A DNA stretch of 33,327 bases from Synergistaceae bacterium. GTDB taxonomy: Bacteria; Synergistota; Synergistia; Synergistales; Aminobacteriaceae. The stretch covers positions 1-33,327 of the forward strand of contig JAISUO010000005.1 in the NCBI GenBank assembly GCA_031272035.1. The letters run 5' to 3'. The notes under the pieces were generated by a model that saw only the letters and a program-made list of their open reading frames with translations, had not been told where the DNA came from and searched no databases. This document shows positions 1-33,327 of the stretch, piece by piece. The position numbers and the translations under genes are program-made. Numbering within the stretch: the stretch's first letter is position 1; every line of letters begins with the position of its first letter.

Positions 1-870
1 CCCAACCCCACCTCGCCCGATCCGGAACCGAAGCCGTCGGGAGACGGGGATTCCTCGGCGGACATCACCCACGGCCCCGTGACGGTGGTTGACGGAGGCG
101 GAGCGGTGATTGCCGACGACTGCGACATCAGCCGCCAGAGCGACGGAACCTGGGTCGTGACGATTCCGGCGGACGAGGGAGACGGGCTGGATCTGTCGGA
201 CATCGGCCTGATCTTCACCCTGCCCTCCGATGGAGCGACGGTCTCGCCGGCGGGCGGGACGCTGGAGGACTTCTCCGGAAACAAAGTGGTGGAATATACG
301 GTGATTTCCGCTGACGGAACGAACATCGCCGTCTATCGGATCAGGGTGAGGATTCAGCCCTCGACGTTCATGAGCGGTCTGCTGGTGAATCCGGACGGGA
401 GCACCTGGAGCCTGAGCCAGCCCGTGAATCAGGACGGGACGGTTTCGTTCACGGTGGAAGCGCCGCTTGTGGAGGACGCGCCGACCAACGCGACCCACAT
501 CCACGTTTATCTGGGCGGTGCGTATTCGCAGTCAAGCTACTCTCACGTGACCTTCGAGCTTGCGACGAGCGTGAGCGGAAACCGAGTTCTGCGAATCACG
601 GGAATTGCGAAGGACATGACGGAGCTGCAAAAACTGAGCATCCCCCGAGTGGAGTGGAGCCTGCCGGACGGAACTGACTGGGCGCAGGATTTGGATCCGG
701 CGGTGACCTGGTCCTGGATCGTCACGGGCAACAGGAACGTGATCATCGACGACGACGACACCGGCAAAAAGCATCACGGCGGGTGCAACGCGGGCATTTT
801 GCCGGCCCTGCTGGCGCTGGCGCTGATTCCGGCCCTGACTCTGAAGCGAACGGGAAAGAAACGTCGCTGA
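1..870 (+). CDS. Surface protein with Synergist-CTERM sorting signal (5' truncated)
   Basis: The reading frame is open from base 1, so the true start lies upstream; only the last 289 residues are visible. The visible part begins with a proline/acidic linker (PNPTSPDPEPKPSGD). One Ig-like module of the kind seen in repetitive bacterial surface proteins follows, ending around 'ADGTNIAVYRIRVRI'. Next comes a second, beta-rich region. The C-terminus has an acidic stretch (IDDDDTGKKHHGG), then Cys-Asn-Ala-Gly (Cys codon at 784), a hydrophobic helix (LPALLALALIPALTL) and a basic tail (KRTGKKRR). That tripartite end matches the Synergist-CTERM signal known from Synergistota, which is thought to be processed and anchored at the cell surface. 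The protein is therefore inferred to be exported; ligand and role are unknown. A strong terminator follows 58 bases downstream. Confidence 0.85.
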   Translation, partial: PNPTSPDPEPKPSGDGDSSADITHGPVTVVDGGGAVIADDCDISRQSDGTWVVTIPADEGDGLDLSDIGLIFTLPSDGATVSPAGGTLEDFSGNKVVEYTVISADGTNIAVYRIRVRIQPSTFMSGLLVNPDGSTWSLSQPVNQDGTVSFTVEAPLVEDAPTNATHIHVYLGGAYSQSSYSHVTFELATSVSGNRVLRITGIAKDMTELQKLSIPRVEWSLPDGTDWAQDLDPAVTWSWIVTGNRNVIIDDDDTGKKHHGGCNAGILPALLALALIPALTLKRTGKKRR

Positions 871-927
871 AAGAAAGAAAAATCAAAAAAGCATCAAAGT
901 ATCGCTGAAATCTGAAACGGCAACGAG

Positions 928-958
928 AGGGCGGCCTGCGGGCCGCCCTCCTTCTTTT
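928..958 (+). terminator. Rho-independent terminator of the surface-protein gene
   Basis: A perfect 9-bp GC-rich stem (AGGGCGGCC at 928-936, GGCCGCCCT at 941-949) with a TGCG loop is followed by CCTTCTTTTT. It lies 58 bases after the stop codon of the surface protein and before the FIST gene, so it separates the two transcripts. Confidence 0.85.
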
Positions 959-962
959 TCAG

Positions 963-992
963 TTCGTATGATACAGGGCATTAAGGTATAAT
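963..992 (+). promoter_or_regulatory. Candidate promoter of the FIST/histidine kinase pair
   Basis: A perfect TATAAT -10 box at 987-992 lies about 107 bases before the FIST start codon, just after the preceding terminator. The only -35 candidate is a poor TTCGTA at 963-968 with an 18-bp spacer. The call rests on the -10 box and the position. Confidence 0.35.
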
Positions 993-1098
993 AATGTTAT
1001 GAGCTCCTCAGACATTCAACAAGGTTAAATTTTCAGATAAAACTTGTGAAGAGCAATTGTATTCTTAATTTGAGAGTATTAGAGAGGAGGAAGAATTT

Positions 1099-2262
1099 AT
1101 GATCCAAATGACCACGGCATACACCACAGAAATTGATGAACCGGAAAAAGGTATCGACGAAATTCTGGAACAGTTGAATCTCAAATCTCTGAAAAAACAC
1201 TCTGCCGGAGTTCTGGCCTGTCATTTCGATTTCATCGACGAGGGATTTGTCGCCGAGCTGTCGAAGCGGCTTCCTTTCGATTTTATCGGCATGACCACCA
1301 TAGCCAACGCCACGGCGCAGGGGCACAGCATGTACGGACTGTCCATGGCGGTTTTGACCAGCGACGAGGTGTCCTTCTCCACAGTTCTGACCGAGCCCCT
1401 GGGCAGCGCGGATTACGGAGAAAAGATCGCCGGGGCCTGGGCTTCCGCCCGCGGGCAGCTGCCGGGAGACCCCTCTCTGCTCATGACGATCATTCCCTAC
1501 CTCAAGTATTTGAGCGGCTCCATCATGCTGGAATCCCTTGACGACGTCTGCGGAGGCATTCCCATTTGGGGCGGCGCGGCCACAAGCGTCGATGTGGGCG
1601 ACACGCAGTGCTGCGTCGTCCGAAACGGCGTGGCCAGCCCGGCTGGACTGGCAATGCTGCTGCTGCAGGGTTCGGTGAACCCGGAGTTTGTCTTCACCGC
1701 AATCCCCAGGCAAAAAATCCGGGAAAGCGTGGGGGTTATCACCGAGTCCGACGGCTGTCTTCTGAAAAAAATCAACAATCAGCCCGCTTGGAAGTATCTG
1801 GAGAACATAGGAATCAATCTCGTGAAACAATCCAGCACCTCGATGCCCTTCATGGTGTACTACGAGGGTAATGCCGAACCGGTGTCCCTGGGGGTGTACA
1901 CCATCAACGAGGACGGCAGTCTTCTGTGCGGCGGACCTATGCCGGAGGGCGCCCGCATCACCACCGGGGAAATCACCGTCGAGGGCATCATCTCCACCGG
2001 TGAGGAAAGCGTTCGCCGGATACTGCAAAGCAACAGACACGGAGGCGCCTTTCTGTTCCCCTGCGTCACCCGTTACGTGATGCTGGCGCCAAATCAGGGC
2101 GACGAAATGAAGCTCGTCGCGAAGATGACAGGCGGCAGCGGCGAAAACAAAGTCCCTCATCTTATGAGCTACTGCGGCGGAGAAATCTGCCCTGTGCGGG
2201 ACGAAAACGGGAAGCTGCACAACCGGATGCATAACTACAGCTTCTCCGCCTGCGTTTTTTAA
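1099..2262 (+). CDS. FIST-domain sensory protein
   Basis: Product of 387 residues covering the whole FIST_N plus FIST_C arrangement and little else. The N-terminal half has the family's 'GHSMYGLSMAVLTSD' strand region and the glycine-rich 'WGGAATSVD' segment. The C-terminal half ends in 'SYCGGEICPV...HNRMHNYSFSACVF', the usual FIST_C finish. FIST domains are sensory modules proposed to bind small ligands, possibly amino acids, and often sit beside or inside signalling proteins. There is no signal peptide or membrane segment, so it should be cytoplasmic. ATG 1099 is preceded by GGAGG (1086-1090) with 8-base spacing. The hybrid histidine kinase follows after 35 bases, so the pair probably forms a two-part sensor. 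The ligand is unknown. Confidence 0.85.
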   Translation: MIQMTTAYTTEIDEPEKGIDEILEQLNLKSLKKHSAGVLACHFDFIDEGFVAELSKRLPFDFIGMTTIANATAQGHSMYGLSMAVLTSDEVSFSTVLTEPLGSADYGEKIAGAWASARGQLPGDPSLLMTIIPYLKYLSGSIMLESLDDVCGGIPIWGGAATSVDVGDTQCCVVRNGVASPAGLAMLLLQGSVNPEFVFTAIPRQKIRESVGVITESDGCLLKKINNQPAWKYLENIGINLVKQSSTSMPFMVYYEGNAEPVSLGVYTINEDGSLLCGGPMPEGARITTGEITVEGIISTGEESVRRILQSNRHGGAFLFPCVTRYVMLAPNQGDEMKLVAKMTGGSGENKVPHLMSYCGGEICPVRDENGKLHNRMHNYSFSACVF

Positions 2263-2297
2263 TCCTTATTACGTCTTTGAATCCCGTTTGAATCATA

Positions 2298-4778
2298 ATG
2301 GAAACTACGGAGCAGAAGGGCAAAACCACCCCTTTACAGGACCTCCAGAACGAGGACCCTCAGGCGATTATGGAACTTCAGCGGCAGCGGATCGCCGAAC
2401 TGGAGAAAAACGCCAGAAAAAGCGCCCGCGAAATTAACCGTTTGCAACAGGCGGTGGAGCAGGAAAAAATATACGCCAACGCCAAGGCCAATCAGGTGGC
2501 CGCCCGCACACTGGCGCAGCGCGAGCGGGACAGGTTTTTGATGCTGCTCCTGAGCAACAGCCCCAACGTCATTCTGTTTTTCGACAAAACGAAACGCGTC
2601 GCCTTTTTCAGCGATTCCTTCCTGAAATCTTTCGACATTTCCGACGTGCTGCAGGTCAGCGGGAACCAGGCGGAGGACGTTTTCAGGCTTTTCTGTCCAG
2701 AGGAAATCATCAGGATTCTTTCCGAGGCCCTGAATGAGGCAATGATGTTCAACAAATCCCTTTCCCGCTCCGGAGAACTGGACAGCGGTGGAACGAAGCA
2801 CAATTTTCTCTTTTATCTGACCCCCATGACCAACCCCGACGGAGAAAACGAGGGCGCCATGCTCCTGCTGAACGACGTCACCGAGCTGGAACACGCCCGC
2901 GAAGAGGCGGAACACGCCACCATGGCAAAATCTCAGTTTTTATCGAACATGAGTCACGAGTTTCGCACGTCCCTGAACGCCATCATCGGCCTGACGGATA
3001 TTCTGCTGGAGCAAAATCTGAAGGACTCCGTCCAGCTGGAACTGGAAAAGATTTACGCTTCCGCCATGAACCTGTTGGATTTGGTGAACGATATTCTGGA
3101 CATTTCAAAGATTGAGGCGGGGGGATTCCAGTTTGTCCCGATGGAGTACAAAATTCTGGACGTTCTGAACGACGCCATTCAGTTCAACATCGTGCGCATC
3201 GGGTCCAAAAGGATCGTTTTTCGCCTGGAGGCGGATAATTCCCTGCCCTCCGTTTTCTGGGGCGATGAGATACGCATCGTTCAGGTTTTGAACAATCTGC
3301 TTTCCAACGCGTTCAAGTACACTCAGGAGGGTTTTGTCACGCTTTCCGTCTCCTGGGAGAAAATTTCGGAGGAAAAAAATCCGGAAGGGAAAAATCCGGA
3401 AAATGCGCTGCTCATTTTCGCCGTGAGCGACACGGGCATCGGGATAAAAAAGAGGGACCTGGGCAAACTTTTTACGGAGTACGGCCAGCTGGACGCGCGA
3501 GCCAACCGCAAAATCGAGGGAACCGGCCTGGGGCTCTCCATCACGAAGAACCTCGTTTCGCTCATGGGAGGAACCATTCAGGTCGAAAGCGAATATGGAA
3601 AAGGAAGTCTTTTCACCGCCACGCTGAAGCAGAAGATTGTGGATGAAACCCCGATTGACGCCAATACCCTGGAGAAGCTCAAACATCTGCAATACGTGGG
3701 AAATCGGCGGACCGAAAGCCGGCAGTTCATGCGAAGCCGCCTCCGGAAGGGCCATGTGCTGGTGGTGGACGACATCTCCACGAACCTGGACGTCATGAGG
3801 GGACTTTTGCAGCCTTACGACCTGCAGGTGGACTGCGTTTCCAGCGGACGGGAGGCTATTGAGGCGATTCGACGGGAGGCCCCCCGTTACGATCTGGTGT
3901 TTATGGACCACATGATGCCGGAAATGGACGGCCTCGAAACAACTCGAATCATCCGCATGGAGTCCAATTCGGAATATGCGAAGAACGTCCCCGTCATCAT
4001 GCTGACGGCCAACGCTCTGAAGGGAAACAGGGAAAAATTTCTGGGCTTCGGTTTCAACGGCTACATCTCAAAACCCATCGATATCGTCCAGCTTGACGCA
4101 TGTCTCGCGCAATGGATCGGGGTCACGCCCCAGTACGGGGAAATGCCCGTCCGGAGGGAAACGAAGGAACCCGGCCTTCCCAGAGATGTGCGGGTGGAGG
4201 GCGTCGACCTGGAAGCCGGAGTTCATCGCTTCGGCAGCGAAAAGATCTACCTGGACGTTCTGCGAACTTACGTGGAGGAGATGCCCCGATTGCTGGAGCG
4301 GCTGCGGAACGCGGATTCCACCCGCCTGGCCGATTACGGACTGACGGTACACGGGCTGAAGGGAAGCAGCGCCGGAATTTGCGCCAACGCTCTGGCCCTC
4401 ACCGCGGAAAATCTGGAATACGCCGCTAAAAACGGGGATTTGACCGCCGTCCTGAAGGGCAACGGAAAACTTCTGGCCGACGCCGACGCCCTGATCGAAA
4501 AACTGAAAATCCTTTTGTCCCGAACCTCCGCGGACAAAAACGCTAAAGGAGAAGGAAAACCGCGAGCCCCGAAACCCGATCGGGCCCTGCTGGAAGAGAT
4601 GAAAAAAGCCGCCGAAAACTTCCATACCAGCGAGCTGATACAGCTCATGAAAAAGTTGGAAAATTACGAATACGATTCCGAAGGAGACCGGATAGCGCGG
4701 CTGCGAGAAGCGATGACGGGGCTGGAATATGAGAACATCATAAACCATCTGACGACCTGGCTGAAAGAAACGGAATAA
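2298..4778 (+). CDS. Hybrid sensor histidine kinase (PAS-like, HisKA, HATPase, REC, Hpt)
   Basis: 826 residues with no membrane segment. Order: charged coiled coil (about 22-75), PAS-like domain (about 80-195), HisKA with phospho-acceptor His220 in MSHEFRTSLNAIIG, HATPase with N box NNLLSNAFKY, DTGIGI around Asp378 and GTGLGLSI, a receiver domain (acidic pair Asp491/492, phospho-acceptor Asp537 in FMDHMMPEMDG, SKPID lysine), and a C-terminal Hpt domain with His685 in VHGLKGSS. The relay would run His220, Asp537, His685, then an unlinked response regulator, because no output domain is fused or adjacent. The residue five after His220 is Ser225 where the H-box normally has Pro. The N-terminal sensory region is soluble, so the neighbouring FIST protein may supply the input. 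No strong ribosome binding site precedes ATG 2298; translation may be coupled to the FIST gene 35 bases upstream. Confidence 0.93.
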   Translation: METTEQKGKTTPLQDLQNEDPQAIMELQRQRIAELEKNARKSAREINRLQQAVEQEKIYANAKANQVAARTLAQRERDRFLMLLLSNSPNVILFFDKTKRVAFFSDSFLKSFDISDVLQVSGNQAEDVFRLFCPEEIIRILSEALNEAMMFNKSLSRSGELDSGGTKHNFLFYLTPMTNPDGENEGAMLLLNDVTELEHAREEAEHATMAKSQFLSNMSHEFRTSLNAIIGLTDILLEQNLKDSVQLELEKIYASAMNLLDLVNDILDISKIEAGGFQFVPMEYKILDVLNDAIQFNIVRIGSKRIVFRLEADNSLPSVFWGDEIRIVQVLNNLLSNAFKYTQEGFVTLSVSWEKISEEKNPEGKNPENALLIFAVSDTGIGIKKRDLGKLFTEYGQLDARANRKIEGTGLGLSITKNLVSLMGGTIQVESEYGKGSLFTATLKQKIVDETPIDANTLEKLKHLQYVGNRRTESRQFMRSRLRKGHVLVVDDISTNLDVMRGLLQPYDLQVDCVSSGREAIEAIRREAPRYDLVFMDHMMPEMDGLETTRIIRMESNSEYAKNVPVIMLTANALKGNREKFLGFGFNGYISKPIDIVQLDACLAQWIGVTPQYGEMPVRRETKEPGLPRDVRVEGVDLEAGVHRFGSEKIYLDVLRTYVEEMPRLLERLRNADSTRLADYGLTVHGLKGSSAGICANALALTAENLEYAAKNGDLTAVLKGNGKLLADADALIEKLKILLSRTSADKNAKGEGKPRAPKPDRALLEEMKKAAENFHTSELIQLMKKLENYEYDSEGDRIARLREAMTGLEYENIINHLTTWLKETE

Positions 4779-4803
4779 GGCCCTCAAAAAACGGTATACT
4801 TAA

Positions 4804-4826
4804 CCCTGTAAAATTTTTTCAGGGGG
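4804..4826 (+). promoter_or_regulatory. Ribosome binding site of addB, partly paired in a small hairpin
   Basis: The purine run AGGGGG (4821-4826) is the only credible binding site for the addB-like gene. CCCTG at 4804-4808 can pair with CAGGG at 4820-4824 across an AT-rich loop, and flanking AA/TT could extend the stem around a bulge. The site favours GTG 4837 (10-base spacing) or ATG 4840 (13 bases) over TTG 4828, which is only 1 base away. A TATACT at 4795-4800 just upstream could be a -10 box but has no matching -35. Confidence 0.4.
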
Positions 4827-4839
4827 TTTGCTGCCGGTG

Positions 4840-7800
4840 ATGCGAATCGTTCCGTACTACAGGATGTCCGATCTGGACGTCGCTCTGAGAGAGGCGCTGA
4901 GAGAGGAAACGCGGTTTATCGTGCCTTCCCGTCGGGATCGGGACTGGTGGAGGACGCGAACGGCGTCGAAGGAATTCGGGCTGAGCGAGGAACGAAGGGG
5001 AATTCTCTGGAACTGGGGAGATTTGTACGACAACCTCATTGATTTCACCGGACTTCCGCGCCTGCGACAGATCGACCCGCCGGATCATCGTCTGATTCTG
5101 GCGCAGGTGGTGGAGCAATTTCTGAAGGAAGACCCCGAACCGGCCAAACGCTGGCCCGGCCTGAAACGTCCCGGTTTCATCGACGTTCTCTCGGACGACA
5201 TCCGCGAGCTGATCAACGAGGACATCTCCGTGGAACAGGTGGAGGCCGCGGCTCGGGACGACGCCCCGATCTCACGGGTGCTGCCCGCCCTTTACGGAAA
5301 TTATCTCGAATATCTCCGTCAGAACCGGCTCATGGACAGCGCCCAGATTCCCCAAAAGGCGCGGGAGCTTCTGGAGCTCTGCGGAGAGGACTGGGGGCGG
5401 TCGCAGGTTTTCGTGTTCGTCGGCTTCCTGTCCTTCACCCACGCCCAGCTCGCTCTGGTTCGGCGCATCGACGCCGTCTGTCGGGAGGTAACGCTGTTCA
5501 AGCCCGAAACGGGGCTTCGGGATTTTCAGGACGCCTCCATACAATTCGAGAGTCAGTTCGAGAGGCTGTCCCCCCTCCAACCCTTTTCCACGTCTCCCCC
5601 TTCAGGCAAAATCGCCTTTCTGAGCACCCTGGATTTTTCTCTTGAGCCGGAGGCCGTCGCCCGTTCTCTGGCTCTCTGGCGAGGGGGAGAGGGTTTTCTG
5701 GCAGAGACGCAAACTCCCTTTCCAGGCTTCGGAGCCATAGCCATCATGACTCCGGAACAGCGGGGGCCGGAGGTGGAATCGGCGCTGCGGCGCTATCGCA
5801 TCCCCTTCACTCTGGCTCAGGGACGCAGTATGAGCGACGTTCTTCCGGGGACGCTTCTCACTCCGATATGGACGGCCTGGGTTCAGGGGCTGGACTCCTG
5901 GGAGACGGCTCTGATTCTTGCGCATCCCTGTCTGGCAGGCGCCGGATTTCCCTTGGACGACGCCGCCTCAGACGGACCACGTGGGGTAAAGGGATGGGAA
6001 AGCTGGCTGGAATACCGGATAAACGCCTCAAAAGGCGTGGCCCGGAAAAATGCCCGACAGGCCCTGAAGGCCTTCAAGGCCCTGGTGAAATTCTGCCGCG
6101 CGCTGGAAAAAGGCGCCGCGCCGGAGGGGATTTTCGCGGCGCTTCACGCTTTTTTGACGACGCCGGGCCTCTGGCTGAAGGCCGCGACCTCCGCAGGGAC
6201 GTTCGACGACCCCGACCTGGACGAAGACCTGAGAGAGCTCGCCGCATCTCTGGCGGAGGTCGAAGCCAAACGTCTCGCCCTGCACGAACTTCAGCCCGAC
6301 CTTGGGCCGGCGGGCAAAGTGACCCTGAAGGGAACGGAGGCCGTCGATTTTCTGAAAAACTGGTGCTCGGAATCACGGGTACAGCCGGGTCCCGGAATCG
6401 GAGGCTCTGTCGCACTCCACTTCGGGCCGCCTCCAACTCTGGCCTCATATCCCGTGTGGATCATGACCGATGTCACTCAGAAGCACTGGCCCGGCACACA
6501 GCCCTCCTCTCCCCTGCTGGACGCGGAAGAGCGGGAACGGATGCGGGCCGCCTCCGCGTGGCTTCCCTCCGCTCACGACCGGCGGGCGCAGAGAGAAGCC
6601 CTCTTTCGAAGGCTGCTCTGGACGGGAGAGACTCTCACGATCGCATCCTGCTCCGAGACGGATCAGGACAAACGCCCCGCAGGAAAAACCCAGCTGCTGG
6701 AGACATTTCTCACGGATATGAAAACATGGGATTTGATGGAAGCGCCGCCTCTTGGAATCGGCGAACTGGCCCCCTCTCCCGGGAAGCCCTGTTTTCCCGC
6801 CATCGAGGCCCCCTTCTCAAAAACCGTCGAACGAGGAAAGCCCGCCGTTCGCTCCGAGGCCGGAAGCCCCCGCCTGTCCGTCAGCGATCTTCATGAACTG
6901 CTGGACTGCCCCTTCCGCTGGTGGCTCCGGCGCGCCGCGAGGCTGAACGAACGCCGGACGGCCTTTTCGGACAGCGCCGAGGCCGGAACGCTGACCCACA
7001 GGCTCTGGCAGAACATTTGGCGGCGCAGGGGAGAAGAGGCCGATGCTTCTCCTTCCCTGCCCGTTCTCGCGGCGGAGGAATGGAGAAAGGCTCTGGAACT
7101 TCACGAAGATTACGCCGGCTTCACGCGTTTCCTGTCCGACCGGCGGCTGAAGCGGACGCTCAAAAACCTTGAATTTTACATGGCCCGACTCGCCCAAACG
7201 CAGCAGGACATTCTGGATCGCCTTGAGGCGTCGGGGATCAGACATAAAATACTCTACATGGAAGAGGAGCTTTCCCTGTCCGCCCAAATTGACGGGGCCG
7301 TCTTTTCCGGGAGATGCGACCGGGTGGAGATGCTGGACGAAGGCCAAATCGTCATTCTGGACTATAAACTCGGAAAAGGCGGAACCTACGAAAAATCCCT
7401 CCCCCGTCTCACCGAGCGGCCCTGGCTGCCTCCTGAGCTTTTGGAGGGTCGGGAGGCGTTTCGCTTCGGACTTCAGCTTTCGGCCTACGCCCTGATGTAC
7501 GGCCGGCAGTTTCCCGACCACAGAATGGCGGGAGTGGGATTTCTCGGCCACAAAGACGGAGCTCTGGCGGGGACCTTCGCGACCCAAAGCCTCGCCGACT
7601 GCTATCTCCCCAGGGCAAAGCCGGTTTCTCCGGAAGAGCGGATCGCCGAGGCCGAAACCGCCCTTCGATGCGCCGCCGCAATTCTCAGAGAGGGCCGGTA
7701 CGAGCCCTTCTTTGACGCGGAATCCTGCAGCTATTGCGACATGAAAGGCATTTGCCGAAAGAGTGAACTGCGCGGCGAATCCCAGGGAGAAACTTCATCG

Positions 7801-7860
7801 GAAATGGAGTCGGAAGACGAGCCTGAAACGGAGGAACGGAATGAGCGAACGGAAAACTGA
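4840..7860 (+). CDS. addB: AddB-like helicase/nuclease subunit (PD-(D/E)XK, Fe-S)
   Basis: About 1,006 residues; some starts upstream (GTG 4837, TTG 4828) are possible. The N-terminal two thirds is a degenerate helicase fold with no Walker A, as expected for the AddB subunit, whose motor is inactive. The C-terminal third is a RecB-type nuclease. It has Cys690 in LLDCPFRWWLRR, Asp827 in GRCDRVEM, the catalytic Asp841-Tyr-Lys843, the LQLSAYALMYG helix, and Cys963-x2-Cys966-x5-Cys972 near the end. Those four cysteines match the iron-sulfur staple of AddB nucleases. With the AddA-like partner it should process DNA double-strand breaks into 3' single strands for RecA-dependent repair. It overlaps the next gene by 20 bases, indicating translational coupling. 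Sequence similarity of AddB proteins is generally low, so identification rests on motifs and context. Confidence 0.88.
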   Translation: MRIVPYYRMSDLDVALREALREETRFIVPSRRDRDWWRTRTASKEFGLSEERRGILWNWGDLYDNLIDFTGLPRLRQIDPPDHRLILAQVVEQFLKEDPEPAKRWPGLKRPGFIDVLSDDIRELINEDISVEQVEAAARDDAPISRVLPALYGNYLEYLRQNRLMDSAQIPQKARELLELCGEDWGRSQVFVFVGFLSFTHAQLALVRRIDAVCREVTLFKPETGLRDFQDASIQFESQFERLSPLQPFSTSPPSGKIAFLSTLDFSLEPEAVARSLALWRGGEGFLAETQTPFPGFGAIAIMTPEQRGPEVESALRRYRIPFTLAQGRSMSDVLPGTLLTPIWTAWVQGLDSWETALILAHPCLAGAGFPLDDAASDGPRGVKGWESWLEYRINASKGVARKNARQALKAFKALVKFCRALEKGAAPEGIFAALHAFLTTPGLWLKAATSAGTFDDPDLDEDLRELAASLAEVEAKRLALHELQPDLGPAGKVTLKGTEAVDFLKNWCSESRVQPGPGIGGSVALHFGPPPTLASYPVWIMTDVTQKHWPGTQPSSPLLDAEERERMRAASAWLPSAHDRRAQREALFRRLLWTGETLTIASCSETDQDKRPAGKTQLLETFLTDMKTWDLMEAPPLGIGELAPSPGKPCFPAIEAPFSKTVERGKPAVRSEAGSPRLSVSDLHELLDCPFRWWLRRAARLNERRTAFSDSAEAGTLTHRLWQNIWRRRGEEADASPSLPVLAAEEWRKALELHEDYAGFTRFLSDRRLKRTLKNLEFYMARLAQTQQDILDRLEASGIRHKILYMEEELSLSAQIDGAVFSGRCDRVEMLDEGQIVILDYKLGKGGTYEKSLPRLTERPWLPPELLEGREAFRFGLQLSAYALMYGRQFPDHRMAGVGFLGHKDGALAGTFATQSLADCYLPRAKPVSPEERIAEAETALRCAAAILREGRYEPFFDAESCSYCDMKGICRKSELRGESQGETSSEMESEDEPETEERNERTEN

Positions 7861-10800
7861 CTGGCTGCCTCTTCTTCTGCCGGAGGGAACTCCGGAGGGA
7901 CAGGTTCGCGCCGTGACCTGCGACGACGCCCTGATCACCGTCGGCGCCGGAGCGGGGACGGGAAAAACCTGGGTTCTCTCCACCCGCTACGCGCGTTTGC
8001 TGTTCTCGGATTCGGACTGTCTGCCGCAGAATATTCTGACCCTGACTTTCACCGAGGCGGCGGCCAGAGAAATGCAGGAACGCATACGGAAACGGGCCTT
8101 CGCTCTCATGCCGCTGCTGTCTCCGGAAAACTTCTCCCGGGAAGAGCGACAGGCGCTGGAGGAGGGGTTCGACGAAACCTGGATCTCCACCATACACTCT
8201 TTCGCCGCGCGCCTCATCCGGGAGTCCGGCCTCGCCCTCGACGTGGACCCCCGTTCTTCCGTCATCAGCGACCCCCAGAAAGAAAAATTCCGGGAAAACC
8301 TGAAACAGGCCCTGGACGCACTGGACCTGAGAACCTTTGTGGCCTCCTGCGGCAGCAGAAACCTTCTCGACGCGGCGGAAAGGCTGGAGAGCGACCCCAT
8401 ACTGATCGCCGCTCTGGAGAAATGGCAGCCGGACACGCTTTGCAACCTGGCTGTCAACGTGACGGAGCTGCACTCCAGCCTGGGACACTCATGGCAAACC
8501 CTGACGGAATGGGCGAAAGGAGCCGAGAGAGAGGACGACCCCAGAGCAAAATCCATGTCCAACGCCCTGAGAGACCTGCTGCAACCCCGCTGGGACGAAG
8601 CCTGGCAGCTCTGGCGCTCCGTTTTCGGAGAATTTGGAGGCGACATCCTGGACGCACGGGACGCGGTGCTCCGTAAAGCCACGGGAAAGGGAAAAAGTCC
8701 GGTTCTGGCTCTGGCGATGCTGCTGGAAAAATGGGGAAAAGACCTGCGACTCGACGAAAACGCTTCCGGCGACGACCCGACAGCCATAGAACGACGACGG
8801 CTGTTTTACACGGACCTGTGTGAAAACCTCTCCGGAGGAAGGTCGACGCTCTTCGGAGCTATCGGCGAGCGCCTGGGACAAAGCATCACGAGCTGGAAAA
8901 ACGCCCAGAAAAAATGGCGGGAACTTTCGAAAATTTCTCCGGAGGCTCCCCTGCCCGAAGCTGAACGCCGTCTGCGGGCCGTGCTTCTGCGTCTTTCCGC
9001 CCTGGCCTGGGAGAGCTGGGACGGGATGAAGCGACGCCGGAGCCTTCTTTCCTTCACGGACATGATTCGCTTTGCCGCCTCCTCCATCGGCGCGGACGAA
9101 CGACTAAAGGGCTTCAAACACATTTTGATCGACGAATTTCAGGATACGGATCCCCTGCAAAACTCCCTGATTCGCGACCTTCAGACGAAGGAAGGGGCAA
9201 AACTGTTCGTCGTCGGCGATCCGAAACAGGCCATCTACCGCTTCCGCCACGCCGACCTGACTCTTTTCGCCGATACCGTGCTGCAAAGCCGAAGTTCGGG
9301 GAGCGACATCACCCTGAACGTCAGCTTCAGAACCCGCTCGTCGCTTCTGCGGCCGATCAACTCCCTTTTCGCCCACATCTGGGAAAAGGGCCTCGGTGCG
9401 GGAGAGCGGATGAGCCGTCTGAAGTTCGAGCCCCTTGATCCCCCGTCCGCCCCCCATCCCAACCGCGACCTCTCCACCGTCACCCCCTTTACCCTGCTTC
9501 TGGCCGTCAGGCAGGGCCGGAGTTCACGCGAGACCCGGAAGCGACTGGCGCGGAATCTGGCTCGGATTTTTACCCGCTGGATCGAGGAGGGACGTACCGT
9601 GTGGGACGGGCGCAACGAGGTTCTCCGCCCCGTAAGCTGGAAGGACTTCGCCATCCTGACCCCGACCCGTGGGGAGTATGAAACTCTGGAAGACATGTTC
9701 ACCAAGGAGAACATCCCCGTCGTCTTCGAGAGCAACTCCAGTTATTTTTCCCGGGGAGAAATCACCGACGTGGTCAACACCATGCGGGCGGCTGCCTTTC
9801 CCTCCGACGAAACGGCGTTTGCGGGCTGGCTTTCCTCTCCTTTTTCCGGCGTCTCCCGCTCCGATGCCACGACCTGCCTGAATCTTCACGCCACGACCGC
9901 GCGAATGGGAGAAATTTCCCTGCTCGACGTGGTTCAGGAACGTTTTCCCGAAGCTGTGGAACGGCTGGAGCATCTCCGGCGTCTTGGAAACCTGAGAGGG
10001 CCTTCCGCCCTGCTGTCCAGCCTTCTGGAGAACAGAAACTGGCTCGCCGCCTTCAGACGGGATCAGCGCCTTCGGGTGGTCAGCAACGTCACCAAGGCGA
10101 TTTCCATGGCTGCCGGATACGAAAGCGGGGTCTCTCCAAGCCTCGCCGGCTGCACCCAATGGCTGGACACGGCCCTTCGCAACGCGCAGACCTCCGAGGA
10201 AGCGCCCTGGATGGATCCGGACGCAGACGCCGTTCACGTGCTGACGATCCACAGCTCCAAGGGGCTCGAATTTCCCGTGGTGGCCGTCATGGCCATGGAT
10301 CGGGGCGTCGGCGGCAAGGGAAACAGCGCAACTCTGGCCCCTTCCAAAACAATGGGGGTCGTGTTGTCGGCCATCCCCGACATGATGCGGAACACGGACG
10401 GCATGGAGGCGGAGGAGGAACTTCCCCGCTCCCTGAAGCAGGAACGGGCGCTTTCGGCCCAAAGCGAACTGGAGGAAAGCACCCGCCTCTTTTACGTGGC
10501 GACGACCCGAGCCAGGGACGCTTTGATTCTCTGCGGCGCCGTTTCCGAAAACAAAGACGGCGAGCGATCGGTGAAACAGGACACCTGGCTGGAACACACG
10601 CTCGACTGGCTGGGAAGGGAGCAGGGCTGCGACTGGCAGGACCTCGAAGGCCCTCCCCTCGTCTGGGCAGAGGATGAGGAAGAAGGAGAAACGGGGAAAA
10701 CGCGGTCCTCCGGCGTTACCATAAGAACTTTCGAAAAAGTTGAACAGAATGTCCCCTCCCCTCGTCTGACACTGCCCGACTCGGAAGAAATCTCCCTTTC

Positions 10801-11581
10801 CAGCCTCTCGGCCACTTCCTACGCTCTGTTCGAATGGTGTCCCTTCGCCTGGCGGCGACGGCATCGGCAGGGACTGGACCTGCGATGGGAGGCTCCCGAC
10901 GAACCCGGAGACGTTCCAGGGGGATCCCGGCTGGGGACCCTGGCCCATTGGATTCTGGCGGAATGGGATCTGACCCCGAAGGGGCTGGAGAAATGGCTGG
11001 ACAATTCCGCCGCCCCCCTTCGCCTGCCGGCGGATTTGCGCGACACCTGGCGAAACGCCAGAAATCGGGAAGCACTGAGAAGCTGGCTCATGGACCTGAC
11101 CCGATCCGAGGAGGGACGTCTCATTGCAGAGGCGGCTCGAAGCGGCAGCCTTCGCAGAGAAGCTCCCTTCTGCGTTTCCATCGGCGGGGACGCCGGCCAT
11201 CTGTACCTCGTGGGAGCGATCGACGCCCTGTGGCGAGACTCCCGCAACCAGTGGTTCGTCAGAGATTACAAGATCACCCTGTCGGACAACGCGCCGGCAG
11301 AGCTTTACCGTGCCCAGCTCGGTTTTTACGCGCTTGTCGTGAAACTTCTGGCGAAAAAACAGGGGCTTCCCTTCGAAGGCGTCGACGTTGGGCTCGTCTT
11401 CCTGCGAGAGGGTGGCCGCTCCGGCGATGCCCGACGTTTCTCGAAAAACGACGACTGGGCAACAATGGAAGAACATATTCGCCTCGCCGCTCAGACCACC
11501 GTCCGGGGGGACTGGATTCCAAGGCGGGAACACTGCCGTTTCTGCCCCTGGAAAAAAGGCTGCGGCAAAACAAAAAAATAA
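7841..11581 (+). CDS. addA: AddA-like UvrD-family helicase with RecB-type Fe-S nuclease domain
   Basis: 1,246 residues from ATG 7841 (GAGGA at 7831-7835); the frame is open further upstream but this start has the binding site. All SF1A helicase motifs are visible: Walker A GAGAGTGKT (Lys42), FTEAAAREMQERI, Walker B DEFQDTDPLQ, GDPKQAIYRFR, LNVSFRT, TIHSSKGLEFPVV, and FYVATTRARDALIL. The C-terminal nuclease has Asp1128 and Asp1142-Tyr-Lys1144 plus the GFYALVV helix. It acts with the preceding AddB-like protein in double-strand break resection. It also carries Cys1000 (EWCPFAW) and Cys1232-x2-Cys1235-x5-Cys1241, the four-cysteine iron-sulfur signature normally associated with the AddB partner rather than AddA. 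The gene overlaps addB by 20 bases; EutT-like follows 55 bases later. Confidence 0.93.
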   Translation: MSERKTDWLPLLLPEGTPEGQVRAVTCDDALITVGAGAGTGKTWVLSTRYARLLFSDSDCLPQNILTLTFTEAAAREMQERIRKRAFALMPLLSPENFSREERQALEEGFDETWISTIHSFAARLIRESGLALDVDPRSSVISDPQKEKFRENLKQALDALDLRTFVASCGSRNLLDAAERLESDPILIAALEKWQPDTLCNLAVNVTELHSSLGHSWQTLTEWAKGAEREDDPRAKSMSNALRDLLQPRWDEAWQLWRSVFGEFGGDILDARDAVLRKATGKGKSPVLALAMLLEKWGKDLRLDENASGDDPTAIERRRLFYTDLCENLSGGRSTLFGAIGERLGQSITSWKNAQKKWRELSKISPEAPLPEAERRLRAVLLRLSALAWESWDGMKRRRSLLSFTDMIRFAASSIGADERLKGFKHILIDEFQDTDPLQNSLIRDLQTKEGAKLFVVGDPKQAIYRFRHADLTLFADTVLQSRSSGSDITLNVSFRTRSSLLRPINSLFAHIWEKGLGAGERMSRLKFEPLDPPSAPHPNRDLSTVTPFTLLLAVRQGRSSRETRKRLARNLARIFTRWIEEGRTVWDGRNEVLRPVSWKDFAILTPTRGEYETLEDMFTKENIPVVFESNSSYFSRGEITDVVNTMRAAAFPSDETAFAGWLSSPFSGVSRSDATTCLNLHATTARMGEISLLDVVQERFPEAVERLEHLRRLGNLRGPSALLSSLLENRNWLAAFRRDQRLRVVSNVTKAISMAAGYESGVSPSLAGCTQWLDTALRNAQTSEEAPWMDPDADAVHVLTIHSSKGLEFPVVAVMAMDRGVGGKGNSATLAPSKTMGVVLSAIPDMMRNTDGMEAEEELPRSLKQERALSAQSELEESTRLFYVATTRARDALILCGAVSENKDGERSVKQDTWLEHTLDWLGREQGCDWQDLEGPPLVWAEDEEEGETGKTRSSGVTIRTFEKVEQNVPSPRLTLPDSEEISLSSLSATSYALFEWCPFAWRRRHRQGLDLRWEAPDEPGDVPGGSRLGTLAHWILAEWDLTPKGLEKWLDNSAAPLRLPADLRDTWRNARNREALRSWLMDLTRSEEGRLIAEAARSGSLRREAPFCVSIGGDAGHLYLVGAIDALWRDSRNQWFVRDYKITLSDNAPAELYRAQLGFYALVVKLLAKKQGLPFEGVDVGLVFLREGGRSGDARRFSKNDDWATMEEHIRLAAQTTVRGDWIPRREHCRFCPWKKGCGKTKK

Positions 11582-11636
11582 CCCCAACACCTCTATAAAA
11601 TGCAAAAGGGACGGAAAAGAAAGGAACAGAAAGGAC

Positions 11637-12194
11637 ATGGAAAAACAAAACACGGAAACGCAAAAATCGGCCAAACAGGAGCACACCACCCATCTTGCGG
11701 CTGGCAGCCTCGTCAGCAAGGCCGACTCTCGAATAGAGTTTCGGGGACGCCTCGACAGTCTGTGCGCCCTGGTTGTGGAGCTTCAGATCCGTTTTCTGAA
11801 AAACGGCTGTCCGGAGGCCGCGGAAGAGCTGGAAGCGGTCCGGTTGAGGCTGGTGGACCTCCTGATCTGCGACGTCACAGAGAAACCCTGCGAAAAAGCC
11901 GATCTGTGGGGATTTTCCGCGGAAGAACTGCATAAACGTTCCCACTATCCCGAAAAATACTACGGGATCGGACACATCCGGCCCCACTTCAGCATGGGAG
12001 ACACGGCCTCGGGCCTGAACCTCCTCAGAACTCAGGTGCGAGAGGCAGAGGTTGCCGCCTGCCGCGCCTTCGAGACGGGAAGCGGCGTGGAGCGTCCGGA
12101 CATTGTCGAGTTTCTCAACCGTCTCAGCAGCGCCCTTTACGTTCTGACCTACAAATACCTCCCAAAGGGTTACGATAAGATCGTACAGTTTTGA
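11637..12194 (+). CDS. EutT-like cobalamin adenosyltransferase
   Basis: 185 residues. The sequence fits the EutT branch of corrinoid adenosyltransferases: N-terminal 'THLAAGSLVSK..SRIEFRGRLDSL', then 'EELHKRSHYPEKYYGIGHIRPHFSMG', 'LNLLRTQVREAEVAACRAF' and 'RPDIVEFLNRLSSALYVLTYKYL'. These enzymes transfer the adenosyl group of ATP to cob(I)alamin, making coenzyme B12 for radical isomerases and lyases. The CCxxC metal-binding motif of the enteric EutT is not present; single cysteines occur instead (LICDVTEKPC). ATG 11637 is preceded by AAGGA at 11621-11625; a second AAGGA at 11631 is too close. No ethanolamine-utilisation or other B12-dependent gene is in the window, so the enzyme it serves is elsewhere. 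It probably shares the addAB transcript, 55 bases downstream of addA. Confidence 0.8.
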   Translation: MEKQNTETQKSAKQEHTTHLAAGSLVSKADSRIEFRGRLDSLCALVVELQIRFLKNGCPEAAEELEAVRLRLVDLLICDVTEKPCEKADLWGFSAEELHKRSHYPEKYYGIGHIRPHFSMGDTASGLNLLRTQVREAEVAACRAFETGSGVERPDIVEFLNRLSSALYVLTYKYLPKGYDKIVQF

Positions 12195-12217
12195 GAACCG
12201 AGATACATTTTATGATG

Positions 12218-12256
12218 TTGTGGTTCTGCGCATATTGTAATACTATAAGAATTACA
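12218..12256 (+). promoter_or_regulatory. Promoter and operator of the toxin-antitoxin operon
   Basis: A weak -35 (TTGTGG, 12218-12223) and -10 (TACTAT, 12241-12246) are separated by 17 bases. An inverted repeat TGTAAT (12236-12241), nine bases, ATTACA (12251-12256) overlaps the -10. The half-site resembles the TTGTAAT-type operators bound by RelB antitoxins, as far as I recall, and is well placed for autorepression. The ribosome binding site GGAGG (12257-12261) follows directly. Confidence 0.5.
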
Positions 12257-12269
12257 GGAGGTGGTAGTT

Positions 12270-12548
12270 ATGAGTACAGTAAATATCAACATACGCACGG
12301 ACAGCGACATCAAAGCGCAGGCCCAGCAGATTTTCGAAACGCTTGGGTTGGACATGACGACGGCAATCAATCTGTTCCTGCGCCAGACGGTGCGCGAGCG
12401 CGACCTGCCGTTTGTTCTGTCTGCAAAGCCGGCCTCCGTGAAAAAAAGCAGGGCGCTCGCTTACGGCCGCGGGAGCATGAAAGGAAAGATGTGGGTTTCC
12501 GACGACTTCGACGCCCCGATTGACGACTTCAAAGAGTACATGGAATGA
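12270..12548 (+). CDS. RelB/DinJ-family antitoxin
   Basis: 92 residues from ATG 12270, eight bases after GGAGG; the longer GTG 12261 start lies inside the binding site. The N-terminal half is a ribbon-helix-helix RelB/DinJ domain: 'STVNINIRTDSDIKAQAQQIFETLGLDMTTAINLFLRQTV'. This should dimerise and bind DNA. The C-terminal tail (GKMWVSDDFDAPIDDFKEYM) resembles the toxin-neutralising tails of antitoxins that partner PIN toxins. The last four bases overlap the toxin start (ATGA), the standard arrangement for a toxin-antitoxin operon. It is expected to repress its own promoter through the inverted repeat just upstream. Base composition is more AT-rich than the neighbouring metabolic genes, which suggests lateral acquisition. 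Confidence 0.88.
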   Translation: MSTVNINIRTDSDIKAQAQQIFETLGLDMTTAINLFLRQTVRERDLPFVLSAKPASVKKSRALAYGRGSMKGKMWVSDDFDAPIDDFKEYME

Positions 12549-12934
12549 AATACCTGCTCGACACTCATACTGTTCTCTGGTTTTTTGAGGATTCGAAACA
12601 GTTGTCTGAAAAGGCGGCGGGCGTGATTGAGGACAGCGATCCCGATAACGGCATAGTAATAAGCGTAGCGTCCCTTTGGGAGTTCACAATCAAACGCAGC
12701 CTCGGCAAACTCCACTTCGACGGCGGCGTGACAAATCTCTACGCCATGATTGAGACAAATGGATGGACTGTGCTTCCCATCGCTCAATCGCATTTGGAGA
12801 GCCTGTCCGATCTGCCGCCTATACATCGCGACCCTTTTGACAGATTGCTCGTTGCGACTGCAAAGTCCGAGAGAATGTCGATAGTTACAACCGACAGAAA
12901 CATTCCCCGATACGGCGTGCCCTGCGTATGGTAG
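12545..12934 (+). CDS. PIN-domain toxin (VapC-like)
   Basis: 129 residues forming a single PIN domain. The acidic metal-binding residues are visible: Asp6 in YLLDTHTVLWFF, Glu46 in SLWEFTIK, Asp96 and Asp99 in HRDPFDRLLVATA, and Asp117 in VTTDRNI. PIN toxins are Mg2+-dependent ribonucleases that cut tRNA, rRNA or mRNA when the antitoxin is degraded. 'LLDTHTVLWF' and 'HRDPFDRLLVA' place it in the subgroup often annotated as type II toxin PIN protein. It begins within the antitoxin stop (ATGA overlap), so the two are translationally coupled. The domain is complete and should be active. The RNA target cannot be read from the sequence. Confidence 0.9.
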   Translation: MKYLLDTHTVLWFFEDSKQLSEKAAGVIEDSDPDNGIVISVASLWEFTIKRSLGKLHFDGGVTNLYAMIETNGWTVLPIAQSHLESLSDLPPIHRDPFDRLLVATAKSERMSIVTTDRNIPRYGVPCVW

Positions 12935-13395
12935 CGCGATTACGAAATTGCCCGAAAAAAATTTCCAAACGGCGTCTATAACACTCGATTGAAAGCATAT
13001 CGGTTTCACTTCAGTTTTATGGCTTTTTCCAGCAGTCGAATATCCGCGCGGATGTGTCTGATGGAGTCTTCGAGGCGTTTTCGATCTTCCAGTTGCTTTC
13101 ACACCGTACCGATTTTTACCGGCTCTTTACCCAAATAAGTCATTTTAGTGCGCTTTCCGTCCCGAAACGAAAGGGCGTAGATGATTGTAAAACATCGTTT
13201 TTAAAAATATTTTTTTTCGTGAATTTTTGTTTTGGAGACCCTGGAGTTTTATACCCTTACTGGAGGCGTATCCAACAGTAAATTTTCTTTATTATACATT
13301 GCTGCTGGTGAACGCATTATTTATCTTCCGCGATGACTGCCGGTGTTTTCATGAGATGGCCGGTCAGACATGTGTTGTTTATATAGTTTGATAAG
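12935..13395. other. Low-GC intergenic region between the PIN toxin and TauE genes
   Basis: About 460 bases between convergent genes. It is much more AT-rich than its surroundings (for example 13195-13240). It holds the minus-strand broken frame described separately. I see no convincing terminator, promoter, RNA gene or transposon end. Confidence 0.6.
13006..13200 (-). pseudogene. Remnant of a small protein gene with an internal stop
   Basis: On the minus strand one frame reads IIYALSFRDGKRTKMTYLG, then KEPVKIGTV, a TGA stop, then KQLEDRKRLEDSIRHIRAD and IRLLEKAIKLK before a final stop at 13006-13008. The residue pattern on both sides of the TGA looks protein-like (a charged coiled coil at the end). 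An in-frame TAA precedes the segment at 13201-13203, and no start with a ribosome binding site is seen. I read it as a decayed gene fragment, perhaps brought in with the toxin-antitoxin pair. I do not recognise the family. It could also be chance. Confidence 0.3.
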
Positions 13396-14214
13396 TTAAA
13401 TCAATTTTATTTTCAGGCAGAAATCGTACAGCAACTTCGCGAACAACAGCACCATGACAAAGGCCATCAGAGGCCTGACAAATTTCGCCCCGCGGGTTAT
13501 TGCGCAGCGGGCTCCAAACCGACCGCCGGCTATGGAAAACAGCGCGCAGGGAACAGCGACTTCCCAAACCACCCGGCTCTCCGCCACAAACGTGAGCAGC
13601 GCAGCCAGATTCGCCGCCAGGTTGACCAGACGGGCCGTCCCACAGGCCGTGAGAAGCTCCATCCCCAATAAAAAATTGAAGGCCAGGATCAAAAACGTGC
13701 CGGACCCCGGCCCAAAAAAGCCCTCGTAGGCGCCGATGACCAACCCGATGAGAAAAGACAGAAACCTCTTTTTTTCCGCTTCCGCATTTTCCGCCAGGGC
13801 CATAGCGGGACTCTCCTCAGTCGGAGCATTTCTCCGGCAGAGCAGTGTGAAGGTTCCCACAATGGGCAAAAGCACCAGAAGCGTCACCCGAAGAACCTCA
13901 TCGCTCAAAAAAAGGACCAGCCTCGCCCCCAGCCAGGAGCCTCCCAGCGCGCCGGCAGCGGCGAAACACGCCACAGGGAGGGAGATTTTTCCGCTCCTGA
14001 AATAACGGATGGAGGAAGAAAGCGCTGCCGCACCCGAGGTGAATTTGTTGGTTCCATAGGCAAAATGCACGGGAAACCCCGCGGCCAGCCAGGAAGGGAT
14101 GGAAATGAGCCCTCCTCCGCCGGCCACGGAGTCCACAAAAGAGGCCAGAAAAAGCATGGGGCACAGAATCAAATAAGTGTGCAGAGACACGAACTCCGAA
14201 CCTGGAAAATTCAA
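13396..14214 (-). CDS. TauE/SafE (TSUP) family membrane permease
   Basis: 272 residues with seven to eight hydrophobic segments. The family hallmarks are present: 'FLASFVDSVAGGGGLISIPSWLAAGFPVHFAYGTNKF' near the N-terminus and the repeated 'GLVIGAYEGFFGPGSGTFLI' at mid-protein. This family moves anions, including sulfite, sulfoacetate and other organosulfur compounds, across the inner membrane. The specific substrate is not evident. The likely start is TTG 14214, preceded by AAGGAGG about 12 bases upstream; GTG 14190 is an alternative. It is the third gene of the minus-strand unit, 31 bases after the M20 amidohydrolase, so it may export a product of that pathway. Confidence 0.88.
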   Translation of the reverse strand: MNFPGSEFVSLHTYLILCPMLFLASFVDSVAGGGGLISIPSWLAAGFPVHFAYGTNKFTSGAAALSSSIRYFRSGKISLPVACFAAAGALGGSWLGARLVLFLSDEVLRVTLLVLLPIVGTFTLLCRRNAPTEESPAMALAENAEAEKKRFLSFLIGLVIGAYEGFFGPGSGTFLILAFNFLLGMELLTACGTARLVNLAANLAALLTFVAESRVVWEVAVPCALFSIAGGRFGARCAITRGAKFVRPLMAFVMVLLFAKLLYDFCLKIKLI

Positions 14215-14245
14215 GCTGCCCTCACGCCTCCTTATATTTCGACGT

Positions 14246-15436
14246 TCAGCCTTTTGTTACCGTTTCGAACTCGCGTCGCACTTTTTCCCTGAGTTCTTCG
14301 CTCACGAGGTATTCGAGGGCCACGGCGCCCATGGCTTTGGCCGCGGACAGCATGGCCTCCCGGGCTTCCTCCGAATTGGAAGCCTCGCAAAATTCTCGCG
14401 TGTGGCCCGTAAGCGTCTCGGGGCCGATTTTAAAATACGGCGCGAGAAGAGGACGAACGCAGCTCACGTTGCCCGCGTCCCATCCATAGCCGCGGGTGTC
14501 CGACGCCCTGAAGGGCATACCGAGGACTTTCAGCGCCTCCGCCATGACCAGTCCCAGTTCGTGATTCGGGCGCGTATCCTCGTAAAAATTCTCCGGAATT
14601 TTCGTTTCAAAGGTGCAGCCCGTCACCAGCGCGGCAGCTTCAACGCTGTTGGTAACCACCTTCAGGACTCTTTTGAGGTTGGCGGACGTTCGGCCCCGAA
14701 TGCTGAACTTCATTCTGCACAGGTCGGGAATCGTGTTGGGCATGGAGCTGCTTTCCACGACGACCCCGTTGACGATATCGCCCGCCAGATTGTGCTGCCT
14801 CATGGCATTGATATTGTTCAGGGTGAGCATTCCGGCCGTCAGGGCGTTCACCCCTTTTTCCGGCGACCCGCCGGCGTGGGCGGGCTGTCCCCTGAAGGTC
14901 ACCTCCAGAGCCATTGTGGCGGCCAGAGAGCGCTCTATGACGGTCTCGTTTTCCCCGTGGGCGGTAAAGGCGCAGTCCACGCGCTCAAAGTAACCTTTTT
15001 TGAGCAAAGTCACCTTTCCTCCATAATTGGGGACGGTTCCCTCCTCGGCGGGAGAGCCCAAAACCTGAACCTCGCCTCCCGTTTCCTTCAGAAATCCGCG
15101 CAAAGCGATGGCGGCCCCCAGGGCGGAACAGCAAAAAAGATTGTGCCCGCAGGCATGTCCCAGTTCGGGCAGAGCGTCGTACTCGGCGATAAACGCCACG
15201 GTGGGACCTTTTTTATCCGACCGGAAAGATCCCCTGAAGGCCGTTTTCATGCCGCCGCTGTTTCTCTCCACCTCGAAGCCGTTCGATTCGAGGACGCCGC
15301 ACAGAAGATCGGCAGCCATAAACTCCTGATGTCCTATTTCCGGATTTTCCCATATTTTCGAGGAGGTTTTGACGAGGACATCTCTGAGTTTTTCCACCTC
15401 CTCAAAAAGCGCGCGCCAGTCTTTCTCCGAAAGCAT
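14246..15436 (-). CDS. M20 family amidohydrolase (AbgB-like)
   Basis: 396 residues, the usual length for M20D amidohydrolases. It contains the metal-site motif 'EYDALPELGHACGHNLF', 'GSPAEEGTVPNYGGKVTLL' with the catalytic glutamates, and the dimerisation domain beginning around 'ALEVTFRGQPAHAGGSPEKGVNALTA'. Members hydrolyse amide bonds of N-acyl amino acids, dipeptides or p-aminobenzoyl-glutamate with two bound metal ions in the cytoplasm. The gene directly follows an AbgT-family transporter on the same strand (40-base gap). That pairing is known for p-aminobenzoyl-glutamate use in Escherichia coli, but here a broader peptide or acyl-amino-acid substrate is equally possible. ATG 15436 has AGGGAGA about six bases upstream. 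No signal peptide. Confidence 0.9.
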   Translation of the reverse strand: MLSEKDWRALFEEVEKLRDVLVKTSSKIWENPEIGHQEFMAADLLCGVLESNGFEVERNSGGMKTAFRGSFRSDKKGPTVAFIAEYDALPELGHACGHNLFCCSALGAAIALRGFLKETGGEVQVLGSPAEEGTVPNYGGKVTLLKKGYFERVDCAFTAHGENETVIERSLAATMALEVTFRGQPAHAGGSPEKGVNALTAGMLTLNNINAMRQHNLAGDIVNGVVVESSSMPNTIPDLCRMKFSIRGRTSANLKRVLKVVTNSVEAAALVTGCTFETKIPENFYEDTRPNHELGLVMAEALKVLGMPFRASDTRGYGWDAGNVSCVRPLLAPYFKIGPETLTGHTREFCEASNSEEAREAMLSAAKAMGAVALEYLVSEELREKVRREFETVTKG

Positions 15437-15476
15437 ATTCGGTCTCCCTTCACTTACTTCCCATTTTTCTATTTCT

Positions 15477-17000
15477 TCAGAGCAGAACGGGCGCTCCAGG
15501 GCCCAGAGGCAGGTTCAACAGATAGAACCCGATCAGCAGAAGGGTCCAGGAGATCATGAAGAAAATCGCGTAGGGAATCATGATGGAGATGATCGTTCCC
15601 AGTCCCGCTTTTTTGTCGTAGCGCTGGGCGCAGATAATGATAAACGGCATGAAGGGCTCCAGCGGGGAGACGCAGTTGGTCACGGAATCCGCCACGCGAT
15701 AGGCGGCCTGCGTCAGGTAGGGAGAGAAATTCAGCTTCATGAACATCGGCACGAAAATCGGCGCCAGTATGGCCCACTTGGCGGAGGCGCTGCCGATCAG
15801 GAAGTTGATCAGCGCCGCCAGAATAATGAACGCAACGATCAGAGGAACGCCGATGAATCCGCTGGACTGCAGGTAATCCGCGCCCTTAACGGCCAGAAGA
15901 AGGCCCAGGTTCGTGTAGGAGAAATATTCGACAAACTGCGCCGCGAAGAAGCACAGGACGATAAATCCCGCGAAGCCCTTCATCGACTCCGTCATATGTT
16001 TGATGACGTCTCCTGAATTTCGGATCGTCCCCGCCGTGATTCCATAGGCCAGCGCCACGAGGAAAAACCACAAAAACAGGATCGGCACCATCGACGAAAG
16101 GAAGGGAGAGGGAACAATGGTTTTCAGTTTGGGATCTCTGAGAATGCCGTCGGCAGGAACCACCATCAGCGCGATGACGCAGACGTAGAGCAGAGTGACG
16201 ATCAGGGCATTCCGCATTCCCCTTCGTTCTGCCTCCGTCACCTCCATCAGGGCCGTATCCTCGTCCCTCACCTCGCCGCCTGAGCCGTCGTAGGTTCCAA
16301 GGCTCGGCTCAACGAGTTTTTCCGTGATGAAGACCCCCACGACGGTGAGCACGATCGTCGCCAGAAACATGAAATACCAGTTGACCGCCGGGTGAACGGT
16401 GGCGTTGGGGACCATGATCTGCATCGCCTTTTCCGTCAGCCCCGCGCAAAGAATATCGGTGGGCGTTATCAGAAGATTGGCGCTCAGTCCCGCCGCCACA
16501 CCGGCAAAACCGGCCGCGATTCCCGCAAGGGGGTGGCGGTTCAGAGATTTAAACACCAGCCCTCCAAGGGGCGGAATGACGACGAACGTGGCGCTTCCGG
16601 CGATGTTTCCCATGACGCCGGCGAAAACCACGATGGTGGTCGTCAGGATCCTGGGAGCACCCGCAATGGCTTTTCTCAGAACGGCCCTCAAAAGTCCGGC
16701 CTCCTCGGCCAGCCCCAGACCGATCATCATCACCAGAACCGTTCCCAGAGGAGGGAAGCGGGTGAAGTTGTTCACCATGCTCTGGAGCATCCACCGGAAG
16801 CCCTCCGGCGTCGCCAGGTTTTTGACCACTTCTTCTTTTCCGTTGCCCGGGTTATGAAAGGTCATGCCGCCCATGTGCATGGAGACGAGGACGACGACGA
16901 CAGTCAGAATAAGGAAAATATAAACCGGATGGGGCAACATATTGCCAACTCTTTCAATTGCGCCTAAAATACCCTTTTGCCGATTCTGCCGCTCACTCAC
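15477..17000 (-). CDS. AbgT family transporter
   Basis: 507 residues, very hydrophobic with about 12 membrane segments. It matches the AbgT family from its start ('ILGAIERVGNMLPHPVYIFLILTVVVVLVS'). Other matches are 'GVMGNIAGSATFVVIPPLGGLVFKSLNRHPLAGI', 'GLSANLLITPTDILCAGLTEKA' and the C-terminal 'IGSASAKWAILAPIFVPMFMKL...VADSVTNCVSPLEPFMPFII'. AbgT proteins import p-aminobenzoyl-glutamate, and some relatives export antimetabolites such as sulfonamides. The following M20 amidohydrolase supports an uptake-and-hydrolysis role. The start is GTG 17000 with GGGAGG seven bases upstream, and a plausible promoter at 17059-17087. It is the first gene of a three-gene minus-strand unit. Confidence 0.92.
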   Translation of the reverse strand: MSERQNRQKGILGAIERVGNMLPHPVYIFLILTVVVVLVSMHMGGMTFHNPGNGKEEVVKNLATPEGFRWMLQSMVNNFTRFPPLGTVLVMMIGLGLAEEAGLLRAVLRKAIAGAPRILTTTIVVFAGVMGNIAGSATFVVIPPLGGLVFKSLNRHPLAGIAAGFAGVAAGLSANLLITPTDILCAGLTEKAMQIMVPNATVHPAVNWYFMFLATIVLTVVGVFITEKLVEPSLGTYDGSGGEVRDEDTALMEVTEAERRGMRNALIVTLLYVCVIALMVVPADGILRDPKLKTIVPSPFLSSMVPILFLWFFLVALAYGITAGTIRNSGDVIKHMTESMKGFAGFIVLCFFAAQFVEYFSYTNLGLLLAVKGADYLQSSGFIGVPLIVAFIILAALINFLIGSASAKWAILAPIFVPMFMKLNFSPYLTQAAYRVADSVTNCVSPLEPFMPFIIICAQRYDKKAGLGTIISIMIPYAIFFMISWTLLLIGFYLLNLPLGPGAPVLL

Positions 17001-17058
17001 AAAAAAACCTCCCTTATTGCTTTTTGAATATCATATTGAACATAGCATTGAATTTTAC

Positions 17059-17087
17059 CTTATATTACGTGAAAGCGGCCAGATCAA
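17059..17087 (-). promoter_or_regulatory. Candidate promoter of the AbgT-M20-TauE unit
   Basis: On the minus strand, TTGATC (17087-17082) and TATAAG (17064-17059) are separated by exactly 17 bases. The start would fall about 50 bases before the GTG at 17000. Each hexamer differs from consensus by one or two positions. Confidence 0.45.
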
Positions 17088-17210
17088 ACTGACGCCCAAA
17101 GACCGCAGAATGACCCTGAAAGGAAACCGGATATTCTTCCATCGTCCATATTTGCAATGAAGGAATAAAGCGTCAGCAACGCCGGCAGTGGGGCAAAAAT
17201 CCCTGGCTCT

Positions 17211-17358
17211 TTTATAAACTTTATTTTATTTATACCACTGCTTTTATTTTTGCCTGGAAATTTACAAAACAGGATATAATGAGGTATATTGTTCCGGTCA
17301 GTTTTATTCCTGTTTTTTAGGAAACAGTGCAAAATCAGATTTATAAACTTTATTTTAT
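17211..17358 (+). repeat. 19-bp perfect direct repeat in front of the TRAP operon
   Basis: TTTATAAACTTTATTTTAT occurs at 17211-17229 and again at 17340-17358, a 129-base offset. The first copy lies upstream of the candidate -10 box and the second abuts the ribosome binding site of dctP (AGGAGGG, 17363-17369). Both copies lie in the AbgT/dctP divergent region. Confidence 0.75.
17250..17280 (+). promoter_or_regulatory. Candidate promoter of the TRAP-ETF operon
   Basis: A perfect TATAAT at 17275-17280 has a weak TTGCCT at 17250-17255 (19-base spacing). It would give a leader of roughly 90 bases before ATG 17376. That leader holds a short hairpin (CTGTTT 17310-17315, AAACAG 17322-17327) and the second 19-bp repeat. 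Confidence 0.4.
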
Positions 17359-17375
17359 ATCAGGAGGGAAGCATC

Positions 17376-18395
17376 ATGTCAAAAAAGTATCGAATGGTAT
17401 TTTTTGTAATGGCCCTGTGTGTTTTTACGATTTGCTCGGGAGTCTCCGGCAGCGCTCAGGCGGCGGACTTCACTCTGAAAATCGGCGCCACGGTGCAGGA
17501 GGACTCCGCCAGCGGGCTGTCTCTGACGCAATACTTCAAGCCCTACGTGGAGGAAAAATCCGGGGGCAGAATCAAGGTTGAGGTCTACTGCAATTCCGTG
17601 CTGGGCGGAGACCGGCAGATGTTCGAATCCCTGCAGGTGAACACCCTCGAAGCCAACTTCGGCCCTCTCTCCGTGCTGGCCAACTTTGACCCGAACTTCA
17701 GCGTCGTCGACGCCCCGTTCCTTTTCAAGAACAAGAAAACGGCCTATGCCGCCCTGGACGGAGAATTTGGCGCCATGCTCGCCGAAAATCTGCCCAAAAT
17801 CGGCATGAGGCTTTTGGGGTACGGCGAAAACGCTTTCCGCAACATCTCGAATAACGTCCGCGCCATCAACACCATGGCGGATATGAAGGGGCTTAAAATC
17901 CGGGTGATGGAGGCTCCGGTCTACATCAACACGATGAAAGCCCTGGGGGCCAACGGAACTCCCATGGCGTTCAACGAGCTGTACACCGCGCTGCAGCAGG
18001 GGACGGTAGACGGCCAGGACAACGGCGTCGTGCTGACCTACACCGCCAAGGTCTACGAAGTTCTGAAATATTACACATTCACCGAACATTGCTACGCCGC
18101 CAACGCCTACGTGTTTTCCGACGCGTTTCTGAAGAGTCTGCCCGAAGACCTGCTGCAGGTCGTCAAAGACGGCTCCATTTACGCCCTCACCAACCAGCGG
18201 CGGCTGAACACGGAAATGGAGGACGAGTTCATAAAACTCATCGAAAACTCCGGCGTGAAGGTGAACCGCCTGTCGGACGAGGAGCGCGCCGCCTGGCAGA
18301 AGGCCACCGCCTCGGTTCTGGACGACCTGGCCGGCGTCGTGGAGCCGAAGGTTCTGGAGGCCGCTAAAAAAATCAACGAGGTGTATGGAAAGTAA
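17376..18395 (+). CDS. dctP: TRAP transporter solute-binding protein, DctP family
   Basis: 339 residues from ATG 17376, preceded by AGGAGGG. A signal peptide is clear: Lys-rich start, hydrophobic core VFFVMALCVFTICSGV, and cleavage probably after Ala29 in SGSAQA-ADFT. The mature protein has the DctP pattern 'QYFKPYVEEKSGGRIKVEVY', 'GYGENAFRNISNN', 'MKGLKIRVMEAPVYINTMKALGANGTPM' with the ligand carboxylate-binding Arg176, and 'ALQQGTVDGQDN'. It binds an organic acid outside the cytoplasmic membrane and hands it to the DctQM permease encoded next. The Arg indicates a carboxylate ligand. The downstream ETF and FAD dehydrogenase genes suggest a 2-hydroxy acid such as lactate, glycolate or hydroxyglutarate, which is inference. 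Confidence 0.95.
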   Translation: MSKKYRMVFFVMALCVFTICSGVSGSAQAADFTLKIGATVQEDSASGLSLTQYFKPYVEEKSGGRIKVEVYCNSVLGGDRQMFESLQVNTLEANFGPLSVLANFDPNFSVVDAPFLFKNKKTAYAALDGEFGAMLAENLPKIGMRLLGYGENAFRNISNNVRAINTMADMKGLKIRVMEAPVYINTMKALGANGTPMAFNELYTALQQGTVDGQDNGVVLTYTAKVYEVLKYYTFTEHCYAANAYVFSDAFLKSLPEDLLQVVKDGSIYALTNQRRLNTEMEDEFIKLIENSGVKVNRLSDEERAAWQKATASVLDDLAGVVEPKVLEAAKKINEVYGK

Positions 18396-18888
18396 TCCCA
18401 TGCTGAAAAAAATATGGGATCACCTTGAGGAGATCTTTTTGCTGCCCTCGCTGGTTTTCAGCGTGGGCCTGATTTTCGTGCAAATTATCATGCGTTACGT
18501 GTTCACCAGCTCCCTGTCCTGGTCGGAGGAACTGGCGCGGTACCTTTTCATCTGGCAAATCTGGCTCGGCGTCAGCTACGCCGCCCGCAACAGATCCCAT
18601 CTGCGGATTTTGCTGCTGACGCAGAAACTGAGCCCCAAAGCCCGAAGCGGCGTCGAACTCGTCGTAACGGCGGTCTGGATGGGCTTCGCTCTTTTCGTGG
18701 CCGCCCGGGGGTTTGGCCTGGCGGCGCAAGTCGCGCGGTTCGGTCAGAAATCCTCGGCGCTTCAGATCCCCATGCAGTACGTTCACCTGGCCGTGCCCGT
18801 GGGGTGCACCCTGATGGCCCTGCGCCTCGCCGAAAACACCCTGAAGGATTTCTTCTCGAAACAAAGAATGAGAGGGCTTCCGGAATGA
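18385..18888 (+). CDS. dctQ: TRAP transporter small permease, DctQ family
   Basis: 167 residues if started at ATG 18385, or 162 from ATG 18400 (MLKKIWDHLEEIFLL). The second start gives a typical DctQ N-terminus, while the first overlaps the end of dctP by 11 bases and has GAGGTG immediately before it. Four hydrophobic segments are visible, with the family pattern 'VQIIMRYVFTSSLSWSEELARYLFIWQIWLGVSYAARNRSHLRI' after the first helix. DctQ forms the small membrane subunit that docks the substrate-binding protein and the large permease. The gene ends in an ATGA overlap with dctM, showing translational coupling. Confidence 0.93.
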   Translation: MESNPMLKKIWDHLEEIFLLPSLVFSVGLIFVQIIMRYVFTSSLSWSEELARYLFIWQIWLGVSYAARNRSHLRILLLTQKLSPKARSGVELVVTAVWMGFALFVAARGFGLAAQVARFGQKSSALQIPMQYVHLAVPVGCTLMALRLAENTLKDFFSKQRMRGLPE

Positions 18889-20159
18889 ATATTCTGCTTC
18901 TGTTCGCGATGCTGGTGATCTGCGTGTCGCTGTCCGTGCCCATTGGCGTATCCCTCGGCCTTTCCACGGTGATCACCATCGCCTTCACCAGCAATATCCC
19001 GACGATCATGGTCAACCAGAACGCCTTCGCCGGGCTGGATTCCTTCCCGCTGATGGCAATCCCCTTCTTCATGCTGGCCGGAAACCTGATGGCCGCGGGA
19101 GGCATCGCCAGACGCATCGTCAACATGTGCGACGTGCTGGTGGGGAAAATAACGGGCGGCGTGGGCATGGCCACGGTGGCGGCCTGCATGTTCTTCGCGG
19201 CCATTTCGGGGTCCGGACCGGCCACTGTTTCCGCCATGGGAACCATCATGCTGCCCGAAATGGAAAAGCGGGGATACTCCAGAGATTTCGCCACCGGTCT
19301 GACGGCCACGGCGGGGACCATCGGGGTCATCATCCCTCCCAGCATTCCCTTCGTCATCTACGGCGTCGTGGCCTCGGCCTCCATCGGAGAGCTCTTCATC
19401 GCGGGGGTCGTTCCGGGCGTTCTCATCGGCCTGTCGCTCATGGCCGTCTGCTACGTGATTTCCCGCAAACGGGGCTACAGGGGAACCGCGAGGGAAGACC
19501 TGAAATTCTGGCCCGTCCTGAAGGACTCCATCTGGGCTCTGATCACCCCTGTCATCATTCTCGGCGGGATTTACGGCGGAATCTTCACCCCCACCGAAGC
19601 CGCGGTAGTGGGAATTGTGTACTCGCTGATCGTGGGCGTGTTCATCTACAAAGAGCTGGACTGGAAAACCTTCGTCGCCTCCCTCCGGTCCACCGCCGAC
19701 CTGAATGGCCTGACGGGGTTCGCCATCGGATTTTCCATGGCCTTCGCCTCCTATCTGGCCATTGAACAGATCCCCGTAAAAGTGGCTGCTCTGCTGACAG
19801 GCGTTATCACCAACCGCGTTCTGCTGATGGGTTTCATTTTACTTTTTTTGCTTTTTGTCGGCCTGTTCGTGGATAATATTTCGTCGTGTCTGATTCTGAC
19901 TCCGGTGTTCCTGCCCATCGTGAAATCCATGGGGATGAATCCGGTTCAGTTCGGAATCGTCATGACCACGGCGCTGGCCATCGGTTTCGTCACGCCTCCC
20001 TACGGCGCCAACCTGTTCGTCGCCACCGCCATCTCCGGCGTCAGCATCGAACGGATCGCGAGAGCGGCCGTGCCATTTCTGGCGGCAATGTTCCTGTGTC
20101 TGCTCCTGATCACCTTTTGTCCGGTGCTGACTCTGGGCCTCGTCGCCCTGATGAGGTGA
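18885..20159 (+). CDS. dctM: TRAP transporter large permease, DctM family
   Basis: 424 residues from ATG 18885 (ATGA overlap with dctQ). It is hydrophobic throughout with about 12 membrane segments. Family features include 'FPLMAIPFFMLAGNLMAAGGIARRIV', 'FAAISGSGPATVSAMGTIMLPEM', 'GVIIPPSIPFVIYGVVA', 'GGIYGGIFTPTEAAVVGIVYSL' and 'TPPYGANLFVATAISGVSIE'. DctM is the Na+-driven channel subunit that carries the acid across the membrane. EtfB begins five bases after its stop codon, so transport and oxidation genes are on one transcript. Confidence 0.95.
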   Translation: MNILLLFAMLVICVSLSVPIGVSLGLSTVITIAFTSNIPTIMVNQNAFAGLDSFPLMAIPFFMLAGNLMAAGGIARRIVNMCDVLVGKITGGVGMATVAACMFFAAISGSGPATVSAMGTIMLPEMEKRGYSRDFATGLTATAGTIGVIIPPSIPFVIYGVVASASIGELFIAGVVPGVLIGLSLMAVCYVISRKRGYRGTAREDLKFWPVLKDSIWALITPVIILGGIYGGIFTPTEAAVVGIVYSLIVGVFIYKELDWKTFVASLRSTADLNGLTGFAIGFSMAFASYLAIEQIPVKVAALLTGVITNRVLLMGFILLFLLFVGLFVDNISSCLILTPVFLPIVKSMGMNPVQFGIVMTTALAIGFVTPPYGANLFVATAISGVSIERIARAAVPFLAAMFLCLLLITFCPVLTLGLVALMR

Positions 20160-20163
20160 TATT

Positions 20164-20967
20164 GTGCGTATAGCCGTGCTTGTCAAACAGGTCCCCGACA
20201 CGGACGAGGTCAAAATGGACCCGGAGCGGGGGACAATGATCCGGGATGGCGTGGGAAGCATCGTCAATCCCCTTGATCTGAACGCCATCGAGGCCGCCCG
20301 GCAGATTCGCCGGGAAGGCGACGAGGTGACGCTTTTTTCCATGGGGCCGCCCGGCGCGGAAGAGGCCCTTCGAGAGGGGTTTTCTCTGGGAGCCGACGGG
20401 GCGATGCTGGCCACGGACAAAGCCTTCGCCGGAGCCGACAGTTGGGCGACGGCAAAAGTTCTCGCCGCGATGCTGAAAAAAGCGGGCCTCCCCGGCCTCA
20501 TCATCGCCGGAGAAAAAGCCACGGACGGAGAGACGGGACAGGTGGGCCCGGAGGTCGCCGCGATTCTCGACCTGCCTCTGGCGACCCGGGTCACCAGCCT
20601 CCAGCGAACGCAAAACGGCGACGCCGAAGAGGTGGAAGTCCAATGCACCCTGGAGGAGGGGATTCTGACCCAGCGACTCCCCCTGCCCTGCCTGGTCACG
20701 GTCCTGAGCGACCTGAACGTGCCTTCGCTCCCGACGCTGTCCGGAAAAAAACGCGCCTGGCTCCAAAAAACGGAGATCGTCACGGCGGAGAGCCTTGGCT
20801 TTGAACCGGAAGACACCGGACTGGCGGCCTCCCCTACGAGAGTCGTCAAAATCGAACGGCCAAAGATGACGAGGACCGTTGAAAAATTTTTCGCAAAACA
20901 CGAGGAAGAACTCGAGGCCGGGTTGAACAGGGTTGTCGAAATTCTCAGAGACGAGGCGATTCTATGA
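20164..20967 (+). CDS. etfB: Electron transfer flavoprotein beta subunit
   Basis: 267 residues from GTG 20164; GAGGTGA lies just upstream, at the end of dctM. The N-terminus 'MRIAVLVKQVPDTDEVKMDPERG' and the nucleotide-binding segment 'IIAGEKATDGETGQVGPEVAAIL' are characteristic of EtfB. With EtfA it forms a heterodimer that carries electrons from an FAD dehydrogenase. In anaerobes such complexes may bifurcate or confurcate electrons among NAD, ferredoxin and the dehydrogenase. The gene overlaps etfA by ATGA. The arrangement etfB-etfA-FAD dehydrogenase mirrors the lactate dehydrogenase/ETF operon of acetogens. Confidence 0.95.
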   Translation: MRIAVLVKQVPDTDEVKMDPERGTMIRDGVGSIVNPLDLNAIEAARQIRREGDEVTLFSMGPPGAEEALREGFSLGADGAMLATDKAFAGADSWATAKVLAAMLKKAGLPGLIIAGEKATDGETGQVGPEVAAILDLPLATRVTSLQRTQNGDAEEVEVQCTLEEGILTQRLPLPCLVTVLSDLNVPSLPTLSGKKRAWLQKTEIVTAESLGFEPEDTGLAASPTRVVKIERPKMTRTVEKFFAKHEEELEAGLNRVVEILRDEAIL

Positions 20968-22013
20968 AAAATCCGTCAGAAACCTTCGACGCCGAAGGCT
21001 CTGTCTGGGTCCTTGGCGAGATGAAACCGGACGGGGAACCGTCCTCCACTCTGTTTGAACTCACCGCCGGAGCGCGGGGGCTGGCGGACGCGCTTTCCTC
21101 CGTCAGAGGCCGGCCCTGCGGCGTTTCCGTGGTTCTGCTGACCGACTCCCTGAGAGATCGATTCAATCCCGAAAAAGTCGGCTCTTACGGCGCGGATCAG
21201 GTCCTGTCCGTCAAAGCCGAAGCGCTGCCCTTCGACCGCGCCGTCTGCGGGAAAATCCTCGCCCATCTGGCCCAAACCCATCGGCCTCAAATTGTGATCG
21301 CGGCCGCCACAGCCTTCGGCCGTTCCGTGATGCCCTACGCGGCGGCACTGCTGCGGACGGGGCTCACCGCGGACTGCACCGGACTTTCCATCGACCCGGA
21401 GAGCGGTCTGCTGCTGCAGTCGCGCCCGGCCATAGGAGGCAACGTCATGGCCACCATCCGAACGCCGAACCATCTCCCCCAAATGGCCACCGTCCGACCG
21501 AAAACCTTCAAAATTCCCGCGGTCGTAACGGAGAAAGGGGCGGAAATCGTAACGCCGGATGTTTCATCCATAATGCGCGGAACTCTTCGCACGGTGAAGT
21601 TCGAAAGTTTCGCTCAGAGCGACGGAACCCTGCAGGACAGGGACGTTGTCGTGGCCGGAGGCAGAGGGCTGCGCAGAGCGGAGGGTTTCGACCTGCTGAC
21701 GAAGCTGGCCGCTCTTCTGGACGGCAGAGTGGGGGCATCCCGTCCGGCCGTCGAAATGAAATGGATCGGCTATCCGCACCAGGTGGGGCTCTCCGGGCAG
21801 GTTGTGGCCCCAAGGGTCTACATCGCCGCGGGCATCTCCGGGTCGGTCCAGCATCTGGCGGGGATGCAGACCGCGGGAAAAATCATTTCCATCAATCGGG
21901 ATCCGGAGGCGCAGATTTTCAACGTCTCGGACGTGGCAATCTGCGGCGACCTTTACGAAATTCTGCCGAAGCTGACGGAAAAAATCGAAACGGCGAAAGG
22001 AGGCCGGACGTAA
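20964..22013 (+). CDS. etfA: Electron transfer flavoprotein alpha subunit
   Basis: 349 residues from the ATGA overlap with etfB. The C-terminal FAD-binding domain is clear: 'VVAGGRGLRRAEGF', 'GYPHQVGLSGQVVAPRVYIAAGISGSVQHLAGM' and 'ISINRDPEAQIFNVSDVAICGDLYEILP'. It supplies the FAD-binding half of the ETF dimer. The N-terminus (MKNPSETFDAEGSVWVLGE) has no cysteine-rich ferredoxin-like extension, unlike the EtfA homologue LctC of Acetobacterium woodii. A strict match to that bifurcating complex is therefore not shown. AAGGAGG inside its 3' end serves the next gene, and the two genes overlap by one base. Confidence 0.95.
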   Translation: MKNPSETFDAEGSVWVLGEMKPDGEPSSTLFELTAGARGLADALSSVRGRPCGVSVVLLTDSLRDRFNPEKVGSYGADQVLSVKAEALPFDRAVCGKILAHLAQTHRPQIVIAAATAFGRSVMPYAAALLRTGLTADCTGLSIDPESGLLLQSRPAIGGNVMATIRTPNHLPQMATVRPKTFKIPAVVTEKGAEIVTPDVSSIMRGTLRTVKFESFAQSDGTLQDRDVVVAGGRGLRRAEGFDLLTKLAALLDGRVGASRPAVEMKWIGYPHQVGLSGQVVAPRVYIAAGISGSVQHLAGMQTAGKIISINRDPEAQIFNVSDVAICGDLYEILPKLTEKIETAKGGRT

Positions 22014-23440
22014 TGGCCCATTCAGTTTATTCGCCGGTCACGGAAGAAGTTGTGCGGGACCTCGTTTCCCTTCTTGGAGCGTCGGGCGTCACCACAGACG
22101 GAGAAAAATGTCTGGCGTACTCCACGGACCAGACGATCCCCCGTTTCGAGAGAGAATACAGGGCCGACGCGGTCTGTTTCCCGGAGAACACCGCGCAGGT
22201 TTCGGCGGTTCTGAAATACGCAAACGAACGCCGGATTCCCGTGACGCCCCGAGGCGCCGGCACGGGCCTTTCCGGGGGAGCCGTTCCGGCCCTGGGAGGA
22301 ATCGTTCTGTCGCTGGAGCGGATGAACGCCATACTGGAAATCGACAGAGAAAACCGGACTCTGACCACGGAGCCGGGAGTGGTGACGTCAGAGGTGACGA
22401 AAGCCGCGCGGAACAGCGGGCTCTTTTACGCGGGAGACCCCTGCAGCGGCGACATTTCATTCATCGGCGGCAACGTGGCGGAGAACGCCGGAGGCAACAA
22501 GGTCATCAAATACGGGGCTACCGGCGCGCACGTTCTGGGGCTGGAGGCCGTTCTGCCGGACGGCAGCATCGTGACATTCGGCGGCAAAAGGCGCAAGGAC
22601 GTCACCAGCTACGATTTCGTTCACCTGCTGATCGGATCCGAGGGAACGCTCGCCGTGGTGACGAAGATCATCCTCAACCTCATTCCGCTTCCGACCTGCG
22701 TCACCGATCTGCTCGTTCCCATGAAAAGCGTCGAGGCCGCCGTGAAACTGACCTCTCTGATCACCACGGAGGGCGGGGTCATCCCCTCGTCGGTGGAGTA
22801 CATGGATCGGGAGTCCATCCTGAACGTGGAGAGATACACAAGTTTCCGGATCCCCGAAAGCGACGCCGCCGCCCAGCTCATCATCCAGATGGAGGGCATG
22901 GACCGAAAGCAGCTCTGGACAGACGTGGAAAAGACGGGAGACATCTGCATGGCCAACGGCGCCAGGGAGGTCTTTGTCGCGGAGGACAGAAACGCCAGGG
23001 AACGGGTGTGGCGAATAAGGAAATACGTGGCGGAAGAGGAATGGACCGCCTCCATGCCCATTCTTTCCAAAGAGGACATCGTTGTGCCCACCAGCGCCGT
23101 CGCCGAATTTCTGGCGCGCCTGCCCCGAGTTGCGGAAAACCATCGGGCGACCTTTAACGCCTTCGGACACATCGCGGACGGCAACATCCACATCACGATA
23201 TTCCCGAAGGAGGCCGCCCCGGAGGAGGAGCTCCATCGCCGCGCCGACCCTCTGAGGCGGGAGCTTTACGGGCAGGTCAGAGATTTGGGAGGGACCCTTT
23301 CCGGCGAGCACGGGATCGGCCTGAAGCGGAAGGACTACGCGGGCATTTTTTTGGACGAAGCCCAGCTTCGCCTCATGAAACGCGTCAAAAACGCCTTCGA
23401 CCCCAACAATATCCTGAATCCATCGAAGCTGGTCCCCTGA
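22013..23440 (+). CDS. FAD-linked 2-hydroxy acid dehydrogenase (GlcD/LctD family)
   Basis: 475 residues from ATG 22013, ten bases after AAGGAGG. It has the FAD-binding type 4 domain ('PRGAGTGLSGGAVPALGGIVLSL', 'GGNVAENAGGNKVIKYG', 'LIGSEGTLAVVTKIILNLIP') and the FAD-oxidase C-terminal domain with metal-site His in 'FGHIADGNIHITIF' and 'LSGEHGIGLKRK'. The C-terminal NAFDPNNILNPSKLVP end is typical of GlcD, LctD and D-2-hydroxyglutarate dehydrogenases. It oxidises a 2-hydroxy acid to the 2-oxo acid and passes electrons to the EtfAB encoded upstream. It is the last gene of the TRAP-ETF operon, which suggests the TRAP system imports its substrate. The actual acid cannot be fixed from sequence. 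Confidence 0.93.
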   Translation: MAHSVYSPVTEEVVRDLVSLLGASGVTTDGEKCLAYSTDQTIPRFEREYRADAVCFPENTAQVSAVLKYANERRIPVTPRGAGTGLSGGAVPALGGIVLSLERMNAILEIDRENRTLTTEPGVVTSEVTKAARNSGLFYAGDPCSGDISFIGGNVAENAGGNKVIKYGATGAHVLGLEAVLPDGSIVTFGGKRRKDVTSYDFVHLLIGSEGTLAVVTKIILNLIPLPTCVTDLLVPMKSVEAAVKLTSLITTEGGVIPSSVEYMDRESILNVERYTSFRIPESDAAAQLIIQMEGMDRKQLWTDVEKTGDICMANGAREVFVAEDRNARERVWRIRKYVAEEEWTASMPILSKEDIVVPTSAVAEFLARLPRVAENHRATFNAFGHIADGNIHITIFPKEAAPEEELHRRADPLRRELYGQVRDLGGTLSGEHGIGLKRKDYAGIFLDEAQLRLMKRVKNAFDPNNILNPSKLVP

Positions 23441-23454
23441 ATTTTCCTGTCCGC

Positions 23455-23484
23455 AAAAAACAGCCGCTCCTTCGGGAGCGGCTG
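23455..23484 (-). terminator. Terminator between convergent operons
   Basis: A perfect 10-bp stem (CAGCCGCTCC / GGAGCGGCTG) with a TTCG loop occupies 23461-23484. On the minus strand it is followed by six T residues (A run at 23455-23460), so it terminates the ADP-ribosylglycohydrolase transcript. On the plus strand the following tract (AGTTGTATTG) is weaker, but the same stem may stop the TRAP-ETF transcript too. Confidence 0.85.
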
Positions 23485-23535
23485 AGTTGTATTGAACAAT
23501 CAGAACTTCCGGGCAGGACAGTAAACAGACAATTA

Positions 23536-24534
23536 TTATACAGTCATGCGCATCTTCAACAATTTTTCCGCCAGTTCGGCCGCGTCGCAGGGCCAGTAGA
23601 ATGCCGGTTTCGGATGGCTGGTTCGGGGATTGCCTTTCCCGGGACGGCAGACGGAGATCACGTCGCTCCACCGCGTCGGGATCGCTTTAAAGCCCGTTAC
23701 GGCCCCCATGAGAGCTCCGCAGATCGCCGCATTCGTGTCCGTATCGTGTCCGTAGCTGATGGTGTCCACAAGCGCCTCCTCGAAGTTCTCGGCGTGAAGC
23801 AGCTGATACAGCGCGTTCTGAAACGCCACCAGAACCCATCCCTTGTGCAGTGAAAACTCGGAGAGCGGAGGTTCCTTCCGGGCGTTTTCCACCGCATTTT
23901 TCACCGATTCCGCGGCGTCGATTTCCTGACACCAGACGCAAATTCTTTCGAAAATTTCTTCCCGCGTATCCCCGTAACGCACCGCGTCGGCAATTGCGGC
24001 CACGTATAACGTATTGGCGTCGGCGCAGACTTTAGTCGGATGAGTGATTGCGGCATCCGTCCTCGCCAGTCGCGCGATTTCAGCGAAACCCTCTTTTTTA
24101 CGCGTATCGTAACGTTCGGCGCACCATATTCCAAGGGGGCTCACGCGCATCATCGCGCCGTTGGCCTCCGTATCGGAAAGAGGCCGTCCATTTCCCAGCG
24201 CGTTGAGCGTAGCGAAGCCATAATCGAAAGCTCCGGCGAACCAGGAGACATAAGCCTTACGTACGTTTTCCTGAATGTACTCGCCGTCCTTGTCCAGCGT
24301 GCGCGCCAGAGCCAGAGCCATTTCAGAATCGTCGGTCGCCTGTCCGGCGAGATTGGAAAACGTCCCTCCGTCGGCCAGGTCTCTGACTCCGTCGGGATAA
24401 TGCTTCTGGATATATTCCGACGTCTTGAACTCCACCAAACCACCGAGGCTGTCCCCGATAAACTGTCCAAAAAGACAGCCCTTCGCGCGATCCAGTTGAG
24501 CCTCGCCCGACGTCCTGAAAAAAGAATCCTCCAT
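23536..24534 (-). CDS. ADP-ribosylglycohydrolase family protein
   Basis: 332 residues. The family's binuclear metal motifs are visible: 'GQATDDSEMALALART' (Thr67-Asp68-Asp69) and 'SYGHDTDTNAAICGALMGAVTG' (His263-Asp264-Thr-Asp266). 'GCLFGQFIGDSLGG' near the start is also typical. Such enzymes remove ADP-ribose from modified arginine, serine or small molecules, or hydrolyse related glycosidic bonds; the substrate here is unknown. It lacks a signal peptide and is presumably cytoplasmic. ATG 24534 has AAGGAGA about nine bases upstream. It lies 52 bases downstream of the VIT/VWA gene on the same strand, so the two are probably co-transcribed. Confidence 0.9.
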   Translation of the reverse strand: MEDSFFRTSGEAQLDRAKGCLFGQFIGDSLGGLVEFKTSEYIQKHYPDGVRDLADGGTFSNLAGQATDDSEMALALARTLDKDGEYIQENVRKAYVSWFAGAFDYGFATLNALGNGRPLSDTEANGAMMRVSPLGIWCAERYDTRKKEGFAEIARLARTDAAITHPTKVCADANTLYVAAIADAVRYGDTREEIFERICVWCQEIDAAESVKNAVENARKEPPLSEFSLHKGWVLVAFQNALYQLLHAENFEEALVDTISYGHDTDTNAAICGALMGAVTGFKAIPTRWSDVISVCRPGKGNPRTSHPKPAFYWPCDAAELAEKLLKMRMTV

Positions 24535-24586
24535 TATTTTTTCGTCTCCTTCTGTGTCATTATTTTCATGATTTTTCGTTCAGAAT

Positions 24587-27211
24587 TTATCGGACAAAAA
24601 GCGTCAGTTTTTTCAGCGCGACCGAATTTGCCCCTTCGTTCACAAGGACAAACCGGACGCCCCGTTTGCAGACGAGATTCAAAGGCCGCTCTCCACCCAA
24701 TTTTACAAGATCGAGGAGCTTCACCGCAACGGACGAAGTCACTTCGCCATCGACGTAAATCCGGATAATAAACCCTTTTAGATTTTCTTTCTCCAGTAAT
24801 TTCATGGAGTCTGTGGACAAATAAAGATCAGAAAAGGTCTTTGACTCATTAAATTCCTTCAATATAATTTCGCCGGAACCCGGCACGGTGATTTTCCCGT
24901 CCCAAATGCACTGACCCTCCGTATTCGTATCATCCTCCGGCTCCTCGTCAAAACTGAGACAGCTCATGGCGGGCATACTCATGCAGGACGACGCGCAAAA
25001 GCTGCCGGCGCTGGCGCTGGCCGAAAATCTGCTGGCACTGGCCGCACCTCTGCCCGTCCTCCTGGCGGACAACCGGGAAAACGACGCGGAGACAAAACCT
25101 TCATGCCACCCAACCGGAAGCGCGTTCGGCGTCAGAACCGTCTCCTCCACCCGTTCGCCCTTTTCCTTACGGGACGCCACAAGAGCCGTTCGACTGGAGA
25201 CGACACCGTATTTAAGGGATTCTTCCAACAACAGGTCGTCGATGAATTTTTTCAGAATAATCCCTTCGTTTTCTTCATAGACCCTGCCTCTGGTTTTCTT
25301 TGCGGGGCGTTTTTCATTCTCTGATTTTGTTCCTGATTTCGCCCCTGATTCCTCCGGCGAACAGCCGAGCGCCAAAAGCTCAATCCGCAGTTCCTCCAAA
25401 TCCATTCCGGAGGATTTGAGGAACTCCAGTTCCTGTATACGCCTTGCCCCGTACAGGGTCCGAATCGCGTCATGTTCCGATTTTGCCCCCTTGCGAGCCG
25501 GCTCGATCCTGATCTCTGCCTCGAAGGAGTCGAAGCGCGCCCGAACCGGTTCTTTGGAGCTGAAACCGGATATTTTGCCGATCACCCAGAGAGGGTTGCC
25601 CCCCATGAGACTTCCGAGTTCGGCTTTGAGCCGGCGAGGTTCGTTCTCCGCGATTACGCGGGTTTCCCGCCCCGGGACGTGCAAATTCTCCGCCTCCAGT
25701 TCCAGCGTCACGCTCTCGGCCACGGGACGCGACCAGCGGGAAAGAACTTCCTCCACGGCGGAGGTCACATCCCCCGCGGTCGAGTTGCTGGTCAGGTACA
25801 CGGCTGTTCCGCCTCCCCGTTCCGCGAGCCGGTTCGTCAGCACGGAGTTGGGGGCGGCGTCGATGCAGAGAACGCTGATGCGCCGTCGATCGCGTTCAGA
25901 AGATTCCCTTCGGGCCAGTTCGAGGATGCGCGCCTCGTCCGTCACCTGCGCGTCAGTAATCACCAAAAACTGCCGCGCTGTTTTCGACTCCGGCAAAACT
26001 TTGGGCATCATGAGCATCCGCTCCATCGCCGCGCCCAGCTCCGTTCCTCCGGAAGACGTGTTCTCCGTGACAAATTTAATTCCTTTTTTTACATTGTTCG
26101 AGGTTGCCGGCAGCATTTTTTCCGAAAAGGGGAAAAATTCGTTGTGAAAGAACGCCACGGCGAAATGATCGTCCTTTTCCAAATCCGACAGAAATTTTTT
26201 CGCCGCCCAGTCCGAGGCCTTCCATTTGCTTCCTTCCATGGAGCCGGAATGATCAATCAGGAGAGAGACTTCCCGCTTCAGGGGACGGGGCGCTTTCTCC
26301 TCTCCCTGCTCTGCCGCTGCGAGCAGCAGAAAATACGTGTCATCTCCGTCCTTTTCCGTGTACATGACCCCTCCAAAAGGAGATTTTCCTCCCAGGTCGG
26401 GTTTCCAGGAAATCAGAAGATCCCTGTCCGGCGTCACTTTCTCTTTCGCGAGAACCACGCGGGCGACTCCGGCTTTGGTTTTGACGGAAAGCTCGTGAGT
26501 GGAGGACGCGATTGCCTCCGCGTTTTTAAACTTCAGATCCATCGAAAAATGATGCCCGGGGTCGAGAGCAACCGCCAGGGGATTGGCGTTGGCCTGCGAA
26601 GTTCCGGCCTCATCCGTCCGGACGTAACGCGGCGCAATCGTCAGGGGGAACCTCAGCTCCCAGCCCCCCTCCATCGGGCGGGCCACGGCCACGAAATTCA
26701 CGAGAACGCCGACCTCCACATCCGGCATGACACCTGTTATGGCAACGGTGAAAACATTTCCGGATTCCTCGTTTACCAGCGCCGCCTGCCGTCCTTCATT
26801 TCGAGCCTTATGGTATTCATCCTGCGCTTTCTCGCGGTCCTTCAGCGAAGTTTCGATTTCCACGTCGCCAAATCGCACGACGGCGCCCTTTACCGCCGCA
26901 TCTCCCGGCAGGGGGAAACGATACAGAACTTCCACCGGACGGGCGCTCTGAGCCTTCGTGAAGGAATACGTCTGAGAAAGCGAAAGATTCAGAAGCGGCC
27001 CCTCGACGTCTCCGGTAAGGCGGCTTTCCTTCAGGGGGACAAAACCCTGAAGGCCCTTTTTGGATACGATCTCCATGGAGGACGCTCCGCCCGACGGCGA
27101 ATTGTCGTATCTGGACAGATCGAGAAACGCGGCGGCGGCAACCTTCGGCGTCACGGCCACAAGCAGAAAAACCAGTGTCACCACGGCAATGACAACAAAC
27201 AACATCGACAT
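24587..27211 (-). CDS. VIT and von Willebrand factor type A domain protein
   Basis: 874 residues from ATG 27211, with GGAGGG seven bases upstream; a longer frame begins at TTG 27232 but lacks a site. The N-terminal hydrophobic segment (MLFVVIAVVTLVFLLVAV) is a signal or anchor. It is followed by a VIT domain (about 45-200, including SYSFTKAQSARPVEVLYRFPLPGDAAVKG-like features and 'EKAQDEYHKA'). A VWA domain comes next with MIDAS motif DHSGS at Asp320, 'GGTELGAAM' and 'ITDAQV'. A long C-terminal region contains a Ser/Ala/Cys-rich low-complexity tract (about 715-750) and a final beta-rich part. VIT/VWA proteins bind metal and protein partners at the cell surface or in the envelope. An ADP-ribosylglycohydrolase gene follows 52 bases on. 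The exact role is unknown. Confidence 0.88.
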   Translation of the reverse strand: MSMLFVVIAVVTLVFLLVAVTPKVAAAAFLDLSRYDNSPSGGASSMEIVSKKGLQGFVPLKESRLTGDVEGPLLNLSLSQTYSFTKAQSARPVEVLYRFPLPGDAAVKGAVVRFGDVEIETSLKDREKAQDEYHKARNEGRQAALVNEESGNVFTVAITGVMPDVEVGVLVNFVAVARPMEGGWELRFPLTIAPRYVRTDEAGTSQANANPLAVALDPGHHFSMDLKFKNAEAIASSTHELSVKTKAGVARVVLAKEKVTPDRDLLISWKPDLGGKSPFGGVMYTEKDGDDTYFLLLAAAEQGEEKAPRPLKREVSLLIDHSGSMEGSKWKASDWAAKKFLSDLEKDDHFAVAFFHNEFFPFSEKMLPATSNNVKKGIKFVTENTSSGGTELGAAMERMLMMPKVLPESKTARQFLVITDAQVTDEARILELARRESSERDRRRISVLCIDAAPNSVLTNRLAERGGGTAVYLTSNSTAGDVTSAVEEVLSRWSRPVAESVTLELEAENLHVPGRETRVIAENEPRRLKAELGSLMGGNPLWVIGKISGFSSKEPVRARFDSFEAEIRIEPARKGAKSEHDAIRTLYGARRIQELEFLKSSGMDLEELRIELLALGCSPEESGAKSGTKSENEKRPAKKTRGRVYEENEGIILKKFIDDLLLEESLKYGVVSSRTALVASRKEKGERVEETVLTPNALPVGWHEGFVSASFSRLSARRTGRGAASASRFSASASAGSFCASSCMSMPAMSCLSFDEEPEDDTNTEGQCIWDGKITVPGSGEIILKEFNESKTFSDLYLSTDSMKLLEKENLKGFIIRIYVDGEVTSSVAVKLLDLVKLGGERPLNLVCKRGVRFVLVNEGANSVALKKLTLFVR

Positions 27212-27341
27212 TTCAGAACCCTCCTGCTCCAATTTTTATTCCAGGCCGGAAAAACGAAACGACTGATCCATACTGCATCCAAACTTCTTTATAAAAGCAT
27301 TTAAGAATTTTCTTTATAAAAAGATACTGTAAATACTGTTT

Positions 27342-27376
27342 TTATACAAAAATTTATTAATAAACCTTTTGTATAA
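27342..27376. promoter_or_regulatory. 35-bp near-perfect palindrome in the VIT/VWA leader
   Basis: TTATACAAAA (27342-27351) and TTTTGTATAA (27367-27376) form a perfect 10-bp inverted repeat. The spacer is itself palindromic (TTTATTAATAAA, 27353-27364). It lies just downstream of the transcription start expected from the minus-strand promoter, so it could be an operator or a leader hairpin. Confidence 0.55.
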
Positions 27377-27388
27377 CGCAATATATGA

Positions 27389-27417
27389 AGTATATTTCAT
27401 AAAAAAAATTATGTCAA
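27389..27417 (-). promoter_or_regulatory. Strong promoter of the VIT/VWA - ADP-ribosylglycohydrolase pair
   Basis: On the minus strand a consensus TTGACA (27417-27412) is followed after exactly 17 bases by TATACT (27394-27389). Transcription would start near 27382, leaving a leader of about 170 bases before ATG 27211. A dyad, ATGAA (27385-27389) and TTCAT (27396-27400), straddles the -10 box and could be an operator. Confidence 0.7.
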
Positions 27418-27506
27418 CACAATTTTTCATTTATTAAAAATATATAAAAAGAATCTACAATAATTCAGCTTTTACAACAGAAAATATACCCTGCGTTAAA
27501 ATGATT

Positions 27507-27534
27507 TATAATCTCATACTTTTGAAAATATGAG
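27507..27534 (+). promoter_or_regulatory. Candidate -10 box and dyad upstream of the nitronate monooxygenase gene
   Basis: A perfect TATAAT (27507-27512) is directly followed by CTCATA (27513-27518) and TATGAG (27529-27534), whose spacer CTTTTGAAAA extends the dyad. No matching -35 is seen, so this may be an activator-dependent promoter or coincidence in AT-rich DNA. Confidence 0.3.
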
Positions 27535-27575
27535 TGTTTATAAAGGTCTGTGCCTCGCAGACAGTACCAAAAAAA

Positions 27576-27624
27576 TTTCTGTCCCTTTCAGGAAATTCTT
27601 TTCAGGAAATTCACAGAAAGGGAC
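27576..27624 (+). repeat. Tandem 13-bp dyad repeats inside a hairpin-forming block
   Basis: TTTCAGGAAATTC occurs at 27586-27598 and 27600-27612 (14-base period); each copy contains the dyad TTTC-AG-GAAA. Flanking sequences pair in two mutually exclusive ways: TTTCTGT (27576-27582) with ACAGAAA (27613-27619), or GTCCCTTTC (27581-27589) with GAAAGGGAC (27616-27624). It lies 85-130 bases before the nitronate monooxygenase start. Confidence 0.65.
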
Positions 27625-27708
27625 TGCTCCGTAAAACAATCGTATCTCGGAGCGGACGGGCAGGCTGGATGGTACAATGACCCTGAGTACAGCGGGAGGT
27701 GGATGACC

Positions 27709-28671
27709 ATGAAATCGATACTGTGTGACCTGTTCGGAACAGAATACCCTGTCATGCAGGGAGGACTGCAGTGGCTGGCCGTTCCGGAGTTCGCCGCCGC
27801 CGTTTCCGCCGCGGGGGCTCTGGGGACTCTCAGCTCTTCACTTTACTCCAGCAAACGGGACCTGATCGAGGGAATACGAAAAGTCCGGTCCCTCACCGAC
27901 AAGCCTTTCGCGGTAAACATTTCGATGCTGCCCCATCAGGCGGAGGGGGACCTGGTTTCAGATTTTCTGGACGCCGCTGCGGAGGAAAAAGTTCCCGTTG
28001 TGGAACTGGCCGGTCGGGACCCCACAGACATCGTCCCCCCGCTGAAAAAGGCCGGAGTCAAAGTCATTCATAAATCCACGGCGGTCCGGTTCGCTCAAAA
28101 AGCGGAAAAAGCCGGAGTGGATGCGGTGTCCGTCGTGGGGTTCGAGTGCGCGGGACACCCCGGCCTGGACGATGTCCCGACGATGGTGTTGATTCCCCGG
28201 GTGGTGGACAGCGTCAAAGTTCCGGTCCTGGCCGGCGGCGGCATCTGCGACAGCCGAACTTATGCCGCCGCGCGATGTCTGGGCGCCGCGGGCGTTGTCA
28301 TGGGAACCCGCTTTGTCGCCACCCGGGAATGCATCCTGCACCCGAATTTCAAGCAGGCCCTTCTGGAGGCGGACGAGCGTTCGACGGCGCTGGTGCAGCG
28401 TCCCATACGCAACGTGGCGCGCAACTACAAAAATGACCTCTGTAAAGAGCTGCTGGAGCTGGAAGCCAACGGAACGCCCACTCTGGAGCAGATTTTGACT
28501 TTTGTGAACGGTCAGCGCCAGCGCGCCGCCTACGAAAGCGGGGACGTCAACGGCGGCATGTTCCCCATGGGACAGTGCGCGGGCAACATCAGGGAGATTC
28601 TGAGCGTTCGGGAGGTCATAGAAGAAATCGCCGTCAACTCTGAAAAATTATTGAGGTCCCTCTGCGGATAA
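27709..28671 (+). CDS. Nitronate monooxygenase family flavoprotein
   Basis: 320 residues from ATG 27709, nine bases after GGGAGG; ATG 27703 in the same frame is too close to that site. It is a TIM-barrel FMN protein: 'FGTEYPVMQGGLQWLAVPEFAAAVSAAGALGTLSSS', 'FAVNISMLP', 'VVGFECAGHPGLDDVPTMVLIPRVVD' with the conserved His, 'KVPVLAGGGICDSRTYAAARCLGAAGVVMGTRFVATREC' for phosphate binding. The family oxidises alkyl nitronates, and many bacterial members have other or unknown substrates. The related enoyl-ACP reductase FabK is an alternative, but the region around GHPGLDD favours the nitronate monooxygenase group. It appears to be monocistronic and sits behind the AT-rich regulatory region. Confidence 0.88.
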   Translation: MKSILCDLFGTEYPVMQGGLQWLAVPEFAAAVSAAGALGTLSSSLYSSKRDLIEGIRKVRSLTDKPFAVNISMLPHQAEGDLVSDFLDAAAEEKVPVVELAGRDPTDIVPPLKKAGVKVIHKSTAVRFAQKAEKAGVDAVSVVGFECAGHPGLDDVPTMVLIPRVVDSVKVPVLAGGGICDSRTYAAARCLGAAGVVMGTRFVATRECILHPNFKQALLEADERSTALVQRPIRNVARNYKNDLCKELLELEANGTPTLEQILTFVNGQRQRAAYESGDVNGGMFPMGQCAGNIREILSVREVIEEIAVNSEKLLRSLCG

Positions 28672-28694
28672 AAGAACGCCGCTTCAGGACCTCA
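28652..28694 (+). other. Stem-loop across the end of the nitronate monooxygenase gene
   Basis: TGAGGTCC (28652-28659) pairs perfectly with GGACCTCA (28687-28694), and GCGG (28664-28667) with CCGC (28679-28682) inside. The stem overlaps the stop codon. No T run follows, so it is not a standard terminator, though it could protect the transcript 3' end. Confidence 0.4.
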
Positions 28695-28718
28695 GACTGA
28701 CAGAAATTGCTCTGACCG

Positions 28719-28921
28719 ATACCAATTTGCTTTCAATCAAGCGTTAACGAAGAAGCCAATGTTTGAATGTCACTGCTTTTAGCTATTCTAACTTCAGGCC
28801 TTTTACTTCAAATTGGTATGATACCAATTTGCTTTCAATCAAGCGTTAATGAAGAAGCTAATGTTTGAATGTCACTGCTTTTAGCTATTCTAACTTCAGG
28901 CCTTTTACTTCAAATTGGTAT
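28719..28921. repeat. Two tandem 101-bp units with terminal inverted repeats (MITE-like)
   Basis: Unit 1 (28719-28819) and unit 2 (28821-28921) are separated by one G and differ at two positions (C28748/T28850 and C28757/T28859). Each unit starts with ATACCAATTTG and ends with its reverse complement CAAATTGGTAT. The junction therefore forms a palindrome with 11-bp arms at 28809-28831. There is no room for a protein. TA next to a CCAATTTG end is reminiscent of elements that duplicate a TA target, so these may be small non-autonomous elements. GAAATTGCT occurs on both sides (28703-28711 and 28922-28930). Confidence 0.85.
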
Positions 28922-28949
28922 GAAATTGCTTTCGCCGGACGAACAGGCG

Positions 28950-30134
28950 TCACTTCGCCAGTCTTCTGTTGATTTCCTCGAATTCCTTCCGGATCGTGTC
29001 GTTCTGGAACGTCTGAATTTCGGGCATGGAGAGCGCCTGAATGGAGTCGAACAGATCCAGGCCGGATCGAATCAGATTGCGGAGGTCTCCGGAGCTTCGA
29101 ACGGTTCGATACGTGCTTTCGGCCACGTCGCGATTCCGGCGCAGGTCCGCCAGTGAGGCGTTGACGCTTTTGCGCTGGCTGGCCAGAAGTTCCATATAAA
29201 GCCCCGCCACCCGAACCGTCAGACCGTTGGACTCCGCGTTCGCCTCAAACGATTTTTTCTGCGCGTCCGTGTATACGGACTGTTTCGCCTTCGTCAGCGC
29301 GTCGGTCCGCAGTTTTTGGGCCTCGTTCTGAATTTCGGTCAGCCTTGGACGAAAATCCCTGTCAATTTTTTCCACAAGCCCCTCCTGAGTGTAGATCAGC
29401 AGGTCGTTCAGCACGAGATACATGCCAGTATAGCGTCGGTTGGCCTCCAGATTATCCCGATCCTCCCGGGCGAGCTCCGCCAGTTTTTCCACCACCCGGC
29501 GCACGTTGGAGAAGATCACCGCGTTTTGGAAAAGGTCGTCTCCGGTTACGGAGGTCAGCAGAATATCCACCTGACCGTCGTCCAGATCCAGCCCCAATTG
29601 ACGCAGTTCCGACGCGATGCGGGCGTTGAGTTCCACAAGCGCCTTTTCCTTACTTTCGATCTCCTTTGTGAGTTCCTCTATACGTTTGTCGATGTCCTGC
29701 CGGGACTGGATCCAGGGCAATTTGGCGCTCCAGGATGCGCTTGAGGCGTCCGGGGCGGAGATGCGTTTGTTGCGCAGGGCGTCTCTCTCCCCCCGAAGAG
29801 CGGGAATGCGCTCGCGCAGGGCTATGGCCTCCTTCCGCAGGTCGTTGGCGTCGCCCTGCAGCAGCAGAGAAAGCGCCTGGTCGAGAAGCGCGTCGATCTT
29901 TTTCGCGTTGGACGTCTTGTCCTCGCCGATCCACTTCGAATCCGGCAGCGATTCCTTTTTGTCCTCCAGCCTCAAAACCTCCGTCAGCGTATCGGAAAGT
30001 TTTCCCCAGGAGGACTCCAGCACACCCGGCAGCACGTCCGGCGAGGCCGCGCACGAAGCGGAGGCCATCGTCAAAACCAATATTCCCGCCCATCTGAACG
30101 CTTTTTTTATACGCATACGAATACCTTCGCTCAT
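28950..30134 (-). CDS. Secreted coiled-coil protein of unknown function
   Basis: 394 residues from ATG 30134, seven bases after GGGAGGGGG; the longer open frame to 30245 overlaps the permease gene and has no site. The N-terminus has a basic start (MRIKKAFRW) and a hydrophobic segment ending in MASASCAASPDV. That could be signal peptidase cleavage or a weak lipobox; Leu at -3 is missing. The mature part is strongly helical and charged, with coiled coils around 'LRKEAIALRERIPALRGERDALRN' and 'KRIEELTKEIESKEKALVEL'. A central 'LTSVTGDDLFQNAVIFSNVRRVVEKLAEL' region follows. I do not recognise a family. The gene lies 91 bases downstream of the ABC permease and may share its transcript. Confidence 0.75.
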   Translation of the reverse strand: MSEGIRMRIKKAFRWAGILVLTMASASCAASPDVLPGVLESSWGKLSDTLTEVLRLEDKKESLPDSKWIGEDKTSNAKKIDALLDQALSLLLQGDANDLRKEAIALRERIPALRGERDALRNKRISAPDASSASWSAKLPWIQSRQDIDKRIEELTKEIESKEKALVELNARIASELRQLGLDLDDGQVDILLTSVTGDDLFQNAVIFSNVRRVVEKLAELAREDRDNLEANRRYTGMYLVLNDLLIYTQEGLVEKIDRDFRPRLTEIQNEAQKLRTDALTKAKQSVYTDAQKKSFEANAESNGLTVRVAGLYMELLASQRKSVNASLADLRRNRDVAESTYRTVRSSGDLRNLIRSGLDLFDSIQALSMPEIQTFQNDTIRKEFEEINRRLAK

Positions 30135-30193
30135 GCAAATACCCCCTCCCAACACGATTTCTCCCGGGTATTGTACAGCGTTTTTTTCAATTA

Positions 30194-30212
30194 ATATACG
30201 GCTGATATACGG
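30194..30212. repeat. Two ATATACGG boxes, 11 bases apart
   Basis: ATATACGG occurs at 30194-30201 and 30205-30212, one helical turn apart. They lie between the permease stop and the coiled-coil protein start. This could be a regulator site or chance. Confidence 0.3.
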
Positions 30213-30225
30213 GACTCTTCCCTGC

Positions 30226-31065
30226 TTACGAGGCCCGCGCCCCATCGGCGCGGCGGAAGGAGCGTTCGTAAATCATGATGACGAAGGTAGTCGCCACGGT
30301 CAGGACAATGGCCAGAGCGTCGGCCTGGGCAATGTCGGAAGACATGTCCGAGACCTGCGTGTAAATCACCATGGGCAAAATTTTCACCGCCGTTCCGGTG
30401 AGGGCGAAAGCCGTTCCGAAGGCCCCCATGCTGACGGCAAAAAGCAGAGAGGACCCGGACAGAATGGCAGGACCGAGCATGGGAAGAATAACTCTGAAAA
30501 GAATGAGAAAACGTCCGGCCCCCAGACTGGACGCCGCCTCCACCAGACTCCAGTCCGCGTTGCTCCAGGCGACGACCATCGTGAGAATCATACGGGGAAT
30601 CAGAAAGTAGAGGTAGGCCACCACAAGCCCGCGCCAGGTGAACAGAAACGCGGAGAACTCCAGAGGGTCGATGCCCGTAAACCGCTTCAGCAGCAGGGTA
30701 ATAAACCCGCTGGTTCCCAGAAGGACGATGAAGGCAAATCCCACCACAAGCCCGCTGAAGGTCAGAGGCACGGAGGTCAGAGCCATGAAAAAATCCTTCA
30801 TTCTGCGGCTTCTGTAAATAGCGTAAGAAACGGGAATACCGATGATCGTCCCCAGAACCGCCGTGCTCACGGAGAGAATGAAGCTGGTAAACAGCGATTC
30901 TCTGTAGAGCCTCCGAATAAAAAGCGACAGGTAATTGGCCAGGGAGAGCTGTCCTCCCACGAAGAAGCTCTCCCACAGCACCAGCGCGAAAGGCCACGCG
31001 AGAAAGACGATCAGGACGATCGCCACAGGCAGCAACAACAAATAGAGTCCAGTCCTGTTTTTCAG
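30226..31065 (-). CDS. ABC transporter permease, PotB/CysU type, with probable CTG start
   Basis: About 279 residues with six membrane segments. The ATPase-docking EAA motif is seen in 'EAASSLGAGRFLILFRVILPMLGPAI'. It would form the membrane channel of an importer with the solute-binding protein encoded 55 bases upstream. The start is unusual. An in-frame TGA lies just before AAGGAGA (31080-31074). After that site there is no ATG, GTG or TTG until the run of TTG codons at 31041, 33 bases away. CTG at 31065-31063 is eight bases from the site and gives KNRTGLYLLLLPVAIVL, a normal permease N-terminus. No second permease or ATPase gene is adjacent. Confidence 0.87.
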   Translation of the reverse strand: MKNRTGLYLLLLPVAIVLIVFLAWPFALVLWESFFVGGQLSLANYLSLFIRRLYRESLFTSFILSVSTAVLGTIIGIPVSYAIYRSRRMKDFFMALTSVPLTFSGLVVGFAFIVLLGTSGFITLLLKRFTGIDPLEFSAFLFTWRGLVVAYLYFLIPRMILTMVVAWSNADWSLVEAASSLGAGRFLILFRVILPMLGPAILSGSSLLFAVSMGAFGTAFALTGTAVKILPMVIYTQVSDMSSDIAQADALAIVLTVATTFVIMIYERSFRRADGARAS

Positions 31066-31120
31066 TTTCCCCGTCTCCTTTCAGCTCCGCATACGTCTTT
31101 AATAAGTTCGAAAATTGGCG

Positions 31121-32188
31121 TCAGTCTTCGCCCAGAACTTTGGAGCCCCAGAGGGACGCCAGTTTCGTCTGAACTTCTGCCGCCTTCACCCAGTCCACGT
31201 CTTTCGCCCGGGTGTAATCAGCGTCGGAAAGGAACTTGTCGGCCACGTCCTCGGGAATTTTGAACCCCGGAATGATCGGGCGCACGAAGCCCCGGGCAAA
31301 AAGCCCCTGTCCCTCCTCCGAAAGGATGTAGTTCAGCCAGAGTTTGCCGGTGTTCGGGTTCGGAGCGCCCTTCACCAGGCTCATGGCATAAGGAGACGTG
31401 ATGGTTCCCTCGGAGGGGATCACAATCTCCACCGCGTCGCCCAGCCCCGCAATGTACCGGGCGCGGTAGGCGTTGGCGTCATAGGTGATCCAGACGGGAA
31501 TCTCGCCCTTCACGAACTTGTCGAACTCCGTGGTTTTTTCGATCATGCGGACGTTGCCGCACTCCTGGAGCTTCGCCAGGTATTCGACGCCGGCCTCGGG
31601 GTGATCCAGATCGCCGCCCTGAGCGTAAACGCAGGCCAGCACGATGGCGTATCCGATGCCGGCGGTGCGGGGATCGAGGTAGACGATCGATTTTGAATAG
31701 GCCGGCTTCAGAAGGTCATTCCAGCCTTTCGGCATCTCTTTGACCAGATTTTTATTCACCACGAAAACCACCGTCATCTTGTGAACGCAGAACCAGTTTC
31801 CCTCCGGGTCCTTCAAAATGTCCGGAATTTTATCGAAGTTGACGGGTTTGAAGGGCTCCGTCACGGCCTTCTGATGGGCGGCCTCACCGGAGGGCATGAA
31901 ATAGTAGGCCGAGTCCCCCTGAGGGTTGTTGCGCTCCTTGTCCAGACGAACCACCGTCGCGCCGCTGCCCAGGTCGTTGTACGCGACTTCGATGCCGTAC
32001 CGCTCCTGAAAGCCCTCGAACAGGGCCTGCCAGTTCGCCCAGGTGGGACCCGTGTCGTAACTGGTGAGCCCCTTTTCCTTTTTTGCCTCCGCCAAGAGAG
32101 CGTTCTCTCCTGCGTAAAGCTCGGCCGCACTCGCTCCGCCGCACCACAAAAACGCCACTCCACACAACGCCAGCAGGAACTTTTTCAC
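31121..32188 (-). CDS. ABC transporter solute-binding protein (PotD/AfuA-like)
   Basis: 355 residues from GTG 32188. A signal peptide is visible (KKFLLALCGVAFLWCGGASA, cleavage before AELYAG). The mature sequence has the fold of the group binding polyamines, iron, thiamine or phosphonates: 'FQERYGIEVAYNDLGSGATVVRLDKERNNPQGD', 'VVFVVNKNLVKEMPKGWNDLLKPAYSKSIVYLDP', 'GEIPVWITYDANAYRARYIAG', 'KGAPNPNTGKLWLNYILSEEGQGLFARGFVRPI'. It captures the substrate outside the membrane and delivers it to the permease encoded next. The ligand is not determined; acidic and aromatic residues near WITYDANAYR may contact it. The ribosome binding site is weak (AGGGGA about 10 bases upstream). Confidence 0.9.
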   Translation of the reverse strand: MKKFLLALCGVAFLWCGGASAAELYAGENALLAEAKKEKGLTSYDTGPTWANWQALFEGFQERYGIEVAYNDLGSGATVVRLDKERNNPQGDSAYYFMPSGEAAHQKAVTEPFKPVNFDKIPDILKDPEGNWFCVHKMTVVFVVNKNLVKEMPKGWNDLLKPAYSKSIVYLDPRTAGIGYAIVLACVYAQGGDLDHPEAGVEYLAKLQECGNVRMIEKTTEFDKFVKGEIPVWITYDANAYRARYIAGLGDAVEIVIPSEGTITSPYAMSLVKGAPNPNTGKLWLNYILSEEGQGLFARGFVRPIIPGFKIPEDVADKFLSDADYTRAKDVDWVKAAEVQTKLASLWGSKVLGED

Positions 32189-32294
32189 AACCCATCATCC
32201 CCTATCCGATAGTTTTATTCGAACATCTCGTTCAAGGTCCGCGTCGTTTCTCCGTTGTCATATGTATATCATATCATTCATACGATTGGGAATT

Positions 32295-33296
32295 TTATTT
32301 TAAATTGAGGGCTACCGTCTCCATGAGCTCCCGGGAGGGGGATTTTCTGTCTTTACGGGAGACCTCCACAATCAGTCGATAGAGGTCCACTTTCCTTTCC
32401 CGGGCCACCTCCCGAAATGTGTTCAAAAAATTGGAGTGACAGCCGCTGTAACCTAAAATCAGCTCCAGCGTAGAGATAGCCGCCTTATAGCCAAATTCTT
32501 CCATACGAGGCGCCAGAGTGCCGTCAATAAAGGCGATGAGCCCGTATAAATCGACTTCTTCAGCTTTTCCCAAACGATGAAGCGCGGCCGTCATCACTTC
32601 CGTGGGAATATTGCCCACGCTTCTGGCCATGCCCATCAGCCCCGTATCGACGGAAAGGGCGCCGCCTTCCAGAGCCCCCAGGGCATTGGCCACGCACAGC
32701 CCCATGTTGTTGTGCGAGTGGATACCCACCGGAATCTTCACCGCGCGGGAAAGAACTTCGGCGTAATTCCGGACCTGGTCGGGGAACATGCAGCCCGCGG
32801 AGTCCATGATGGTGACTCCGACGGCGCCGAAGGACTCCACCTTTCGGGCTTCGTCCGCCAGTTTGTCAGGCGGCAGGACATACGCTTTCATCAGGCTGAA
32901 ACGCGCTTCCATACCGGAAGCGATAATTTTGCCGGTCAGCGGCCCCGCGGAGGCGGCGTCTCCGGCGTTGGTCCCCACCCGCAGGAAGCCCAGCCCCATT
33001 TCCGCGGCTTTTTCCACGTCCGCGTCCACTGTCAGGGAAGGCTGAGCAAACATCCCTATTTTTCCGCGTCCGAAAAAAGGTTTTCCCGCTTCGAGGTACT
33101 CCAGATCCGCGACGGGCGCAGGACCGGCACCTTTACGATACCCGCCGATTCCGGAAGGATGCCCGTATTCAATGGTTTTAACCCCATTGTCCAGCAGGCC
33201 GGCGATAATCAGACGCGTCAGTTCCAGTGAAAACCCTTTTCCCACGACGTTGCCTCCGTCGCGCAGGGTACAGTCAAAAATTTCCACCTTATTCAT
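32295..33296 (-). CDS. HMGL-like aldolase (4-hydroxy-2-oxovalerate aldolase type)
   Basis: 333 residues. The N-terminal motif EIFDCTLRDGG (Asp8, Arg12, Asp13) and 'GIHSHNNMGLCVANALGALEGGALSVDTGLMGMARSVGNIPTEVM' are those of the HMGL-like TIM-barrel superfamily. Asp8 and the HSHNN histidines would bind a divalent metal. The closest pattern is 4-hydroxy-2-oxovalerate aldolase, which splits a 2-oxo-4-hydroxy acid to pyruvate and an aldehyde. Condensing enzymes of the same superfamily cannot be excluded. No aldehyde dehydrogenase partner is in the window. ATG 33296 has GGAGGG about six bases upstream. The solute-binding protein gene follows after 106 bases, so linkage to the importer is possible but not shown. 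Confidence 0.85.
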   Translation of the reverse strand: MNKVEIFDCTLRDGGNVVGKGFSLELTRLIIAGLLDNGVKTIEYGHPSGIGGYRKGAGPAPVADLEYLEAGKPFFGRGKIGMFAQPSLTVDADVEKAAEMGLGFLRVGTNAGDAASAGPLTGKIIASGMEARFSLMKAYVLPPDKLADEARKVESFGAVGVTIMDSAGCMFPDQVRNYAEVLSRAVKIPVGIHSHNNMGLCVANALGALEGGALSVDTGLMGMARSVGNIPTEVMTAALHRLGKAEEVDLYGLIAFIDGTLAPRMEEFGYKAAISTLELILGYSGCHSNFLNTFREVARERKVDLYRLIVEVSRKDRKSPSRELMETVALNLK

Positions 33297-33327
33297 TTTT
33301 TCCCTCCGTTCAAATCAATTATCAATT

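Follow-up and report, generated by a model that had tools for sequence, protein, structure and literature searches.

Insertion sequences of the IS630 family canonically duplicate the dinucleotide TA, and in the IS5 family some groups duplicate TNA. The repeat unit of pneumococcus (RUP) is a MITE of 107 bp that has been attributed to IS630-Spn1 (PMC2229807). Among the fungal relatives of IS630, the Fot group of pogo transposons duplicates TAA rather than TA (PMC7386202). No TNA duplication by a bacterial IS630 element was found in the literature searched, although one may still have been reported.

Here we analyzed a window of 33,327 nucleotides, the whole stretch of DNA under study, from a Synergistaceae bacterium (contig JAISUO010000005.1). 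We are fairly confident that its intergenic repeat consists of two tandem copies of a 99-bp MITE, likely moved in trans by a TNA-duplicating transposase of the IS630 family. The element resembles RUP in its size of about 100 bp, its dispersed intergenic copies, its short inverted termini and its IS630-like ends (PMC2229807). However, RUP inserts at TA whereas the MITE described here duplicates TNA, and both the ends and the host phylum differ; of the features that define RUP, IS630-like ends were thus found and the TA duplication was not. ISAli3 from Azospirillum and an element of the Acaryochloris plasmid pMB01 share with it the TACC-type ends and the TNA duplication, but these are 1.1-1.2 kb long with a transposase, while the MITE encodes none. 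Fot also makes a 3-bp duplication within the wider IS630-Tc1-mariner group (PMC7386202), but it is eukaryotic and its triplet is fixed as TAA.

Organization of the Tandem Pair

The pair, known from one metagenome-type assembly, occupies the gap separating two genes that converge on it, a nitronate monooxygenase-type gene on the left (27550-28671, plus strand) and a gene without Pfam match on the right (28950-30245, minus strand). It probably has no special role in this gap. The first-pass annotation had described two 101-bp units with inverted ends, two differing positions and a one-base spacer, and its coordinates were confirmed. The units occupy 28719-28819 and 28821-28921 with a single G between them, both end in ATACCAATTTG and its reverse complement, and they differ at 28748/28850 (C/T) and 28757/28859 (C/T). 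These differences had been read as C-to-T changes; the sites are correct, but at both of them it is unit 2 that agrees with the family consensus, and the private changes are in unit 1. Likewise, 101 bp is the length of the repeat but not of the biological unit. The true MITE is 99 bp long (TACCAATTTG...CAAATTGGTA), short and non-coding, with perfect inverted repeats of 10 bp at its termini, and the outer A and T that extend it to 101 bp lie outside the element because they are part of a 3-bp TNA target duplication.

The resulting order is CGA-element-TGA-element-TGA. The left flanking triplet CGA (28717..28719) has C instead of the T expected of TNA. It is followed by copy 1 (28720..28818, plus strand), a TGA common to both copies as target duplication (28819..28821), copy 2 (28822..28920, plus strand) and a right TGA, again a target duplication (28921..28923). 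Each copy includes an arm that is kept in other Synergistaceae genera, located at 28772..28818 in copy 1 (minus strand, where it reads TACCAATTTGAAGTAAAAGGCCTGAAGTTAGAATAGCTAAAAGCAG) and at 28874..28920 in copy 2 (minus strand). The sequences GCTAA (28857-28861) and TTAGC (28881-28885), proposed earlier to pair in unit 2, are present, but the predicted fold omits this pairing.

A 9-bp direct repeat, GAAATTGCT, does flank the array as had been noted, at 28703-28711 and 28922-28930 on either side of the pair. It was rejected as a target duplication, other copies showing the 3-bp TNA, and it is probably incidental because its left copy sits 7 bp outside the left MITE copy, unlike the duplication at other copies.

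Genomic Copies and Target Duplication

The 3.18-Mb assembly (122 contigs) was searched with the unit, yielding 49 matches, far beyond chance expectation (E=2.6e-47), that represent around 40 separate copies. In most copies the base preceding ATACC is the same as the base following GGTAT, in the context TTN...NAA, and the simplest reading of these flanks is a 99-bp element with a 3-bp TNA duplication, not the flanking duplication of TA or 9 bp that had been put forward. Among 42 scored intervals, counting two composites that span a tandem pair, 34 showed a perfect duplication. All four bases occur at the middle position of the triplet, and this is therefore not a TA duplication.

Long ORFs spanned the insertion sites more rarely than the controls (18/33 vs 324/330), a comparison that is crude because of spurious long ORFs. 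Relatives retain the right-hand gene without an adjacent repeat; no clean empty site was obtained because the left flank does not align in these genomes.

Some copies reach ~155 bp owing to an extra internal segment of ~53 bp, which is probably an insertion, since it is absent from other genera. Copies of this length, with the 53-bp insert at unit position 76, were observed at G000 C6:17218-17372, C18:14791-14945, C39:19100-19254, C80:8822-8976 and C92:5297-5451. Also seen were solo, one-ended fragments in which just the TACCAATTTGAARTAAAAGGCC terminus remains (G000 C102:35807, C77:41911, C90:11506, C13:23395 and others).

The mean difference among thirty 101-bp copies was 6.3 positions. Seven MITE copies are identical, each at a separate site, and therefore indicate recent movement. 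The two units of the window are mutual nearest relatives, with 2 differences between them vs at least 4 to any other copy. Our analysis uncovered a second tandem pair, at C96:13379-13577, with the order TGA-element-TGA-element-TGA. The units of this pair are closest to different subfamilies and therefore derive from separate insertions, one beside the other. A tandem layout would result from insertion of an element into the TNA triplet adjoining an existing copy, which is clear for the C96 pair; the pair in the window could equally well have come from insertion of a sibling or from local duplication via the TGA common to both units.

A Candidate Partner Transposase of the IS630 Family

Ends of the MITE type were found on autonomous elements, both on IS630-type elements of related genomes and, as the exact TACCAATTTG, in Acaryochloris. 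The IS630 element of genome G024 (1121 bp) has TACCAAGTTGCATTCAA ends with TGA on both sides, and the IS630 element of the Acaryochloris plasmid (pMB01) has exactly TACCAATTTG ends with TCA on both sides. ISAli3 copies are flanked by TTA or TGA, and other plasmid relatives by TTA or TAA. Genome G012 contains an IS630-type element of 1.13 kb whose ends (TACCAAGTTGCAATCAA) are close to the MITE end of the same genome (TACCAGGTTGCAATCAA); its flanking triplets, TTA and TAG, are unmatched. In total, matching TNA triplets were seen in 12 of 14 copies of this IS630 subgroup, by visual inspection of the printed ends, the exceptions being the element of G012 and one copy from Pararhizobium. Other IS630 elements of related genomes have TA flanks. 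The end of the MITE that carries the conserved arm agrees with the IS ends over the outer bases only (TACCAA.TTG).

In the window's own genome, a disrupted IS630 relic extends from C55:23680 to the contig end; its transposase is 65% identical over the aligned portion, and its left end (CACCAAGTTGCTTTCAACAGGGAGTTAAC) is similar to that of the MITE (TACCAATTTGCTTTCAATCAAGCGTTAAC). The assembly yielded no intact full-length IS or autonomous element ending in TACCAATTTG, and the partner transposase had no match in IMG/VR. The proteins of this subgroup, the best-supported candidate mobiliser, combine a winged HTH with DDE_3 and match NF033545 and PF13592/PF13358. We propose that an IS630 subgroup targeting TNA, and duplicating those 3 bp, would mobilise the non-autonomous MITE in trans. 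An IS630-type transposase would act on the MITE ends, and an active autonomous copy presumably exists, or recently existed, in the host lineage.

At L281 956-2008 and L268 756-1571 the IS630-type transposase is divided between two reading frames close to a run of A preceding a run of G, a possible site of programmed frameshifting.

Alternative Explanations

The MITE could be moved by another transposase that targets TNA, such as an IS5-family element. The 3-bp duplication is unlike the TA usually given for IS630, and IS5-like transposase domains are present in these genomes. However, the PF01609 transposases were rejected as partner, as no locus with matching ends was found at the tolerance used, whereas the IS630-type elements have both the matching ends and the TNA duplication, making this alternative unlikely. 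Even less probable is a structured RNA or regulatory element dispersed through intergenic regions, an RNA role having also been suggested by the first-pass annotation. One arm is kept between genera and the fold is slightly better than that of shuffles (z ~ -1.8 to -2.1), but 11-bp terminal inverted repeats would yield such a folding excess, the window had no Rfam match above the gathering score, and both the TNA duplications and the occurrence of identical copies at scattered sites are hallmarks of transposition. Individual MITE copies may still have a secondary role.

The two units of the window, mutually nearest with 2 differences, are what a single local duplication without any mobile element would leave. 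The first-pass annotation had tied this reading to there being no other copy; the ~40 dispersed copies bearing target duplications exclude it as the nature of the element, and it could account at most for the doubling at this site. The interpretation as a MITE was borne out by these ~40 copies, by the Synergistaceae relatives, by the duplicated targets and by a family of transposases whose elements have matching ends.

A Conserved Arm in Other Synergistaceae

The arm pattern AARGCCTRAAGTYAGAATAGCTMAAA was found in 70 stretches among 84,980 species genomes, exclusively in Synergistaceae MAGs. Of 188 Synergistota genomes, 10 contained a shorter arm pattern: nine belong to the window's family, and one, with a single match, to another family. 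Isolate names alone suggest that the related MAGs come from termite gut. At the sensitivity used, no copy of the unit was found in phages or plasmids, nor any arm in IMG/VR, and the arm was absent from the transposase loci examined.

The arm of G012 lies within 101-bp elements, with the TNA duplication in 6 of 8. Within G022, G031, G002, G003 and others, it is part of mostly 104-106-bp elements with TATAGTG ends. Of 39 full copies of this type, just 13 have the same base outside TATA at the two ends, a proportion that is near chance and fits a TA target. The other arm of the TATAGTG-type elements is similar to the terminus TATAGTGCTTTAACTTAA of a distinct IS630 element located in G033. G022 contains both TNA-type and TATAGTG-type elements with the same arm. 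The arm therefore accompanies two transposition systems. A model in which the MITE has switched transposase and has retained this 40-bp arm, carried by two IS630 systems (TA and TNA) in one family, as a selected module is possible, and we advance it tentatively. With such a switch, changes to suit the partner would be confined to the outermost bases and to the opposite arm.

The arm was also observed in tandem arrangements. It is repeated 6-7 times with a 71-bp spacing at ~1160-1680 of L070 (G020:C9), and it is duplicated in 41-bp tandem units within a TATAGTG-type element at L126 5622-5723, and also near 6082 on the opposite strand.

The MITE family is real and recently active, of the RUP/IS630 kind with a TNA target, and apparently undescribed, with no mention of it in the literature searched. 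These results add an apparently new MITE family that is essentially restricted to the Synergistaceae within the collections searched, and they bring to light an IS630 subgroup that duplicates TNA rather than the textbook TA. With the arm common to TA-type and TNA-type elements, it becomes possible to test whether a passenger transposon has switched its transposase.
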